Part shown: one piece after another, positions 1-64,000 of the stretch
How positions within the stretch are numbered: position 1 is the stretch's first letter
How the letters are laid out: the number at the start of each line of letters is the position of its first letter
NCBI GenBank assembly: GCA_012797815.1
Contig: JAAZOK010000171.1
Coordinates: 1-64,000 of the forward strand
Length of the DNA: 64,000 nt
Direction of reading: 5' to 3'
DNA from: Chloroflexota bacterium
GTDB lineage: Bacteria; Chloroflexota; Anaerolineae; Anaerolineales; Anaerolineaceae
Program-made: the position numbers and the translations under genes
Notes under the pieces: generated by a model
Database searches by the model: none
Seen by the model: only the letters and a program-made list of their open reading frames with translations
Told to the model about the DNA's origin: nothing

Positions 1-1218
1 TCCAAAACCGTGGTGCCCGCCGGGGGCACTCAGCGATGATGGGAATTCCTGTGCCATTCCCTGCACCGTTATCAGGTCGAAGGGACGCTTGGGTCCTGCC
101 ACCACCGGCTGGATGCTTTTGAGGTCAAGCTCCAGGATCTCATCGTAATCCGGTTGTGGGGCAGCATCAGTGCGGAAAAGTCGTTGTGCCTTGAAATAGG
201 CTTCTGCCAGGTCGATATGTTCGTTGTCTCTTCCGGTTAAACGCAGGTAATCCAGGGTTTGTTCATCCACCGGGAAATAGGTGATGGTGGCACCGCTTTC
301 GGGGGTCATGTTGGAGATCATGGCGCGATCTTCCAATCGCAGTGAGCCAACCCCGTCTCCGAAGACTTCCACAAATTTCCCCACTACCCCGTGGTTGCGC
401 AGGCGGCTGGTGATGGTGAGGGTCAGGTCGGTGGCGGTGACGTTTTCGGGCAGGCTGCCGGATAAGCGCAGCCCGACAATCCGCGGGGTATTGAATTCGA
501 TCGGGTACCCCAACATGGCTGCCAGCGCCTCGATGCCGCCCACTCCCCAGCCCACCACTCCCATGCCATTCACCATGGGGGTGTGCGAATCGGTGCCCAA
601 GACACTGTCCGGGATCAGTGTGGCTTCGCCGTTCATATCTACGACGGAGACCACATCCGCCAGGACTTCCAGATTGAGCTGGTGCACAATGCCGTTGCCG
701 GGCGGGATGATGCGCAGGTTCTGAAATGCCTGCTCACTCCAGCGCAGGAATTGATAGCGCTCCCGGTTGCGCCGGAATTCCACTTTCTCATTTAGATCTT
801 TCGCTGGTGCACAGCCTGCATAATCTACTTGCAGGGAATGATCCACTACCAGGTCGGTGCGGATGACAGGATGGATCTGCCCGGCATCCAACCCTTGTCG
901 GGCAACCGCTGCCCGTAAGGCTGCCAGATCGTTCAAGACCGGAATCCCGGTAAAATCTTGCAGCAAGACCCGCCCCGGCAGGAACAGAATAGTATGCGTT
1001 TTTGAACGGTCACCTTCCAGCAGGTCAAGCGTATGCCGGGTGGTGAATCCCTTTTCACCGTTATTGCGCAATAAGCCTTCCAGCAATATGCGCAGACAAT
1101 ACGGCAATCTGTCAACCTTTCCAAATCCATTTTCCTGCAAGCGTGGCAGGCTGTAATAGGAATAGGAATGACCGTGCCGGACCAATGTGTCTTTAATCGA
1201 GTTAAATGTGGGATCCAT
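1..1218 (-). CDS. acnA: Aconitate hydratase (AcnA type), C-terminus beyond window
   Basis: Interconverts citrate and isocitrate via cis-aconitate in the cytoplasm, using a 4Fe-4S cluster. The 406 codons seen are the N-terminal half. They begin MDPTFNSIKDTL and carry the AcnA-family stretch DSHTPMVNGMGVVGWGVGG, which is typical of the single-chain aconitase/IRP fold. The cluster cysteines expected after about residue 430 fall outside the window, so catalytic competence cannot be checked here. The gene lies 13 bp behind isocitrate dehydrogenase on the same strand, so the two very probably form one transcript for consecutive TCA steps. The ATG start at 1218 is the first Met of a continuous reading frame with good family similarity from its first residues. 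A 2-methylisocitrate or homoaconitate specificity is less likely given the neighbouring citrate synthase and ICDH. Confidence 0.93.
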   Translation of the reverse strand, partial: MDPTFNSIKDTLVRHGHSYSYYSLPRLQENGFGKVDRLPYCLRILLEGLLRNNGEKGFTTRHTLDLLEGDRSKTHTILFLPGRVLLQDFTGIPVLNDLAALRAAVARQGLDAGQIHPVIRTDLVVDHSLQVDYAGCAPAKDLNEKVEFRRNRERYQFLRWSEQAFQNLRIIPPGNGIVHQLNLEVLADVVSVVDMNGEATLIPDSVLGTDSHTPMVNGMGVVGWGVGGIEALAAMLGYPIEFNTPRIVGLRLSGSLPENVTATDLTLTITSRLRNHGVVGKFVEVFGDGVGSLRLEDRAMISNMTPESGATITYFPVDEQTLDYLRLTGRDNEHIDLAEAYFKAQRLFRTDAAPQPDYDEILELDLKSIQPVVAGPKRPFDLITVQGMAQEFPSSLSAPGGHHGFG

Positions 1219-1231
1219 GGTGTTGTGCTTT

Positions 1232-2473
1232 CTATTGAATGAATTCGATGATCTTCTTACTGAAATCGGATGTGCTGACCGGATGGCTGCCGGGAGATTG
1301 CGCGTGCAGATCGGCAGTCACGAACCCTGCCTGAATGGTTTGCTCCAGGGCATGCCGGACCAGCCGGGCAGCCTTATCCCAACCCATGAAATCGAACATC
1401 ATGGCACCGGACAGGATCAGAGAACTGGGATTGGCGATATCCTGATTGGCAATATCCTCCGCCGAACCGTGATTGGCTTCGAACAACCCCCACCCTTTTT
1501 CCTGGTTGATGTTCGCGCCGGCCGAGATGCCGATCCCACCTACCAGGGCGGCAAAGGCGTCTGAAAGATAGTCACCGTTCAGATTAGTCGTGACGATCAC
1601 CTCAAAGTCTGCCGGATGGGCAATGGCTTTGGCAAAGGCATTATCCGCGATCAGATCATCCACATAGATTGAACCACCTGCCAGGGCTTGTGCTTTTATT
1701 TCATGCGCTTTTTCTTTTCCCTGTTCTTTCATCAGGATTTGCCAGGTGCGTTTTGAAAAACATAATTTTCCAAATTCCTGTTCGGCAACATCATATGCCC
1801 AGTTCCTGAAAGCGCCTTCGGTGTATTTCATGATGTTTCCTTTGTGAACGATGGTAATCTTGTGCAGTTGATGGGCGATGGTCCATTGCAGGGCGGCTTT
1901 CATGATGCGTTGTGTGGCATTTTTTGAAATGGGTTTGATATCCAATCCCACCTGTTCGGTATAGCGTAGCCGCTCATATTCCTGTGGTTGATTCTTTTTT
2001 AGAAAATCGAGTAATTGCTGATTGCCTGCGCTATCACTGGGAAATTCGATCCCGGCATACAAATCTTCGGTGTTCTCGCGAAAGACCACCACATTCACGT
2101 CTGCCGGGTTTTTCAATGGCGAAGGTAACCCCGGAAACCACTGCACCGGGCGGATGCAGCTATACAGATCCAGTTCTTTCCGAAGAGCCACATTGAGAGA
2201 GGTATACCCTCCTCCTACCGGAGTGGTCAGGGGACCTTTGATAGCAACCTTGTGTTGCTTAAGAACCTCGATGCTCTTTTGTGGCAGGTAACTACCGGTT
2301 TCTCGATAGGCTTTTTCTCCTGCCAGGACTTCCATCCATTCAATCGTTCGCTGACCAGCATAGGCGGTTTGCACGGTCTGTTCCAGTACCGGTTGGGTGG
2401 CTTTCCAAATATCATTGCCGATGCCATCACCGATAATAAAAGGGATGATGGCGGTTTCGATCTTGTTCTGCAT
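1232..2473 (-). CDS. icd: Isocitrate dehydrogenase (NADP-dependent type)
   Basis: Oxidatively decarboxylates isocitrate to 2-oxoglutarate. The 413-residue protein has the family landmarks in order: GDGIGNDIW near the N-terminus, PLTTPVGGGYTSLNVALRK (substrate loop including the regulatory serine region of the E. coli enzyme), RENTEDLYAGIEF, an NADP-site region EANHGSAEDIA near residue 335 and a complete C-terminus. Length matches the E. coli-type homodimeric enzyme (about 416). The start is preceded by an AAAGGG Shine-Dalgarno-like stretch. A promoter reading this way sits at 2507-2535, with the -35 overlapping that of the divergent iclR gene. It is followed closely by aconitase. Cofactor preference (NADP versus NAD) is inferred from the family and not proven. 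Confidence 0.95.
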   Translation of the reverse strand: MQNKIETAIIPFIIGDGIGNDIWKATQPVLEQTVQTAYAGQRTIEWMEVLAGEKAYRETGSYLPQKSIEVLKQHKVAIKGPLTTPVGGGYTSLNVALRKELDLYSCIRPVQWFPGLPSPLKNPADVNVVVFRENTEDLYAGIEFPSDSAGNQQLLDFLKKNQPQEYERLRYTEQVGLDIKPISKNATQRIMKAALQWTIAHQLHKITIVHKGNIMKYTEGAFRNWAYDVAEQEFGKLCFSKRTWQILMKEQGKEKAHEIKAQALAGGSIYVDDLIADNAFAKAIAHPADFEVIVTTNLNGDYLSDAFAALVGGIGISAGANINQEKGWGLFEANHGSAEDIANQDIANPSSLILSGAMMFDFMGWDKAARLVRHALEQTIQAGFVTADLHAQSPGSHPVSTSDFSKKIIEFIQ

Positions 2474-2506
2474 GTCTTCGGTTCCCTTTCTGCATACGTT
2501 CTGGCA

Positions 2507-2535
2507 ATTCTAACATTTCAAAAACCTCTTGTAAA
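2507..2535 (-). promoter_or_regulatory. Promoter for icd-acnA
   Basis: On the minus strand the -35 is TTTACA (2530-2535) and the -10 is TAGAAT (2507-2512), with a 17-bp spacer and a TG one base before the -10 (extended -10). The start codon of icd lies about 33 bp downstream of the -10. The -35 hexamer overlaps the -35 of the divergent iclR promoter by five bases, so the two promoters probably compete. Confidence 0.6.
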
Positions 2536-2557
2536 AAAAAGCATTGCCATGTAAAAT
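2529..2557 (+). promoter_or_regulatory. Promoter for iclR-citrate synthase
   Basis: TTGTAA at 2529-2534 and TAAAAT at 2552-2557 are separated by 17 bp, a good sigma-70-type arrangement. The predicted transcription start (about 2564) lies just upstream of the palindrome at 2570-2586, which fits repression of iclR by its own product. Confidence 0.65.
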
Positions 2558-2569
2558 ATACCATAAGAA

Positions 2570-2586
2570 ATGGGACGGCGTCCCAT
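2570..2586. promoter_or_regulatory. Palindromic operator, probably for the IclR regulator
   Basis: Two perfect 8-bp arms, ATGGGACG and CGTCCCAT, flank a single central G. The site is 6-22 bp downstream of the predicted iclR transcription start and about 35 bp upstream of the icd -35. Position therefore suggests autorepression of iclR and possible activation (or non-interference) of icd-acnA. That IclR binds here is an inference from position and symmetry. Confidence 0.6.
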
Positions 2587-2608
2587 AAAATGGAACAACA
2601 GAGGAACC

Positions 2609-3376
2609 ATGACCACAGAAAAAGTGCAAATTTTACAACGAGTGATCGATATTTTGGATTGTTTCACGCTTGAACGACCTGAATTGGGTGTCAGGGAAGT
2701 GGCTCGTATGGTCGATCTTTCCAGCAGCACCACCGGAAGATTGATGACCGCCATGCGTGATCTGCGCATCTTGAGCCAGGATCCGGTGAACAAGAGCTAT
2801 TCCATCGGTTCGCGCGTGCTCACCTGGTCTGGTATTTATACTGCCACGTCAGATCTGCGGGCAGCCGCTCTGCCGGTGATGGTCAGTTTGCTTGAAAAAA
2901 CCAGGGAGACCATCAGTTTGTATGTGTTGGAGGGCAAAGAAAGGGTTTGTATCGAGCGTCTTGAAAGTCCTGAACCGGTGCGCATCACCGCCCGCGTGGG
3001 ACGCAGGATCCCTCTTTACGCCGGTTCGGCTGGCAAATGTATGTTGGCTTTCATGTCTGAAGTGAAGAGCGAGGAGATCATCAGACAAATCGTGATGACC
3101 CCTCTCACTTCTGCTACCATTCGCGATAAGGATACACTGCGCAAAGATCTGGAGAGCATCCGTAAGGAAGGTTGTGCAGTCAGCCTGGGGGAGTGGATTC
3201 TGGAAGCATCCGGTGTGGCAGCCCCTATTTATAACGAATTCGGAACTTTGATCGCCGCTCTGACCATTTCGGGTCCCGGACAGCGCTTCACCTCCGAAAA
3301 GATTGGTGAATATAAGGGCATGGCGAAAGAAAAAGCCAAAGAAATTTCAATGAAGTTGGGTTATACACCTCGTTAA
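2609..3376 (+). CDS. IclR family transcriptional regulator
   Basis: DNA-binding regulator with an N-terminal winged helix-turn-helix (about residues 8-70, with LGVREVARMVDLSSSTTGRLM) and a C-terminal effector domain (about 85-250, with RVGRRIPLYAGSAGKCMLA and the family's late motif in the ISGPGQRFT region). At 255 residues it has the normal length. I chose the ATG at 2609 because AGAGGA lies directly upstream; an in-frame Met 13 codons earlier lies inside the operator and downstream of the predicted transcription start with no ribosome site. The gene is followed 22 bp later by citrate synthase and is divergent from icd-acnA, so it is the obvious candidate regulator of the citrate-to-2-oxoglutarate genes. 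The effector is unknown. Confidence 0.92.
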   Translation: MTTEKVQILQRVIDILDCFTLERPELGVREVARMVDLSSSTTGRLMTAMRDLRILSQDPVNKSYSIGSRVLTWSGIYTATSDLRAAALPVMVSLLEKTRETISLYVLEGKERVCIERLESPEPVRITARVGRRIPLYAGSAGKCMLAFMSEVKSEEIIRQIVMTPLTSATIRDKDTLRKDLESIRKEGCAVSLGEWILEASGVAAPIYNEFGTLIAALTISGPGQRFTSEKIGEYKGMAKEKAKEISMKLGYTPR

Positions 3377-3398
3377 TTCTGATTGGAGTTCGAAAGCA

Positions 3399-4742
3399 AT
3401 GAAGCTTGCAAAGAATTTGGAAGGGAAGATCAGGGAGGTGTATGAGAGGGTACGTTATATGCTGGCGACTTCTGGAGAAACCGTCATCAGTCAGGTGTCT
3501 TTACGCCAATTTTTCAGCGGCAATCGGGATGTCGATTTATTATTGAGCGATGTCTCTTATGTTGATCCATTCTATGGTTTGCATTATCGCGGGCTTTCAC
3601 TGGAACAGGTATTGCAGCAACTTCCCAAACCGCAGGGCAGCGTTTTTCCCTATGCGGGGGGACTGTATTCTTTGTTGCTGACCGGGGAAATGCCGGGTGA
3701 GGAAGAGGCGCTGGAGGTGGAAGACCTCTGGAAAGATCGAGCGGCTATCCCGCAACATGTTATCAATGTGTTGAAAGCCATGCCAGCTGAGACGCATCCT
3801 ATGACCATGTTTTCCCAGGCAATTCTGGCTCTGCAAACGCAAAGCCAATTTACGCGTGATTATTCCAACGGGTTGAGCAAAGAGGATTACTGGAAGATCA
3901 CTCTGGAAGACAGCCTGGATCTGACCGCCAAGGCTCCTGGTCTGGCAGCCACCATCTACAATATCAAATATGGGGATGGTACGCTCAGAGAAATAGATTC
4001 CCATCTGGATTGGAGTGCTAACTTTGCACACCTGATCTACAAGGATTGGGATCAACATTACCAGGATCTGTGTCGCCTGTTCTTTGTGCTGCACGCTGAT
4101 CAGGGTACCGGAAATGTATCCGCTCATACTGCCTGCCTGGTAAACTCTGCCCTTTCGGATGTCTATTACTCGTGCTCGGCTGCCATGAATGGATTGGCTG
4201 GACCGCTGCACGGGCGGGCAAATCAGGATTGTTTGCAATGGCTGCTGGGCATCATGGAGAATTTCGACGGGTCGTTGCCAACCATGAGCCAGTTGGAGCA
4301 ATACGTGTGGGATACGTTGGAGCGAGGGAAGGTCATCCCCGGTTACGGGCATGCCGTTTTACGCTGCACCGACCCGCGTTTTGCTGCTCAACTTGAATTC
4401 GGCAAGCAATATATGGCGGATGATCAACTCTTCAATCTGGTCGAGATGGTCTATCAGGTGGTGCCCGATATCCTTAAAAAGCAAGGCAAAGCAAAGGGTA
4501 TCTGGCCAAACGTTGATGCCATCAGTGGCACCTTGCAGTATCACTGCGGGGTGAAGGAATTCGATTTTTATACCGTCTTGTTTGGGGTAGGGCGCATGTT
4601 GGGTATCACGGTCAATTTGGTGTGGAATCGTGCCCTGGCATTGCCACTTGAGCGTCCCCAATCGATCACCCTGCAAATGGTACAGGACCGCTTACATGAC
4701 ACGTTGAATATTTCCGGGCTTCGTTCTGATTCTTATCTTTGA
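3399..4742 (+). CDS. gltA: Citrate synthase
   Basis: Condenses oxaloacetate with acetyl-CoA. The 447-residue protein resembles the eukaryote-type (Si) synthases in length and sequence. The catalytic triad is visible: His in NGLAGPLHG, His in PGYGHAVLRCTDPR and Asp in WPNVDAISG. The CoA/oxaloacetate-binding Arg regions are also present. The N-terminal extension of about 90 residues is typical of this type. It follows the IclR gene closely (22 bp) and most likely shares its transcript. A methylcitrate synthase activity cannot be excluded, but no prp genes are nearby and aconitase and ICDH are. Confidence 0.93.
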   Translation: MKLAKNLEGKIREVYERVRYMLATSGETVISQVSLRQFFSGNRDVDLLLSDVSYVDPFYGLHYRGLSLEQVLQQLPKPQGSVFPYAGGLYSLLLTGEMPGEEEALEVEDLWKDRAAIPQHVINVLKAMPAETHPMTMFSQAILALQTQSQFTRDYSNGLSKEDYWKITLEDSLDLTAKAPGLAATIYNIKYGDGTLREIDSHLDWSANFAHLIYKDWDQHYQDLCRLFFVLHADQGTGNVSAHTACLVNSALSDVYYSCSAAMNGLAGPLHGRANQDCLQWLLGIMENFDGSLPTMSQLEQYVWDTLERGKVIPGYGHAVLRCTDPRFAAQLEFGKQYMADDQLFNLVEMVYQVVPDILKKQGKAKGIWPNVDAISGTLQYHCGVKEFDFYTVLFGVGRMLGITVNLVWNRALALPLERPQSITLQMVQDRLHDTLNISGLRSDSYL

Positions 4743-4749
4743 TTCCGTT

Positions 4750-4779
4750 TTGGAAACTGCCCGGATAAATAAGTATAAT
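4750..4779 (+). promoter_or_regulatory. Promoter upstream of the threonine-synthase-like gene
   Basis: TTGGAA (4750-4755) and a consensus TATAAT (4774-4779) are spaced by 18 bp. The predicted transcript start is about 10 bases before the ATG at 4797, leaving just enough leader for the AGGTGAT ribosome site. This suggests that the two PLP-enzyme genes can be transcribed apart from citrate synthase. Confidence 0.6.
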
Positions 4780-4796
4780 CAGCACAACAGGTGATC

Positions 4797-5909
4797 ATGC
4801 AGGTAATTTGCGAACGCTGTGGAAAAAGTGAAAATTTCGTGTTTTCCAACTGGCACTGCGAATGTGGCGGCGCCTGGTTACTTCAAGCTATTTTACCTGT
4901 TTCCGGCGATTCCATCGACACCCATGAGAATTCGATTTGGCGCTATCGGGGGTTCTTTCCCGTTGAACTTCGACATCCGCAGGATTCGTTAGGGGCAGGG
5001 TTTACCCCGCTGCTGCCTTGTTCCATTTATGACCATAAGGTTCTCCTTAAATTGGATTATCTGATGCCAACCGGTTCCTTCAAGGATCGCGGGGTAGAGC
5101 TGATGATGAATGCTCTGGCTCTGGCAGGAGTTCGTCAAGTAGTGGAAGATTCTTCCGGAAATGCAGGAGCATCAGTGGCAGCGTATGCCGCTCGGCTGGG
5201 TATGCATGCCTCGATATTCGCACCAGCCCATGCTTCACCCGCCAAACTTGCTCAGATCGAGGTATATGGGGCGCAGGTGCATACGATTCCCGGTGCGCGT
5301 CAGAATGCCAGCAGGGCGGTCATGGATGCGGTGCAGAATGGCATGGTGTATGCTTCGCATGCCAATAATCCGGTCTATTTACTCGGGCAACAAACAGCAG
5401 CCTGGGAAATATGGGAGCAGATGGCTTTCCATGTCCCTGATTGGGTAGTGGTGCCTGTGGGACAGGGTGGAAATTTATTGGGTTATTATGAAGGGTTCCG
5501 GGCTTTGTTGCGCAGTGGGATGATCGAACGATTGCCGGGTATCATTGCTGTTCAACCACAACGTCTGGCTCCCATTTGCGATGCGTACCAGCAGGGCTGG
5601 AGGGAATGGATGCCGGTATCCGCGCCTCAGGTTGGGAGTGTCGCGGAGGGGTTGGCGATCACCCAACCGGTACGCTGGAAACATATTGTAGATGCGCTTG
5701 ATCAAAGCCACGGGTTCTGCGTGCGGGTGCCGGAAGAACAGATCTTACCTGCTCAATACCAGCTTGCCAAACAGGGTTTTTATATCGAACCGACCAGTGC
5801 GGTGGTGATCGCTGCACTTCCTCAGATATTCAATATTGTTGAAAATAATCCAAGGGTGGTAGTGTCATTGACGGGTAGTGGGTTAAAATCACCGGCGGTG
5901 CAGAACTAG
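4797..5909 (+). CDS. Threonine synthase-like PLP-dependent enzyme
   Basis: Fold-type II PLP enzyme of the threonine synthase / threonine dehydratase group, 370 residues. The PLP lysine is in TGSFKDRG (about residue 95). The substrate loop is DSSGNAGAS and the phosphate-binding glycine stretch is PVGQGGNLLG. A short N-terminal Cys cluster (CERCG...CECGG) resembles the zinc-binding start of many threonine synthases. I use the ATG at 4797, which has AGGTGAT just upstream; a GTG two codons earlier is possible. It is followed 23 bp later by an aminotransferase. The reaction is uncertain: threonine synthase is the default, but the sequence is divergent and the neighbours are not the threonine pathway. 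Confidence 0.8.
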   Translation: MQVICERCGKSENFVFSNWHCECGGAWLLQAILPVSGDSIDTHENSIWRYRGFFPVELRHPQDSLGAGFTPLLPCSIYDHKVLLKLDYLMPTGSFKDRGVELMMNALALAGVRQVVEDSSGNAGASVAAYAARLGMHASIFAPAHASPAKLAQIEVYGAQVHTIPGARQNASRAVMDAVQNGMVYASHANNPVYLLGQQTAAWEIWEQMAFHVPDWVVVPVGQGGNLLGYYEGFRALLRSGMIERLPGIIAVQPQRLAPICDAYQQGWREWMPVSAPQVGSVAEGLAITQPVRWKHIVDALDQSHGFCVRVPEEQILPAQYQLAKQGFYIEPTSAVVIAALPQIFNIVENNPRVVVSLTGSGLKSPAVQN

Positions 5910-5932
5910 AATTCAATTTATAATTTCAACCT

Positions 5933-7009
5933 ATGAAGCCGATCCTATTTACGCGTGGCGTTCCCCCTCAAGAAAGTATCCCTGTTGAGAAATTATCGAT
6001 CTGTGCTCGCGAGGTGATCTCTGACTATGGGGCGGATATATTGCAATATGCACCTGCATCCGGTTACTTACCTTTGCGTGAACATCTGGCTGAACTGAAA
6101 GATATCACTGCTGAACGGGTGCTGCTGGGGCAGGGCTCCCTGCAGATCCTGGATATGCTTATCCATTGTTTGTTGCAAGCGGGGGATGTAGTGGCGGTAG
6201 AACAACCTACTTATGACCGTGTGCTTACATTGCTGCGCCGGGCGGGACTGCAAATTTTCCCTGTTGATCTCCGCCCGGATGGTTTGGACCTGGATCAATT
6301 GGAAACTGCGCTGATAGGGGGCTTAAAACTGCGTTTGATGTATGTGATTGCTGATTTCCAAAACCCGAGTGGCTCGCTTATGCCATTGGAACAACGCCAA
6401 CGGCTGGTAACCTTGTCACAGCAATATCGTTTTCAGATCGTGGAAGATGCCCCTTATCGCGCGCTGCGTTATCGCGGGGAAGAGCTGGCATCTATCTATG
6501 ATCTATCCCCCGCAACGGTCATTCAATTATCTTCCTTTAGTAAACTGATCAGCCCCGGGTTGCGGGTTGGGTATGCAATATTGCCGGAAAATATACACAA
6601 GATCCTATCAAAATATGCAGAAGATACCTATATCAATCCCAGTTACCTCAACCATGCCATCGTTCTGCGTTTCATCCAGAAGGGCTGGCTTGCTGAACAC
6701 CTCGACTTCCTGAAAGATCTGTATTCATATCGCTTGCAGATCATGCTGGATGCGCTGCAGTCGGATCTCGATGCGGCATGCACATGGACCAAACCCGAGG
6801 GTGGATTTTTTGTAGGCGTATGGCTGGCAGGGGAGCGCACGCTGGCGGATATATGGGAACGATCTGGAACAGCCGGGATCCGCCTGACGGATGGCAGAGG
6901 TTTCTTTGTCAATGGCGGCGAAAATTTTATCCGATTGCCCTTCTGTGCATTGGATGAACAAAATATTCGTCAGGGCGTCCAGCGTTTAGCAGAATTACTG
7001 CAGCAATAA
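5933..7009 (+). CDS. PLP-dependent aminotransferase, LysN / 2-aminoadipate transaminase-like
   Basis: Fold-type I class I/II aminotransferase of 358 residues. Visible motifs are NPSG (substrate/PLP region, about residue 145), EDAPY (Asp contacting the pyridine nitrogen), SSFSKLISPGLRVGY (PLP lysine) and the late RLPFC arginine region. The protein lacks the N-terminal GntR DNA-binding domain of MocR regulators, so it is an enzyme. The best family match is the LysN/ARO8-like group, which takes 2-oxoglutarate or glutamate as partner and is broad in acceptor. Placement after the genes that make 2-oxoglutarate and after a PLP lyase-like gene suggests amino-acid metabolism, but the substrate is not determined. 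Confidence 0.82.
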   Translation: MKPILFTRGVPPQESIPVEKLSICAREVISDYGADILQYAPASGYLPLREHLAELKDITAERVLLGQGSLQILDMLIHCLLQAGDVVAVEQPTYDRVLTLLRRAGLQIFPVDLRPDGLDLDQLETALIGGLKLRLMYVIADFQNPSGSLMPLEQRQRLVTLSQQYRFQIVEDAPYRALRYRGEELASIYDLSPATVIQLSSFSKLISPGLRVGYAILPENIHKILSKYAEDTYINPSYLNHAIVLRFIQKGWLAEHLDFLKDLYSYRLQIMLDALQSDLDAACTWTKPEGGFFVGVWLAGERTLADIWERSGTAGIRLTDGRGFFVNGGENFIRLPFCALDEQNIRQGVQRLAELLQQ

Positions 7010-7219
7010 TTTCCTCTCGGATTTTTGTTAACATATTGCAGGGGAAGAAATCTGGTTATTTTTTATGCATTCATGATGGGGAACTTGATTGAATAATTGC
7101 GGTGTTTCCACGATTACCTGTGACATTGAATCGTATTGCCATAGTAACCGTCATTGAATTGAGTGAAAAGGTTGTTATATAGTTAAAGAAAAGGAAAATG
7201 TTAAAGAAAGGATAAATTT

Positions 7220-8059
7220 ATGGAAATTAAGATTGTTGCCGATACTACCATTGACCTGCCTGAAGAAATCTTGAAACAGGAAAGTATAGAAACGGTTCCA
7301 CTTTATATAAATATAGGAACCCAGAGTTTCCTGGATAAGATTGAGATGACCCGTGCAAATTTCTATGAAAATTTGTCAGATTTTCCATTTCACCCTACTA
7401 CTGCTACGCCGGGGATCGATTCCTTTGTGAGAGCCTATCAAAAACAGATCGATGAAGGTGCGACTGCAATTTTGTCATTTCATATATCCAAAGAATTGAG
7501 CAACACGGTGGATGTGGCACGGGTGGCTGCCGGTCGCATTGATAAAGTACCGGTGCATGTCATCGATACCGGTAATCTTTCCATGGGCACAGGGTTGCTG
7601 GCGCAGTTAGCCTACCGTATGGCAGAGTCCGGTGAGAAGGTCGAGGAGATATTAAAAGCGGTCGCTGATGCTATCAAGCGAACCTATACGGTGGCTGTGT
7701 TGGATACATTGGAGTTCTTGCGCCGCAGTGGACGCCTAACCGCCATACAGTTCGGGCTGGGTAGTCTGTTGTTCATAAAACCCATCATTCGTATGCAAAA
7801 TAGCAAGATAGACCTGGAACGAATTCGAACCCGCCAAGGCGCCCTGCACCGGATGATCGAGATCCTGGAGAGCATCCAGCCGCTGGAGGAATTCGCATTT
7901 GTGCATACCCATGCGCTCGAAAAGATCGACCAGTTCAAAACGCTGGTCGTTGACTTGATCCCTCCCGATAAAGAAATATTGACCGGTGAAGTAACGCCGG
8001 TCATCGGCGCTCACATTGGTCCAGGTGCGTTTGGCTTCTCTGCCATTGCCGCCAGATAA
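7220..8059 (+). CDS. DegV family protein (fatty acid-binding)
   Basis: Cytoplasmic DegV-fold protein of 279 residues. Members bind one fatty acid between two domains, and in Firmicutes (FakB) present it to a kinase. Family landmarks: ADTTIDLPEE at the N-terminus, the TATPG loop, the HISKELSNT serine/threonine ligand motif, DTGNLSMGTGLL, and the TLEFLRRSGRLT / IKPII region. The gene is single, with a purine-rich ribosome site (AAAGGAT). No FakA-like kinase is present in the window. A second DegV lies at 42420. Confidence 0.9.
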   Translation: MEIKIVADTTIDLPEEILKQESIETVPLYINIGTQSFLDKIEMTRANFYENLSDFPFHPTTATPGIDSFVRAYQKQIDEGATAILSFHISKELSNTVDVARVAAGRIDKVPVHVIDTGNLSMGTGLLAQLAYRMAESGEKVEEILKAVADAIKRTYTVAVLDTLEFLRRSGRLTAIQFGLGSLLFIKPIIRMQNSKIDLERIRTRQGALHRMIEILESIQPLEEFAFVHTHALEKIDQFKTLVVDLIPPDKEILTGEVTPVIGAHIGPGAFGFSAIAAR

Positions 8060-8162
8060 TATTCATTAAATTTATAAGATAGTTTGATTTCAAAGCGATT
8101 TCGTTGATTCCGCTTCCCTTTATAAGTAGCTACATAAGAAATGAGCATAAAAGGAGTGAATT

Positions 8163-8513
8163 ATGAAATTAGCGAAAATTTTAACGATCTTTGGAGCACT
8201 TGCCATGGGATGGGCGCTTTTTCACGGTTTCACCAAAGGAGATCTGCGCGCAGAAGGTTCTCTGATCGGCAGTATGCCCTGGGGTGTGGTTTCACTGGTG
8301 GACGTCTATGTAGGTTTTTTCTTATTCTCGGGTTGGGTGATCTACCGTGAAAAGAGCATTCTCATAGCATTGTTATGGGTGATTTCCTTCCTGGTGCTGG
8401 GCAATTTTGTCACCAGTATTTATGCTTTGCTTGCCCTGTTCCACAGCAGTGGGAATTGGAAAAAATTCTGGCTCGGAAAAAACTATCGTGTAACAGATCA
8501 AGGAGGTGCGTGA
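8163..8513 (+). CDS. Small membrane protein, unknown function
   Basis: A 116-residue protein with about three predicted membrane segments (residues 4-22, 42-62 and 68-92). The short N-terminal loop is followed by a strongly hydrophobic stretch (VDVYVGFFLFSGWVIY). I do not recognise a named family with confidence; it looks like the DUF1475-type small membrane proteins. It has a strong ribosome site (AAAGGAG). Its TGA overlaps the ATG of the next gene by one base, so the two are translationally coupled and probably act together in the membrane. Confidence 0.75.
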   Translation: MKLAKILTIFGALAMGWALFHGFTKGDLRAEGSLIGSMPWGVVSLVDVYVGFFLFSGWVIYREKSILIALLWVISFLVLGNFVTSIYALLALFHSSGNWKKFWLGKNYRVTDQGGA

Positions 8514-9262
8514 TGAAGTCAAAGAATTCTTTATGGCGTTGGCTTAGTGTGCTCTCGTTTTTACTTACGGTTGCAGTAAATGGATACGCCAATACGGCTG
8601 AATTGAACGGGGTTACTACGGCGGAAGTCTCGGATACGTTCAATGTGCTGTTTGTGCCCGCAGGGTATGTCTTCAGTATCTGGGGAGTGATCTATCTGTT
8701 CTTGATCGCTTTTCTTATTTACCAGTTCACGGCAGGGCAAAAGGATGACCCCAGGTTTGTTGCTATCGCTCCGTACTTCGTTCTATCCAATCTGGCCAAT
8801 GGACTATGGTTGGTATTGTTTCACTACCAGCAACATTATTTCACGATCCTACCCATGTTGGTTCTGCTGGTCTGTTTGATCTTGATCTACCTGAAGCTGC
8901 ATGCAGAACCGCTGAAGGGCACAGCGTATTACTTTATGGGCTTGCCTTTCAGTATCTATTTAGGCTGGGTGAGTGTGGCTACCATCGCCAATATGACCCA
9001 GTTTTTGGATTATGTGGGTTGGTCCGGATTTGGTCTTGCGCCGGAAATATGGTTTGTGATCGTCTTGCTGGTGGCAGTTGTACTTGCCTGGTTCATGAGC
9101 AGAAGATTCCATGATATGGCTTATAACCTGGTTCTGGTGTGGGCGTTTATCGGTATCGGGGTGAAATTCCTCGCCAATCCGGTGGTGGCTTACAGTTCTT
9201 TCATTGCTGCAGTGCTGGTACTGGTAGTTTACTTTGTCTCATTGAAAAGAGAAAGAGATTAG
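8513..9262 (+). CDS. TspO/MBR-like tryptophan-rich membrane protein
   Basis: A 249-residue integral membrane protein with about seven hydrophobic segments. The segment FVPAGYVFSIWGVIYL corresponds to the Pro-x-Gly...Trp signature of TspO/MBR-type tryptophan-rich sensory proteins. It is longer than classical five-helix TspO (about 160), like the extended Chloroflexota/cyanobacterial homologs. The start at 8513 is set by an excellent AGGAGGTG ribosome site inside the preceding gene and by a one-base stop/start overlap. Classical TspO proteins bind porphyrins or lipids; ligand and role here are unknown. A strong bidirectional terminator follows. Confidence 0.78.
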   Translation: MKSKNSLWRWLSVLSFLLTVAVNGYANTAELNGVTTAEVSDTFNVLFVPAGYVFSIWGVIYLFLIAFLIYQFTAGQKDDPRFVAIAPYFVLSNLANGLWLVLFHYQQHYFTILPMLVLLVCLILIYLKLHAEPLKGTAYYFMGLPFSIYLGWVSVATIANMTQFLDYVGWSGFGLAPEIWFVIVLLVAVVLAWFMSRRFHDMAYNLVLVWAFIGIGVKFLANPVVAYSSFIAAVLVLVVYFVSLKRERD

Positions 9263-9270
9263 TCCGAAAA

Positions 9271-9300
9271 GGTCCCGATTGTTCAATCGGGACCCTTTTT
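9271..9300. terminator. Bidirectional Rho-independent terminator
   Basis: A perfect 10-bp stem (GGTCCCGATT / AATCGGGACC) with a GTTC loop is followed by CTTTTTT on the plus strand. On the minus strand the stem is followed by TTTTCGG. It lies between the convergent ends of the TspO-like gene and pdhC and can serve both. Confidence 0.88.
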
Positions 9301-10529
9301 TACCATAACAACCAGGGTTGTTCAATATAAGAAGCCAGTTCGCGCATGAATAGGGCGGCTTCAGCACCGTCGCTGATACGGTGATCAGCCGAGATGGTGG
9401 CTTTCATGCGCATACCTGCCCGCACTGCTCCATCTTCTACCACCGGCACCTGCATAGCACTGGATACTGCCAGGATGGCGCTTTCGGGGGGATTGATGAT
9501 GGCGCTAAAATCTTCCACGCCGTACATCCCCAGATTGCTGATGGTGAAGGTAGAACCCTCGATATCTTCGGGTGCCACCTTGCCATTCCGCACGCGTTTC
9601 ACCATTTCCCGTATTTCTTCCGATATCTGCAGCAGGGATTTTTGATCGGCATTGCGGCAGACCACGGTTAACAACCCTTCGTCGACTGCCACTGCATTAC
9701 CGATGTTGATATTCCCGTGCAGGGTGAGTGCATCCCCTTCCATCGAGGCATTCAGCTTGGGGAATTTCCTCAATGCCAGAGCGGTAGCTTTCACGATGAA
9801 ATCATTGACAGAAATACGCTCTTCTTTTGAACGGTCTTTATTGATCTGCTCACGCATCTTCAGCAGGAATTCAACATTGTAATTATAGGTTACGTAAAAA
9901 TGCGGGATACTCTGCTTAGCTCTCTGCATCCGGCTGCCAATGGCTTTACGCAGTTTGCTGAGCGGCTGCAGGTGATCTTCTCCGGGCTGGATAGAAGGAA
10001 CTTGTGTGGCAGCCCGTTGCCCTGCAAGCTGATGGGATGCGATGAATTGCTCCACATCTCGCTTTACAATTCGTCCTGCAGGTCCACTGCCAATAACTTG
10101 CGTGAGATCGAGTTTGTTATCCCTTGCCATAGCTTTAGCGAGCGGGGACGCTTTGATAGATCTTGTGGACCCATCCCTTTCTTTAGCGGGCGCCTCGGGA
10201 ACTGTTTCTTCCTGGTTAATTTCACCTGTTGGCTTGGCTTGTTCTTCGTTTTTCTCGCTGGTCGTTAGGCTTTCAAGATCGACCTCCTCCCCCGTTTCGC
10301 CGATGATGGCGATGGGGGTTCCGACAGGAACAGTTGTATTGGCTTCCAGCAGTTCTTTTAGGATGGTGCCACCGAAGGTAGATTCCACCTGGATGGTGGC
10401 TTTATCGGTTTCGATCTCGGCCAGCACATCACCCTTTTGGATATGTTCACCTTCTTTTTTAACCCAGCTGACAAGCGTACCTTCTGCCATGTCAAATCCG
10501 AGTTTGGGCATTTCAACGATGTTTGCCAT
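9300..10529 (-). CDS. pdhC: Pyruvate (2-oxo acid) dehydrogenase E2, dihydrolipoamide acyltransferase
   Basis: Core of the 2-oxo acid dehydrogenase complex; transfers the acyl group from lipoate to CoA. One N-terminal lipoyl domain (residues 1-78, lipoylated Lys43 in ETDKAT), a charged Pro/Glu-rich linker, a peripheral subunit-binding domain (about 125-160, KASPLAKAMARDNKLDL...GPAGRIVKRDVE) and a C-terminal catalytic domain (about 185-409) with the catalytic DHRISDG motif near the end. Length 409 is normal for a one-lipoyl E2. Its ATG overlaps the E1-beta stop (TAATG), and the ribosome site AAGGAGG lies within the E1-beta gene, so translation is coupled. No E3 (lpd) gene follows. Confidence 0.94.
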   Translation of the reverse strand: MANIVEMPKLGFDMAEGTLVSWVKKEGEHIQKGDVLAEIETDKATIQVESTFGGTILKELLEANTTVPVGTPIAIIGETGEEVDLESLTTSEKNEEQAKPTGEINQEETVPEAPAKERDGSTRSIKASPLAKAMARDNKLDLTQVIGSGPAGRIVKRDVEQFIASHQLAGQRAATQVPSIQPGEDHLQPLSKLRKAIGSRMQRAKQSIPHFYVTYNYNVEFLLKMREQINKDRSKEERISVNDFIVKATALALRKFPKLNASMEGDALTLHGNINIGNAVAVDEGLLTVVCRNADQKSLLQISEEIREMVKRVRNGKVAPEDIEGSTFTISNLGMYGVEDFSAIINPPESAILAVSSAMQVPVVEDGAVRAGMRMKATISADHRISDGAEAALFMRELASYIEQPWLLW

Positions 10530-11503
10530 TATCGCATCACCTCCTTGGCGGCTTGAATGATATCTTCGACCTGAGGTAGGGCCAGTTGTTCCAAATGGCT
10601 ATTGTAAGGCAGGGGCACCTCTTTTTGTGCTACCCGTTGGATAGGGGCATCGATGTAATCGAATGCTTCTTCGTAAATGCGCGCGGATATTTCTGCCCCG
10701 ACACCAAAAGAGCGCCAGCCTTCTTCTACGATGACAGCCCGGTTGGTCTTTTTGAAAGACTCGAGCACCGGTCCCATGTCCAGCGGACGCAGAGAACGCA
10801 GGTCGACTATCTCTGCTTCGATACCCTGTTTGGAAAGTTGTTCGGCTGCATCCAGGCTGTATTTCACCATCTTTGAGTATGTGACGATGGTTAAATCTTT
10901 GCCTTCGCGTTGTATCTTGGATTGACCGATCGGGATGGTGTAATCTCCGTCGGGTACCTCTCCTTTCATCTGATAAATAGTGGCATTCTCAATGTACAGG
11001 ATCGGATCATCACTGCGGACGGCTGCTTTGAGCAGTCCTTTGGCATCTGCCGGTGTACCGGGAGCCACCACTTTCAATCCCGGAAAATGGGCGAAAATCA
11101 CATCCGGAGTTTGCGAATGCGTGGCAGCCAGTTGTCTGCCACCTCCACCTGGAGCGCGGATGACCAATGGCAGCACCATTTGCCCGCCGAACATATAGTG
11201 TAGTTTGGCGGCTTCGTTGACGATATGATCCATGGCTACAAAAGCAAAGTTCATGGTCATCAATTCTGCGATGGGTCGCATGCCGTTCAGGGCAGAACCG
11301 ATCGCTGCGCCGACGATGGCTGTCTCGGCAATAGGGGTGTCACGTACGCGTTTTTCTCCGAAATGGTCTAAGAATCCTTTGGTGACGGCATAGGAACCGC
11401 CCCATACACCCACTTCCTCGCCCATGATGAATACTTTCTCGTCCCGTTCCATTTCTTCCCAAATTGCCTGGGAAATTGCCTCACGCATTGTAATGACAGC
11501 CAT
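10529..11503 (-). CDS. pdhB: Pyruvate (2-oxo acid) dehydrogenase E1 component, beta subunit
   Basis: The beta subunit of the alpha2beta2 thiamine-diphosphate decarboxylase that starts the complex reaction. 324 residues, starting MAVITMREAISQA, with the family landmarks GEEVGVWGG, RDTPIAE (TPP-activating Glu region), PGGGGRQLAATHSQ and the C-terminal transketolase domain (EEGWRSFGVGAEI). Its ribosome site (GGAGGAATAACT) overlaps the end of the alpha gene, with only 2 bp between the genes. Confidence 0.94.
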   Translation of the reverse strand: MAVITMREAISQAIWEEMERDEKVFIMGEEVGVWGGSYAVTKGFLDHFGEKRVRDTPIAETAIVGAAIGSALNGMRPIAELMTMNFAFVAMDHIVNEAAKLHYMFGGQMVLPLVIRAPGGGGRQLAATHSQTPDVIFAHFPGLKVVAPGTPADAKGLLKAAVRSDDPILYIENATIYQMKGEVPDGDYTIPIGQSKIQREGKDLTIVTYSKMVKYSLDAAEQLSKQGIEAEIVDLRSLRPLDMGPVLESFKKTNRAVIVEEGWRSFGVGAEISARIYEEAFDYIDAPIQRVAQKEVPLPYNSHLEQLALPQVEDIIQAAKEVMR

Positions 11504-11505
11504 AG

Positions 11506-12465
11506 TTATTCCTCCACGTAAATATTCTTGAATAGATCTTCATCAGCAGGTTCGGGGCTGTTTTCTGCAAATTCCACTGCTTCTTGGATTTCTTTCTCAA
11601 CTTCTTTATCTATTTCATTCAGGGTCTTTTCTGATATGGAATTCTTTTCCATCAAAAATTTTCTAAAGCGGTCGATAGGTCCATTCTCCACATATTTTTT
11701 TACTTCTGCTTTGGTACGATATCTTTCAGGATCGCCCATAGAGTGCCCCTTGAAACGGTAGGTACATACTTCAATAAATTGGGGACCACTGCCCTCGCGA
11801 ATTTCTTTCAATCGTGCGGCAACCATATCACGTACAGCCAGCACATCCATCCCGTCCACATCATAAGCGGGCATACCATATCCGCATGCTTTCTGGATGA
11901 TCTTCGAGACGGCGGATGCGCGTTCCGGGGAAGTGCCCATGCCGTATTGATTGTTCTCACAAATCCACAGAACCGGCAGTTTCCAGACCATTGCCAGGTT
12001 CACCCCTTCATGAAAGAAGCCGATATTGGTAGCGCCTTCTCCGAACATGCACAGGGTAACCGATTGGTTTTCTTCCATCTTGTCTGCCAACGCTAAACCG
12101 GAGGCGATGGGGATGTGTGCACCCACCACGGCGTGACCACCCCAATAATTACGGCTGATGTCTGCCATGTGCATGGAACCGCCCCGCCCTTTTGAAATCC
12201 CGGTGGCTTTTCCCATCAATTCCGCCATGATATTCTTGACCGGGATGCCTGAATTCACCGCCACCCCATGATCGCGGTAAGCAGTGATGACATGATCGCG
12301 TGCTTCACGGGCTGCAAAGATGCCGGTGCTGACGGCTTCTTCACCGATATAAAGGTGTAAGAATCCACCTACCTTGCCAGCCTGATACAGTTCTGCAGCC
12401 TTCTCTTCCAGGTGGCGAATAAGAACCATTTGTTTATAAAGGTCGAGATATTCTCCCTTTGCCAT
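11506..12465 (-). CDS. pdhA: Pyruvate (2-oxo acid) dehydrogenase E1 component, alpha subunit
   Basis: Binds thiamine diphosphate and decarboxylates the 2-oxo acid with the beta subunit. 319 residues. Landmarks: GFLHLYIGEEAVSTG, the GRGGSMHM loop, and the TPP/Mg motif that starts at residue 142 and ends ENNQYGMGT. The motif reads GEG instead of the usual GDG; Glu can still ligate Mg, but the change is worth noting. It is first in a pdhA-pdhB-pdhC operon with an AAGGAGC ribosome site. The set could also be an acetoin or branched-chain dehydrogenase; pyruvate is the more likely substrate, since the next enzyme of the cycle (citrate synthase) is nearby. Confidence 0.92.
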   Translation of the reverse strand: MAKGEYLDLYKQMVLIRHLEEKAAELYQAGKVGGFLHLYIGEEAVSTGIFAAREARDHVITAYRDHGVAVNSGIPVKNIMAELMGKATGISKGRGGSMHMADISRNYWGGHAVVGAHIPIASGLALADKMEENQSVTLCMFGEGATNIGFFHEGVNLAMVWKLPVLWICENNQYGMGTSPERASAVSKIIQKACGYGMPAYDVDGMDVLAVRDMVAARLKEIREGSGPQFIEVCTYRFKGHSMGDPERYRTKAEVKKYVENGPIDRFRKFLMEKNSISEKTLNEIDKEVEKEIQEAVEFAENSPEPADEDLFKNIYVEE

Positions 12466-12499
12466 ATTAATAAGCTCCTTTCAGATTCCAGTTAACATA

Positions 12500-12538
12500 A
12501 GAAGAGGATTTCCTTATTCATTGAAGGAATCCTCTTCT
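12500..12538 (-). other. Strong hairpin in the pdhA leader
   Basis: Arms AGAAGAGGATTTCCTT (12500-12515) and AAGGAATCCTCTTCT (12524-12538) pair over 15 bp with one bulged T and an 8-base loop. On the minus strand it lies between mscL and pdhA and is not followed by a T-tract, so it is a poor terminator. A TATTAT/TATAGA-like stretch precedes it, so it may be the 5' end structure of the pdh transcript. Confidence 0.55.
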
Positions 12539-12611
12539 ATAATAATGGTCCAGGATGCTTTAATATTTATGAAAAATATTAATAATATTTAACGGTGAAT
12601 ATTTTGATTTT

Positions 12612-13046
12612 CTAATCCAATTTTGAAGTGCAGTGTGGGCAGCGAGTTGCTTTAATGGGAATCTGCGTGTCACAAAATGGACAGGCTTTGGTGGTCGCTG
12701 GTGCAGGAGTTGCTTTAGGTTTGTTCAGTTTGTTGATCTGGCGGATGACCAGGAAGAGTGCGAATGCAATGATGATGAATTCGATCAAGATATTCAGGAA
12801 GACACCATAATTAATGGTTACCGAGCCGGCTGCCTGGGCATCTTGCAGTGTCTTGAATTGATCTCCGCTGAGGGTTATGAAGAGATTACTGAAATCCACT
12901 TTTCCCAGCAATAACCCAATCGGCGGCATGATAATATCCGTGACCAGAGAACTTATGATCTTTCCAAAAGCGCTGCCCATGATCACACCGACTGCCAGGT
13001 CGATCACATTTCCTCGTTGAATGAATTCTTTAAATTCTTTGATCAT
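12612..13046 (-). CDS. mscL: Large-conductance mechanosensitive channel MscL with C-terminal zinc ribbon
   Basis: Pentameric pressure-relief channel of the cytoplasmic membrane. The first helix and TM1 carry the MscL signature ([20 protein letters not shown], then [21 protein letters not shown]). The periplasmic loop contains LQDAQAAG, and TM2 is [19 protein letters not shown]. After residue 120 the usual cytoplasmic bundle is replaced by a linker and a C-x2-C...C-x2-C zinc ribbon ([18 protein letters not shown]). The ATG at 13046 has AGAAAG immediately upstream; a GTG four codons earlier overlaps the preceding gene's stop and is less likely. Confidence 0.92.
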
Positions 13047-13054
13047 ATTCTTTC

Positions 13055-13351
13055 TCACTTTTTAATTGCAATATAGTTGTCTGCATCGACAATCATACCA
13101 TCCCGAATGAAATGGTGGATAGAATCAATATTACCTTTGTATTGACCGTCGCTGCACAAGCTCCTGCCAAGAGTGGAGTTATTAAAAATATAACCACTAT
13201 TTTCTTTGTTTTTATCTCCGAATGCTCCCAAAAACTGGATAACCATAAGCTTATCTACTCTTTCATTATAATGATAGAATAATTCGTTCCCTTTGGTTGT
13301 TATGACCGGAGAAGTAATCATTCCCTGTATTTTTACAATAAATGAATGCAT
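13055..13351 (-). CDS. Hypothetical protein, 98 residues
   Basis: Not recognised. An open frame of 98 residues, mixed alpha/beta in character, with no signal peptide or membrane segment. It ends 8 bp before the mscL start, and no other gene covers the interval, so it may be the first gene of an mscL transcript. A TATTAT box lies only about 8 bp before the ATG and the ribosome site is poor (AGAG), so initiation could be leaderless. The Tyr/Asn/Ile-rich composition differs from pdh and mscL. It may be a real orphan gene or a chance frame. Confidence 0.45.
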
Positions 13352-13388
13352 TACTCTATAATATTGATATATTCTAATAATCGATAAG

Positions 13389-15449
13389 ATGAATGATACA
13401 GTTTACGCACTTGCTAGGTTTGCAATATCCATTTATCCCATCCTCTATGTTCTGGCGATCATTGTGGGATCTATTTTCGCTGCCAGTGGTTTTACGGACA
13501 TCATTTTCGATATTTATTATATCTATCGTTCTACCAGGCGATTTTTCCTCTCAAAAAAATGGCCCAAATTAACCCTCGAGCGTCTTGAGGCACGGGAACA
13601 ACAGAAAATTGCTTTGATTATCGCCTGCTGGCATGAAGAGGCTGTGATCGCAAAAACCCTTGCCAATGCCTGTGAATCTATTCATTACCACAACTATGAT
13701 ATTTTTGTGGGAACCTATCCGAATGATCCTGATACCCAACGGGAAGTCGATAAAGTAAGCAAACAATATCCGCAAGTGCATAAGGTGGTAACTGCAGATG
13801 ATGGACCGACCAATAAAGCGGCGAATCTCAACCAGGTTTTTGAAGCCATCGAAGATTATGAGAAGAAAACCGGGTTACAGTATGAGATCATCATCATGCA
13901 TGATTCAGAAGACGTAATACATCCTTATGAGTTCCTGGTGGATAATTATCTGATTCCACGTATGGATGTGGTTCAGATTCCGGTTTTTCCAATGGCATTG
14001 CCGCTAAAGCATGTTACCCATTGGACTTATGCAGATGAATTTGCCGAAAACCATACCAAACTTTTGCTGGTACGTGAATTTACCGGCGGCTTTGTCCCTT
14101 CTGCGGGTGTGGGAACTGCGTTTACGAAAAGAGCTTTTGAACTCTTTGCATTGGAAAATGAGAAACGCATTTTTACTCCCGGTTCACTGACAGAAGACTA
14201 TGAACTGGGATTACGCTTGAACCTGCGTGGGTACAAAGCTTCGTTTGTATTGATCCATCTTCCTCCTGAAACGGACGGTCAAAAAAGAAAACGCCGGGCA
14301 TCCGATTGGGTGGCAACCAGAGCAGTCTTTCCGCTTGAATTTCGACGTGCAGTGCGCCAAAAAACACGCTGGAATATAGGCATCATCTTACAGAGCTGGC
14401 AGAATATTGGTTGGACCGGAAGTCCGATGATCAAATGGAATCTCTTCCAGGATCGTAAAGCGCTCTTCACCACCCCGGCTAATTTCTTGGGTTACTTTGT
14501 GTTCGCCTATTTTATTTTCTACCAGATTCTGAAGGTCTATTTTGCACAATACATGCCTCCTTTGATCGTCAGGGGTACTCTGCTCTGGTATCTTACCGTT
14601 ATTTCCACTTTCTTCATGATTTGGCGTTCCATCAACCGCGCTTATGCTGTCGCACTCATCTATGGTATCTGGCCGGCGCTTACATCTATTCCACGTGCTA
14701 TTTGGGGGAATGTGATTAATTTTTTTGCCATTGTAAGAGCTTTGTGGCAATTTACGACCAGTCGCCTTAGAAAGCAACGGATGCAATGGGATAAAACGGA
14801 TCATGAGTTCCCCTCTGAAGTTATCGAGGAGGAGCGGAAAACGGATACCGGGCTCTCACAAATATGGGATGCGGGAACGCAAAAAGGAACCATCGATGAA
14901 GAGGCGATCATTCGGGATTTCAATGAAACCATGCAACACGGCTCGTTAAAAGAAAGGGTATTAGCCATTCAAAAGATCGATCGTTCTACCGGATCGATTC
15001 TATTTCCATATTTGATCAAGTATTACGACGATCCTGATTGGCAAATTCGGGGTGAATTCTGCCGCACTTGCAGTTTCTTGCGGTATGCGCAAGCCATCCC
15101 TTATCTTAAAACACTGGCAGGGGATCGGGATTGGACCGTACGCAGCAATGCCGTCCGCGCCATTGGGAAGATGGGTGAGATTGGCGAGCTCGAATTGCTG
15201 GAGATCTTAAAAAGTGACGATCATTATGCCAGTGAAGCGGCTCAAGTTATCCTGGAACACCAGAGTTTTTTCAAGGAAAACGTACGCAGATTGCTTTCGG
15301 ATGATAAAGAACAGATCAAGCGCGGATTGAGTTTTTTGGAAGACCTCAAAAATTATGGTAATTCGAAGTTATCAACACAACTCTTGAATCTCTACCAGAA
15401 CGGGAATATCAAGGGAATCCGTTTGTTCCTGGGTGATCCATCCTTATAA
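13389..15449 (+). CDS. NfrB-like membrane glycosyltransferase (GT2) with HEAT-like C-terminus
   Basis: Membrane GT2 enzyme of 686 residues, related to the glycosyltransferase part of NfrB, which in E. coli makes an exopolysaccharide under c-di-GMP control. Order: N-terminal membrane helix (about 10-38); GT2 core (about 70-330) with HDSEDVIHP as the DxD-like metal site, SLTEDYELGLRL (catalytic ED) and RQKTRW (Q/RxxRW product site); a membrane block at about 365-470; then about 200 cytoplasmic residues. That tail has HEAT/armadillo-like pairs of helices around 520-660 (YYDDPDWQIRGEFCRTCSF; GDRDWTVRSNAVRAIGKMG). The MshEN domain found in E. coli NfrB is not apparent. It is convergent with, and overlaps by 6 bp, a GAF/HD-GYP gene. 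Confidence 0.82.
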   Translation: MNDTVYALARFAISIYPILYVLAIIVGSIFAASGFTDIIFDIYYIYRSTRRFFLSKKWPKLTLERLEAREQQKIALIIACWHEEAVIAKTLANACESIHYHNYDIFVGTYPNDPDTQREVDKVSKQYPQVHKVVTADDGPTNKAANLNQVFEAIEDYEKKTGLQYEIIIMHDSEDVIHPYEFLVDNYLIPRMDVVQIPVFPMALPLKHVTHWTYADEFAENHTKLLLVREFTGGFVPSAGVGTAFTKRAFELFALENEKRIFTPGSLTEDYELGLRLNLRGYKASFVLIHLPPETDGQKRKRRASDWVATRAVFPLEFRRAVRQKTRWNIGIILQSWQNIGWTGSPMIKWNLFQDRKALFTTPANFLGYFVFAYFIFYQILKVYFAQYMPPLIVRGTLLWYLTVISTFFMIWRSINRAYAVALIYGIWPALTSIPRAIWGNVINFFAIVRALWQFTTSRLRKQRMQWDKTDHEFPSEVIEEERKTDTGLSQIWDAGTQKGTIDEEAIIRDFNETMQHGSLKERVLAIQKIDRSTGSILFPYLIKYYDDPDWQIRGEFCRTCSFLRYAQAIPYLKTLAGDRDWTVRSNAVRAIGKMGEIGELELLEILKSDDHYASEAAQVILEHQSFFKENVRRLLSDDKEQIKRGLSFLEDLKNYGNSKLSTQLLNLYQNGNIKGIRLFLGDPSL

Positions 15450-17573
15450 CTTTTTAAAAAGCTCATTCTTGATGAGTTTCATAAAAAGATCCACAATTTG
15501 CGGGTCGAATTGTTTCCCCTTTTGGCTCTCGATATAATCCAGCGCTTTCTTGGCATTCCACGCTTTTCGATAGGGTCGATCGGAGGTCAACGCATCCCAC
15601 ACATCTACCACGGTGAAAACACGGGCAGACAGGGGGATTTCCTCGCCCTTTAATTGTCTTGGGTAACCGCTTCCGTCCCACCATTCATGATGGCAGTATG
15701 GAATATCCAGGGAAGCTTTCAAGTGGGCGATCGGGCTGAGCAAATTGTAAGCAAAAATAGGATGCTTACGCATTATCACCCATTCATCGGTGGTTAACGG
15801 TCCGGGTTTTAACAGGATGGAGTCAGGGATTCCCATCTTACCGATATCGTGTAATAGGGCGCCGCGCCGGACATGGATTAAATCTTTATCCGGTGTTCCA
15901 AGTAACTGTGCCATTCTGACGGTCATTTCAACTACCCGTTGGGTATGCCCTTCGGTTTCTTGATCGCGCAAGTCGAGTGCGCGGGTCCAACCTTCCAGCG
16001 TGGTATCGTATGCCAGGGTCAATTCGATGTTTGATCGCTGTAGATCTTCCAATAAGGTGGTGTTGTCTATGGCGATAGCCGCTTGCCCAGCCAATGTTTC
16101 CAAGAAATAAATCCAATCCTGGTCAGGGGTGAGCAATGAGCGGTTGAAGATATCCAGCACTCCTTTGACCTGACCTTTTGCGATGAGCGGGACACTGTAA
16201 AAACTCAGGAATCCTTCTTCCTGCAATAATGGCAAATATGCCATGTTCTCATCTGCCTCGAAGAGATTGAGAGCCTGCACCAGATGCCTTTCCATGGTTG
16301 CTTGCCCGGAAATACCTTCCCCAAGGCGTAATCGGTATGATTCGATCATCCTTGTTCTAAAGCCCCGCCCGGCAGCATAATTCAATAACTGGCTCTGCTG
16401 GTTCAGGAGGAGGACGGCGGCTGCATCAACATTTAACTTCTCCACAACTTGGTCAAGTAAAATGTTCAGGGTGACTCTTAGATCAAGACTTGAGTTGATC
16501 ACCAGATCGATATCATGCAGCGCGGATAACCTTTCCAATTGACGCTGTGTTTGTTCGAGCAGCCTGGCATTTTCCATGGAGATAGCAATCTGCGATCCGA
16601 GCGATTCGATCAAATGTAAGTGGTTTTCGTCGAAGACATCCGGCTTAAAAGACTGTACAGAGATAGCCCCAATGATCTTTTCATGGATGAACAGCGGAAC
16701 CCCTAACCACGAACGGGCTGGGTTGTCTCCGTGGATGGGTGCACAAGGAGGGGTTTCTTTTTCAATATCTCGCACGAGCAGAGGTTTTTGGTTTTGAATG
16801 ACCCATCCGATCAGCCCTCCCTTATTGAGAGGAAAATGAGCTCCTTCCCAGTCCGGTAATTTCTGATCGTTCTCAATAGCAGAAACGACCACATACTCAT
16901 TGTTTTGCTTGATGTTCTTGACGATGACGAATGTATCAAGTGGCAGCAACTTTTTAATTTTCTCATAGACGGTTGCGATCAATTTTTCAGAGTCAAGAAT
17001 GCTGGAAGTAGCCAGGGCAATATCATAAAGCAGACTGATTTCTTGAGCCTGGTGCTGGGTAGATTCGAAAAGTTGTATCTTTTCGATGGCGGTCGAAAGG
17101 GTATTGGCGAAAGAGGTGATCAGTTTTTCATCATCACTTGAAAAGAAATTTAATTTTCCGCTTTCAGCATTGATGACACCGATGATTTTCTCGTGCAAGT
17201 GGATGGGTACGGCTAATTCAGATTTTGTGTTTAGATCAAAACAGATATAGTAATCATCTTGCGAAACATCTTTACAATTGTATAATTTCCCGCTTTGGAA
17301 AACATAGCCCAAAATTCCATCGGATGAACTGATGATCCTATCATGTTTCTTTTTGGTAGCCAGGCCCTGGTAGGATTCATGCATGATCAGATGTTCTTGT
17401 TCTTCATCTGCCAGATAAATTCCATAATTGTTCAAAGGAAACACACTGGTAAGAAGGGAGGTCGCTTCCGAAATTAATTGGTCGACACTATGAGCTGTGG
17501 TCGCGGAAAGCGTAATGCCGTGAAGAATTTCTAGTTCGGCGACTTGACGTTTTAATGAAATTTCATTATTCAT
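15444..17573 (-). CDS. Multi-GAF HD-GYP phosphodiesterase (c-di-GMP)
   Basis: Cytoplasmic sensor-effector of 709 residues. Three GAF domains follow each other (about 15-165, 180-335 and 345-505), then a coiled link (LQRSNIELTLAYDTTLEGWTRALDLRD) and a full HD-GYP domain (about 530-705). The domain has GHTQRV, LLHDIGKMGIPD (HD), HHEWWDGSGYP (the GYP motif) and VVDVWDALTSDRPYR. HD-GYP enzymes hydrolyse c-di-GMP to pGpG/GMP, and all the signature residues look intact. The gene is convergent with the NfrB-like glycosyltransferase, overlapping by 6 bp, and lies back-to-back with a GGDEF gene, forming a plausible c-di-GMP module. Confidence 0.9.
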   Translation of the reverse strand: MNNEISLKRQVAELEILHGITLSATTAHSVDQLISEATSLLTSVFPLNNYGIYLADEEQEHLIMHESYQGLATKKKHDRIISSSDGILGYVFQSGKLYNCKDVSQDDYYICFDLNTKSELAVPIHLHEKIIGVINAESGKLNFFSSDDEKLITSFANTLSTAIEKIQLFESTQHQAQEISLLYDIALATSSILDSEKLIATVYEKIKKLLPLDTFVIVKNIKQNNEYVVVSAIENDQKLPDWEGAHFPLNKGGLIGWVIQNQKPLLVRDIEKETPPCAPIHGDNPARSWLGVPLFIHEKIIGAISVQSFKPDVFDENHLHLIESLGSQIAISMENARLLEQTQRQLERLSALHDIDLVINSSLDLRVTLNILLDQVVEKLNVDAAAVLLLNQQSQLLNYAAGRGFRTRMIESYRLRLGEGISGQATMERHLVQALNLFEADENMAYLPLLQEEGFLSFYSVPLIAKGQVKGVLDIFNRSLLTPDQDWIYFLETLAGQAAIAIDNTTLLEDLQRSNIELTLAYDTTLEGWTRALDLRDQETEGHTQRVVEMTVRMAQLLGTPDKDLIHVRRGALLHDIGKMGIPDSILLKPGPLTTDEWVIMRKHPIFAYNLLSPIAHLKASLDIPYCHHEWWDGSGYPRQLKGEEIPLSARVFTVVDVWDALTSDRPYRKAWNAKKALDYIESQKGKQFDPQIVDLFMKLIKNELFKKL

Positions 17574-18078
17574 TTAGATATGTCTTCTCCAACACGATTA
17601 AATATCCTTGTCATGTTTTTTCATCTGATTGTAGTGATATGTTCATCAATACTATTATTTACCGGTTCTTTCTTGTATTGGGAAAATACATGATCTATTG
17701 TAATCAAAAGCAATGATTTTTCTAGAGTTGAGGAATAGTTTTTTCGGAAAAGTGGGAGTCATTACAAACAAAACCATAGCTTGGGTATAATAGCATAAGA
17801 GATTGAGCCCTTTTATAATCAAACGTTTATTCTTCTTTAAAGTAATAAAATGTTCTCATGTCTATTCTTTCATCAATTTGATTAGAATATGACCAGTAAA
17901 ATCCCTCCTTTGTGAAGCATTTTAATCATTATAAGTGAAAATCATCAGTACATGGAATTTTTTTTAAAAATCTGTATAATGGAATAACATTTATCGCAGA
18001 GATTTCATTGGTGGGAGAAAGTCTGTGGGGAACGCAATAATTTAACATGATAAGAATTCATTAAGACAGAGAGGATTT
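17574..18078. other. Intergenic region between divergent c-di-GMP genes
   Basis: AT-rich, 505 bp, with no gene that I can support on either strand. Plus-strand promoter candidates are TTACAA (17762-17767), 18 bp, TATAAT (17786-17791), and ATGGAA (17952-17957), 17 bp, TATAAT (17975-17980). The second lies about 100 bp before the GGDEF gene and is the better placed. No strong hairpin or repeat was seen. Confidence 0.5.
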
Positions 18079-19557
18079 GTGGAGGGCACAAACCAGTCAA
18101 TATTAATTCTCTATGAGGATGACGATGTTGTAGATAAAGTCTATCAGATATTACGTGATGGAAGATGTCATGATTTTAAGATCATCAAATTAGGAACAAT
18201 TCAAAACTTTCAAAAAACGATAGAAAAAAACGGAATATCTGTAATTGTCGCCTGTGTTTCTCATATTTCTTATGGTCAGGAATTGATAGAACACATAGAT
18301 TCTATAAATATTAAGCTCCCCATGGTTTTGATCACCAAGAATCATTCTTCTGAAATAAACGACCTGGTTCAAGAGCATAATTTGCTGGAACCGATCTTAT
18401 TACAAGATCTGGATGAATGTTTATTACTCAAATATATTTTTTATTCTGTCGAAAGAGCAAAAGTCTCTTATGAAATTCGCATCCGTGATGCAATTATGCA
18501 ATCCGTCAATTTTGCGGCGGAAAGTTTTCTAAATCATCCCGATTGGCGCACTCATGTCAAAGATGTTTTACAGAAGATATCCGAAGCCAGCTATGCGGAT
18601 AGAGTTTATTTCATGAAAAACATCCGATCTGATAAGAATGTGATTACCGGTATAAAACTGATGGATAGCTGGATCCGTCTGAAAAACGGTGATCAATACT
18701 GTATGGAAGATGGGAAAGAATCCATCATAGATGAGATGGCGATTGCACAAAACTTTGGAAACTTGATGTCAAAAAAATATCTTCAGTTAAATACACGTGA
18801 GCTTCCCACGAAAATTCGTGCTCAATTCCATTTGAAGGATGTGCAATCTGTTCTTCTGATTCCTATTGTCACCAATGGAGATTGGTGGGGATTATTACGT
18901 TTTGATCAATGTGAGAAGGAACGTATTTGGAAAGATCTTGAGATCGAAGCACTTCAAACCGCCGCCAGTATCTTTTCAGCAGCGATTTCTCGTCAAAAAG
19001 CAGACGCGCATTTAAAATATCTTGCTACTCATGACTATCTGACAAATTTACCCAACCGTCTTTTGTTTGAAGATCATCTGCGGGGAGCCATGATTCGTTC
19101 ACAGCGCTCAAAACGATGGGTCGGTTTATTTGTTGTTGACCTTGATCACTTTAAAAAAGTAAATGATACCTATGGTCATCCGCATGGAGATAAAGTGTTG
19201 ATCGAGGTGGCAAAGAGGCTTGAAAATTCAATACGTGCCAGTGATACCGTCGCCAGAATAGGGGGGGATGAATTTGTGGTCATTGGAGAAGAGATCGGAA
19301 ACCTGGAGGACGTGAAACTTGTGGGAAAGAAGATCCTTCGTGCATTCAAGGAACAAATTGTATGTGATAATATAAGTGTTCAAATTTATACCAGTATAGG
19401 TATTAGTATTTATCCAATCGACAGCACTGAACAAGAAGAGTTAATGCGATTCGCGGATATTGGCTTATATCGAGCAAAAAAACAAGGCAATACATTTCAT
19501 ATCTACAATGGCGATGCAGGTACACAATTATGGCTCGACCACTTTCAAAAATATTAA
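18079..19557 (+). CDS. Diguanylate cyclase with pseudo-receiver, GAF and GGDEF domains
   Basis: Makes c-di-GMP from two GTP. 492 residues: a receiver-like N-terminal domain (about 8-130) that lacks an obvious phospho-acceptor Asp (VIVACVSH where the Asp would lie), a GAF-like domain (about 145-310), then a GGDEF domain (about 325-485). The active site RIGGDEFVVIGEE lies around residues 393-405 with all five signature residues. Five residues before it sits RASD, a canonical RxxD inhibitory site, so product inhibition is likely. The start is a GTG with GAGAGG six bases upstream. The last 28 bp overlap the next gene, indicating co-translation with the PAS/GAF sensor. Confidence 0.9.
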   Translation: MEGTNQSILILYEDDDVVDKVYQILRDGRCHDFKIIKLGTIQNFQKTIEKNGISVIVACVSHISYGQELIEHIDSINIKLPMVLITKNHSSEINDLVQEHNLLEPILLQDLDECLLLKYIFYSVERAKVSYEIRIRDAIMQSVNFAAESFLNHPDWRTHVKDVLQKISEASYADRVYFMKNIRSDKNVITGIKLMDSWIRLKNGDQYCMEDGKESIIDEMAIAQNFGNLMSKKYLQLNTRELPTKIRAQFHLKDVQSVLLIPIVTNGDWWGLLRFDQCEKERIWKDLEIEALQTAASIFSAAISRQKADAHLKYLATHDYLTNLPNRLLFEDHLRGAMIRSQRSKRWVGLFVVDLDHFKKVNDTYGHPHGDKVLIEVAKRLENSIRASDTVARIGGDEFVVIGEEIGNLEDVKLVGKKILRAFKEQIVCDNISVQIYTSIGISIYPIDSTEQEELMRFADIGLYRAKKQGNTFHIYNGDAGTQLWLDHFQKY

Positions 19558-21740
19558 TAGTAACAACAGATAAAAATAATTACGATCGAATCCTTCAGTC
19601 CCTTAGAAATATTATCCCCGACAATTTAGAAAGCAAAATAATTCACCTTGAGCAAGATATATCCGGGTTGTCTGATCTTGCAAGTGAAGGCTTTAGTTTG
19701 TTGATCATTGATCTACCTTCATTACCCGAGGTGTCGGAGAGTGTTTTGTTGTTCCTGAGCAGTATCAGGAATGATATACCAAGCCTGATTATATATTCGG
19801 AAAAAGAAATCGTTCCCATCAAGCGATTATTAGAGAGTAGGGATTTTATCTATCTCATACCCGCGGAGTGGTTGAAAAGCAAATTGCTGGAATCTTATAT
19901 CCGTCGTATCTATAACAATACAGCCACGAAACATGAGATTGATGAGCAACTCAGAGCAAAGGATTCGCTTTTGCAAAATTTACCGGGTATGGTATTTCAA
20001 TGTGTCGATGATGAGCAATGGACCATGAAGTATATCGGTTCGGGCTGTAAGGAACTGACCGGATATGACGAAGTAGATTTAATCGAAAATCATACTATAT
20101 CCTATAACGATCTTATCCTGCCTGAAGATCGCGAAATGGTAAGAAATTCAGTTCGAGATGCTATTGATAAAAAAGAACATTACAAAATTGTCTATCGCAT
20201 TGTTGATGCCCGGGGGGAAAAGAAATGGGTTTGGGAGATGGGGAACTCTTTCCAATCTGTTGAAAAATCGGGAAGGTTCCTGGAAGGTTTTATAACGGAT
20301 ATAACCAAAGAAGTAGAATTGCAGAAATTGCTGCAAGAAAGCGAAGAGAAGAATAAAAGCATCATCCAGCATATGCATGAAGGTGTTATGCTGACCGATG
20401 AAAATGGGATTGTGATTGACTGGAACGAGAAAATGGGCTCGTTGTTACCCTTGCCCGGGAGTGAAGTAATTGGAAAATCAATTTTCAGCTTGCTAGAACG
20501 CATCATTGATGAAAAGGTCATTCTGGTCGACAAGGGTCGAGGAAAACACTTTTTCAACGGAATTTATAGTGAGAATTCGATCGGTGATTTCCACCGTGAA
20601 TGGGAAGGTGAGGTGCTTTCTTCTAAAGGAGAGTATTCCTATTGTCAGATCGAGATTTTTACTGTGAATACACCACAGGGAAATAGATTGGTGGTGATTG
20701 CCAGGGATATCGATGATCGGAAAAAACATGAAAGAGAATTACAGTTCCTGGTAGAACTGGCTGCGGCGATTCGCAATTCATCCAATGATGTCAGAACGAT
20801 ACGAAGTTCGGTGCTTGATATTTTGATGAATTTGCTGGGTGCTCATTCTATTGCGCTGGCTTTCTTCCATGATAATAATGATTTGGGTGAGATCGTTGAG
20901 GTGAGAGAGTTACCGGCTGATCGAATAGGAAGAAAAGTGTCCTGGAATAATTGTGTCAATCGGGGACCGTTATACCAAGAGAGTGTTTATCAAATTTGTG
21001 AAAGCTGTGTCAAGCAATTATTTACCGGTGTTGATTCTGAAGATCTCCCGCAAACACGTATAAGTGTACCGATCATGTTTGGAAATAATAAGATCGGGAT
21101 TATCTTTATTACGCATGATGATGAATTCTCCAATTATGAATACCGTTTAATGGCGGCAGTATCCAACATTGTCGCCAGTGCTCTCAATCAGGTGCTGTTA
21201 TTTCAGCAAACGGAGCTGCGCTTAAAGAGATTAGAATCCCTGCATGTTATCGATCAGGCTATCAGTGGGTTATTCAATCTTGAACTAACGAACCGCATCA
21301 TTCTTGATCAGGCAAAACAACAGCTTTCGGCTGATGGCGGAGATATCCTGATTCTGAATATGGCTACCAACATGATGGAATATTCTGCTAACTATGGGCT
21401 TAAATATTTCGACGTTGATGAAAAAAGAGTGCATATTAGCCGCAGTATGGCAGGGCAAATTCTGCTCACCCGTGAACCTTGTATTATTCCCGATATATCA
21501 ACGGTAGAATTGCCCTTTATCATGAAGCACCTGCGACGCCAGGGATTCAAGGCTTATTTTGGCTTTCCATTAATTGCCAAAGGTGAGCCCAAGGGCGTTC
21601 TTGAAATATATATGCAGCAGCCCTTTAATCCCGATGCGGAATGGCTCAGCTTTCTTCAATCTCTGGCGACACAGACCGGTATTGCAATTGACAATATCCA
21701 GCTATTCGATAAGATGCAGTTTTCTCGCTTTAGTGAGTGA
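19530..21740 (+). CDS. PAS/GAF sensor protein lacking an output domain
   Basis: A 736-residue soluble sensor with no visible catalytic domain. Order: receiver-like domain (about 5-125, with a candidate Asp in LLIIDLPSL), PAS (about 145-270, with the PAC-like end FLEGFITDITKEVE), PAS (about 280-400), GAF (about 410-565) and GAF (about 575-725). The last GAF resembles the third GAF of the HD-GYP protein at 15444 (compare GFPLIAKGEPKGVLEIY with SVPLIAKGQVKGVLDIF). The protein ends at NIQLFDKMQFSRFSE, exactly where that relative continues into its HD-GYP linker. No remnant of HD-GYP is seen downstream in any frame, so the truncation is clean. It starts inside the GGDEF gene and is probably its partner. 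Confidence 0.85.
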   Translation: MARPLSKILIVTTDKNNYDRILQSLRNIIPDNLESKIIHLEQDISGLSDLASEGFSLLIIDLPSLPEVSESVLLFLSSIRNDIPSLIIYSEKEIVPIKRLLESRDFIYLIPAEWLKSKLLESYIRRIYNNTATKHEIDEQLRAKDSLLQNLPGMVFQCVDDEQWTMKYIGSGCKELTGYDEVDLIENHTISYNDLILPEDREMVRNSVRDAIDKKEHYKIVYRIVDARGEKKWVWEMGNSFQSVEKSGRFLEGFITDITKEVELQKLLQESEEKNKSIIQHMHEGVMLTDENGIVIDWNEKMGSLLPLPGSEVIGKSIFSLLERIIDEKVILVDKGRGKHFFNGIYSENSIGDFHREWEGEVLSSKGEYSYCQIEIFTVNTPQGNRLVVIARDIDDRKKHERELQFLVELAAAIRNSSNDVRTIRSSVLDILMNLLGAHSIALAFFHDNNDLGEIVEVRELPADRIGRKVSWNNCVNRGPLYQESVYQICESCVKQLFTGVDSEDLPQTRISVPIMFGNNKIGIIFITHDDEFSNYEYRLMAAVSNIVASALNQVLLFQQTELRLKRLESLHVIDQAISGLFNLELTNRIILDQAKQQLSADGGDILILNMATNMMEYSANYGLKYFDVDEKRVHISRSMAGQILLTREPCIIPDISTVELPFIMKHLRRQGFKAYFGFPLIAKGEPKGVLEIYMQQPFNPDAEWLSFLQSLATQTGIAIDNIQLFDKMQFSRFSE

Positions 21741-21804
21741 TTACTACACCAATGATGAATGGTTTATAATTCGGCTGACTTTCTTATGGAGTTAAAATAA
21801 GTTT

Positions 21805-22008
21805 ATGGATTGCAAAAAAGATAAGAATCTGGCTAAATGCAATTGCAGTTATACTCCTTGCCCGCGCAAAGGTATTTGCTGTGAATGTCTTCAATATCAC
21901 CTGAACATGCGTGAGCTTCCGGCCTGCTGTTTCCCGGATGAAATTGAAAAGACATTTGATCGATCCTTCGAAAAATTTGCCCAATTGGTAAAAAATGGCA
22001 TTGTATAG
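21805..22008 (+). CDS. DUF6485 family cysteine-rich small protein
   Basis: 67 residues with eight cysteines, in the pattern CNCSYTPCPRKGICCECLQYH followed by RELPACCFP. It matches the small DUF6485-type proteins widespread in anaerobes, which probably bind a metal; their function is unknown. No signal peptide or membrane segment. It stands alone between the sensor gene and a glycosyltransferase. The ATG follows a modest purine-rich stretch. Confidence 0.8.
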   Translation: MDCKKDKNLAKCNCSYTPCPRKGICCECLQYHLNMRELPACCFPDEIEKTFDRSFEKFAQLVKNGIV

Positions 22009-22046
22009 CATTAATACCATTCAATTTAACACTGAAAAGTATTCCC

Positions 22047-23333
22047 TTGAGTCGTAAAAAGAGCACGCTCGTAAAGAAGAAGAATATTTCGCAAACTCAG
22101 ATAACCCTATGGATTTTCATGGTTATTGGATTAGCTTATTTCTTGATATTTGTTCCGCCTAATTCGTCCAGCAGCGATGATGGAAGCGTCTTTTCTATAT
22201 TTTCGGATGATGAATATATTACCTATCCATATGTGGAAAAGATGTTGACCCCCGGAAAAGATATTCACGAGACCTGGGGGAATCTGATCATCTATGGGGA
22301 CTATCATTATGGATATCCCTTCTATTTTTTCTCCATGCTGGTATTGTTGCCACGTCGTATCATTCTGGGAGAGCTATTCTTTGCGCAACGTGCCACCAAT
22401 ATTTTCATATTGCGCATGTGTATTAACGTGCTCCCCATCATTTTGACGGCTGGGATCATGGTTTATTACAAGACCCGTTTTAAAAAGATTCTCGAGTCTG
22501 TTATTCTGTTCTTGTTATTTCTGGCAGTTCCCAGTGTGGTGCGCAGTAATATCTGGTGGTGGCACCCCGATTCGTTAACTCTTCTGTTTATTGCATTGAC
22601 ATTCTTATTCATCCAATTGGATGACTACAGACTTGAAAAGAACTTCTATTGGGCAGCGGTCATGTGCGGAGTGGCAGCTGCTACCAAATTGTTGGGATTT
22701 TTCTTTTTCCTTACCATTCCCGTATATTTGATTATTGCTGCTGTGAAAAACAAAAGATCCTGGCGTGAAGTGCTGGCAAAAGCGTTAATTTTTGTGCTTA
22801 TCATGGCAGTGGTGATCGTGTTGGCTAATCCCTTCCTGTGGTATGAAGTTCCTCGCAATGAGATGCTGGCTATTCAGCAGTTCAAAGCTGGCGAACTACG
22901 CCAGGGTTATACACACGATGATCCATATTTCTATCAAAAATCCCCTCAATTTTGGGCTTGGACAATCCATACCTGGTTCGGTTCTACCGTGTTCATCGGG
23001 TTCCTGATCATTTCCCTATTGGCGGGGCTTTTTATCAAGAAAGAATTTAATGAGAATATTTATCTGGCAACCTGGTCATTGCCTTTTCTTTTATATCTTC
23101 TGTATTTCGTCGCTCCCAAACCGGATCACTACATCATACCGGCGTTAATTCCCCTCTATTTAACTGTCTTTGATATCTCGACTTTGCTGCGAACCGAGAA
23201 AAACAAAAAATTGTATAAAATTGTTGGGGTTTTGGCAATTTTGCTGGTTGCTTTTTTCTTGCTTCAGCAATTTCAATTCAGTATTCCCAAAGATATCCAT
23301 CTCATACAACAATATTTGATCCAAAACCTATAA
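22047..23333 (+). CDS. GT39-type (ArnT/PMT-like) membrane glycosyltransferase
   Basis: Integral membrane protein of 428 residues with about ten membrane segments. The first large external loop carries an acidic motif (DDEYITYPYVEKM), where PMT/ArnT enzymes hold their catalytic Asp/Glu. Such enzymes transfer a sugar from a polyprenyl phosphate to lipid, protein or glycan on the outer face of the membrane. The start is a TTG (22047); no ATG gives a full first helix. The hydrophobic segment HGVIGLAYFLIFV-like (about 20-38) is TM1. A second, convergent relative lies directly downstream. Donor and acceptor are unknown. Confidence 0.78.
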   Translation: MSRKKSTLVKKKNISQTQITLWIFMVIGLAYFLIFVPPNSSSSDDGSVFSIFSDDEYITYPYVEKMLTPGKDIHETWGNLIIYGDYHYGYPFYFFSMLVLLPRRIILGELFFAQRATNIFILRMCINVLPIILTAGIMVYYKTRFKKILESVILFLLFLAVPSVVRSNIWWWHPDSLTLLFIALTFLFIQLDDYRLEKNFYWAAVMCGVAAATKLLGFFFFLTIPVYLIIAAVKNKRSWREVLAKALIFVLIMAVVIVLANPFLWYEVPRNEMLAIQQFKAGELRQGYTHDDPYFYQKSPQFWAWTIHTWFGSTVFIGFLIISLLAGLFIKKEFNENIYLATWSLPFLLYLLYFVAPKPDHYIIPALIPLYLTVFDISTLLRTEKNKKLYKIVGVLAILLVAFFLLQQFQFSIPKDIHLIQQYLIQNL

Positions 23334-23393
23334 AGCGGTTTAGTAAAAGTGAAAAAGCCCAGGCTTGATAAAATGCCGGGATGGAGTTTCTTT

Positions 23394-25262
23394 TCAGGGC
23401 ATCCTTTTAAAGATCAGCATGGCCGAATCTGGATTGCATGGATCGAGCGTGATTTCATTTTGAACTAGATGAAAATTTTCTTGTAATTCCACAGATAAGT
23501 TGAGGAACCTGTTTTCATAGGTTGTCTGATCCAGAAAAAGGAAATCCGCTTCTTGAAACCAGCGCAAGGCTAAATCGTCATTCCAGTATCCTCTTTTCTC
23601 AACGTAGGAAGGATCGCCACCGATCCGAAAATTAAATTGCATGTTGAGTTGTGCCGGGAAGACCGAAATATCAGGCATGTATAACAATAAAATGGGAGTG
23701 TGCCCTTCTACATATACCAGAGAGTTTTCAGGAATTATTGTATTTAGATGGTCACCAATTTCTTTGTATCTGGCAGGAATATTCGAATTTGGACAGGTTG
23801 AAATGGAATTGTGCCCTGACAAGATAAAACTGGGTGTAAGTAAAATGGACAATCCAAACACAATGCAAAGGAGGGCTTTTCCGAACGAGAGCGATTTTCT
23901 TCTTTTTTTTGAAATAGCTTGATAAAGCCTTGCGAGGAGTAAAAGAGAAACTCCGGTGATAAAACCGACGATAGTGGGTACTAAAAATTCCTGTGTACGG
24001 ATGGGAATATGATATTGGTTGAGCAGAACATCCCATAATTCATAACGTCCATGCAGCAGGGTCCGTTGGCTTAAACTTGGTAAGTTAAGATTCATGAAAA
24101 AGGGAGCAATTTCACGGTACAGGCTTAATCCTATGCCCGAGCAAACCAGAACGATCGTTAATGAAAAAATCCACTGTCGGGTTCGGTCGTTCAACTCCAC
24201 GGTCTCTTTGAAAAATAGTGGAATTAAAGTAACAGCGAGCGGGAGGAAAAAGGCAAAATAAGCGGGAAAGCTATACAGGATATTGTTTCTCAGAACTACA
24301 TAATAGAAATGCAGGACCGCCAGAAAGAGAAAACTGAAAGCTAGAAAGGCGGTTTTCCGGTATTTTTTTTCTTTGAACAGAGCCTTGGGGAATAGCACGA
24401 TAAAAGATGTGATTGTTGCAAGAATTGGGATGAAGTAATAACGTACGCTATCAAATAACACTTGTGTTTCATAAATGGATCCATATTCCCTTTCAAGCAA
24501 TATACTTCCGAGGTTCCCGGAAGGGGCTTGGAGGCTGAATAAATTGATGATTAGATCGTTAACAAATCCCGGGAAAAAGGGTTTCCATATATAAAAATAG
24601 ATCTCGGGCCAGTAGATCGCATTGAAGCCGATGAAAGCTGCTAATCCAATTAAAATTGGAATGCTGCTCTTCTTCAAACCGTTTTCCCACAGAATGTAGA
24701 GCAAAGTGAATACAAATAAAGGTAGAAGGTTCTGTCTCACCATCACGACCAGAGCAGCTAAAATAGCGCCAATGATGAGTTGGCTCTGTTTTCTATCTTC
24801 CCCTAATAGAAAATAAAGACTCCAGACGATTAAAAGCGAGGTGACCACCTGGGTCATGGCACGCGAATAATAAATGATCCAGGCTGGAGAGATGGTATAT
24901 AAGGCAATGGAGGCGGTTGCCCACCATGCTCCCGCTAATCTTTTTACCGTCAACCATTGCCCGACCAGCAACAACACTCCCAGAAAGACTGCAAAATAAC
25001 GTCCTGATTCCAGACCGGGGGAGAAAAGGATCTGCGATATGCCCAGGGAATAAAATGAGAAGGGTGGTTTATTGGTCAGCGGGCCTTTTTCCTGGAAGGG
25101 TTGGTAGGTGTTTTCCCAATACCATTTTCCTTTTAATAAATAAGTACCTTCATCCATCACCGGTTCGATGATGGGTACATAGTGCATTGCCAATAAGACA
25201 TAAACGACAATGATGATTACTGACAATATGGAAGGAAGAAAGTTGGATTTTTGTCTGCTCAA
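23394..25262 (-). CDS. GT39-type (ArnT/PMT-like) membrane glycosyltransferase
   Basis: 622-residue polytopic membrane protein. TM1 is at about 10-28, followed by the first external loop with PVMDEGTYLLKGKWYW, the ArnT/PMT-type catalytic acidic pair. About eleven membrane helices come next, then a soluble C-terminal domain (about 490-622) with a PARYKEIGDHL...VYVEGHTPILLLYMPDIS region resembling the periplasmic domain of ArnT-like proteins. Length is typical of the family. It is convergent with the smaller relative at 22047. The proximity of an NfrB-like GT2 suggests a cell-surface polysaccharide or lipid-glycan role, but the substrate cannot be read from sequence. Confidence 0.83.
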   Translation of the reverse strand: MSRQKSNFLPSILSVIIIVVYVLLAMHYVPIIEPVMDEGTYLLKGKWYWENTYQPFQEKGPLTNKPPFSFYSLGISQILFSPGLESGRYFAVFLGVLLLVGQWLTVKRLAGAWWATASIALYTISPAWIIYYSRAMTQVVTSLLIVWSLYFLLGEDRKQSQLIIGAILAALVVMVRQNLLPLFVFTLLYILWENGLKKSSIPILIGLAAFIGFNAIYWPEIYFYIWKPFFPGFVNDLIINLFSLQAPSGNLGSILLEREYGSIYETQVLFDSVRYYFIPILATITSFIVLFPKALFKEKKYRKTAFLAFSFLFLAVLHFYYVVLRNNILYSFPAYFAFFLPLAVTLIPLFFKETVELNDRTRQWIFSLTIVLVCSGIGLSLYREIAPFFMNLNLPSLSQRTLLHGRYELWDVLLNQYHIPIRTQEFLVPTIVGFITGVSLLLLARLYQAISKKRRKSLSFGKALLCIVFGLSILLTPSFILSGHNSISTCPNSNIPARYKEIGDHLNTIIPENSLVYVEGHTPILLLYMPDISVFPAQLNMQFNFRIGGDPSYVEKRGYWNDDLALRWFQEADFLFLDQTTYENRFLNLSVELQENFHLVQNEITLDPCNPDSAMLIFKRMP

Positions 25263-25377
25263 AGCTTCACCTGTAGTGTGCTTATTATAATGGGAAAGAC
25301 GGGAGAGCTTTCTCTATTGATTTTGAATACTGTGCGCTTTCAATATATAATGTAAATCCATTCTTAATCTACAGGTC

Positions 25378-26127
25378 ATGACATCTATGCCACAAAAAGA
25401 GTCTTTCTATTCATCTATTCTTGATATTCACGCAAACCAGATCGGGAAATATGTCCTCCTGCCCGGCGATCCCGCGCGGGTGCCATTTTTGGCGAATTTT
25501 TTTGATGATGCTTATGAAGTATCACGGAAATGGACGCATGTGACTTTTACGGGCAAACTGGAGGGTGAAATGGTTTCCGTTGTTTCTACCGGCATGGGGT
25601 GCCCGGCGATGGCGACTACATTGGAGGAATTGGTTCACCTTGGTGCTCATACCTTTATCAGGGTGGGTACTTCCGGAGTGATGCAACGCAAAACTGATCA
25701 GGATGATCTGATCATTACCTGGGGAGCTGCACGCGATGAGAAAACCTCTCAGCGTTACCAACCTCTTTCTTTCCCGGCAGTGGCAGATGTAGATGTGACC
25801 ACTGCCTTGATGGAAGCGGCTGCTCAACTGGATTATGGGTATGCAGTCGGCATTTCCCAATCGAAAGATGCATTTTATGGAGAACATGATCCGCGTGGGA
25901 TGATCGGAGCCCATCGTTTATTGGTGAAGCAGACTGCTTTCCGGCGTTCTGGTATGCTTTGCAGCGAGATGGAAGCCTCTGCACTTTTTGTCATCAGTTC
26001 GGTGCGCCAGGTGCGGGCGGGCGGGATTATGATGCTGGGAGGCAGCACACCGCGCAACCTGCAGAGAATTTCCGGAGTTTGTGCACAGGCGTTGCGGAAT
26101 CTGATCATTCTGGACAGAGGAAATTAA
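25378..26127 (+). CDS. Uridine phosphorylase-like nucleoside phosphorylase
   Basis: Phosphorolysis of a nucleoside (probably uridine) to base and ribose-1-phosphate. 249 residues of the NP-I fold: GDPARV (phosphate site, about residue 30), TGMGCPAMAT, RVGTSGVMQ (phosphate/base site) and SEMEASALF (ribose-binding Met/Glu, about residue 200). All core residues are in place. Two in-frame ATGs (25378 and 25387) are possible; ACAGG lies just before the first. It is followed by a diverged paralog 11 bp downstream. Purine nucleoside or S-methyl-5'-thioadenosine specificity cannot be ruled out. Confidence 0.88.
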   Translation: MTSMPQKESFYSSILDIHANQIGKYVLLPGDPARVPFLANFFDDAYEVSRKWTHVTFTGKLEGEMVSVVSTGMGCPAMATTLEELVHLGAHTFIRVGTSGVMQRKTDQDDLIITWGAARDEKTSQRYQPLSFPAVADVDVTTALMEAAAQLDYGYAVGISQSKDAFYGEHDPRGMIGAHRLLVKQTAFRRSGMLCSEMEASALFVISSVRQVRAGGIMMLGGSTPRNLQRISGVCAQALRNLIILDRGN

Positions 26128-26138
26128 AAGTAGGATCG

Positions 26139-26939
26139 ATGGCAAAGACTAATTCCTTTTCAAAATTTGTTTACAGGCTATATTCATTCAATTTGACCTA
26201 TCGTGAATTTGTTAGCTGGTGGAAGAACTCGGTATTGAGAAAAGAACAATATCATATCGGGTTGCGGAAAGGATATGTGTGTGCGAATGCCGTCATGGTG
26301 GAAACTCCCGCACAGGCGCGTCAAATTGCCGCATATTTTAAAGATTACCGGGTCATGGCAGACCATCGCGAATATTTAAGTATCATGGTTCACACACAAG
26401 CGATGGATTTTCTGGTCATCTCTAGCGGAATCGGCACTCCTCCCATTGCCATAGGAATGGAAGAGTTATCCATGATTGGCATAAAGAATTTCATCTATCT
26501 CGGTAGTGGCAAATCCTTACATTCTCCTCTAAAGAAGGGCGATATTCTGATCGTGAAAGCTGCTGCCAAGGAGGATGGAACCTCGCAGGAATATCTGCCC
26601 ATGCTCATCCCTGCGGTTGCCGATATTGAATTGATCAACGCTGTGCGAAAGGCTTTCAAGCACCATACTATCGGTTATCATATCGGTATCACTGCAACGG
26701 TTGATCTTGACCCCTACCACATTCCGGACGCCATTCCCCTGCAGGCAGATTATGATCGCCAAATGCAGAAATTTATGGCTGCCAATGTCGCAGCGGTTGA
26801 CCGTTCTTGTGCGGGTGTATATGCTGTGGCGACCAAGCTTCATAAACCGGCGTGTTGTATTTTGCTGATGGAAGAGGCTGAATCCCTTCTTCCCGAAACA
26901 CTCATCCAATGCCTTCCGGAATTTTTCATTGAATATTAG
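26139..26939 (+). CDS. Degenerate nucleoside phosphorylase paralog
   Basis: 266 residues with the NP-I phosphorylase fold, a diverged tandem partner of the uridine phosphorylase-like gene before it. The fold is clear from ISSGIGTPPIAIGMEELSMIGIKNFIYLGS and AAAKEDGTSQEYLPMLIPAVADIEL, which align with the neighbour. The catalytic motifs differ: GDPAR is replaced by NAVMVETPAQAR and the ribose-binding EMEAS by AAVDRSCAG. The protein therefore probably has lost phosphorolysis or works on another ligand. The start at 26139 has TAGGAT six bases upstream. It may act as a regulatory partner of the active subunit, or bind a different nucleoside. Confidence 0.75.
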   Translation: MAKTNSFSKFVYRLYSFNLTYREFVSWWKNSVLRKEQYHIGLRKGYVCANAVMVETPAQARQIAAYFKDYRVMADHREYLSIMVHTQAMDFLVISSGIGTPPIAIGMEELSMIGIKNFIYLGSGKSLHSPLKKGDILIVKAAAKEDGTSQEYLPMLIPAVADIELINAVRKAFKHHTIGYHIGITATVDLDPYHIPDAIPLQADYDRQMQKFMAANVAAVDRSCAGVYAVATKLHKPACCILLMEEAESLLPETLIQCLPEFFIEY

Positions 26940-26999
26940 AGACTTATATAAATAGCCTGGGTTTCGCTTTTTATCCATTGAGCTTGTTATACTGGTTTT

Positions 27000-28199
27000 A
27001 TGAAAAAAACTGGCATATTGCTAATCATGGGGATTTTCATTTTGTTTATTTCTGCCTGCCAAAGTTCCGTACCGACACCGTCGGTAATGACAACTTCAGC
27101 TTTGGTAAACACAGATATCCCTGTTGAAACCATCGATCCAACCCCTGATGCCACTTTGCCGCCCGCTTCCCCTGTAAACTGGAAAATCGAGGTGGTAGCA
27201 GAAAACTTATATGTTCCCTGGAGTCTGGTTTTTACCAGCCCCGAACGTATACTGGTGACGGAGCGCAGTGGAACGATCCGTGAGATCGCGAATGGCGAAC
27301 TTCGATCCGATCCGGTTTTTCAGTTCGATGATGTGGCAGCACGGGATGAGGCTGGATTGATGGGAATGGTCATCGATCCAACTTATACGGATAGCCGGTT
27401 CGTTTATGCTTGTTATACCTATCAGCAGGATGGCAGTCTTTTCAATCGCGTTGTGCGCTTGCACGATGGAACCGATCGCATGACCCTGGATGGGATCGTT
27501 ATTGATGCTATCCCCTCTGCCAGCAATCATGCCGGCTGCCGATTGGCGTTTGCACCGGATGGAACCCTTTTTGTAACCGCCGGGGATGCACTGCAATCGC
27601 AAAATGCCCAGGATGTTTCATCTCTGGCGGGAAAGATCTTACGTGTCAATTCGGATGGCAGTATTCCGGCGGATAATCCTTTCCCCGATTCTCCTGTTTA
27701 CAGTTTGGGACATCGTAATCCACAGGGCTTGGACTGGGATCCTGACACCGGATTATTGTATGCCACTGAACACGGTCCCTCTGGATTTGACGGGGCGCCG
27801 GGTGGTGATGAGATCAATCTGATCCAGGCGGGCGGAAACTATGGCTGGCCTTTAGTCTCCCATGAAGAGACGCTGGAAGGAACGATCCCTCCTCTTATCA
27901 CCTTTACTCCCGCCGAAGCACCGGCAGCCGCAATATTCTATAGCGGTGGCGTGTTTCCGCAATATGCGGGCGATTTCTTCTTCGGTGCTCTACGCGGTGA
28001 GGGATTGGTGCGGGTGCGCATATTGGATGAAGATCCGCGAGAGATTGTCGAGGTCGAGAAGATTGTTGATTCTGTAGGCAGAGTACGGGAAGTAGTCGAA
28101 GGTCCGGATGGTTATCTCTATTTTACAACCAGCAATCGAGATGGACGGGGAACATTGCGCAGTGGAGATGATCGGATCTATCGTTTGATGCCTCAATAA
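27000..28199 (+). CDS. Lipoprotein PQQ-type sugar (glucose/sorbosone) dehydrogenase-like
   Basis: 399 residues. It has a lipoprotein signal with lipobox LFISAC (Cys20), a short Thr/Pro-rich linker, then a six-bladed beta-propeller of the GSDH family (about 60-399). Landmarks: VPWSLVFTSPERILVTERSG, NHAGCRLAFAPDGTLFVTAGD, LAGKILRVNSDG and SLGHRNPQGLDWDPDTGLLYATEHGP. Family members oxidise aldoses with PQQ as cofactor; many anaerobe homologs have unknown activity. It is anchored on the outside of the membrane. No PQQ biosynthesis genes are in view, so function as a dehydrogenase is uncertain. Confidence 0.85.
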   Translation: MKKTGILLIMGIFILFISACQSSVPTPSVMTTSALVNTDIPVETIDPTPDATLPPASPVNWKIEVVAENLYVPWSLVFTSPERILVTERSGTIREIANGELRSDPVFQFDDVAARDEAGLMGMVIDPTYTDSRFVYACYTYQQDGSLFNRVVRLHDGTDRMTLDGIVIDAIPSASNHAGCRLAFAPDGTLFVTAGDALQSQNAQDVSSLAGKILRVNSDGSIPADNPFPDSPVYSLGHRNPQGLDWDPDTGLLYATEHGPSGFDGAPGGDEINLIQAGGNYGWPLVSHEETLEGTIPPLITFTPAEAPAAAIFYSGGVFPQYAGDFFFGALRGEGLVRVRILDEDPREIVEVEKIVDSVGRVREVVEGPDGYLYFTTSNRDGRGTLRSGDDRIYRLMPQ

Positions 28200-28373
28200 T
28201 TCCGGATTTGGCGCATTATAGCTGCAGAAATAAGGTGTTTTTCTCCAAAAAGGGCAGTTTTTCCGTTTTTTTTAACCTGTGTTATCCTTGTAAGATCGAG
28301 GTGTACCCAGCAGAGGATTTTGGGGTTAAGCACGTTAAGCTTCGTTATTATTACGCGATGAGGAGACAATATC

Positions 28374-29735
28374 ATGGCTGAAAAAATGGAAACTCGCAAA
28401 AAACGCAGGATGCAGTGGGCTTGGTATTTGTATGATTTCGGGAATTCTGCATATGCGGCCGTAGTGCTTTTGGCTGTGTATGCGACTTATTTTAAAGATG
28501 TAGTCGTTGGTGGTCCTGAAGGCTCCGCTTTATGGGGGTTGGCACTGATGATCGCCACCCTGGTTGTTGCGATTATCTCCCCCTTCTTAGGGACCTTGGC
28601 AGATTATTCAAGCAAAAAGAAACAATTTTTGCTCTTTATGACGACGATATCGGTGATTTTTACCGGACTGTTATTTCTGGTAAAACAGGGCGATATCCTG
28701 TTAGGTATGGTATTTTTCATTATCGCCGAGATCGGTTATCGCGGAGGACAGGTTTTTTATAATGCGCTGCTGATCGATATTGCGGATGAGGATGAACTTG
28801 GAAAAGTATCCGGCAATGGCTGGGCGATCGGCTCATTTGGCGGCATTATTTGCCTGCTGATCGTTCTGGTGCTGATTCAGTTGAATCCCGGCAATACAAC
28901 GATTGTGCGTTTTTCACTGGTGATAACTGCGGTTTATTATGCATTATTTGCGATTCCGGCTTTCTTTATCATCAAAGAAAAACCATCTACCGAACAGAAG
29001 ATCCATAAAAATTATTTTAAGATCGCCTGGGAGCGTTTGAGCAAGACCATCAAATCCGTCAGCAATTACAAAGAATTCTTGAAATATATGTTGGCTTTAT
29101 TGATCTACAACGATGGTGTAATTGCAGCTCTCGATTTTGCGGCGATTATTGGCGCGGTGTTGTTCGGAGTCACTGGTACGGATCTGATCATTTTCGTCAT
29201 TATTGTGCAGATCACCAATGTGGCGGGAGCGTATGTATATGGTGTGATCGGTGAGAAAGTCGGCTTTAAGAACAGCCTTATTCAATCTCTGATCTTGATG
29301 ATCATTGCGGTGGGCGGCATGATTTTCATTAATTCAAAAATGGCATTTTTCGTCGTCGGTGGGTTGGCAGGTTTTGCGATCGCTGGTGTGCAGTCCCTCA
29401 GCCGTACGATGGTCAGCATATTTGCCCCTAAAAAGAAAAGTACCGAGTTTTATGGTTTCTTTGCACTGGCAGGGCGCTCATCATCGGTCATCGGACCTGG
29501 AGTTATGGGTTTCTCTGCTTCGGGCATCTCAAATTGGGTGATGAATACACTGGTTGCCGCCGGATTGGTTGTGGCAGGAGATGATCTGGCTATTACTGTT
29601 ACCGAACAGATAGGACATCGTTTTGCGCTGGTCACAATTCTACTTTTCCTGTTGATCGGATTGATGCTGCTATTGTTTGTGGATGAGAAAAAAGGACGGA
29701 TCGCGGCACAAAATGGTGACGCCGAAATGTCATAG
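28374..29735 (+). CDS. MFS transporter, UMF1 family
   Basis: 453-residue membrane protein with about twelve helices. The UMF1/Atg22-like signature AWYLYDFGNSAYAA comes right after a short basic N-terminus, and the central cytoplasmic loop lies at about residues 200-230. Family members are thought to export or import amino acids or peptides; the substrate is unknown. A GAGGAG ribosome site lies eight bases before the ATG. An acyltransferase starts 10 bp downstream, so they are probably co-transcribed. Confidence 0.88.
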   Translation: MAEKMETRKKRRMQWAWYLYDFGNSAYAAVVLLAVYATYFKDVVVGGPEGSALWGLALMIATLVVAIISPFLGTLADYSSKKKQFLLFMTTISVIFTGLLFLVKQGDILLGMVFFIIAEIGYRGGQVFYNALLIDIADEDELGKVSGNGWAIGSFGGIICLLIVLVLIQLNPGNTTIVRFSLVITAVYYALFAIPAFFIIKEKPSTEQKIHKNYFKIAWERLSKTIKSVSNYKEFLKYMLALLIYNDGVIAALDFAAIIGAVLFGVTGTDLIIFVIIVQITNVAGAYVYGVIGEKVGFKNSLIQSLILMIIAVGGMIFINSKMAFFVVGGLAGFAIAGVQSLSRTMVSIFAPKKKSTEFYGFFALAGRSSSVIGPGVMGFSASGISNWVMNTLVAAGLVVAGDDLAITVTEQIGHRFALVTILLFLLIGLMLLLFVDEKKGRIAAQNGDAEMS

Positions 29736-29745
29736 GAAGTGATCT

Positions 29746-30513
29746 ATGGCTATGAGTGTTGAATCCCCCGTTTATGCCCAGCGGCGCCCCTTACGCCGTT
29801 TTATGCAGTGGCTTTCTAAGATTGCTTTTGGGCTTTTAACCGAGTTAAGCATCGAAGGGGCGGGTAATTTCCCCAAACACGGTCCATTATTGGTGGTGGG
29901 AAACCATTTCAGTTTTATCGATCCGGCAATCTTTGTACGGGTGGCGCCCTGGCCGATGGATTTTATCGGCGGAGCGCAATTTCCCCATGCACCCGGGATC
30001 GTGCACTTCTTACCAAAGCTGTGGGGATATTTGCCGGTATATCGAGGAACCGGATCCACTTATGCCTTGAATGAAGCAGAAAGGATCCTGAAAAAAGGGG
30101 GGATCGTCGGCATTTTCCCTGAAGCGGGTTCTTGGGCTCAGATTTTGCGTCCGGCGCGCCCGGGAGCCGCATACCTGTCGGCAAAGACCGGAGCCCCTTT
30201 GCTCCCGATCGGCATCGATGGAATGCCCGAGGTTTTCCCATCCATACGGAAGTTTCAGAAAGCGAAAGTAAAAATCCGGGTTGGAAAACCCTTTGGTCCT
30301 CTTAAGATCAAAGGGAAAGGATATCAAAGCAGGGAACAGATCGATGCTTTTGGGCATGAGATCATGCATCATATCGCAGATTTGATCCCACCTGAGAAAG
30401 CAGGCATCTATTCATCCGATCCTAAAGTTCGTGAAGCTGCTAAGGGTTCAGAAATATATCCATGGGAAAATACTCGCGAAGGACAGGATCAATACGAACC
30501 ACCGGAAAATTAA
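29746..30513 (+). CDS. 1-acyl-sn-glycerol-3-phosphate acyltransferase (PlsC-like)
   Basis: Membrane-associated acyltransferase of 255 residues that makes phosphatidate from lysophosphatidate. Motif I is NHFSFID (about residues 47-53); the third motif is FPEAGSW instead of the usual FPEGTRS, a variant seen in several phyla. IGIDGMPEVFP follows as motif IV. A hydrophobic N-terminal segment is present (about 22-38). The stop is followed after 90 bp by an LPG-synthase-like gene. Two ATGs (29746 and 29752) are possible; AGGAAG upstream fits the first. Confidence 0.85.
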   Translation: MAMSVESPVYAQRRPLRRFMQWLSKIAFGLLTELSIEGAGNFPKHGPLLVVGNHFSFIDPAIFVRVAPWPMDFIGGAQFPHAPGIVHFLPKLWGYLPVYRGTGSTYALNEAERILKKGGIVGIFPEAGSWAQILRPARPGAAYLSAKTGAPLLPIGIDGMPEVFPSIRKFQKAKVKIRVGKPFGPLKIKGKGYQSREQIDAFGHEIMHHIADLIPPEKAGIYSSDPKVREAAKGSEIYPWENTREGQDQYEPPEN

Positions 30514-30603
30514 CGGATATCGGCAGGTATCGGTTTTTCATCGGCGCTTTTATAAATAGCAGGCGATGGTAGAAAACAAAAAAGGGGTTATTATTGTTTC
30601 TCT

Positions 30604-31626
30604 ATGAGTCAAAAAACAAGGCAAATTTTACGCATTATAGGGCTCGTCATATTTCTTCTCGTTGGAGTTAAAATTCTATTCCCGCATATTAAAGCGATCC
30701 CGGACTCGATCAATGCTATCCGAGGTCTCGATTACTGGATGCTTTTTTTGGCAGTCTTTTTCGAAGTTCTCCGTTTTGTGTTTAGCGGGTATTTCTTGAA
30801 TACAATCCTGGGATTGTTCAGGGAACGGATCCCGCTTGGGCAGGCGATGATGATCGTGCTGGGCTCTGCCAGTTTTGGCATGGTGGCCGGAGGATTGGTC
30901 GGATCAGCTGCTGCCAGTCTGCAATGGCTGCGGGAACGGAATATTAAAACCCAGGCTGCCAGCATGGCGGGTTTTTTGCCGATCATTTTCAATAATATCG
31001 CCGTGCTAATTATTTCCCTGGTCGGTGTGATCTATCTGTTCGGGTTGGATGCTCTGACCTCCACGCAATTAAATGCATTTATTGTTATTTTCATCTTGTT
31101 GGTCGGCGTACTATTTCTGTTCTATTTATTCCTGCGCGATAAACAAAAATCCAAGAGATTTTCCGTTAAATTTATGCAGAAGATATCGTCATTAACAAAA
31201 AAGAATTTTGAAGAACGTAAGATTGCACATCAAGTCGATGAGATCTTCATGGTGCGCGACAAATTTTTCAATAGGGGCTGGATCAAACCAGTCTTGGGAA
31301 CTATCCTGTCCTATCTCTCCGACCTGCTGGCCTTATTTTCCCTGTTCCTGGCAGCAGGGCAGACCATCTCACCCCAGGTCTTGCTGATTGGATATGGATT
31401 GCCGCAATTATTGGGTAAGGCTACCTTTATCCTCCCGGGAGGGATTGGAGTGGTGGAATCGACCATGATTGCCTTGTTTGAACAATTGGGTATCGCTGAT
31501 CATATCGCTGTGGTGGTGGTCATTGCTTTTCGTTTCTTGTCTTTCATTATTCCCACCATTCTGGGTTTTATTTTGGTATTTGTCTTGCAAAATCATTCTA
31601 AATATGAAAAGAGATCCGGAATATAA
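30604..31626 (+). CDS. Lysylphosphatidylglycerol synthetase-like / UPF0104 flippase-like membrane protein
   Basis: 340 residues with about eight membrane helices, in the family of the MprF/AglD N-terminal membrane domain (UPF0104). Typical glycine-rich segments are visible: VLGSASFGMVAGGLVGSAAA and LPGGIGVVESTMIALFEQ. It lacks the soluble aminoacyl-transferase domain of MprF. Such stand-alone proteins are thought to move or modify lipids and may also be glycosyltransferase partners. No clear ribosome site precedes the ATG. It follows plsC, consistent with membrane lipid metabolism, but the substrate is not known. Confidence 0.78.
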   Translation: MSQKTRQILRIIGLVIFLLVGVKILFPHIKAIPDSINAIRGLDYWMLFLAVFFEVLRFVFSGYFLNTILGLFRERIPLGQAMMIVLGSASFGMVAGGLVGSAAASLQWLRERNIKTQAASMAGFLPIIFNNIAVLIISLVGVIYLFGLDALTSTQLNAFIVIFILLVGVLFLFYLFLRDKQKSKRFSVKFMQKISSLTKKNFEERKIAHQVDEIFMVRDKFFNRGWIKPVLGTILSYLSDLLALFSLFLAAGQTISPQVLLIGYGLPQLLGKATFILPGGIGVVESTMIALFEQLGIADHIAVVVVIAFRFLSFIIPTILGFILVFVLQNHSKYEKRSGI

Positions 31627-31859
31627 GAGAACCATTCCAGAGGATCTGTAACCGAGGAAAGATAGCTTGATGAGCCTGGAACATGGCGAGGCACTTAAAT
31701 TGAATGGGAGGAAAAACAAGCGATCGTTTTATCGGACCTTTGAACTTTCTGTATGGGGGAGTTTATCTTTTAATATCGTAATTTTCTCCATCGAGAAATC
31801 AACCCCGTGTTTTCCCGTTCCTGATCCTTTGATGTTGATATGGAGTCCGGTTATTGCCC

Positions 31860-33221
31860 TCAGGACATGAGTTTGATGATCATCCCTGAATTAGGTTTCA
31901 GATCGGGGATGATCAGATTCCTTTCTCTGATCTCCAAGGTGGTCGTGGAGAGCAGATCGATGCCTTTGCTTGAGGCATCCTCCTGCAAAGGAAGTTGTAT
32001 GGCTTGGGATGTCTGGCTGGAGTTTACAATTACCACGATCTTCTCTGCCTGATAGGTACGCATGAAGGCAAATTGTTCATGGTTCACCATCAACTGATGG
32101 TAATTGCCACGCTGCAGGGCGGGGGAGTTCAAGCGGATCTGGCTGAGCTGCGCAATATGATTGGCGAGATCTGCTCCTTGGTCTGGTTTGTGCAGCTGCT
32201 CGAGGGTGATCTGTGGACGTAAAGGGCTGTCATCTGAGGAGGTCCTCTGACCCCGTATTCCCCATTCACTGCCGTAATAAATGGATGGAATCCCCGGCAT
32301 TGTGAACAACAGACAATATACCGGGTAAACATGTTGAGGATTGCTAAGATTGCTGGTGAGACGATTCACATCGTGATTATCCACGAAGGAATAGGGCATG
32401 AAATGCCGGTAAATCCCACTCTCGCCGAATTGCCTGTTCAGCGAATAAGCGATCTCGAAATAATTGTGATCGACATGACTGGAATATAACCCTTTATAAC
32501 ACTCGTAATTGGTCACAGAATCCAAGGCTGTGGCATCCACATATTGCGCGTAGTTATCATGGATAATTTCTCCCATCAGCCAGAAATCCAATGGGGCTCG
32601 TTTAACATGTGCATGTACTTTCTGTAAGAAGGGTATCCCCACACAATCGACGGCATCCAGACGCAGCCCATCGATCTTGAATTCATGGATCCAAAAATCA
32701 ATCACCTCCAACAGATAATTACGCACCTCGGGATTTTGCAGGTTCAATTTGATCAGGTCAAAATTCCCATTCCAACCGGCATAAGAAAAGGTATCCTCAA
32801 ACGGACTCTTGTGCTGGAAATTGATATCGACAAACCAATCGACGTAAGAGGAATGTACGCCAAATTTTTGGATGTCCTTAAAGGCGAAGAAATCCCGCCC
32901 GGTGTGGTTGAAAACGCCATCCAATACGACACGGATCCCATTTTGATGGAGAATATCGACCAACCTTGTCAGGTCGCTATTATTTCCTAGACGACGGTCG
33001 ACTTGATAATAGTCGGCGGTGTCGTATCCATGCGCGGTGGATTCAAAAACGGGACCCAGATACAATGCGTTGACATGTAGTTTTTTGAGATGGGGTATCC
33101 ATTGTTCGATCTGTGCCAGGCGTGGGATCGCTTTGGTCGAAAAGTCATTGCGTTTAGGTGCTCCCAAACAGCCCAGTGGGTAAATATGATAGAAAATGGA
33201 TGTTTCACTCCAATGTGCCAT
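31860..33221 (-). CDS. Alpha-amylase family (GH13) glycoside hydrolase
   Basis: 453 residues with the GH13 barrel and a short beta C-domain. The conserved regions are VVLDGVFNHTG (region I), GLRLDAVDCV (catalytic Asp), WLMGEI (catalytic Glu) and FVDNHDVNR (transition-state Asp). No signal peptide, so cytoplasmic. It resembles neopullulanase/cyclomaltodextrinase enzymes but lacks their N-terminal starch-binding domain. The ribosome site AGGAG lies six bases upstream of the ATG. It is preceded by a TetR gene on the same strand, 50 bp away, and an inverted repeat in the gap suggests linked control. Exact specificity is unknown. Confidence 0.88.
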   Translation of the reverse strand: MAHWSETSIFYHIYPLGCLGAPKRNDFSTKAIPRLAQIEQWIPHLKKLHVNALYLGPVFESTAHGYDTADYYQVDRRLGNNSDLTRLVDILHQNGIRVVLDGVFNHTGRDFFAFKDIQKFGVHSSYVDWFVDINFQHKSPFEDTFSYAGWNGNFDLIKLNLQNPEVRNYLLEVIDFWIHEFKIDGLRLDAVDCVGIPFLQKVHAHVKRAPLDFWLMGEIIHDNYAQYVDATALDSVTNYECYKGLYSSHVDHNYFEIAYSLNRQFGESGIYRHFMPYSFVDNHDVNRLTSNLSNPQHVYPVYCLLFTMPGIPSIYYGSEWGIRGQRTSSDDSPLRPQITLEQLHKPDQGADLANHIAQLSQIRLNSPALQRGNYHQLMVNHEQFAFMRTYQAEKIVVIVNSSQTSQAIQLPLQEDASSKGIDLLSTTTLEIRERNLIIPDLKPNSGMIIKLMS

Positions 33222-33232
33222 GCTTTACTCCT

Positions 33233-33256
33233 AATATACGTACTGGTAGGTATATT
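33233..33256. promoter_or_regulatory. Inverted repeat in the TetR-amylase intergenic region
   Basis: Two 7-bp arms AATATAC (33233-33239) and GTATATT (33250-33256) are spaced by 10 bp, just upstream of the amylase ribosome site. The arm cores (ATAC/GTAT) echo the operator at 33848-33867. It may be a second TetR-family operator or an RNA hairpin; either is an inference. Confidence 0.45.
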
Positions 33257-33271
33257 CCCCGGAAAAAAATA

Positions 33272-33838
33272 TCAAGAGAAAATTCCGTGCATGAATTGAT
33301 GGACGGTGTTGCCGAGCACGGTTTCATCCAGCTCGAGGAAGTTATTGAACGATAGTCCGATGTAAGTGTTGATCAAACCGAGGAAAGAAGCGGCGTAACG
33401 CTGGTGTCTTCCGCGCATGTTCCCATGGTCTTCTGCCGCATCCAAAAACAAATTTTCAAAAATGGTTTGCTGTCGTTGCCCATAAGGTTTAATGGATCGA
33501 AAAGCGGCGCTTTCAGGAGGGGCAAACCAACAGGCTAATTGGAAACGATAAAAAATTGAATGTTGTTTGGCAAAGTCAAAATACCAGTGGGTTGCATTTT
33601 CCAGTGTCGTTTTTACGTCACCGTTGTAGCGCGCAACTTGATCCATATTTTCGAAGAGCATTGAAAAGTTGCTGGAGAAGATGCTCTCCAATAATCCCTC
33701 TTTGCTCCCGAAATAATGATACAGGGTTGGTTTGGTGATCTCTGCAGCATCAACGATCTCCTGGATCCCGACGGCATCATATCCTCGCTCGGCGAAATAT
33801 TGCAATCCGATTTGCAGTAATTTTTCCTGGTTTTCCAC
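33272..33838 (-). CDS. TetR family transcriptional regulator
   Basis: 188 residues: an N-terminal TetR helix-turn-helix (about 3-50, with GLQYFAERGYDAVGIQEIVDAAEITKPTLYHYFGSKEGLL split across helices) and a helical ligand domain. The start is a GTG at 33838 reading VENQEK. Any farther upstream in-frame Met would need translation through the promoter and operator at 33848-33876, so those are unlikely. The predicted transcription start is only a few bases before the GTG, so the mRNA should be leaderless or nearly so. The regulator probably represses itself and the downstream amylase. The ligand is unknown. Confidence 0.88.
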   Translation of the reverse strand: MENQEKLLQIGLQYFAERGYDAVGIQEIVDAAEITKPTLYHYFGSKEGLLESIFSSNFSMLFENMDQVARYNGDVKTTLENATHWYFDFAKQHSIFYRFQLACWFAPPESAAFRSIKPYGQRQQTIFENLFLDAAEDHGNMRGRHQRYAASFLGLINTYIGLSFNNFLELDETVLGNTVHQFMHGIFS

Positions 33839-33847
33839 AATAACGAT

Positions 33848-33876
33848 AGTATACCATTCGGTATACTGGTTGTCAA
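33848..33876 (-). promoter_or_regulatory. Autoregulatory promoter/operator of the tetR gene
   Basis: On the minus strand, consensus TTGACA (33871-33876), a 17-bp spacer and TATACT (33848-33853). A 20-bp palindrome, AGTATACC-ATTC-GGTATACT (33848-33867), covers the -10 and most of the spacer, so a bound dimer would block the promoter. The transcript would begin about 3-5 bases before the GTG start. Confidence 0.8.
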
Positions 33877-34008
33877 GAGGCAACCGGATGGGCACAAAAA
33901 AAGGCAAAAAAGTAGGTATAATGAAAACAGTTAAAACAACATATGGGGATTCATCGCTTCTGCAAAACCCAATCCGCATGAGCGTATAAAATAATCCAGG
34001 AGGATGGT

Positions 34009-34188
34009 ATGGCAACTGTAAAATTTTATTCCTTAAAGGCAAAAAAGCATGTGATGATTGACAGCAGCAAAGTTCAGATCGTAACGCTGAAAAATGGACG
34101 CAAAGCTGCCGAAGCAGTGGATCCGGAGACGGGGAGCAAACTTTTCAAATTTCTTTCCGCTGCTGAACTGAAGGAATTGGAAGGGTAG
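34009..34188 (+). CDS. Small basic protein, 59 residues, unknown function
   Basis: An open frame of 59 codons with a strong ribosome site (AGGAGGATGGT) three bases upstream of the ATG and a good terminator 45 bp downstream. It begins MATVKFYSLKAKKHVMI and contains VTLKNGRKAAEAVDPETGSKLFKFLSAAE. The predicted structure is a beta-rich N-terminal half and a short C-terminal helix, without a membrane segment or Cys. I do not recognise the family. A TATAAT box lies at 33917-33922. The ribosome site, terminator and Lys/Ala-rich content support a real gene. Confidence 0.72.
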   Translation: MATVKFYSLKAKKHVMIDSSKVQIVTLKNGRKAAEAVDPETGSKLFKFLSAAELKELEG

Positions 34189-34233
34189 CTACACCAAGTT
34201 CTAAATCCAGCTTATTCTTTCGAAATAAATCTA

Positions 34234-34266
34234 AAAAAATCCGCATATACGAACGCGGATTTTTTT
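34234..34266 (+). terminator. Rho-independent terminator
   Basis: Arms AAAAAATCCGC and GCGGATTTTTT (11 bp) surround a 10-base loop, with the T-run forming the 3' arm. It ends the small gene at 34009-34188. The A/T-rich symmetry means it would also act on leftward transcripts. Confidence 0.85.
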
Positions 34267-34330
34267 AGTTGGAGGAATGTGTTTTCATACAATCAGAAAA
34301 ATGGCTGCGTGATCCAATTTTTGTTAATGT

Positions 34331-34379
34331 ATTGTTCATGATTTCTTAATATATGACACGGAATCGAATTGTTCATGAT
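34331..34379. repeat. Direct repeat upstream of the metallophosphoesterase
   Basis: The 12-mer ATTGTTCATGAT occurs at 34331-34342 and 34368-34379, 37 bp start to start, in the promoter region of the phosphoesterase-CotH cluster. The second copy runs into an extended -10-like box (TGATATATT). The pair may be binding sites for an activator; no regulator gene is adjacent. Confidence 0.5.
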
Positions 34380-34408
34380 ATATTATTCCCAATTCTTGTG
34401 GAAAAACT

Positions 34409-35512
34409 ATGAAATCATTTTATTTGCATCATAAGACTTTCTGTAGAATAGCTGTTATTGCACTTTTTCTTGTTATTCTCAGCAGTGGCATTGTCTATAG
34501 TTACCGCCTCCGTCGCGAATTGCTGCAGACTCGCGCGGATTACAAACAGATCTACGAAGGGCTGCGGGATGACATTTCGGTTTTGGAAGAGGAACTCATC
34601 GCCCAGGGGTCTTATGTAACCGATCGGATGACCGGTGATTATGCGTTTGTGGTGGATCCTTCCATTGTTCAATTGAATTCGGTTGCGCTAACAGCAGTTG
34701 ATATGAACTCACCTGTTACCATCCTGGCGGGTGGGCATTTGTATGGCAATCCCTACAATGAGGGTACCCCTCTGATTTCCAGCACGATTCAAAATAATAT
34801 CGATATCATTAATTCTTCCCAAGCCGATCTTTTCTTTTCCCTGGGAGACATGACTTATCTGCCATCCATGGAAAGTGTGCAAGGTCTGCGAGACATTTTT
34901 CTTGATCGGGTTACGGTTCCACTCTTCAATGCGGTCGGGAATCACGATCTGAAGAATGGGCGTACTTTTTATCAGAGTAATTTTGAGCAGACCTATTACT
35001 CGTTTGAATATGGTTCTCTGCAGATCATTGTTTTGGATACGGTCATTTCCCATTGTTATATTGAAGGACATCAGCTTGACATGTTGAATTCCGTCCTTGA
35101 AGATGCCTTGCAAAACAACCATATCCGGAATATTTTTATATTTGTGCACAAGTTGATCTTTTTAGAAGATGAAGATCTGCAGGGCAGGGCGAATGGACTG
35201 TGTGAGTATGGCTCTAATTTCTCACAACTACGGGACGATATTCTCATCCCTTCCTCTTTGGAGAAACCCATCTATATTTTTGCCGGAGATGTGGGCGCGT
35301 TTGGTGGAAACCTCTCTCCTTTCTATCATCAGTACCCCGATTCAAATCTCTCTACCATTGCGGTAGGAATTGGGGATGGAGCTGATGATGCACTTTTAAA
35401 GATCATGGTGGAGGGGGACGAGGTGAAGTTTGAACTTATCCCGCTGGCTGGCGGTCATTTCGATGAGCTGACGGTTTATACTCCTGCTTATTGGCTGTTG
35501 CAACCGCATTAG
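34409..35512 (+). CDS. Membrane-anchored metallophosphoesterase
   Basis: 367 residues: an N-terminal signal anchor (about 14-33), a short coiled linker and a calcineurin-like phosphoesterase domain (about 100-330). Metal-site motifs are visible: SLGDMTYLP (Asp), NAVGNHDLKN (GNHD) and FVHKL and AGDVG for the later His/Asp ligands. The first GDxH motif is AGGHLYG, with Gly in place of the Asp, so metal binding may be altered. The domain faces outward. It precedes a CotH-like gene by 67 bp, with which it probably forms a transcript. The substrate is unknown. Confidence 0.8.
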   Translation: MKSFYLHHKTFCRIAVIALFLVILSSGIVYSYRLRRELLQTRADYKQIYEGLRDDISVLEEELIAQGSYVTDRMTGDYAFVVDPSIVQLNSVALTAVDMNSPVTILAGGHLYGNPYNEGTPLISSTIQNNIDIINSSQADLFFSLGDMTYLPSMESVQGLRDIFLDRVTVPLFNAVGNHDLKNGRTFYQSNFEQTYYSFEYGSLQIIVLDTVISHCYIEGHQLDMLNSVLEDALQNNHIRNIFIFVHKLIFLEDEDLQGRANGLCEYGSNFSQLRDDILIPSSLEKPIYIFAGDVGAFGGNLSPFYHQYPDSNLSTIAVGIGDGADDALLKIMVEGDEVKFELIPLAGGHFDELTVYTPAYWLLQPH

Positions 35513-35579
35513 GGTATGAACATACAATAATGCGAATAAGAAAGGTTTTGTAGTAGTTATTTGAATCATATGGTGAACT

Positions 35580-38291
35580 ATGCGCTTTGAACAAAAAAAA
35601 CAGGAAAAACCAAATCTAAAAACATCCATGCGAAAGTTTTTCGGGAATCCCTGGGTCACCGGATCTGGCATTCTTTTGATCATTGGATTGAGTTTTTTAG
35701 GAGGCGCTTATGCTCACAAACGGGGCTATACTGCAAAACTACGAACCTGGTTAGGAATAGCGCAAAGAGGGGTCTCAACCGTTTCTGAGGTAATTGAAAA
35801 TGATGTGGCATTTTACACCGACAACGGATTGCAAAATGTATATATCGATCTTCCCTTTGAAAGCCAGGAAGCGCTACGGGTCAAACGAGAGGAAGCATTG
35901 CAGATCGGTATATTGAATGTCGACGATGAAGATTTCGTCCCGGCTTCCATCCAATTGGAAGCAGGGCAAAAAATGGATGTGGAGGTCCGCCTCAAAGGAG
36001 ACTGGAGTGATCATTATGCGGGTGACAAATGGTCTCTGCGCATCGAAATGAAGAATGACGATCAGGCTTTTATGGGCATGCAACGTTTTTCGATTCAAGC
36101 TCCCGAAACGCGTGAATTCTTGAACGAGTGGGGATATCACCAAAATCTGCTGCAGGAAGGCGTTCTCACTACCCGTTACAGTTTTGTCAATATCATCATC
36201 AATGGTGAATATAAGGGTATCTATGCGGTTGAAGAGAGCTTTACCGAAAACTTGCTCGAAGCGCAGGGGCGCCGGGAAGGCATCATTCTGAAATTCGATG
36301 AGGATACCATGTGGGATAACTGGGCTTCCTTCCGTAGTGTGGGTGGCGAGTCATTGATGCTGAATGCCCAAGATGCCGGACTGTTTCTGGTGATGAATGA
36401 TGATAGTGATGATAGTGCCGGTATCACCATTTTTCGCAGTAGTCGGGTGGAAGCCAATGCGGTGCTGGAAGCGGAAGCCGAAACCGCAGTCAGCAGGCTG
36501 CGCGCTTTTCAAAAAGGAGAATTAAAAGCCTCCGAGGTGTTTGATGTCGGAAAACTGGGTAAATTCTTTGCCATCACCGATCTGTGGGCTGCCGAACATG
36601 GAACCGCCTGGCATAATATCCGCTTTTACTACAACCCGGTCACGACCTTGTTGGAACCGATCGCTTATGATGCAAATCCGCTCACTTATTTCCAAGTGGA
36701 TGTGGCAACTTTCCCCTATTCCATCCCCTCCATGTTTGATGATGCCGGGGTGCAGGAAGCATACTTGCACGAGGTGGAGTTGCTTACCGACCCACAATAT
36801 CTGGCGGATCTGAGAGAAAATCTGGAACCCCAATTCCTGGTTTTCCAGAATGCGCTCTCGAAGGAATATGATTCCGGTTTGGATGCACCCTGGGATCGAT
36901 TGGAAACCCGCCGCACCATGCTGGAGATCAATTTGATCCCTGAAAATGCGGTACGGGGCGGATTTGAAAAAGTGTGGGTGGATGGGAAGAAATACTTACA
37001 GGTGGATCTGGTGAATCAGATGATTTTGCCGGTGCAGGCGCGTGATCTCATTGTGGATGGAAACACCATCCCTTTTTCGAACGATTGGTTCGTGCAGACC
37101 AGCAGCCTGGTTTCCCTGGAAGCGGGCTATGACTTACCTACCATGCGACCGGGACATGAAGTGATCTATGAGCCCTTCCGTTTCCTGGTTCCCTATGAAT
37201 GGCAGGATCAGGTTGCCGGCGAACAGATTGACGAATCCACCATCCAGGTTGAGGTAAATCTACTGGGGGGAATTCAAACAGCATCGGTGCAGTTGGTAGA
37301 GAAAAACATTCAGCAAAGCGTTGAGGAAAATCCACGCCCTATACAACCGACTATGGATGATTTCCTTGCAGGTCACCCCTATATTTCTAGAATTGATGAA
37401 AAAACGATCATTGTGCAGCCTGGCGAATGGGATGTGCAGGGCGACTTGATCATTCCACAAGATGTCCGTTTGGTCATTCCCGAGGGGACGACCCTTAAAT
37501 TTGAGGAACGGGCGATCCTGTTCACGACCGAGCCGATTTCCATTTATGGGAGCGAAGATCATCCTGCTATTTTGACGTCGAAAACGGCAAACTGGGGTGG
37601 GATCATCGTTCTATCTGCCCAGGAACGTTCCCTCTGGCGCCATGCTATTGTTGAAAATTTGACCAGCATCGAACGCGATGGGTGGGTATTGACCGGTGGC
37701 ATCACTTTCTTTGAAAGTCCGGTCACCCTGCAAAATGTTCAGATCCGGAACACCACCTCGGAAGATGCCATTAACATCATTCAAAGTGATTTTCAATTCA
37801 TCCAGAGTGAATTTTCCAATACGGCTTCCGATGCCTTCGATGGTGATTTTACAGAGGGAAGGATATCGCAATGCAGTTTCCACGATATTCAAGGAGACGG
37901 CGTGGATGTGAGTGGTTCCGATATATCGGTAGGGAATTCCACTTTTTTGAACATCACCGATAAAGCAGTGTCTGCTGGAGAAGATAGCACGGTGGTTGTT
38001 TCTAGCACCGTGATCAAATCGGTCGGGATCGGCATTGCCAGCAAAGATCTTTCTAATGTGACCGTCACCGATTCCCAGATCAGTTTGGCTCGGGTAGCCG
38101 GTTTGTCGGCGTACACCAAAAAAGCGGTCTTTGGTCCGGCGCAGATCAGCGCTACCAACGTTTCGATCTTGGAGGCAGAATACACCACGCTGGTTCAAAG
38201 CGGCAGTACCGTGCTGGTGGATGGCGTAGAAATGCCAACCGTTGATCTTGATATTGATAGCCTGTACGAACAGGGCATATTAGGAAATTAG
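35580..38291 (+). CDS. CotH-like kinase with C-terminal beta-helix, membrane-anchored
   Basis: 903 residues with a single N-terminal membrane segment (about 24-44) and a large extracytoplasmic part. The CotH domain (about 75-430) has the family landmarks: LKGDWSDHY, YSFVNIIINGEYKGIYAVEES, ILKFDEDTMWDN, AITDLWAAEHGTAWHNIRFY and PIAYDANPLT. CotH proteins are atypical secreted protein kinases. A second part (about 600-880) has repeated short beta strands such as TEGRISQCSFHDIQGDGVD and is a right-handed beta-helix. It is followed 27 bp later by DUF4956 and VTC genes. Together these form a widely seen CotH/DUF4956/VTC group. The kinase target is unknown. Confidence 0.88.
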   Translation: MRFEQKKQEKPNLKTSMRKFFGNPWVTGSGILLIIGLSFLGGAYAHKRGYTAKLRTWLGIAQRGVSTVSEVIENDVAFYTDNGLQNVYIDLPFESQEALRVKREEALQIGILNVDDEDFVPASIQLEAGQKMDVEVRLKGDWSDHYAGDKWSLRIEMKNDDQAFMGMQRFSIQAPETREFLNEWGYHQNLLQEGVLTTRYSFVNIIINGEYKGIYAVEESFTENLLEAQGRREGIILKFDEDTMWDNWASFRSVGGESLMLNAQDAGLFLVMNDDSDDSAGITIFRSSRVEANAVLEAEAETAVSRLRAFQKGELKASEVFDVGKLGKFFAITDLWAAEHGTAWHNIRFYYNPVTTLLEPIAYDANPLTYFQVDVATFPYSIPSMFDDAGVQEAYLHEVELLTDPQYLADLRENLEPQFLVFQNALSKEYDSGLDAPWDRLETRRTMLEINLIPENAVRGGFEKVWVDGKKYLQVDLVNQMILPVQARDLIVDGNTIPFSNDWFVQTSSLVSLEAGYDLPTMRPGHEVIYEPFRFLVPYEWQDQVAGEQIDESTIQVEVNLLGGIQTASVQLVEKNIQQSVEENPRPIQPTMDDFLAGHPYISRIDEKTIIVQPGEWDVQGDLIIPQDVRLVIPEGTTLKFEERAILFTTEPISIYGSEDHPAILTSKTANWGGIIVLSAQERSLWRHAIVENLTSIERDGWVLTGGITFFESPVTLQNVQIRNTTSEDAINIIQSDFQFIQSEFSNTASDAFDGDFTEGRISQCSFHDIQGDGVDVSGSDISVGNSTFLNITDKAVSAGEDSTVVVSSTVIKSVGIGIASKDLSNVTVTDSQISLARVAGLSAYTKKAVFGPAQISATNVSILEAEYTTLVQSGSTVLVDGVEMPTVDLDIDSLYEQGILGN

Positions 38292-38318
38292 ACCTCATAA
38301 AATCAAGGAGATTTTTAT

Positions 38319-38993
38319 ATGGATACTACAACAGTTGCACCCTTATCATTAGAAACATTGCTGCTCAATCTTGGTTTATGTATTGTTATTTCTTCTTTGT
38401 TAGCTGTTTATTATCGAAAATTTGGTTCTTCTCTTTCAAACCGGGCGAAATTTTCACCTATTCTACCTTTGCTTTCCTTGATAACTTTGCTGGTGATTTC
38501 GATCGTGAAATCATCTTTGGCGCTTTCATTGGGGTTGGTTGGTGCTCTTTCGATCGTGCGTTTTCGTACTGCTATTAAAGACCCTGAAGAACTGATTTTT
38601 CTGTTTTTCGCTATTGGGATCGGGTTGGGGTTTGGGGCTGACCAACGCATTGCCACTCTGGTAGCCTTTGGAGTGATTATGGTGTATTTGCTGGTTCGTT
38701 ATCTGATCGTCAAGGATAAAGCGAATGGCAGCAGTAATCTGTTCCTGAATTTGGAGGGTAGTTTTAAAGAAAATGGCGGGCAGGAATTCACCGAGATCAA
38801 TCAAACCATCCTGGCTGTTACGAAGAATGCCGATCTGCGACGCCTTGATACTGCAGAGGACCATATCCAGATCACTTATTATGTTCACCTGGAAAATGGC
38901 GAGATGCTGGCGCAATTGATGGACACTCTGCGTAGTAAATATCCCAACCTTTCGGTCAGTATGGTTGAACAGAACAATTTGCTGGGAGGGTGA
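38319..38993 (+). CDS. DUF4956 membrane protein
   Basis: 224 residues with about four membrane helices (roughly 14-34, 50-72, 85-115 and 116-130) and a soluble C-terminal domain (about 145-224). The DUF4956 hallmark ALSIVRFRTAIKDPEEL is followed by LFFAIGIGLGFGADQR. The family is almost always encoded with a VTC polyphosphate polymerase and often CotH, and probably works with them at the membrane. AAGGAG lies nine bases before the ATG. Its stop abuts the next gene's GTG start. Confidence 0.9.
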   Translation: MDTTTVAPLSLETLLLNLGLCIVISSLLAVYYRKFGSSLSNRAKFSPILPLLSLITLLVISIVKSSLALSLGLVGALSIVRFRTAIKDPEELIFLFFAIGIGLGFGADQRIATLVAFGVIMVYLLVRYLIVKDKANGSSNLFLNLEGSFKENGGQEFTEINQTILAVTKNADLRRLDTAEDHIQITYYVHLENGEMLAQLMDTLRSKYPNLSVSMVEQNNLLGG

Positions 38994-39704
38994 GTGAAAC
39001 CATTGGCACCGGTCGAGCGCGATTCGCAAACGGAGGAATTGCGTTATGAAATTAAAGCACCGTTGTCGGGCTTGCAACTTCCTCAATTGCATGCCTCGAT
39101 TATCTCGCATCCACGTGCTTTTCGGTGCGCTTATCCCTCGCGTTGGGTTAATAACATCTATTTCGATACCTGGGAATTTGACAGTTTGAATGATCATCTG
39201 GAAGGGATCGATGTTCACCAAAAATTTCGGTTACGCTGGTATGGACCCTCACTAAACGAAATCCCACGAGCTTATTTGGAGTTAAAACATAAAAAGAATC
39301 GCTTGGGGACAAAAAAAGTGCAGGAATTAAACGGTACCCTGGATCTGGGGAAGATATCCTGGATGGAGGTCATGCAATATCTGAGATCTTCGGCTAATGA
39401 TTTCTTTCTTCCATTTTTGATTTCGGTCCGTCCGGTTTTGATCAGTCGTTTTTTCAGGGAATACTATGTGACAGCCGATGGAGAGACTCGCTTGACGCTG
39501 GACTATAAACTGAAGAGTTTCGACCAGCGTTTTTCAAGTGCTCCCAATATTCGCTACTGCGTTCCATTAATCAATGAAGTTATCGTCGAATTAAAGAGCA
39601 GCGTTGAAAGCAGTACAGCCCTTGCCCGCTTGATGGCAGATTTCCCGTTTCGTTTTGAAAAATATTCGAAATATGTTACTTCATTACAAAGCATGCTGGA
39701 TTGA
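38994..39704 (+). CDS. VTC domain polyphosphate polymerase
   Basis: 236 residues of the tunnel-like CYTH/VTC fold that in yeast Vtc4 makes polyphosphate from ATP. Candidate active-site residues are all present: EIKAPLS at the start, VNNIYFDT, KFRLRWYG (paired Arg), ELKHKKNRLGTKK (Glu/Lys), SRFFREYY (Arg), IVELKSS (metal-binding Glu) and FEKYSKY at the end. It therefore looks catalytically competent. The start is a GTG directly after the DUF4956 stop, with GGGAGGG upstream, indicating coupled translation. Confidence 0.88.
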   Translation: MKPLAPVERDSQTEELRYEIKAPLSGLQLPQLHASIISHPRAFRCAYPSRWVNNIYFDTWEFDSLNDHLEGIDVHQKFRLRWYGPSLNEIPRAYLELKHKKNRLGTKKVQELNGTLDLGKISWMEVMQYLRSSANDFFLPFLISVRPVLISRFFREYYVTADGETRLTLDYKLKSFDQRFSSAPNIRYCVPLINEVIVELKSSVESSTALARLMADFPFRFEKYSKYVTSLQSMLD

Positions 39705-39780
39705 GCAGACGGGTCTAACCGGGATTGTCGTCTATTCGGCTGGCATGGACCAATGGGTGGCATGAAATTTCCAACCCGTT

Positions 39781-39948
39781 TCACGGTTGACCAGTACAGC
39801 AATACGAGCATTGCCCAACCATCCCCAATTTTTTCATGTGATCGCGTAGTCTGCCCAATCCATAGAAAGTGCCATTCATGATCGCTTGAACGGCATCCAC
39901 ATTATCTTCTTTCAATAGGACTTCCATTTGATCAAGATATTGGGGCAT
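39781..39948 (-). CDS. Small cysteine-containing protein, 55 residues, or remnant
   Basis: A minus-strand frame, starting MPQYLDQMEVLLKEDN, of 55 codons, ending HMKKLGMVGQCSYCC-TGQP. The first 40 residues would form amphipathic helices, and the C-terminus has three Cys in C-x2-CC. It lies alone in a 424-bp interval with no other gene on either strand. Codon use is natural, but the ribosome site is weak (no clear SD). It may be a short real protein or the decayed end of a larger one. I do not recognise a family. Confidence 0.4.
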   Translation of the reverse strand: MPQYLDQMEVLLKEDNVDAVQAIMNGTFYGLGRLRDHMKKLGMVGQCSYCCTGQP

Positions 39949-40128
39949 GGTTTTTTCGAATGGTTCACTTACTGATGAACATTTGCGATAATTTCCTTGA
40001 TTTCCGGTCGTTGCTGATTTTGAATAGCATATCAGTTAATGGATTGTTAATGGAAATACGTTATGCTTTCTTTTAGAATCTTTCTAAGAATGAAATAAAA
40101 TGGATCTCGAAAATTAAACGGATTGACA

Positions 40129-41076
40129 ATGAAAAAATATTTGTACTTGATGATAATCTTTATGATTGGTTTGGTGAGCTGCTCCCCTGCTTATTCTTCG
40201 GCTGCCTTGATGGTTGATCCAGAAACTGTCTCGACAGCAGTGAGTACTCAAGCTACCCCCACCACCCCTTCACTGTCAGAACCCTATTCTATTGCTGCCT
40301 TACAAGATCGCACTTACGGTGATGGTGAGTTGACCATTGAATATTTATGGGAACGGAAAGAAGAATTCTCCCGTTACTATATCACATATACCAGCGATGG
40401 ATTAACGATCCACGGTTTTGTGGATGTTCCCCATGGAGATGGGCCATTCCCGGTGGTGATTGCACTGCATGGTTATATCCCTGCCAGTGAATATGAAACA
40501 CTTGATTATTCGACGCGTTATGCTGATTCCATCGCTCGGAAAGGATATATCGTTTTACATCCCAATATGCGTAATTTTCCTCCTTCCGATAGCCCTGGTC
40601 GAGGGCGCGATTCATTGGCCGGTTATACCATCGATGTGATGAATTTGATCGCCCTGGTCGATGAAATGGCAGGACAGGATGTCATTTTCGTGAACGCTGA
40701 TATGCAGCGATTGGGTATCTGGGGGCACAGCCTTGGGGGTGGCGTTGCGCTACGGGTGGCAACGCTGGAAGATCGCATCAAAGCCATTGTGTTATATGGT
40801 GCTGTCAGTCAGCGTTATAACTCTGATCCGCTGGGTTTACCGATCTATGACTTGCGCAGTATTGACGCTCCCTTCAGCATTCATCATGGGTTGGATGACG
40901 ATACTGTTTCACCGGCGTGGTCTGAAACCCTCTGTAATACCCTTGAAGAGTTGGGAAAAGAGCATGAATGTTATTTCTACGAAGGGCAGCCACATACCTT
41001 TTATCGATTAGGCTCAGGCGATGCACTTTTTATCCAGCGTACGGTCGATTTTTTCAACACCTATCTGGAAAATTGA
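40129..41076 (+). CDS. Lipoprotein alpha/beta hydrolase (dienelactone hydrolase/peptidase-like)
   Basis: 315 residues with a lipoprotein signal (lipobox LVSC, Cys about residue 18) followed by a Ser/Thr-rich linker and an alpha/beta hydrolase domain (about 70-315). The nucleophile elbow is GHSLGGG; the Asp is in HGLDDDTVSP and the His in GQPHTFYRL. The domain is closest to prolyl-oligopeptidase/acylaminoacyl-peptidase-type hydrolases. The Met at 40129 is preferred to the TTG two codons earlier because the signal peptide starts there. It is placed outside the membrane. Substrate is unknown. Confidence 0.85.
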   Translation: MKKYLYLMIIFMIGLVSCSPAYSSAALMVDPETVSTAVSTQATPTTPSLSEPYSIAALQDRTYGDGELTIEYLWERKEEFSRYYITYTSDGLTIHGFVDVPHGDGPFPVVIALHGYIPASEYETLDYSTRYADSIARKGYIVLHPNMRNFPPSDSPGRGRDSLAGYTIDVMNLIALVDEMAGQDVIFVNADMQRLGIWGHSLGGGVALRVATLEDRIKAIVLYGAVSQRYNSDPLGLPIYDLRSIDAPFSIHHGLDDDTVSPAWSETLCNTLEELGKEHECYFYEGQPHTFYRLGSGDALFIQRTVDFFNTYLEN

Positions 41077-41095
41077 CCGGTTCTCCTATAGTTGA

Positions 41096-41130
41096 AATAA
41101 AAGTACTCCTCCGTCAGGAGTACTTTTATT
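41096..41130. terminator. Bidirectional terminator after the lipoprotein hydrolase
   Basis: A perfect 15-bp stem (AATAAAAGTACTCCT / AGGAGTACTTTTATT) with a CCGTC loop. The stem ends in TTTTATTATT on the plus strand and has matching A/T-rich flanks on the other. It closes the gene ending at 41076. Confidence 0.88.
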
Positions 41131-41196
41131 ATTCCGGTTTATGAATCCCCTATCCCTTATTTGTATAATAAGATTGATTTAAATCTGGAGATGATC

Positions 41197-42243
41197 ATGG
41201 ATTTTTTGAAAAATGAAATTCTGGGGAACTCATTGCTCAATTGGGGGAAAGCTGGCTTGATTTTGTTGATCTTTGTGGTTGGTGTGAAAATTTTGATCCA
41301 CATTGTTGCCGGTAAATTGAAAAAGATCTCAGGGAAAACCAGGAACCTATGGGATGATGTACTGCTCAATATTTTCGAACAGACCAAGCAAATCACAGTG
41401 TGGCTGCTGGGTTTATATCTGGCGCTCAAAGTCCTTGCAGTTCCTGTAGAGGTAAATAGTTTCATAGACAAGGGGCTGATCATTGTACTGGCTGTACAAA
41501 GTGGTTTCTGGCTGGGGGGTGTGATCAATTATTATGTGGAAAGACGTGGGGAGCAGAATACCGGCGATAAAAAAGAAAAGACAACCATCCATGCTTTTGG
41601 GTTGTTCGGAAAGATTCTCGTTTGGATGATTCTCGCCCTGGTGGTGGTTCAGAATGTAACCGGCATGAAACTGGACGCGTTGATCACCAGCCTGGGGATC
41701 GGCGGTATTGCGATCGGCCTGGCAGTACAAAATATATTAAAGGATATTTTTGCATCCCTTTCTATTTTTCTGGATAAACCATTTCTGGTGGGCGATTATA
41801 TCGTTCTGGATGACATCGGGGGAACGGTACAGAACATTGGTATCAAAAGCACGAGAATCAAGACTCTCTTAGGCGAAGAAGTGATCTTCTCCAACTCCGA
41901 TCTGCTGGAAGGACGTGTACATAATTATCGCAAACTTGAACGCCGGCGGGAAATAATGAATATCGGAGTTTCCACTGCCACCTCTTACCAGACCCTGACA
42001 GAGCTCCCGGCACTTTTCAAGGAGATCATTTCAAGTCAGCCATCCGTCACGTTTGGTAGAGCGCACCTTTCTGCTTTTGGGGATTTTACTTATAACTATG
42101 AAATCGAGTATTATATTGAAAGTGCCGATTATGCTTTTTATATGGATACCAAGCAAACCATTCATCTTGAGGTCATCCGGCGGTTCAATGAAAAACACAT
42201 TGTGATGCCGTATCCTACTCAGGCGATCGTCATGGACCAATGA
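41197..42243 (+). CDS. Small-conductance mechanosensitive channel, MscS family
   Basis: 348 residues: N-terminal membrane helices (about 15-35, 60-80 and 85-105), then another pair before the pore-lining helix TM3 (ALITSLGIGGIAIGLAVQNILKD split by its Gly residues), followed by the beta domain (PFLVGDYIVLDD...GTVQNIGIKSTRIKT) and the C-terminal alpha/beta domain. The start at 41197 has GGAG six bases upstream, and an extended -10 (TTGTATAAT, TATAAT 41164-41169) lies before it; an earlier in-frame start falls inside that promoter. It probably relieves osmotic stress, in parallel with MscL. Confidence 0.9.
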   Translation: MDFLKNEILGNSLLNWGKAGLILLIFVVGVKILIHIVAGKLKKISGKTRNLWDDVLLNIFEQTKQITVWLLGLYLALKVLAVPVEVNSFIDKGLIIVLAVQSGFWLGGVINYYVERRGEQNTGDKKEKTTIHAFGLFGKILVWMILALVVVQNVTGMKLDALITSLGIGGIAIGLAVQNILKDIFASLSIFLDKPFLVGDYIVLDDIGGTVQNIGIKSTRIKTLLGEEVIFSNSDLLEGRVHNYRKLERRREIMNIGVSTATSYQTLTELPALFKEIISSQPSVTFGRAHLSAFGDFTYNYEIEYYIESADYAFYMDTKQTIHLEVIRRFNEKHIVMPYPTQAIVMDQ

Positions 42244-42419
42244 TCAATTCGTATATCTGAATCAGGCATATTATTTTGACCCACATCAAGAAATAATTTC
42301 CTGAGTTATGAAAAAATATTACTTCCATCATTGAATGGTTGTTTATCCTGACCAAATATGCTAGCATAACTAATCGAGCATTTTTCTGTTTATTTTTATT
42401 AAAAAGGGAGTGTCCTGCA

Positions 42420-43274
42420 ATGATTTCTATTATTACAGATTCGGATTCAAGTATTCCAGTTGAAATGGCGAAGAAATATGGGATCGGGTTGGTGCCGATC
42501 TCCATTCAATTTGGAGAAGATATCTATGATGCCTGTACTGAAATTGATGATAAACAGGTCTTTGCACGTATCGATAAAGAGGATCGGCTTCCCACCACTG
42601 CTGCTCCATCTCCCGGGAAATTCAGCAAAGCATTTCAAGATGCGATTGAAAAAGATAAAGCAGATACGATTGTGTGTTTTTGTGTGAGCGGTGAGGTAAG
42701 TGCCACTTACAGCGCAGCGAAATTAGCCGCTGAAGAATTTTCTTCCAAGGTACAGATCGAGGTGATCGATACGCGCAGTTTGACTATGGCGCAGGGTTAT
42801 ATGGTGCTGGCGGCTGCCGAAGCTGCCAAACGCAACGAAAATATCGAACAGGTTCTGGCGGCAGCAACCGCGACCGGGAAACGTGCCCATGTTTATGGTG
42901 CTCTGAATACCCTGAAATACCTTTCCATGAGTGGGCGGGTGAGTCATCTGGCAGCGGGTATGGCAGGTATGTTGAATATCAAACCCATCCTATCGGTTCA
43001 GAACGGAAAACTAGACCTGTTGGAAAAAATTCGCACACGCAAAAAATCATGGTCGCGGGTCATCGAACTGGCGCAGCAGGATGTGGGGGATAAAAAGGTT
43101 GAGAATATGTGTATCTTGCATGTCACTGCTGAAGAAGAAGCGGTTGAATTTGAAGAAATGCTGCGCAAATCCATTGATTGCCCTGCCGTTATGCCACTGG
43201 TTTCTCTAAATCCAGGGCTTTCCATCCACACCGGAGCGGGATTGGTGGGGGTTTCTTTTGTGGTTGCGGATTAA
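42420..43274 (+). CDS. DegV family protein (fatty acid-binding), second copy
   Basis: 284 residues with the DegV fold: ISIITDSDSSIP at the start, TTAAPSPGKF, CFCVSGEVSATYSAAKLA (Ser/Thr lipid-ligand motif), DTRSLTMAQG, TLKYLSMSGRVS and IKPIL. The Met at 42420 has GGGAG nine bases upstream; an upstream in-frame extension shows no family similarity. Distant from the DegV at 7220, suggesting two fatty-acid chaperones. It is followed by a long hairpin at 43325-43369. Confidence 0.88.
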   Translation: MISIITDSDSSIPVEMAKKYGIGLVPISIQFGEDIYDACTEIDDKQVFARIDKEDRLPTTAAPSPGKFSKAFQDAIEKDKADTIVCFCVSGEVSATYSAAKLAAEEFSSKVQIEVIDTRSLTMAQGYMVLAAAEAAKRNENIEQVLAAATATGKRAHVYGALNTLKYLSMSGRVSHLAAGMAGMLNIKPILSVQNGKLDLLEKIRTRKKSWSRVIELAQQDVGDKKVENMCILHVTAEEEAVEFEEMLRKSIDCPAVMPLVSLNPGLSIHTGAGLVGVSFVVAD

Positions 43275-43324
43275 AAAATAGCGCTGTAAGCCAAAGAACT
43301 ACATCTGAGCTGAAAATGTTGTTA

Positions 43325-43369
43325 ATGATATTGTGGATACCCGCAGGTGCTGGGCATCCACAATATCAT
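43325..43369. repeat. Long perfect hairpin after degV
   Basis: Two 14-bp arms, ATGATATTGTGGAT and ATCCACAATATCAT, flank a 17-base G/C-rich loop that has its own small CAG/CTG pairing. It lies between two convergent genes (degV and DUF4342) but has no T-tract on either side, so it differs from the normal terminators in this window. Confidence 0.6.
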
Positions 43370-43431
43370 GTGCCAATGGCGGGATGAAGGAAGCTCATTT
43401 TGGCTGATCGCTTTGGAACAATGATGTTCCA

Positions 43432-43671
43432 TTAATTCTCATCTTCTTTTTCGATCACGATCGTCCCTCGTGTTAGCAGAGAAGCAATGGCGCCAATCGC
43501 TGCTAGTTGTGGGGCAAGGATGGTCCCAACCACCCCAACGGTAAGCGGAATATCGATCAGGGCTTTGCCCTCCTCATTCTTGATGATCACCCGTCGGATG
43601 TTGCCTTCTTTCACCAGTTCCTTGATCTTGGCAAGGATCTCATCCCCATTTACACGAAATTCTTCAGTCAT
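43432..43671 (-). CDS. DUF4342 domain protein
   Basis: 79 residues: a charged N-terminal part (about 1-38, EEFRVNGDEILAKIKELVKEGNIRRVIIKN) followed by a hydrophobic segment with IPLTVGVVGTILAPQLAAIGAIASLL. It matches the small DUF4342 proteins, which occur alone or joined to other domains, probably at the membrane. No function is known. It is convergent with degV. Confidence 0.82.
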   Translation of the reverse strand: MTEEFRVNGDEILAKIKELVKEGNIRRVIIKNEEGKALIDIPLTVGVVGTILAPQLAAIGAIASLLTRGTIVIEKEDEN

Positions 43672-43801
43672 GTTTACTCCCGGCTAGATTTATTTTCATT
43701 AATTAATACGGTTAAAAGCCTTTTTCGATTCTAAATAAACTCCCGGTGATTTTAGTGTAATTATGTATATGGCTATCTATGCTCTTCCTTTCAAGGGGAT
43801 C

Positions 43802-43830
43802 TTGACAACATACTCACTTGTATTTATGAT
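43802..43830 (+). promoter_or_regulatory. Strong promoter of the ABC-F gene
   Basis: Consensus TTGACA (43802-43807), a 17-bp spacer and TATGAT (43825-43830). The transcript would start near 43837, giving a leader of about 138 bases before the ABC-F start at 43975. Confidence 0.75.
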
Positions 43831-43861
43831 TACAAAAAGCAAAAATAGGAAAGAATCGAAA

Positions 43862-43879
43862 ATGTATATCGGCAAGTAA
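43862..43879 (+). CDS. Possible five-residue leader peptide (MYIGK)
   Basis: ATG TAT ATC GGC AAG TAA lies in the ABC-F leader, about 25 bases after the predicted transcription start. AGGAAAG lies 11 bases upstream, a plausible ribosome site. Short leader peptides before hairpins are the usual design of antibiotic-inducible attenuators of ABC-F genes. The peptide itself is too short for independent support. Confidence 0.4.
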   Translation: MYIGK

Positions 43880-43892
43880 CATCCTGGAAATT

Positions 43893-43948
43893 CCGCCTAT
43901 CCCTGAAAGGGCAGGGCGGTGCCCGGTTTTTGAGCGGGTGATGGGGCA
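43893..43948 (+). promoter_or_regulatory. Hairpins of a probable attenuator before the ABC-F gene
   Basis: The first hairpin has outer arms CCGCC (43893-43897) and GGCGG (43915-43919) with an inner CCCT/AGGG pair. The second has outer arms TGCCC (43920-43924) and GGGCA (43944-43948); an inner CCCG/CGGG pairing around GTTTTTGAG overlaps these. The first is followed after a few bases by GGTTTTT. Alternative pairings between the two are possible. The ABC-F ribosome site AGGAGAT is at 43964-43970. Confidence 0.5.
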
Positions 43949-43974
43949 TTTCACGACCAAAACAGGAGATAGTC

Positions 43975-45645
43975 ATGCTTGCCGTTTCTCATTTAACCAA
44001 GACTTTTAATTTAAAGACCCTTTTTGAAGATATTACCTTTTCTATCAATCCCGAGGAACGGGTGGGATTGATCGGTCCCAACGGGTGCGGTAAGACCACG
44101 TTATTGCGTATTCTGGTAGGGCAGGAACAGCCCGATGTGGGGCAGGTTACTCACCCTGCGACGTTGCGCATTGGTTATTTACCGCAACAGTTCGCCATAC
44201 CCGCCACTTCCACACTGGGGGATATCTTGCAAGAAGCTGCCGGAAATATGGATGCGCTGGCAGCAGATTTGGTGAAGATCACCCGGGCTCTGGCAGATCA
44301 GCCAGCTGATCAAAATTTGCAAACACAATATGATCAAATTTTACGGCGTATGGAAATGGCTGAACCCCAGCGGGTGGAAAGTATGGCGGCGGGTCTGGGG
44401 TTGGATGGGATACCACGGGATCTGCAGGTGGGAAAGTTGAGTGGTGGTCAGCAAACCCGCTTATCTTTGCTGTTAGTGTTGTTACAGGAACCACAGATCT
44501 TACTGTTGGATGAACCCACCAATCATCTGGATATCGCTATGCTCGAGTGGCTGGAGAGCTGGTTACAGCAGACTTCCTGTGGAGCTCTGATCGTATCGCA
44601 TGATCGTACATTTCTGGATCGAACCGTTACACGCATCCTGGAAATTGACCCGCTTCCGCACCAAATGCGTTCCTACGTTGGAAATTACACAAGCTATCTT
44701 GAGCAGCGTCGCAGCGAGATCGAAGCCCAGTGGACTGCCTATAATGATCAGGAGGCAGAAGTACGCCGTATGAAAGCGGATATTGCACGGGTGAAAGCTC
44801 AGGCAGCTTACACTGAGCGCCAGGCTAGTTCCATTCGTATCGGTGGACCGGATATGAAGCTCAAAGGTTTCAAATCTTACCAACAGGGTATTGCCAAGAA
44901 AGTGGCAAGAAAAGCCAAAGCGCGTGAAAAGCGCCTTGAACGCTATAAAGATTCGGATGAAAGAGTGGAAAAACCGCGTTCACAGCGTATGATCCGCGTT
45001 GAATTCGATCAAGCTCCACACCTGGGACGTTCGGTCATTCAGATGGAACGGCTTGGTGTGGGATTCGCCGGGTATCCTGCTTTGATCGAAGAGATAAACC
45101 TGCAAGTACGGGCATCCCAACGCATCGCTTTCACCGGTCCCAATGGCAGTGGCAAGACCACCCTGCTGCGCACACTGGCCGGACAGATCCCTCCATTGGC
45201 AGGCAAAATTAAACTGGGCAGCAGCGTTAAATTAGGAGTGATGTCGCAAGATATACGCTTGCTGGATGAAACACAAAGTGCTCTCGATCACGTTTATCGG
45301 TTTTTCCCCAACCAGACTGAAGCGCGTCGATTTCTGGGATATTACCTGTTGAGTGGTGATGAGGTATTGAAACCTGTGGGTCAATTAAGCCTGGGGCAGC
45401 GCGCGCGGTTACAGTTGGCGCTGCTGGTAGTGGATGGCTGTAATGTGTTATTGCTGGATGAACCACTCAACCACCTGGATATTTCCAGTCGCACCCAATT
45501 TGAACAGGCATTGCAATCCTTTAAAGGTGCTATTTTGATGGTAGTCCATGATCGTTACTTTATTCAACGCTTTGCGCAGGAAGTGTGGCAGGTGAAAGGA
45601 AAGAAGATTATTCAAGGCGGAAATGCTTTATCTGATAAAAAATAA
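43975..45645 (+). CDS. ABC-F family ATPase (translation factor/ribosome protection type)
   Basis: 556 residues: two nucleotide-binding domains joined by a basic linker. Walker A sites are GPNGCGKTT (about 35) and GPNGSGKTT (about 390); signatures are LSGGQQTRLS and LSLGQRARLQ; Walker B sites are LLLDEPTNHLD and LLLDEPLNHLD. The linker (about 240-325) is rich in Lys/Arg (KKVARKAKAREKRLERY). No membrane segments, so a soluble ABC-F protein that acts on ribosomes. Subfamily is unclear; the long leader with a mini-ORF suggests an antibiotic-inducible resistance-type member. Confidence 0.9.
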   Translation: MLAVSHLTKTFNLKTLFEDITFSINPEERVGLIGPNGCGKTTLLRILVGQEQPDVGQVTHPATLRIGYLPQQFAIPATSTLGDILQEAAGNMDALAADLVKITRALADQPADQNLQTQYDQILRRMEMAEPQRVESMAAGLGLDGIPRDLQVGKLSGGQQTRLSLLLVLLQEPQILLLDEPTNHLDIAMLEWLESWLQQTSCGALIVSHDRTFLDRTVTRILEIDPLPHQMRSYVGNYTSYLEQRRSEIEAQWTAYNDQEAEVRRMKADIARVKAQAAYTERQASSIRIGGPDMKLKGFKSYQQGIAKKVARKAKAREKRLERYKDSDERVEKPRSQRMIRVEFDQAPHLGRSVIQMERLGVGFAGYPALIEEINLQVRASQRIAFTGPNGSGKTTLLRTLAGQIPPLAGKIKLGSSVKLGVMSQDIRLLDETQSALDHVYRFFPNQTEARRFLGYYLLSGDEVLKPVGQLSLGQRARLQLALLVVDGCNVLLLDEPLNHLDISSRTQFEQALQSFKGAILMVVHDRYFIQRFAQEVWQVKGKKIIQGGNALSDKK

Positions 45646-45674
45646 TGCTGTTGGTTTTGTTTGCAATATGGTGC

Positions 45675-48281
45675 TTAATCGATCTTTTTATTAAGCAAAC
45701 CAAGAAGGTCCAAATTTACCGCATTTGTTTTGCTGGATGAAATCGGGAAAACGATGCCCTCGTCTGGCACCTTTTTTGGAGTCGAAAAAGCAGGCAGCTG
45801 GTATTTAAATCCGGGATGATCTTCTGGATTGGCTAAAATCAGATACCGTTGTTTCTCCGGCGTGGTAAAGACGGAATATCCTGCACCGCTGATCGTTTCT
45901 AAAAGAGCAGTGAATTGTTTTTCGGAAATGGAAGATCGTACCTCTGCCAATTTCTTGATATCCCGAGAGAATTCAGGAAAACCCGCGTAGATCTTTGATT
46001 TTGTCATTGTTTTCATCCGTGAAGCTTTTAGTAATTCGAATAAAACTTTCTGGATTGGTGATTCTTTATGAATCAAAGATTCCTTGTGAGAGAGTGCAAC
46101 TGTGAGACGGTGGTCGCATGATAAAGGAATGGCATCGAAAGAAAACGTGGAATTTTTTACGTTGTATGTTCCTGTTGTTTCGATTTCTTCCTGATCGATA
46201 CATACGTTGTAACTAGAGGGTGCGGTAATTCCGCGCACCTTGATACGGTACGACCTTGTATCGGGAATAAGGTTGCTGTTTCCTGAAACCGGATCGATAG
46301 TGATGGTCAAATGATCGTTTGTATAGTGTGAATGAATCCTGGTGAGCGCGAATTTTCCATTTTGATAATCTGTGGTCACGCCATCATCCTCATATAGTTC
46401 GAAGGAGCCATCTGCTCCTGGAAAAACCAGCAGTTCAATTTCTTGCGGATTCGCTATTCCTCCCCATCTTCGGCGTTCTTGTAATGGAACAATAGCACCG
46501 GCTTTAGCATATAAGGGAATATCTTCCAGGGCGGTGTAACAGATATGCCATTCCGGACCACAGTAATGTGTCCCATCCCAAAAGTTGAACCATTCACCGG
46601 GAGGAAACCAGATCGTACTCCTGCTCATGCCCACTTGGGCATCGGCTGGTACGGTGATGGGTATTGCCATCAATTCACTGCCAAACATGTATTGATGCCC
46701 GGCTATGTATGCCGCTTCCTGCTGCGGATGCTCGTAATATAAAGGTGTGCAGATGGGCAGCGCCTGGCTGTTATAACGCCTTGCCATGCTGTAGAGATAG
46801 GGAATAAAAGCATGCCGCAGCTGCAAGATTGCAGTTGCTAAACGCAGGGTTTCTGCATCAAAAGCCCAGGGTTGGTGGTCGATGAAGATATTTTTTCCGC
46901 TGTGAATTCGCAGAATGGGACTCAATAACCCGAATTGTAGCCAGCGGATGTACAGTTCGGAGTCTTCCATGCCGCGCATATGTCCGCCGATATCATGGCT
47001 CCACCAGCCGTAAGCAGTGTTGGCAGCGCTGGCTGTAAAATATGGTTGGAATGCCAGAGAATCCCAGCTGATGACGGTATCTCCTGAAAAGCCGATCGGA
47101 TAACGGTGATTTCCATAACCACCCCAGCGTGAAAAAATGACGGGGCGTTTTTTGTTTCTGTTGCCCAGATCGAAGAAATGCAGATGATTCAGCCACCATA
47201 AGGGGTCCAAATTGCGGATTCCGGTGTTTTCCCCCTGCTGCCAGTCCAGCCACCAGAAATCGACTCCCTGATCTTCAAGCGGATGGAGCAAAAGATCAAA
47301 ATAGGCTGTCATGAAATTGGAGTCAGCCGCGTCGAATGGGATCACTTCTGCTGTGGAAGGGTCAATTGCCAGCCTTTCAGCCATAGTCTGGTATGGTGCT
47401 TCATGAGGATATATCCCTGCAGCAGGGTGAAGATTCAGGGTAACTGCCAGTCCCTGTTCGTGCAGCCATTGAAGCATGGCCGGTGGGTTGGGAAAAAGCT
47501 CGCGGTTCCAGCTAAAACCTGTCCAGCCACTGCTACCATTGCCTGTTTCGGTGATGTGCCAGTCCATATCCAGTACAAAAACTGAAAGAGGTATGTGTAA
47601 AGCACGAAATTTATCTACCAGGGCTCGAACATCTTGTTGTGAGTATTCCCAGAAACGAGACCACCAATTGCCCAGCATAAAACGCGGGACCAGCGGCACA
47701 TTGCCTGCAATGCGCAGATAATCGAGCAGAGCGCGTTTGTAATCTGAGCCATAAGCCAGAAAATAGATATCTTGATAAGATTCTCCCATGTCCCTTGGAG
47801 TGATCCAACCAGCTTTATTAAAAGCTAGACTGTTACTGTCATCTATCAACGACCAACCACGGCGTGAAAGGATCCCACGCTGCAGGTGAATGGGTCCATT
47901 GGTTTCATCTAGAGTTCGGGTGGTTCCCGGAAGCAATCCATCGTTTGTATCCCCGTAGTGATAGGTAGTATGGTTTTCTTTAACCAGGATTTGCAGGTTT
48001 GTGTCATTTAGCCCTTTGGGGGAATAGTGATACTCAAGGCTGAGTTTGGTTGTGTTTAGAGAGAGATGATGAGAACTGTATTTAGCTTGTGTAGACGGAA
48101 CGGGTTGATTACGGTACCAAAACACCTGGGTAGGGCGGTCATCGAAATTCCCGTCTGGATGATATTCAATGCGCAGCATCCCTTCTGTCAGGACAGTGAA
48201 GCGAGTATTGGAGAAGGTGAAAATGGAATGGGGATTAGCAATTGCCTGATCGTAAACTTGCGTATCAAAGTGGGATTTCAT
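45675..48281 (-). CDS. Alpha-glucosidase/xylosidase family GH31
   Basis: 868 residues, no signal peptide. N-terminal beta domain (about 1-200), GH31 barrel (about 215-570) with the nucleophile region WWLDWQQG and the acid/base region SFSGDT followed by WWSHDIGGH, and C-terminal beta domains. The last 110 residues (after a short repeat HKESLIHKESPIQK) are an extra segment with a LLETISGAGYSVFTTPEKQRY stretch that I do not recognise. Divergent from the ROK repressor and near GH66 and GH15 genes, it likely acts on alpha-linked glucooligosaccharides in the cytoplasm; alpha-1,6 preference is an inference. Confidence 0.85.
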   Translation of the reverse strand: MKSHFDTQVYDQAIANPHSIFTFSNTRFTVLTEGMLRIEYHPDGNFDDRPTQVFWYRNQPVPSTQAKYSSHHLSLNTTKLSLEYHYSPKGLNDTNLQILVKENHTTYHYGDTNDGLLPGTTRTLDETNGPIHLQRGILSRRGWSLIDDSNSLAFNKAGWITPRDMGESYQDIYFLAYGSDYKRALLDYLRIAGNVPLVPRFMLGNWWSRFWEYSQQDVRALVDKFRALHIPLSVFVLDMDWHITETGNGSSGWTGFSWNRELFPNPPAMLQWLHEQGLAVTLNLHPAAGIYPHEAPYQTMAERLAIDPSTAEVIPFDAADSNFMTAYFDLLLHPLEDQGVDFWWLDWQQGENTGIRNLDPLWWLNHLHFFDLGNRNKKRPVIFSRWGGYGNHRYPIGFSGDTVISWDSLAFQPYFTASAANTAYGWWSHDIGGHMRGMEDSELYIRWLQFGLLSPILRIHSGKNIFIDHQPWAFDAETLRLATAILQLRHAFIPYLYSMARRYNSQALPICTPLYYEHPQQEAAYIAGHQYMFGSELMAIPITVPADAQVGMSRSTIWFPPGEWFNFWDGTHYCGPEWHICYTALEDIPLYAKAGAIVPLQERRRWGGIANPQEIELLVFPGADGSFELYEDDGVTTDYQNGKFALTRIHSHYTNDHLTITIDPVSGNSNLIPDTRSYRIKVRGITAPSSYNVCIDQEEIETTGTYNVKNSTFSFDAIPLSCDHRLTVALSHKESLIHKESPIQKVLFELLKASRMKTMTKSKIYAGFPEFSRDIKKLAEVRSSISEKQFTALLETISGAGYSVFTTPEKQRYLILANPEDHPGFKYQLPAFSTPKKVPDEGIVFPISSSKTNAVNLDLLGLLNKKID

Positions 48282-48337
48282 GTTAACTATCCAGGACTCA
48301 GAGTTTTTACTGGTGATTTTATGGTGTCATTTTCATT

Positions 48338-48358
48338 GGTGATTCACAGGTGATTCAC
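48338..48358. repeat. Tandem GGTGATTCAC repeats upstream of GH31
   Basis: GGTGATTCAC occurs at 48338-48347 and 48349-48358, one base apart (11-bp period, one helical turn). A partial copy GGTGATT is at 48312-48318. They lie in the GH31/ROK divergent region, in front of the leftward GH31 gene, and could be tandem binding sites. Confidence 0.55.
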
Positions 48359-48364
48359 AACTGC

Positions 48365-48392
48365 TTGACATTTTTTTATTTGAAGATATAAT
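48365..48392 (+). promoter_or_regulatory. Promoter of the ROK repressor gene
   Basis: Consensus TTGACA (48365-48370) and TATAAT (48387-48392) with a 16-bp spacer. Transcription would start near 48399, inside the putative operator at 48398-48418, and leave a short leader without a clear Shine-Dalgarno sequence. Confidence 0.75.
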
Positions 48393-48397
48393 GTTAC

Positions 48398-48418
48398 TTA
48401 ATTCACTAAATAAACTAA
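48398..48418. promoter_or_regulatory. Putative ROK (XylR/NagC-type) operator
   Basis: An imperfect palindrome TTAATTCAC...TAAACTAA of 21 bp whose two halves (TTAaTT / AAcTAA) resemble the TTAGTTT-type half-sites of ROK repressors. It begins at the predicted transcription start of the rok gene, which fits autorepression, and may also control the divergent GH31 and the downstream transporter. Confidence 0.5.
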
Positions 48419-48433
48419 CATTCTTATTCTATC

Positions 48434-49615
48434 ATGAATTCAGTCCAACGTGCAAACCGCGATCTTATGCGAGGGATCAATCGCTCCCTGATCTTGAATA
48501 TTATCAAGACTCACGAACCCATTTCAAGGGCTGATATTGCCCATTTAACTGGATTGAGCCCGGCTACAGTCACCTCCATTACCGGATTGCTGATCGAAGA
48601 GGATCTGATTTTTGAGAAAGCAACAGGTGATTCTAGCGGAGGGAGACCACCCATACTGCTGGCGTTGAATCCCCAGGGGGGATTTGTGATCGGGATCAAA
48701 TTAATGGAAACGAGTGCCGTGGCAGCTTTAACGGATCTGTATGCGACGGTAATTGAAAAAACCACAGTTGAACTGCCGAACAAGGAACTGGATTCTGTGA
48801 TCGAGCGACTTGTTTTTCTTGTTGAAAATCTCATGCGCAATAACAAGATTCCCAGGAAAAAATTATTTGGAGTGGGCATTGGTCTGGCGGGTGTGATCGA
48901 TTCGGTGAATGGAGTATTGCGAAAGAGTCCTTTTTTTGGATGGAAAGATGTTCCGCTGGGCGATCTTTTATTGAAAAATCTGAAAGTACCGATTTTCCTG
49001 GATAACGATGTCAACACACTGACATTGGGCGAAAAATGGCTGGATAGTAAGGTGCATGCCGAAAACTATATCGTTGTCACAGTTGGTCGTGGTATTGGTA
49101 TGGGCATTGTGATCAATGGACAGATTTATCGCGGTAAGGGAGGCGGTGCAGGGGAATTTGGACACTTTGTCATTGACCCTGAAGGACCTCTCTGCAATTG
49201 TGGGAAACATGGCTGCCTCGAAAGTTATTTAGGAGATCAGGCTCTTCTGGAACGTGCCAGAAGCGAAGTGAATCCTGCTATAAACAGTATGGATGACCTG
49301 ATCCAATTTGCAAATAATGAAGATAAATCTGCGTTAAGAATATTCCACTGGGCTGGCAGGCTTTTGGGGAGGGAAGTTGCCAACCTGATTAATTTATTTA
49401 ATCCTGAATTGATCATTGTTAGCGGTGAGGGAGTGCACATGGGGGAACCTTTCTTTTCTGCCATGCAGAAAGCGATAAAAGAAAATGCAGTACCGGAGCT
49501 GAAAACCGATACTGAGATACGTATAAAAAAATGGGGTGACGATGTTTGGGCACGTGGTGCTGCCAGTCTCGTTATCAGTGAATTGTTCAAATCCCCAATT
49601 CAGAAGGAGGTATAA
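48434..49615 (+). CDS. ROK family transcriptional repressor
   Basis: 393 residues: N-terminal winged helix (about 15-75, ISRADIAHLTGLSPATVTSI) and a ROK sugar-binding domain (about 85-385). The zinc motif is complete: GEFGHFVIDPEGPLCNCGKHGCLESYL (His plus CxCGxxGCxE), and ATP-type glycine stretches are present. Family members bind a sugar or sugar phosphate to relieve repression. It probably controls the surrounding glucan-utilisation genes. Initiation has no obvious SD. Confidence 0.92.
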   Translation: MNSVQRANRDLMRGINRSLILNIIKTHEPISRADIAHLTGLSPATVTSITGLLIEEDLIFEKATGDSSGGRPPILLALNPQGGFVIGIKLMETSAVAALTDLYATVIEKTTVELPNKELDSVIERLVFLVENLMRNNKIPRKKLFGVGIGLAGVIDSVNGVLRKSPFFGWKDVPLGDLLLKNLKVPIFLDNDVNTLTLGEKWLDSKVHAENYIVVTVGRGIGMGIVINGQIYRGKGGGAGEFGHFVIDPEGPLCNCGKHGCLESYLGDQALLERARSEVNPAINSMDDLIQFANNEDKSALRIFHWAGRLLGREVANLINLFNPELIIVSGEGVHMGEPFFSAMQKAIKENAVPELKTDTEIRIKKWGDDVWARGAASLVISELFKSPIQKEV

Positions 49616-49697
49616 CGAAGAAAATTTTTTTGCCAGAGATAATTTACTCACTGTATAAAGTATTCGAGAATTGCTCAATAGATTAAAGGAGTGAAAG

Positions 49698-50978
49698 ATG
49701 AAAAACAGATTATTTTATGTGGCAATATTTCTGCTGCTCGCTCTGGGAGTGGTTTTTTCAGCATGTGCAACTACGGTCGAAAATACTGAAGTGGCAGAAC
49801 CATCTGCAGAAACTACATCTAGTGAGCCAGTAACTATTCGCTATTGGCACACCATGAGTGATACGGAAACTGCTAAATTTGAAGAGGTCATTGCGGCGTT
49901 TGAGGAAGCCAACCCTGGAATTAAAGTGGAAGCCACCCGCTATGCTGCCGATGATTTCAAGACAGCATTGACAACCGCAATCGCCGGTGGTGATGCTCCC
50001 GATACGGCACGACTTGATATTGCATGGGTACCGCAATTTGCTGATGAGGGGGCATTAATGCAGCTTGATGGTGTATTACCAGACTTTGACACTATTGCGT
50101 CAGGTGTTTTCCCTGGGCCCTTATCTACTAACAAGTGGGAAGGTCATTATTATGGGTTGCCTCTGAACACCAATACCCAGGTGCTTGTCTACAGTAAGGA
50201 TGCTTTTGCGGCTGCTGGAATCGAATCTGCTCCGACCACAATAGATGAGTTTGTCGAAGATGCCTGCTTATTAACCGATGCAGCTACCGAGACCTATGGT
50301 TTCGCAGAAGGCGGTACATATTTCTGGGCTCCGGCTCCGCTTTTCTATGCCATGGGTGGCAAAGTTACGGATGATGAAATTACCACGGCAACTGGCTACA
50401 TCAACGGACCTGAAAGCGTTGCGGCATTCACCATGCTCAAGGACCTGTATGACAGAGGCTGCCTGTCGCCGAACCTGTTAGGTGGTGGCATTGCGACCGA
50501 TGCCGGTTCCGGTTCTGGTAAATATGCCATGATCATCGATGGTCCCTGGATGGTCGATATCTATAAAAGTAACTATCCTGATTTCAACTATGACTTCGCT
50601 TTAATTCCTGCCGGTGAAAGTGGAACAAGTTCTGTGGTCGGCGGTGAAGATATCGTAATTTTAGATGGATCTGAGAACAAAGAAGCTGCTTTGAAGTGGG
50701 TTGCTTACCTGATGAGCCCTGAGGCTCAGAAAACGATGGCACAGGCGGGCGTTATCCCAACTTTGTCCAGCCTTATTGGCGATCCTGACTTACCGGCGTA
50801 TTTCAGTGTCTTCATGGAACAATTGGAAACTGCCCAGGCTCGTGTTCCTAGCCCCAGTTGGAGCGGGATGGATACGGCTATTGGCAATGCATACCAGCGC
50901 ATTCTCAATGGTGACCAGACGGTTCAAGAATCTCTTGACCAGGCGGCTGCCGAGATCAATGCTCTTCTTGCAGAATAG
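49698..50978 (+). CDS. ABC sugar transporter, substrate-binding lipoprotein
   Basis: 426 residues of the MalE-like (cluster B) binding-protein family. A lipoprotein signal with lipobox VFSAC (Cys about 23) precedes a Thr/Glu linker, then the domain starting RYWHTMSDTETAKFEEVI. Landmarks NPGIKVEATRY and SGKYAMIIDGPWMV are typical. Delivers an oligosaccharide to the permeases that follow. A strong ribosome site (AAAGGAG) precedes the ATG. The ligand is probably an isomaltooligosaccharide, an inference from GH66/GH31/GH15 neighbours. Confidence 0.9.
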   Translation: MKNRLFYVAIFLLLALGVVFSACATTVENTEVAEPSAETTSSEPVTIRYWHTMSDTETAKFEEVIAAFEEANPGIKVEATRYAADDFKTALTTAIAGGDAPDTARLDIAWVPQFADEGALMQLDGVLPDFDTIASGVFPGPLSTNKWEGHYYGLPLNTNTQVLVYSKDAFAAAGIESAPTTIDEFVEDACLLTDAATETYGFAEGGTYFWAPAPLFYAMGGKVTDDEITTATGYINGPESVAAFTMLKDLYDRGCLSPNLLGGGIATDAGSGSGKYAMIIDGPWMVDIYKSNYPDFNYDFALIPAGESGTSSVVGGEDIVILDGSENKEAALKWVAYLMSPEAQKTMAQAGVIPTLSSLIGDPDLPAYFSVFMEQLETAQARVPSPSWSGMDTAIGNAYQRILNGDQTVQESLDQAAAEINALLAE

Positions 50979-51108
50979 TTAAAATAGTTTTGTGGAGTAA
51001 TAGCGATCGGTGGTGAGTTTAGACTTTCCGCCGGTCGCTCTCAAAAAAGATCCTTTGAATAAAACTGAAATAGCAGTGAATAAATATGTTCAACCTGAGA
51101 GTAAAAAA

Positions 51109-52005
51109 ATGATGAAAACTAATAAATCTCACAATCGAAAACTTCCGGCAATCATTTTTTTACTTCCCGGTTTTGTACTGTTCTTTGTGTTTTTTCTTGG
51201 ACCGTTGCTTTATTCTTTTCGAATCAGTTTTTTTGACTGGAATTTCGTCCATCCTGACCGCTCGGTGTTTGTGGGGCTCAAGAATTATATCGACCAACTG
51301 AAAAGCCCTATTTTTCAGAGGGCTGTAATCAACACGGCGCTCTATACTGTTATATCGGTTGTTATCAAGATGGTACTTGGCTTTTTTGTCGCGGTATTGC
51401 TGAACCAAAAATTACGTGGTCGAACCTTCTTCAGAGTATCCTATTATTTACCGGTCATCACGAGTTGGGTAATCGTCTCATTGTTATTTACCTATATGTG
51501 TAGTGGGCAGGGGGGATTAGTTAATTATTTCTTGAAAGATGTGCTGCATGTGATTGACAAGAACATCATGTGGCTGGCTGACCCCGTTCTGGCGCTGGTG
51601 CCGGTAGTTCTTTCCGACATCTGGAAGGGAGTAGGGTGGACGGCGCTTATCTTCTTATCCGGTTTGCAAGCTATCCCTGTCGAGATGGTTGAAGCGGCTG
51701 CTGTTGATGGCGCGAATTGGTGGAATCGATTGATAAAAATAATATTACCTATGATGCGTAGTACCCTGGTTTTCTTGTTGGTGGTACAAGTTTTGGGTGG
51801 TTTGAATGCATATGTCTCTTTCCAATTAATCACTGGTGGCGATCCGATGGACCAAACCCACTCCATACTCACGTTGATGTATCGGGCAACTTTTGAGCGT
51901 TTGGATTTTGGCGGTGGTGCAGCCATTAGCTACTTACTTACCATGTTTGTCTTTGCTCTAAGTATCATTCAATTGAAATTACTCCGAAAACCGGCGGGAG
52001 AATAA
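51109..52005 (+). CDS. ABC sugar transporter permease (MalF-like)
   Basis: 298 residues with six membrane helices. The EAA loop is VEAAAVDGANWWNRLIKIILPMM. The start is set at the double Met (51109/51112) just before the first helix (LPAIIFLLPGFVLFFVFF), preceded by GAGAG; the frame is open from 51010 but the extra 33 residues do not look like the family. One base separates it from the second permease. Confidence 0.87.
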   Translation: MMKTNKSHNRKLPAIIFLLPGFVLFFVFFLGPLLYSFRISFFDWNFVHPDRSVFVGLKNYIDQLKSPIFQRAVINTALYTVISVVIKMVLGFFVAVLLNQKLRGRTFFRVSYYLPVITSWVIVSLLFTYMCSGQGGLVNYFLKDVLHVIDKNIMWLADPVLALVPVVLSDIWKGVGWTALIFLSGLQAIPVEMVEAAAVDGANWWNRLIKIILPMMRSTLVFLLVVQVLGGLNAYVSFQLITGGDPMDQTHSILTLMYRATFERLDFGGGAAISYLLTMFVFALSIIQLKLLRKPAGE

Positions 52006-52006
52006 A

Positions 52007-52840
52007 ATGAAACGCTCACGGTCTTTATCCAAAATATTGTCTTACATAGTATTAGGACTCGGATTGGTGATTGTAGCAATCCCGTTCTGGTATATGATTT
52101 CGACTGCTTTCAAACCACAAACAATGGTGTTTGAACTACCACCACAGATATGGCCAAATCCTTCAACACTTAATAACTTTGTTAAAGCACTGACCACAGA
52201 TAGGTTTGGTCTTTATTTTTTGAATAGCACCAAGGTTACGATCATTTCTACCTTCTTAACAGTATTGATCAGTTCCATGCTGGCATTTGCTTTTGCACGA
52301 TTAAACTTCAAATTTAAGGAACCACTCTTTTATTTGTTGTTACTGGGAATGATGGTTCCTCCTGTTATGCTGATCATTCCGCAGTTTGTCATCAGCCACT
52401 GGTTGAATCTTTATAATAATTTATGGGGGTTGATCCTTGTTTATATAACAATGAATATTTCCATGCAGACTTTCTTACTGCGAGGAGTTTTTGAAAGTGT
52501 TCCTAAAGATCTGGAAGAAGCGGCCATGATTGATGGTGGTAGCCCCTGGACAATTTTTACTAAAATTGTTTTGCCGCTTTCTCGCCCAGGGTTGGCTGTT
52601 GTGACGATCAACTCGTTCTTATACTCTTGGGAGGAATATTCCTGGGCAAATGTAAACATTGGCGATGCTGCCAATCGCACCTTACCGATAGGTATTGCAT
52701 TGTTCCAGACCGAACATCTGACAGAGTGGGGGCAGGTGTTTGCAGCTTCACTTGTGGCATTAGTTCCGGTAGTGATTATTTTCATTGTTTTTCAAAGATA
52801 TTTTGTTCAGGGAATTTCTACAACAGGAATAAAAGGTTAA
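52007..52840 (+). CDS. ABC sugar transporter permease (MalG-like)
   Basis: 277 residues, six membrane helices, with the EAA loop LEEAAMIDGGSPWTIFTKIVLP. Paired with the MalF-like permease and the binding protein. The ATPase subunit is not encoded here; such systems often share a general MsmK/MalK-type ATPase. Its last base is shared with the first base of the GH66 start (TAATG). Confidence 0.92.
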   Translation: MKRSRSLSKILSYIVLGLGLVIVAIPFWYMISTAFKPQTMVFELPPQIWPNPSTLNNFVKALTTDRFGLYFLNSTKVTIISTFLTVLISSMLAFAFARLNFKFKEPLFYLLLLGMMVPPVMLIIPQFVISHWLNLYNNLWGLILVYITMNISMQTFLLRGVFESVPKDLEEAAMIDGGSPWTIFTKIVLPLSRPGLAVVTINSFLYSWEEYSWANVNIGDAANRTLPIGIALFQTEHLTEWGQVFAASLVALVPVVIIFIVFQRYFVQGISTTGIKG

Positions 52841-54459
52841 TGGATATGGCATTGATAGATAAATTGAAGAGTTTTAAGATAACACCTGATCGTGCATTCT
52901 ATCACCCGGGTGAAGTTGTGCGTCTTATCGTTTCTGTTGAGGCTTCAAAGGCAATGGATCTGGATCTTGATGTAAAAATTTATCGTGGGCTTGAATTAAT
53001 CGAAACGATAAATCGAACCTGGAATATAGGTGTTGGGCAGAATCAACTTTACTTACTATGGCAGCCAGATCGAGAAAATCCGGTAGGATATGGGGTTGAT
53101 GCTTCCTTAAGCGAAAGCGATGGAAAGAGCGACGCTATTTCTTGCCAGACTGCTTTTGATGTTCTCATTGATTGGACGGTTTTCCCGCGGTATGGCTTTG
53201 TTAGTGATTTTTCTCCTTCTCGAGCGAATGTTGAAGAAACCATCGAGACACTTAACCAATTTCACTTGAACGGATTGCAGTTCTATGACTGGCTGTATCG
53301 TCACGAAATGCTGATTCCGCCTAAAGCAGAATTTGTTGACCCTTTGGATCGACCGCTCTCACTGAAAATAATAAAGGAATTGATTAATGCTGCCCATAAA
53401 TATGGCATGAAGGCGACGCCGTATTTAGCGGTTTATGCTGCCTCGATTCCTTTCTGGAAATCGCATCCTGATTGGGTGCTCTATGATCAGGACCATCATC
53501 CGATTCCTTTTGGAAATGAGTATCTGGGAATTATGAATCCGGTGGGTGGGGGCGAGTGGAGTGAACATTTGCTCAAAGAGTGCGACTACGTTTTGACGCA
53601 ACTACCTTTTGATGGATTGCATATTGATCAGTACGGTGATCCAAAAAGCGGTTATGATGCCAATGGTTTGCCTGTGGATATCCCCAGTGCGTTTGCTGCT
53701 TTCATCAATGCTGCTGTCCAACAGAATCCAGATGTGCCGGTGGTATTCAATGCAGTGGGTAACTGGCCTATTGAAACTTTAGCGAAAACCCCCGTGGCTT
53801 TTAATTACATCGAAATCTGGCCTCCCAAAACCCGCTATATGGATGTTGCTGAAATTGTTCGCAATGCGCGCAGGCTTTCCGGACAGAAACCGGTGGTCAT
53901 TGCCCTTTATCTTCATGCAATTAATCCTATTAATAACCTTCTGGCTGACGCCATGATTTTTTCGGCTGGCGGAACACGCATCGAATTGGGAGAGAATGGT
54001 AGATTGCTTTCGGACCCATATTTCCCCAAGCATGAAGCAATGGATACAAGTTTAAGTGAGCGTCTGCGGCGGCAACTTGAATTGATCATTCGCTATGAAG
54101 AATGGATCAGCCCATTGATCGAAGAGAGCGATTTAGCGCCTGTAAAAGGACCGGAGGGAATTGAACATTTCTTTAGAAAGACGGAAAAAGGTTATTCCTT
54201 ATGTCAGGTAAATCTTGGCAGCTTACAACCTTTGCATTGGAATGAGGAGCATCCGAGCCCTGAGGCTAAACGAAATTTCACGCTGGAAATACAATTGGAG
54301 GAGCCAATTGAGCATATCTGGCTGGTTTCACCCGACCATGCCTCGCTTTCTCCGGTTCCTGTAGAATTCGAATCTATCTCGAACAAAGTGATTATAAAGG
54401 TTCCATCGCTTGAAATATGGAATGTTCTCTTTTTTGAGATGAAGAAGACAAAACGTTAA
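52840..54459 (+). CDS. GH66 dextranase/cycloisomaltooligosaccharide glucanotransferase-like enzyme
   Basis: 539 residues, without a signal peptide. N-terminal beta domain (about 15-110), then a GH66-type barrel (about 115-440): PRYGFVSDFSP, LQFYDWLYRHEMLIPP, GLHIDQYGDPK (candidate nucleophile Asp) and NYIEIWPPK (candidate acid/base Glu), then a C-terminal beta domain. GH66 enzymes cut or cyclise alpha-1,6-glucans and are usually secreted and longer. The short, signal-less form suggests action on imported oligosaccharides. The start may be 52840 (TAATG overlap) or 52846 (better SD spacing). Confidence 0.82.
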   Translation: MDMALIDKLKSFKITPDRAFYHPGEVVRLIVSVEASKAMDLDLDVKIYRGLELIETINRTWNIGVGQNQLYLLWQPDRENPVGYGVDASLSESDGKSDAISCQTAFDVLIDWTVFPRYGFVSDFSPSRANVEETIETLNQFHLNGLQFYDWLYRHEMLIPPKAEFVDPLDRPLSLKIIKELINAAHKYGMKATPYLAVYAASIPFWKSHPDWVLYDQDHHPIPFGNEYLGIMNPVGGGEWSEHLLKECDYVLTQLPFDGLHIDQYGDPKSGYDANGLPVDIPSAFAAFINAAVQQNPDVPVVFNAVGNWPIETLAKTPVAFNYIEIWPPKTRYMDVAEIVRNARRLSGQKPVVIALYLHAINPINNLLADAMIFSAGGTRIELGENGRLLSDPYFPKHEAMDTSLSERLRRQLELIIRYEEWISPLIEESDLAPVKGPEGIEHFFRKTEKGYSLCQVNLGSLQPLHWNEEHPSPEAKRNFTLEIQLEEPIEHIWLVSPDHASLSPVPVEFESISNKVIIKVPSLEIWNVLFFEMKKTKR

Positions 54460-54486
54460 TCGTTTTTATGTAGGAGCAGGTACTTG

Positions 54487-55629
54487 ATGGATTGTTATCG
54501 TCGAAGCATCGAAGTGATTTTACAAAACCAACACAGCAGTGGTTCGTATGTTGCCAGCCCGAATTTTCCAACTTACCATTATTGTTGGTTGCGCGATGGC
54601 AGTTTTATTGCCCACGCTATGGATAGAGCGGGAGAATTTACCAGTGCTGAAGCATTTTACCGCTGGGTGGGACGTACCATCCAAAAGTATGGCGATAAAG
54701 TAGAGGATATCAGACAGCGTTTAGATTCTGGTTTGCCTTTTGGCAAGGATGATGTGCTGCATACACGCTATACATTGGATGGTGAGGAAGTGACAGTGGA
54801 CAGTGCCTGGGGAAATTTTCAAATTGATGGGTACGGCACATGGTTGTGGGCATTGGCAGAGCATGTCCGGTTCAGTGGAAATGCTGTTCTGTTAAAAGAC
54901 CTGATTGAACCAATTCGTATTACTCTGCAATATCTGGATCTTGTCTGGCAACTCCCGAATTATGATTGCTGGGAAGAACACCCAGAATATCTTCATTTAT
55001 ATTCGTTGACAACCGTGTTTGCCGGGTTTAATTCTATAGCTTGCCTGCAGGAAAAAGGCTTGATCCCCGAGAGCGGAATTCCTTTGCGCAAGAAGGCAGA
55101 GCAAATAAAGGAATTTTTACTGAAATATGCTGTTTTTGATGGGAAAATGGTGAAACATATCTGGCCAGCCCGCAATGCAAAACCTCCCCAACCAATTCCT
55201 CAAAGTGGAGTGGATGCCAGCTTAATCGGTATAGCTGTTCCATATCGAGTTCTGACATTGGATGATCCATTGGTAAAAAAAACAATTCAAACCATTGAAT
55301 CCGATTTGCTCCGGCCAGGTGGAGGAGTATATCGTTATAAAGCTGATGTTTATTATGGGGGAGGCGAATGGATCCTCTTAACTGCCTGGTTAGGTTGGTA
55401 CTATGTTCAGATTGGCAAAATAGACGAAGCAAAGAAACTGATCGCATGGATCGAATCTCAAGCCAGTGGTGAGGGCTTTTTGCCTGAACAGGTGAATAGT
55501 CATACCCTTTCGCCAGAACACTATGAACCATGGTTGAGGAAATGGGGACCGGTCGCATCACCGCTGCTGTGGTCTCATGCGATGTATATCATCCTTATTA
55601 ATGAAATAAAACAGACACAGGCGAAATAA
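54487..55629 (+). CDS. GH15-like glucoamylase/glucodextranase-type hydrolase
   Basis: 380 residues with the alpha/alpha six-barrel of GH15. Landmarks: YHYCWLRDGSFIAHAMDRAG, SAWGNFQIDGYGTWLWALAEH and ASGEGFLPEQVNSH late in the protein, where the catalytic Glu of GH15 is expected (PEQ). No N-terminal beta domain of bacterial glucoamylases and no signal peptide. It starts 28 bp after GH66 with AGGAG upstream of the ATG. It probably releases glucose from oligosaccharides, preferring alpha-1,6 if the locus handles dextran. Confidence 0.82.
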   Translation: MDCYRRSIEVILQNQHSSGSYVASPNFPTYHYCWLRDGSFIAHAMDRAGEFTSAEAFYRWVGRTIQKYGDKVEDIRQRLDSGLPFGKDDVLHTRYTLDGEEVTVDSAWGNFQIDGYGTWLWALAEHVRFSGNAVLLKDLIEPIRITLQYLDLVWQLPNYDCWEEHPEYLHLYSLTTVFAGFNSIACLQEKGLIPESGIPLRKKAEQIKEFLLKYAVFDGKMVKHIWPARNAKPPQPIPQSGVDASLIGIAVPYRVLTLDDPLVKKTIQTIESDLLRPGGGVYRYKADVYYGGGEWILLTAWLGWYYVQIGKIDEAKKLIAWIESQASGEGFLPEQVNSHTLSPEHYEPWLRKWGPVASPLLWSHAMYIILINEIKQTQAK

Positions 55630-56098
55630 GGGAATTATTGAAAAAGCAATTATCACGGTTAAACATGAAATTCTGGGTGAACAGCATCCTATAAAAAACT
55701 CCCATAGAAGCGTATTCCTCCGTTAGAAAGAGGAAAGCCAAGCCATCAAAATAGAAAGTATCGATGTCCATGGATAAAAGTTCGGCGCGCACGAAAATGA
55801 CAAGTTCTTATAGGGTTAAGCCATGACTCCACTCTCTGCATGAATCACTGTGTTACAATCAAGTTGCAATGAATTGAGCAGTATATCTATTGGTAATATT
55901 TGAAACGTAATGGGTTTCATCCAATGAATACATTGGTTTCAAACAGAAAAGGGACACTACCTTTAATCTAATCGAGGTTTCCCATTCCATTTCTTCTCTC
56001 AACAAAATTGTAGTGTGTGAAATAATTTAGCCTGTGGTATCGCCTGTTTGATGCGGCGGTGTTTGGGATGCTTACGAATGATAATGTGATTGGAAAAA
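55630..56098. other. Intergenic region with nested inverted repeats
   Basis: No gene supported on either strand over about 470 bp. The main structure is an inverted repeat TTTGAAAC (55899-55906) / GTTTCAAA (55936-55943) enclosing a second hairpin CCAATG-AATA-CATTGG (55921-55936). Neither is followed by a T-tract. The glucan locus ends here, and the ATP-grasp gene begins with a weak start signal. Confidence 0.5.
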
Positions 56099-57061
56099 AT
56101 GCAAATAGTATTAATAAAATCTTTTACGGATAAAGCCTGGCGCAGCCCGCAGACGTATGCCTTGATCGAAGCCAGTCTGCGAAAAAAATGGCGGGTGAAA
56201 ACTATTCATCCGCGTAATGCCGCTATGTTGAAAAGGAAACTTCGAAGATTCAAAGCAAAGGATGAAGACCTGTTCGTTTTCAATATTGCGGAATTTATAA
56301 ATGAGGATAAAAAAAGGGGCTTTATACCCCAGATCTTGGATGAAATGCAACTGCCCCACCTTGGTTCCGATCTGCATGCCAGCCGAGCTGGGCTGGATAA
56401 AGCCATGGCTAAGGATCTGTTTTTAGAAAATGATGTTCCCACCCCACCTTTTTTTGTGGTAGATGAAGCGATGCAGCAGGTCGAGAAAGCTGCGCAGAAA
56501 ATTGGATATCCCTTGATCGTAAAACCGTTGCATGAAGGCGGGCACATCGGTATTGACGAAAGTTCGATCGTTGATAATGGAACTGAATTGCATGGAGCGG
56601 TTACTCGTGTATTGCATGAATATGAGCAGCCCGCACTGGTAGAGGATTATATTGTTCCGAATGACATGCGCGAATTCAGTGTGGGAATTATTGAAGGGAA
56701 GACAAATATGTTTACCCCGATTGAAATTGATTATGCCGCCATGGACACAGACACTGAAATTCTAAGCTATGAGATGGCACAAAATGACCTGGAGGAGATC
56801 AAATTAATAACAGATCCGGAGGTCAAGAAAAAAGTCAATCAACTGGCACAGGGAGCATTTGACGCAGTCGGCGCCCGCGATTACAGCCGGGTCGATATTC
56901 GCATGAACAAAACCGGTTATTTCGTGCTCGAGATCAATACCATGCCGGGCTTGGGTCCGCATAGTTTTTTGCCACAAGCAGCGGAAGAAATCTATGGTAT
57001 GAACTATGAAGAGCTGATCCAGTATCTTACAGATCATGCCCTGCGGCACAGTTTGAACTAG
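56099..57061 (+). CDS. D-alanine--D-alanine ligase-like ATP-grasp protein
   Basis: 320 residues with an ATP-grasp fold. Features: Asp-rich pre-ATP-grasp region, KPLHEGGHIGIDESSIV (ATP-binding lysine and loop), VEDYI, RVDIRMNKTGYFVLEINTMPGLG (Mg and catalytic Asn). The family signature RxDfxxd...EiNTxPG is intact. The Ddl-specific N-terminal motif is not as clear, so dipeptide ligase or another carboxylate-amine ligase is possible. The ATG at 56099 follows GGAAAAA; a TTG three codons earlier is an alternative. It is convergent with an MccF-like peptidase. Confidence 0.8.
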   Translation: MQIVLIKSFTDKAWRSPQTYALIEASLRKKWRVKTIHPRNAAMLKRKLRRFKAKDEDLFVFNIAEFINEDKKRGFIPQILDEMQLPHLGSDLHASRAGLDKAMAKDLFLENDVPTPPFFVVDEAMQQVEKAAQKIGYPLIVKPLHEGGHIGIDESSIVDNGTELHGAVTRVLHEYEQPALVEDYIVPNDMREFSVGIIEGKTNMFTPIEIDYAAMDTDTEILSYEMAQNDLEEIKLITDPEVKKKVNQLAQGAFDAVGARDYSRVDIRMNKTGYFVLEINTMPGLGPHSFLPQAAEEIYGMNYEELIQYLTDHALRHSLN

Positions 57062-57084
57062 AAACCTCGATTTAAGATCATATT

Positions 57085-58149
57085 TCAGTTGATCGGGACC
57101 GGTGCCGGCCTGGTGACACAGCATTCAAGGATTGAAAAGTTTTTTTGTGTGCTGTCTATTTCTGCAATCGCACCGTAAGGTAATATGAACATGGGATCGC
57201 TGTGACCAAAATCCATCTGAGTGATGATGGGGAGTTCATCTAATCCTTGCTCATCTCGTACCACTTCTAAAAGAGTTTCATCGTATTGTTTAAAATCAGC
57301 AACGGGTATATTTCCTCCCGGGCGCCCCACGATTATTCCGGTCAGGACGGATAGAATGCCCATGGCTGCCAGTGCCCGCAACCCCCTTTTTATGATCGAT
57401 GGAGAAGGTGCTTCCTCAGATGTCTCCAGAAAGAGAATGGCGCCTCGCCATTGTTCCAGCCCGGGGAAGAAATCCGTCCCGCGCAACCAGTCCAGCACTT
57501 CAAAACAGCCGCCCAGCAGGTGCCCCCGGTGAATTCCTTTTCCTTGCAGGAATTTCCAACCACTGCATGGTTGTAGGGTCCTCTTGCGTTGTTGATTTTC
57601 CGGTATTCCCCATTCCAGATGCTCGGAGGTCCAACCGTCCTGATTGGGTTGGATCTTTCCGATCGGATCGCAGGAGAAAAGCGTTCTTTTAACCGAGGCG
57701 CTCATATAGGGAAATAGACCACCGTTCTCTGCAAATCCCGCCATGATGGATGGTCCATAAAATGAGCACAGACCTGCTTTAAAGCAAGCCAGATGGGTGG
57801 TAGTCGTATCTGAATATCCCATGAATATCTTGGGGTGGCTGCGTATTATTTCCAGATCAAGGTAGGGTAGGATGCGGATAGAATCATCTCCGCCGATGGT
57901 TGAAATGATGGCTTTGATGGAGGGGTCACAGAATGCCTGCATCAGGTCATCTGCTCTGGCTTGGGGATGTTGAGAGAGCCATTCCGCATCTTTGAGGGTG
58001 TGAGGCATCTCTACTACATGGACGGAAAACTCTTCCTCTAATTGTTGTTTACCTGCCTGGTAACGGTTTGGGAAGGTTGCTGCACCGCCCCAGGACAATG
58101 CGACGCTGGCAAGGATGTCTCCCTTATGCAGACAAACAGGTTTTATCAT
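57085..58149 (-). CDS. S66 family peptidase (LD-carboxypeptidase/MccF-like)
   Basis: 354 residues of the S66 serine peptidase family. The catalytic Ser is in MGYSDTTTTH, the Glu in LETSEEAPS and the His in DFGHSDPM. MccF-type enzymes cleave peptide-nucleotides or murein peptides and confer immunity; LdcA-type ones trim cell-wall tetrapeptides. The length and loop are closer to MccF. No signal peptide. It is convergent with the Ddl-like gene 24 bp away. Confidence 0.88.
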   Translation of the reverse strand: MIKPVCLHKGDILASVALSWGGAATFPNRYQAGKQQLEEEFSVHVVEMPHTLKDAEWLSQHPQARADDLMQAFCDPSIKAIISTIGGDDSIRILPYLDLEIIRSHPKIFMGYSDTTTTHLACFKAGLCSFYGPSIMAGFAENGGLFPYMSASVKRTLFSCDPIGKIQPNQDGWTSEHLEWGIPENQQRKRTLQPCSGWKFLQGKGIHRGHLLGGCFEVLDWLRGTDFFPGLEQWRGAILFLETSEEAPSPSIIKRGLRALAAMGILSVLTGIIVGRPGGNIPVADFKQYDETLLEVVRDEQGLDELPIITQMDFGHSDPMFILPYGAIAEIDSTQKNFSILECCVTRPAPVPIN

Positions 58150-58247
58150 CTTTTTCTCCGGTACAAAGGGATTATAAGATGTATCGGGTTTCTTATGTTT
58201 CCTGAAAATGATAATTTTGAAACAAACGGAACAGCCCTATCTATTCA

Positions 58248-59198
58248 TCAGCGAAGGTGGTTCATGATCATGCGCGCGGCAGAGTCATCGGTGACCAGAA
58301 TTTTCATGTAGTGCCCTTGGAGGGCAGCGCGAATGGAGCTGGCTTTGTTTTCTCCACCTGCCACGGCGATCATGTATGGTATCTCGCGCTGTAAATGCAA
58401 CCCCAATCCGATCACCCGTTCGTTCATTTCTGTGTTGATGATCTCTCCGTCTTTGCCATAGAAATATGCACCCATGTGACCGACGGCACCCTGCCTGCGC
58501 AGATCAGCCCATTCGCGATTGGAGATGTAGTTGATCCAGATCGGGCTGGGAGTATCTTCGTTCATCCCCCCGATCCCGCACAACCCGATACGGGCAGATT
58601 GAGATAATTTGATGGTCTCTTGAAAACGGATCTGGTTGACCAGTGATTCTTTGGCGATCTTATCGCTCACCACCAGTGGAGCCAGCAGGTAGCGATATTT
58701 CCCGCCATACTTGTCACTCAGTAAACGAACCAGGTCGGGTCCGTCGATGAAAGGGTTTTCCACTCCCAGCGCTCCGATCATTTGCACCACCGTGATGTTC
58801 AATTTCCGTTCAGGATGCAGCGCTTGAATGGTGCTGGCAACTGTTCTACCATATGAACAGGAGATGATGTCTCCATCCACGATCAGGGAATCAAGGTATT
58901 CGGCGGCAAAGAATCCCAACCCCTTCAATACTTCTTCGATTTTCTGGTTATATGATTTTAAAACGCGCACTTCTTTAAGATCAAAATTCTTTTGAAATTC
59001 TTCTTCCAGTGTGTAATCGCGCTCAAAGGGGTAGTTTAATTTAATATCGACGATCCCACATTCGCGCGCTTCTTTTAGTAGTCGCGAAACAGTAGGGCGC
59101 GAAGAATGGATGATCAGCCCGATCTCTGCTTGAGTTTTGCCCTGCTCATAATAAAGTTTGGCTACCTGAAAAAGCAAATCATTATATTCTTTCGACAT
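58248..59198 (-). CDS. SorC/DeoR family transcriptional regulator
   Basis: 316 residues: N-terminal helix-turn-helix (about 18-50, KTQAEIGLIIHSSRPTVSRLLKEAR) and a C-terminal sugar-phosphate-binding SorC domain (about 60-316), with CSYGRTVASTIQAL and AVAGGENKASSIRAALQG landmarks. It follows the HAD gene by 14 bp on the same strand and faces the divergent PTS operon, so it likely controls it with a sugar phosphate as ligand. Confidence 0.92.
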   Translation of the reverse strand: MSKEYNDLLFQVAKLYYEQGKTQAEIGLIIHSSRPTVSRLLKEARECGIVDIKLNYPFERDYTLEEEFQKNFDLKEVRVLKSYNQKIEEVLKGLGFFAAEYLDSLIVDGDIISCSYGRTVASTIQALHPERKLNITVVQMIGALGVENPFIDGPDLVRLLSDKYGGKYRYLLAPLVVSDKIAKESLVNQIRFQETIKLSQSARIGLCGIGGMNEDTPSPIWINYISNREWADLRRQGAVGHMGAYFYGKDGEIINTEMNERVIGLGLHLQREIPYMIAVAGGENKASSIRAALQGHYMKILVTDDSAARMIMNHLR

Positions 59199-59212
59199 TG
59201 TTCATCCTGCTT

Positions 59213-59881
59213 TCATCTCTTATTCAAGATTGTTGAAATGGTTGCGATGGTCAGATCTGCAACAGCCCCTACTACCACATCTGCACGGGCGAGTTTTTCG
59301 GGTGGGTGGGTGCTGGCGATGGCGACACACTTCATTCCGGCTTTTTTTGCACCTTCGATGCCCAGAATGCTATCTTCAATTACCAGGCAGTTGGCAGGTC
59401 GTAGCTTCAGTGCTGTTGCTGCTGCCAGGTAAGCTTCTGGATTGCGCTTGCTTGCCATCTTTGCCGTGGAAATGATCTGGTCAAAGTAAGGGCGTAGCGT
59501 ACTCAACTGCATGACCGTTGCGATATTTTCCACCGGAGCTGATGACGCAATGGCTTGTTTAAAGCCAACTGCCTGGCAATCCTTCAATATTTCAATGACT
59601 CCCTGATATAGCTTGAAATCCTTTTTAAGGGTGTTCCGATAGATCTCTTCCTTTTGCCGGGAGATCGCCTCTAATGTGCTCCGGTCAAGTTTTTCTCCAA
59701 AGATTTCAGAAAGCAAAGAATCGTTGTTTATCCCGAATGTATCGTCGAAATATTGTCTGGTGAAATCTACTTTGTAAGGAGAGAGCGCTTGTTGCCAGGC
59801 ATGGAAATGGGCATCGGCGGTATCGACCAGCACACCATCCATATCCCAAATGATTCCAACAGTATTCAGTGCATCTGTCAT
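59213..59881 (-). CDS. HAD family phosphatase/beta-phosphoglucomutase-like
   Basis: 222 residues: WDMDGVLVDTADAHFHAW (motif I with the nucleophile Asp and the general acid Asp), SSAPVEN (motif II), KRNPEAYLAAATAL (motif III Lys) and VIEDSILGIEGAKKAGMK (motif IV). The cap is helical (about 18-85), as in beta-phosphoglucomutase. First gene of a two-gene unit with sorC; could act on a sugar phosphate of the PTS pathway. Confidence 0.88.
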   Translation of the reverse strand: MTDALNTVGIIWDMDGVLVDTADAHFHAWQQALSPYKVDFTRQYFDDTFGINNDSLLSEIFGEKLDRSTLEAISRQKEEIYRNTLKKDFKLYQGVIEILKDCQAVGFKQAIASSAPVENIATVMQLSTLRPYFDQIISTAKMASKRNPEAYLAAATALKLRPANCLVIEDSILGIEGAKKAGMKCVAIASTHPPEKLARADVVVGAVADLTIATISTILNKR

Positions 59882-60036
59882 TCAATCATCTTCTTCTTCC
59901 GGTATTTTGTAATACAAAACTTAACGAAACGATCCGTGATCCTGAAATCCATTTATACACATTGTATTCAAAGATTTCAGCAGTGCCTATAAGCTTCGCC
60001 TTTTCGTGCACATATGTTCAATTATATGAAATTGTG

Positions 60037-60065
60037 TTGAATTAAGCAACCAAAAAAAATAAAAT
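60037..60065 (+). promoter_or_regulatory. Promoter of the PTS operon
   Basis: TTGAAT (60037-60042), a 17-bp spacer and TAAAAT (60060-60065), about 50 bp upstream of the phosphotriesterase-like start. The -35 lies in the right arm of an imperfect inverted repeat (TTCAA at 60017-60021 and TTGAA at 60037-60041), which may be the SorC operator. Confidence 0.55.
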
Positions 60066-60115
60066 TGTAAAGATTAGATTTTTATTAACAAAATAAGATA
60101 AGAAGGAAAATTCAA

Positions 60116-61081
60116 ATGGCTTTTATTCGTACTATTCATGGTGATATCAATGCAAAAGAAATGGGGGTAACCAATACCCATGAGCATTTGATTCGAATTG
60201 GCGGAGGGGAGGTGGCATTGCATGGAGAAGATATGCGCCTGCCTTTCGTTGATAAAGCAGTTGAAGAGGTAAAACGCTTTCAAGCAGCAGGAGGGAAAAC
60301 TATTGTCGATTGCAATCCCATCGGCGTTGGTAGAGACATTGTCAAATTGCTGGAAGTAAATGAACAGGTTCCCGATGTGAATCTGATCGTTACAACCGGA
60401 TTCCATTACTCACAGGTTTACGATAGAACGGTGCATTGGGTGGTGCGTTATTCGGTGGAAGAGATCGCTGATCTGCTCATCGCCGAGATCGAAGAGGGTA
60501 TTGATGAACATGATTACATGGGTCCAATCGTAAAGCGCAGCAAAGCCAAAGCAGGTTGTATTAAAGTCGGCACATCCTATGGCATGATCACTCCCTTCGA
60601 AGAAAAAGAGATAAAAGCAGCTGCCATTGCTGCCAAAGAAACCGGTGCGGTGATCAATACGCATACCACACACGGCACGATGGCGTTAGAACAGGTGCAA
60701 TGGTTCCTCAAACTGGGTGTCAACCCCGAACAAATTCTAATCGGACATGTGCAGCGCATCCCGGATGCCTGGTATCACAAAAAGATTGCCGCTCTGGGCG
60801 CCAGTTTCAGCTATGACGGCGGTTACCGTGTAAAGTATTGGCCAGACCGTTTCCGGGTTGAACTGATCCAGGAAATGATCAAAGCCGGTTATCAAAAACA
60901 TATTACTCTTTCTACCGATTCGGGGAAAAAATCCTATCAAAAAGCGTACGGTGCCGGAACGGGTGTGGATTATGACCTGGTGGAATTTGTGCCGCGCCTG
61001 CGCGAAGAAGGAGTATCGGAAAGTGCGCTTGAAGATATTTTGGTAAATAATCCAGCGCGATTATTCACGCTAAAGAAATAA
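60116..61081 (+). CDS. Phosphotriesterase-family hydrolase, candidate phospho-lactonase
   Basis: 321 residues of the amidohydrolase PTE family. Metal ligands: THEHL near the N-terminus, the carboxylated Lys in CIKVGTSYG, NTHTTHG and IGHVQR, and the fifth Asp in LSTDSG. Characterised members of this subgroup hydrolyse furanose lactone 5-phosphates; others are true phosphotriesterases or acylhomoserine lactonases. The start of an ascorbate-type PTS operon suggests lactonase, taking the place of UlaG. Ribosome site AAGGA. Confidence 0.85.
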   Translation: MAFIRTIHGDINAKEMGVTNTHEHLIRIGGGEVALHGEDMRLPFVDKAVEEVKRFQAAGGKTIVDCNPIGVGRDIVKLLEVNEQVPDVNLIVTTGFHYSQVYDRTVHWVVRYSVEEIADLLIAEIEEGIDEHDYMGPIVKRSKAKAGCIKVGTSYGMITPFEEKEIKAAAIAAKETGAVINTHTTHGTMALEQVQWFLKLGVNPEQILIGHVQRIPDAWYHKKIAALGASFSYDGGYRVKYWPDRFRVELIQEMIKAGYQKHITLSTDSGKKSYQKAYGAGTGVDYDLVEFVPRLREEGVSESALEDILVNNPARLFTLKK

Positions 61082-61168
61082 GCAAAGGAGGAGGTGTCGT
61101 ATTATTAAAAATTATGTGTTGTTTAAGAAACTCTGTTTTTAATTTATAAATAAACTGGAGAATTTTTG

Positions 61169-62485
61169 ATGAATACTTTTAATGTTTTTTTTAGTGGTTT
61201 TAGCGCATTCATGGCACAGCCGGCTTTGTTGCTCGGTTTGGTGGCAGCCATTGGCTTGATTGCATTAAAGAAACCGTTCACCCGAGTTCTATCTGGCTTT
61301 ATAAAAACTGCTGTGGGTGTTTTAATCTTGTCAGTAGGTTCAGGTCAAATTACATCTACTTTTCGCCCAATTATTGTGGGTATGAAAGATGTTCTCGGTA
61401 TTGAGGGTGTGATCATTGATCCATACACAACCCTTCCTGCGGTTCAAGCAGCTGCTTCGGAACAGATCCCTGAATTACTTTCATGGGTGGGTTATGTTAT
61501 GGTATTGGCATTTCTATTCAATATTTTATTAGTTGCCTTGCGTAAGATTACAAGAATCCGTGCTCTATTCTTGACTGGTCATATTATGTTCTTGCAAGCC
61601 TCTTTAATGACTTGGTTGGTCTGGTATTTCTTCCAGCTTCCTCAATGGCCTACAATTTTAATTTCAGCTGCACTGGTTGGTCTTTATTGGTCAATCGGAG
61701 CAACGATAAATATTAAACCGACAGAAATTCTTACAAATGGAGCTGGTTTTACTGTGGCTCATCAACAGCATTTTATGAACTGGGTGGCATGGAAGGTCGC
61801 GCATTTATTTGGAGATCCAGAGAAAGAAAATATTGATACTCTTAAATTACCGGGCTGGTTAAGCATTTTCTCTCAAGATAACGTTGTCACCGTCCCGTTG
61901 ATTATGCTAATTTTCTTTACTCCAATTTTGATATGGCTTGGTCCCCAGGCACTTGGCCATGAATCTTTCACATTTAACTATATTATTAGTATGCTGATTC
62001 TAGAATTACAATTTGGCGTATTTGTTACGATTATTCTTACAGGTGTGAGAATGTTTGTAGCAGAATTGGCAGTATCTTTCAATGGAATTTCCGAAAAATT
62101 ATTGCCAGGTGCTGTCATTGGAGTTGACGGAATGGCAGTTGCTCCCTACTCACCAAACTCTGTCGTTATGGGGTTCGTTTGCGCAGCCATCGGTGAGGCA
62201 ATTGGAGTAATTATTTTGATTGTAACAAAGTCTCCCATTTTGATAATTCCTGGTTTTTGCCCCGTGTTTTTTGATGCTGCTATCACAGCCGTGTTTGCCA
62301 ACAAGTTTGGTGGTTGGAAAGCCGTTGTCGTAATATCGCTATTTGTCGGTTTGCTTCAGGTATTTGGGAGTGCCTGGGCAGCTAGCATGTCCGGTTTGGT
62401 TGGTGGATGGCAGGGTTGTACAGACTTCTCAACAATATGGCCTGCATTGATGACGGTCATGAAAGCAATTTCACCATTACACTAA
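61169..62485 (+). CDS. PTS EIIC component, ascorbate-type (UlaA/SgaT-like)
   Basis: 438 residues with about ten to eleven membrane segments, of the UlaA/SgaT (AG superfamily) type. Typical segments are visible: FSGFSAFMAQPALLLGLVAAIGLI (split by Pro), LTGHIMFLQASLMTWL and AEL-rich VSFNGISEKLLPGAVIGVDGMA. The start ATG (61169) is preceded by CTGGAGA; a TTG one codon before is unlikely. Carries and, with IIB/IIA, phosphorylates a substrate of the L-ascorbate type. Confidence 0.88.
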   Translation: MNTFNVFFSGFSAFMAQPALLLGLVAAIGLIALKKPFTRVLSGFIKTAVGVLILSVGSGQITSTFRPIIVGMKDVLGIEGVIIDPYTTLPAVQAAASEQIPELLSWVGYVMVLAFLFNILLVALRKITRIRALFLTGHIMFLQASLMTWLVWYFFQLPQWPTILISAALVGLYWSIGATINIKPTEILTNGAGFTVAHQQHFMNWVAWKVAHLFGDPEKENIDTLKLPGWLSIFSQDNVVTVPLIMLIFFTPILIWLGPQALGHESFTFNYIISMLILELQFGVFVTIILTGVRMFVAELAVSFNGISEKLLPGAVIGVDGMAVAPYSPNSVVMGFVCAAIGEAIGVIILIVTKSPILIIPGFCPVFFDAAITAVFANKFGGWKAVVVISLFVGLLQVFGSAWAASMSGLVGGWQGCTDFSTIWPALMTVMKAISPLH

Positions 62486-62561
62486 ATCTCTGCTCATTTG
62501 AAAGCAAAATATTTATTGGTAAATTTTAGATAGTTTATAAGTACGAAATAATGAGCAGGCA

Positions 62562-62595
62562 CGCTCCTGGATAGAATTAATCTTATCCAGGAGCG
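62562..62595 (+). other. Intercistronic hairpin between EIIC and EIIB
   Basis: A perfect 12-bp stem CGCTCCTGGATA / TATCCAGGAGCG with a 10-base loop. It is followed by GGAAAAAATAC and not a T-tract, so probably protects or processes the mRNA and sets EIIC/EIIB ratios. Confidence 0.65.
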
Positions 62596-62631
62596 GAAAA
62601 AATACAAAGAATTGAGGAGATAAATAAACCA

Positions 62632-62940
62632 ATGCTTAAAATATTAGCAGTTTGTGGCAATGGACAAGGCTCGAGTGTAGTACTGCGGTTGGGATTGGAG
62701 CCAGCGCTAGACGAACTTGGATTAAAAGATACATCAATAGAGTGTACATCATTAGGGCAAGCTCAGAGTCTGCTGCAATTTGTAGACCTGATAATAATCC
62801 CCAGTCATCTTGCTGAATTGTTAGATATTCCAAAAGGGAAACCTCTTGTGAAAGTAAATAATTTAATTAATAAAAATGAAGTAAAAGAAGGTGTAACCAA
62901 GGCTCTTGAGGAATATTATCCTGAACTTCTTAAGAAATAA
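62632..62940 (+). CDS. PTS EIIB component, ascorbate/lactose-type (UlaB-like)
   Basis: 102 residues: phospho-Cys in VCGNGQGSS (about residue 8), followed by an alpha/beta P-loop-like fold of the UlaB/SgaB group. It transfers phosphate from EIIA to the sugar. Lies between EIIC and EIIA. Confidence 0.9.
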   Translation: MLKILAVCGNGQGSSVVLRLGLEPALDELGLKDTSIECTSLGQAQSLLQFVDLIIIPSHLAELLDIPKGKPLVKVNNLINKNEVKEGVTKALEEYYPELLKK

Positions 62941-63075
62941 TATTTCATAATTAGCTTAATTGTATTAAGCAATCAATCAGATAAGCAGTTGAATAATTTA
63001 TTTACTTCTTCTGATAGGAAGAAATCTGTTCACTCATCAAAATTTAAAGGTAGAAAGATAATTTTCGGAGAAAAT

Positions 63076-63537
63076 ATGCGCGATCTAAGAGATATGCTCA
63101 CTGAAAAAACGGTCAAATTGAATACCACCGTATCTGACTGGAAAGAAGCTGTGCGTGTTGGTGGGAACATGCTGGTGGACGTGAAAGCCTGTAAACCCGA
63201 ATACGTGGATGCCATGGTGCGTTTTGCAGAAGAATTGGGTCCTTATATTGTCATCGGAAAGGGCTTGGCATTACCTCACGCACGACCTGAAGAGGGCGTG
63301 CTCGAAACCTGCTTCAGTTTAGTGACTCTTTCAGAACCCATTGAGTTCGGTAACGAATATAACGACCCGGTCTATGTCGTTTTTTGCATGGCAGCTCGCG
63401 ATAAGGATGAGCATATTGAAGCGCTGCGCCAGATTGCCAATCTATGTGGTGATGAGTTTTATTTTGAAAAGATAAAAACTGCGCAAACTCTTGAAGATAT
63501 TCAAGCACTTTTAGAGAAGGCAGGCGATCTTAAATAG
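63076..63537 (+). CDS. PTS EIIA component, mannitol/fructose-ascorbate type (UlaC-like)
   Basis: 153 residues with the phospho-His in GLALPHARPEEGV (about residue 62). The fold is the EIIA-Man/Fru/Ntr type. Start at 63076 with GGAG five bases upstream; an in-frame TTG at 62989 adds a poorly conserved tail. It takes phosphate from HPr, which is not encoded in the window. Confidence 0.9.
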   Translation: MRDLRDMLTEKTVKLNTTVSDWKEAVRVGGNMLVDVKACKPEYVDAMVRFAEELGPYIVIGKGLALPHARPEEGVLETCFSLVTLSEPIEFGNEYNDPVYVVFCMAARDKDEHIEALRQIANLCGDEFYFEKIKTAQTLEDIQALLEKAGDLK

Positions 63538-63574
63538 CTCTCATTACAGTCCTAAATAGCAAAGGAGGATTTTT

Positions 63575-64000
63575 ATGGCTTCATCACGCCCATTGCTCCA
63601 GGTGGCACTTGATACAAAGGATCTCAATACGGCATTAAAGACGACCCGTCTTGTTTCCGACGTGGTGGATGTAATCGAAGTTGGAACTATATTATGTCTG
63701 GCAGAGGGATTGGGAGCGGTTACCTCGATCCGGACACTTTATCCGAATAAATTGATCCTGGCGGATGTACGTATAGCCGAAGCGGGTGCCATCATCGCCA
63801 AAATGGTGTTCGATGCGCAGGCGAACTGGGTTTCTATGCTCAGTTCAGCATCTCTAAGCACCATGGAAGCTGTGGCAGAAGAAGCGTTTTCGCGCGGAGG
63901 GGATGTTCAGGTAGAGTTGCAGGATGATTGGTCCCTGCAGAAAGCCAATGCCTGGCTTGCCTTGGGTATCAAACAGGTCACCATTCACCGCAGCCGGGAT
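63575..64000 (+). CDS. ulaD: 3-keto-L-gulonate-6-phosphate decarboxylase (UlaD-like), cut by the window edge
   Basis: The first 142 residues are seen. The N-terminus LLQVALDTKDLNTALKTT and the region VIEVGTILCLAEGLGAV match the UlaD/HPS group of the OMPDC superfamily. The Asp/Lys site reads ADVRIAEAG, where classical UlaD has ADAKIADAG; the catalytic Lys position is thus Arg, as in some family members with altered specificity. VTIHRSRD at the end is the phosphate-site region. A strong ribosome site AGGAGG precedes the ATG. It extends beyond 64000. Confidence 0.85.
   Translation, partial: MASSRPLLQVALDTKDLNTALKTTRLVSDVVDVIEVGTILCLAEGLGAVTSIRTLYPNKLILADVRIAEAGAIIAKMVFDAQANWVSMLSSASLSTMEAVAEEAFSRGGDVQVELQDDWSLQKANAWLALGIKQVTIHRSRD

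Follow-up and report, generated by a model that had tools for sequence, protein, structure and literature searches.

An ascorbate-type PTS operon whose first gene encodes a phosphotriesterase (PTE)-family protein raises the question of whether this protein stands in for UlaG, which in Escherichia coli performs the ring opening of L-ascorbate 6-phosphate, and of which sugar the operon serves. The window analysed, a stretch of 64,000 nucleotides, lies on a contig (C47) of a 2.72 Mb Anaerolineaceae draft genome of 179 contigs. This contig, of 79,873 bp, reaches beyond the window, and the remainder of the operon was readable there.

Organisation of the operon

Open reading frames and HMM matches bore out all of the genes named in the initial annotation, and reading past the window added the end of UlaD, UlaE, a second EIIC and UlaF, with no UlaG among them.

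58248-59198, minus strand: SorC/DeoR-family sugar-binding transcriptional regulator, divergent (PF04198, 213.8 bits)
59213-59881, minus strand: HAD-family phosphatase, beta-PGM/YqaB-like, divergent (PF13419, 113.8 bits)
60009-60042, plus strand: conserved promoter block CACATATGTTCAATTATATGAAATTGTGTTGAAT, kept in two sister genomes (L015 and L016), in which the flanks have diverged
60116-61081, plus strand: PTE-family phospho-lactonase at the UlaG position (PF02126, 168.9 bits against a cut-off of 22.4; closest solved structure 3MSR)
61169-62485, plus strand: EIIC-1, ascorbate (UlaA) type (PF03611, 321 bits; 43.6% identity to E. coli UlaA)
62632-62940, plus strand: EIIB, predicted active-site Cys in AVCGNGQGSS (PF02302; 30% identity to UlaB)
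63076-63537, plus strand: EIIA, predicted active-site His in LPHARPE (PF00359, 118.6 bits; 43% identity to UlaC); the ATG at 63076 is a better fit as start than the TTG upstream
63575-64231, plus strand, cut by the window end at 64000: UlaD, putative 3-keto-L-gulonate-6-phosphate decarboxylase with a DxRxxE motif (49% identity to E. coli UlaD)
64241-65083, plus strand, outside the window: UlaE-type 3-epimerase 
65092-66390, plus strand, outside the window: EIIC-2, between UlaE and UlaF
66406-67062, plus strand, outside the window: UlaF-type 4-epimerase, last gene of the operon

From the PTE lactonase to UlaF all of the genes lie on a single strand, in the order PTE lactonase, EIIC, EIIB, EIIA, UlaD, UlaE, second EIIC and UlaF, with intergenic gaps of 8-15 bp from UlaD to UlaF; a GGDEF gene on the opposite strand ends the operon. 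The ascorbate-type EIIC, EIIB and EIIA together with UlaD, UlaE and UlaF make up a complete ula set apart from UlaG. Chance or artefact could be ruled out, since three genomes of the genus share the operon, its order unchanged.

A search for ptsI and ptsH located the EI and HPr genes adjacent to each other elsewhere in the host genome, which rules out a missing general PTS. PTS loci had been thought unusual in Anaerolineae, a view not upheld here, EI being present in 82 of the 147 genomes of the Anaerolineaceae. Horizontal transfer of the operon is nevertheless possible, because few genomes of the phylum have UlaD (3 of the 400 sampled) and the distribution is patchy. The G+C content of the operon is no different from that of the contig, so that no foreign base composition was found, and no relative was detected among the viral contigs searched.

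Elsewhere in the window (51010-55629), genes for a pair of MalF/MalG-type ABC sugar permeases precede those of two glycoside hydrolase-like proteins; this group, recognised by eye, is probably a cluster for alpha-glucan utilisation.

A predicted PTE-family lactonase at the UlaG position

A query with E. coli UlaG returned nothing credible in the host genome, and a UlaG further downstream was ruled out, none being found on the contig or in the genome. The proposal that a PTE-family lactonase fills the UlaG slot of an ascorbate-type PTS operon is supported. All of the PTE-family metal ligands (HxH, K, H, H, D) are conserved in the window protein. Its closest solved relative is 3MSR, the Mycoplasma synoviae lactonase MS53_0025. 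At the positions that reportedly bind phosphate in MS53_0025, the window protein has R for K, K, Y, K for R, and Y, all of them kept or conservatively changed. It falls below the curated equivalog cut-off of the phospho-furanose lactonase model NF045706 (313.4 vs 630 bits).

The arrangement itself is already known in mycoplasmas. One study proposes that Ms0025 takes over from UlaG in such a pathway (PMC11092275), and a phosphotriesterase-like gene has been named as the likely missing UlaG in mycoplasma (PMC4866288). The substrates measured for Ms0025 and Mag6390 are, according to a review, D-xylono- and L-arabino-1,4-lactone 5-phosphate (PMC10971088). What PTE-family lactonases do in ula operons is thus in question, as the assays of the mycoplasma enzymes used pentonolactone phosphates, yet these enzymes belong to an ascorbate-like operon. 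The operon described here is a PTE-type ascorbate-like operon from a different phylum, and its decarboxylase belongs to a clade in which the suprafamily signature is broken.

A UlaD clade with a DxRxxE motif

The Arg noted initially in the UlaD sequence ADVRIAEAG, where Lys is usual, proved to be real; 21 genomes carry both R and E, which rules out a single-genome error. The change goes beyond that first observation, as K64R is accompanied by D67E, turning DxKxxD into DxRxxE. In the tabulated OMPDC, KGPDC and HPS structures, K and D occupy both signature positions (PMC5980557). The 21 sequences, from 4 Anaerolineaceae and 17 Actinomycetota genomes (one Mycobacterium among the latter), form a single clade with an SH-aLRT of 95 in a tree from which the K64 and D67 columns had both been removed. 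Few positions are fixed in the clade, and two of these are the catalytic K64R and D67E; His136 is replaced by Lys in some of the actinobacterial members.

The alignment shows that the window UlaD retains the KGPDC residues D11, E33, D62, E112, R139, T169 and R192. An HPS function is disfavoured, since E112, R139 and T169 are of KGPDC type and not the HPS-type D, hydrophobic residue and A. The protein scores above the cut-off of the KGPDC subfamily NF009832 (257.9 vs 250 bits) and under that of the stricter UlaD equivalog NF009831 (237.6 vs 294). The departure of this clade from the OMPDC-suprafamily DxKxxD at both ends bears on the need of the chemistry for Lys and Asp.

Another UlaD-like protein in this genome (G000:C158, L070 5698-6345) has a shortened DxKxxD region in which the second Asp is lost; in its vicinity are genes for SorC and an EIIC, and part of a PTE gene that is truncated where the contig stops.

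Linkage with the lactonase and alternation with UlaG

The PTE lactonase is encoded in the same cluster at 20 of the 21 DxRxxE UlaD loci, and UlaG is absent from 19 of the 20 PTE-bearing genomes; the exception, G080, has PTE and UlaG on one contig. The sole DxRxxE locus without PTE in its cluster, as judged from the cluster only, is that of G1007, where the divergent run of genes next to it encodes, together with ABC transporter proteins, a UlaG with 68% identity to the E. coli protein. PTE and UlaG alternate beside the same UlaD clade, and they seem to occupy one slot and to perform the same step. Although it rests on small numbers and on draft genomes of varied completeness, this alternation is the best evidence for such a shared step, and it offers independent genomic evidence that the PTE family is able to replace UlaG.

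The lactonase might instead be a side enzyme, for example one clearing damaged phospho-lactones, with the ring of ascorbate 6-phosphate opened spontaneously or by another hydrolase. Such a role would accommodate the joint presence of UlaG and this lactonase in G080, as well as the many kinds of PTS operon next to which the lactonase family is found in Anaerolineaceae. It appears highly improbable, however, as the lactonase gene opens the operon, accompanies the UlaD variant at nearly every locus (20 of 21), and is missing from the G1007 cluster, where UlaG is present.

The window protein is probably not a simple equivalent of the mycoplasma lactonase. In the lactonase tree, the DxKxxD-linked lactonases (mycoplasmas and G077) form one clade with full support, and the DxRxxE-linked lactonases are found in a different part, which weakens that equivalence. 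In G077, also of the Anaerolineaceae, a lactonase of the mycoplasma clade adjoins a DxKxxD UlaD (L062 8420-10053), with a UlaG locus elsewhere in the genome.

In Actinomycetota the usual cluster comprises SorC, PTE, UlaD, UlaE, UlaF, a PfkB kinase and an MFS transporter; its order varies, and UlaE or UlaF was not found in some of the stretches read. PTS genes were not found in the actinobacterial clusters read, and this MFS-plus-kinase version suggests that the same compound is used without a PTS. A further actinobacterial locus (G1135, L120 6583-10468) encodes a kinase-like protein, a DxKxxD UlaD, UlaE, UlaF and ABC-type permeases with no lactonase, and recalls the E. coli yia operon.

Substrate and proposed pathway

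The residues of UlaA that contact ascorbate have been described (PMC6048161). Most of these 11 contacts are kept or conservatively changed in the EIIC, with Y87, H135, H194, Q195, D314 and F362 retained and T86 replaced by P, as also in Pasteurella multocida UlaA. Q139 and M410 are altered, to L and C in EIIC-1 and to L and to C or N across both EIICs, and both copies are altered in three genomes, in all of which the second EIIC is conserved. Among the EIICs compared, those of mycoplasmas and those linked to UlaG retain both residues. The duplication of EIIC could reflect two related substrates.

The operon is probably one for L-ascorbate (vitamin C) utilisation through the PTS, in which the PTE lactonase would open the ring in the stead of UlaG. 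The substrate that we infer follows from the established E. coli ula pathway and its stereochemistry. Since UlaE and UlaF have been kept, the product of UlaD would be L-xylulose 5-phosphate and the compounds upstream of it 3-keto-L-gulonate 6-phosphate and L-ascorbate 6-phosphate; taken with the slot that PTE and UlaG seem to share, the two epimerases thus point to L-ascorbate 6-phosphate. The sugar would be imported and phosphorylated to L-ascorbate 6-phosphate by EIIB and EIIA, each present once, together with either or both of the EIICs, by way of the EI and HPr of the genome. The PTE-family protein, as a binuclear metal lactonase, would open the ring to give 3-keto-L-gulonate 6-phosphate, which the UlaD variant would decarboxylate to L-xylulose 5-phosphate. 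UlaE would then epimerise this to L-ribulose 5-phosphate, and UlaF would convert the latter to D-xylulose 5-phosphate, which enters the pentose phosphate pathway.

A sister genome, G117 (L016), bears on the intermediate. Its lactonase is 90% identical to that of the window and most of its other operon proteins are 80-94% identical, yet its UlaD (L016 8242-8898) is only 65% identical and groups with the UlaD of G080 (78%), the cluster of which has UlaG and a UlaA-like EIIC. UlaD has probably been replaced inside the G117 operon, and its exchange between both kinds of operon suggests that they share the same intermediate.

Several observations nonetheless count against ascorbate, and the initial annotation had proposed a different lactone or aldonic acid. 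If the substrate were, for example, another 3-keto-hexonolactone or else a pentonolactone, retuning would have affected all three of EIIC, lactonase and UlaD, and K64R and D67E would mark a changed decarboxylase. The altered Q139 and M410 contacts fit that proposal, as do the loss of the signature pair K64 and D67 among so few clade-fixed positions, the separation of the window lactonase from the clade of MS53_0025, and the pentonolactone 5-phosphates reported as substrates of the latter; the presence of PTE and UlaG on one contig in G080 also counts against the proposed ascorbate pathway. The proposal nevertheless loses ground, and is judged a lesser though appreciable possibility, as the retained UlaE and UlaF complete an L-xylulose 5-phosphate route and as PTE alternates with UlaG. 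Members of this UlaD clade are also found alongside a true UlaG in G1007 and, in G080, alongside UlaG and an EIIC in which Q139 and M410 are unchanged. A pentonate 5-phosphate, moreover, would present no 3-keto group to UlaD, and there is no dehydrogenase gene in the operon. Another idea is that the DxRxxE decarboxylase clade and its own PTE lactonase clade constitute a distinct, undescribed pathway, with PTS in Anaerolineaceae and with MFS and PfkB in Actinomycetota, whose substrate would be a lactone different from L-ascorbate or whose decarboxylase chemistry would be altered; this is considered unlikely.

Comparison with known systems

The ascorbate operon proposed here closely resembles the mycoplasma ula operon (MS53_0025/MAG_6390 type), with which it shares the order lactonase-EIIC-EIIB-EIIA-UlaD-UlaE-UlaF (followed by HAD in the three mycoplasma records), a PTE-family lactonase (41-45% identity), a HAD gene and, in the stretches read, the lack of UlaG. 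It differs in its separate lactonase clade, in having a DxRxxE instead of a DxKxxD UlaD, in SorC, in the second EIIC between ulaE and ulaF, and in the divergent position of the HAD gene. The EIIC/B/A, UlaD, UlaE and UlaF of E. coli ulaABCDEF are in matching order with 30-49% identity; the window operon, however, has a PTE-fold lactonase rather than the metallo-beta-lactamase-fold UlaG, SorC rather than UlaR, and a duplicate EIIC.

The Listeria locus L048 (Lmo2620 type) likewise has a PTE lactonase adjoining an EIIC-GAT family PTS, but no UlaD, UlaE or UlaF, and its EIIC is without most of the ascorbate contacts. The E. coli yia/sgb operon (lyxK, sgbH, sgbU, sgbE) shares the module of decarboxylase, 3-epimerase and 4-epimerase; unlike the window operon, it has no lactonase, a TRAP transporter, a kinase and a DxKxxD decarboxylase.

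Promoter, regulator and related loci

The SorC-type regulator and the HAD phosphatase are transcribed away from the operon, with a shared promoter region of 234 bp. Within the conserved promoter block lies a palindrome, TTCA-N6-TGAA (60017-60030), and this block is a candidate SorC operator on the basis of its conservation; the regulator may control the divergent promoter. This SorC-type protein is not the UlaR by which a ula operon would be recognised. At the actinobacterial DxRxxE loci, too, a SorC gene adjoins that of the lactonase or of UlaD, and HAD genes also occur within the ula operons of mycoplasmas and Aerococcus.

Two other loci of the same genome carry related lactonases. The first (G000:C153, L035 8861-15184) is a paralogous locus without UlaD that encodes a PTE lactonase (60% identity), EIIC/B/A, SorC, a BtpA/SgcQ-family protein and UlaE. 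The second (G000:C82, L036 8973-16566) combines a pair of differing PTE lactonases with two EIIC-GAT proteins, EIIA and EIIB, and also encodes a UlaF-like protein and a DeoR regulator. In this genus, loci of the lactonase-PTS kind seem to have multiplied.
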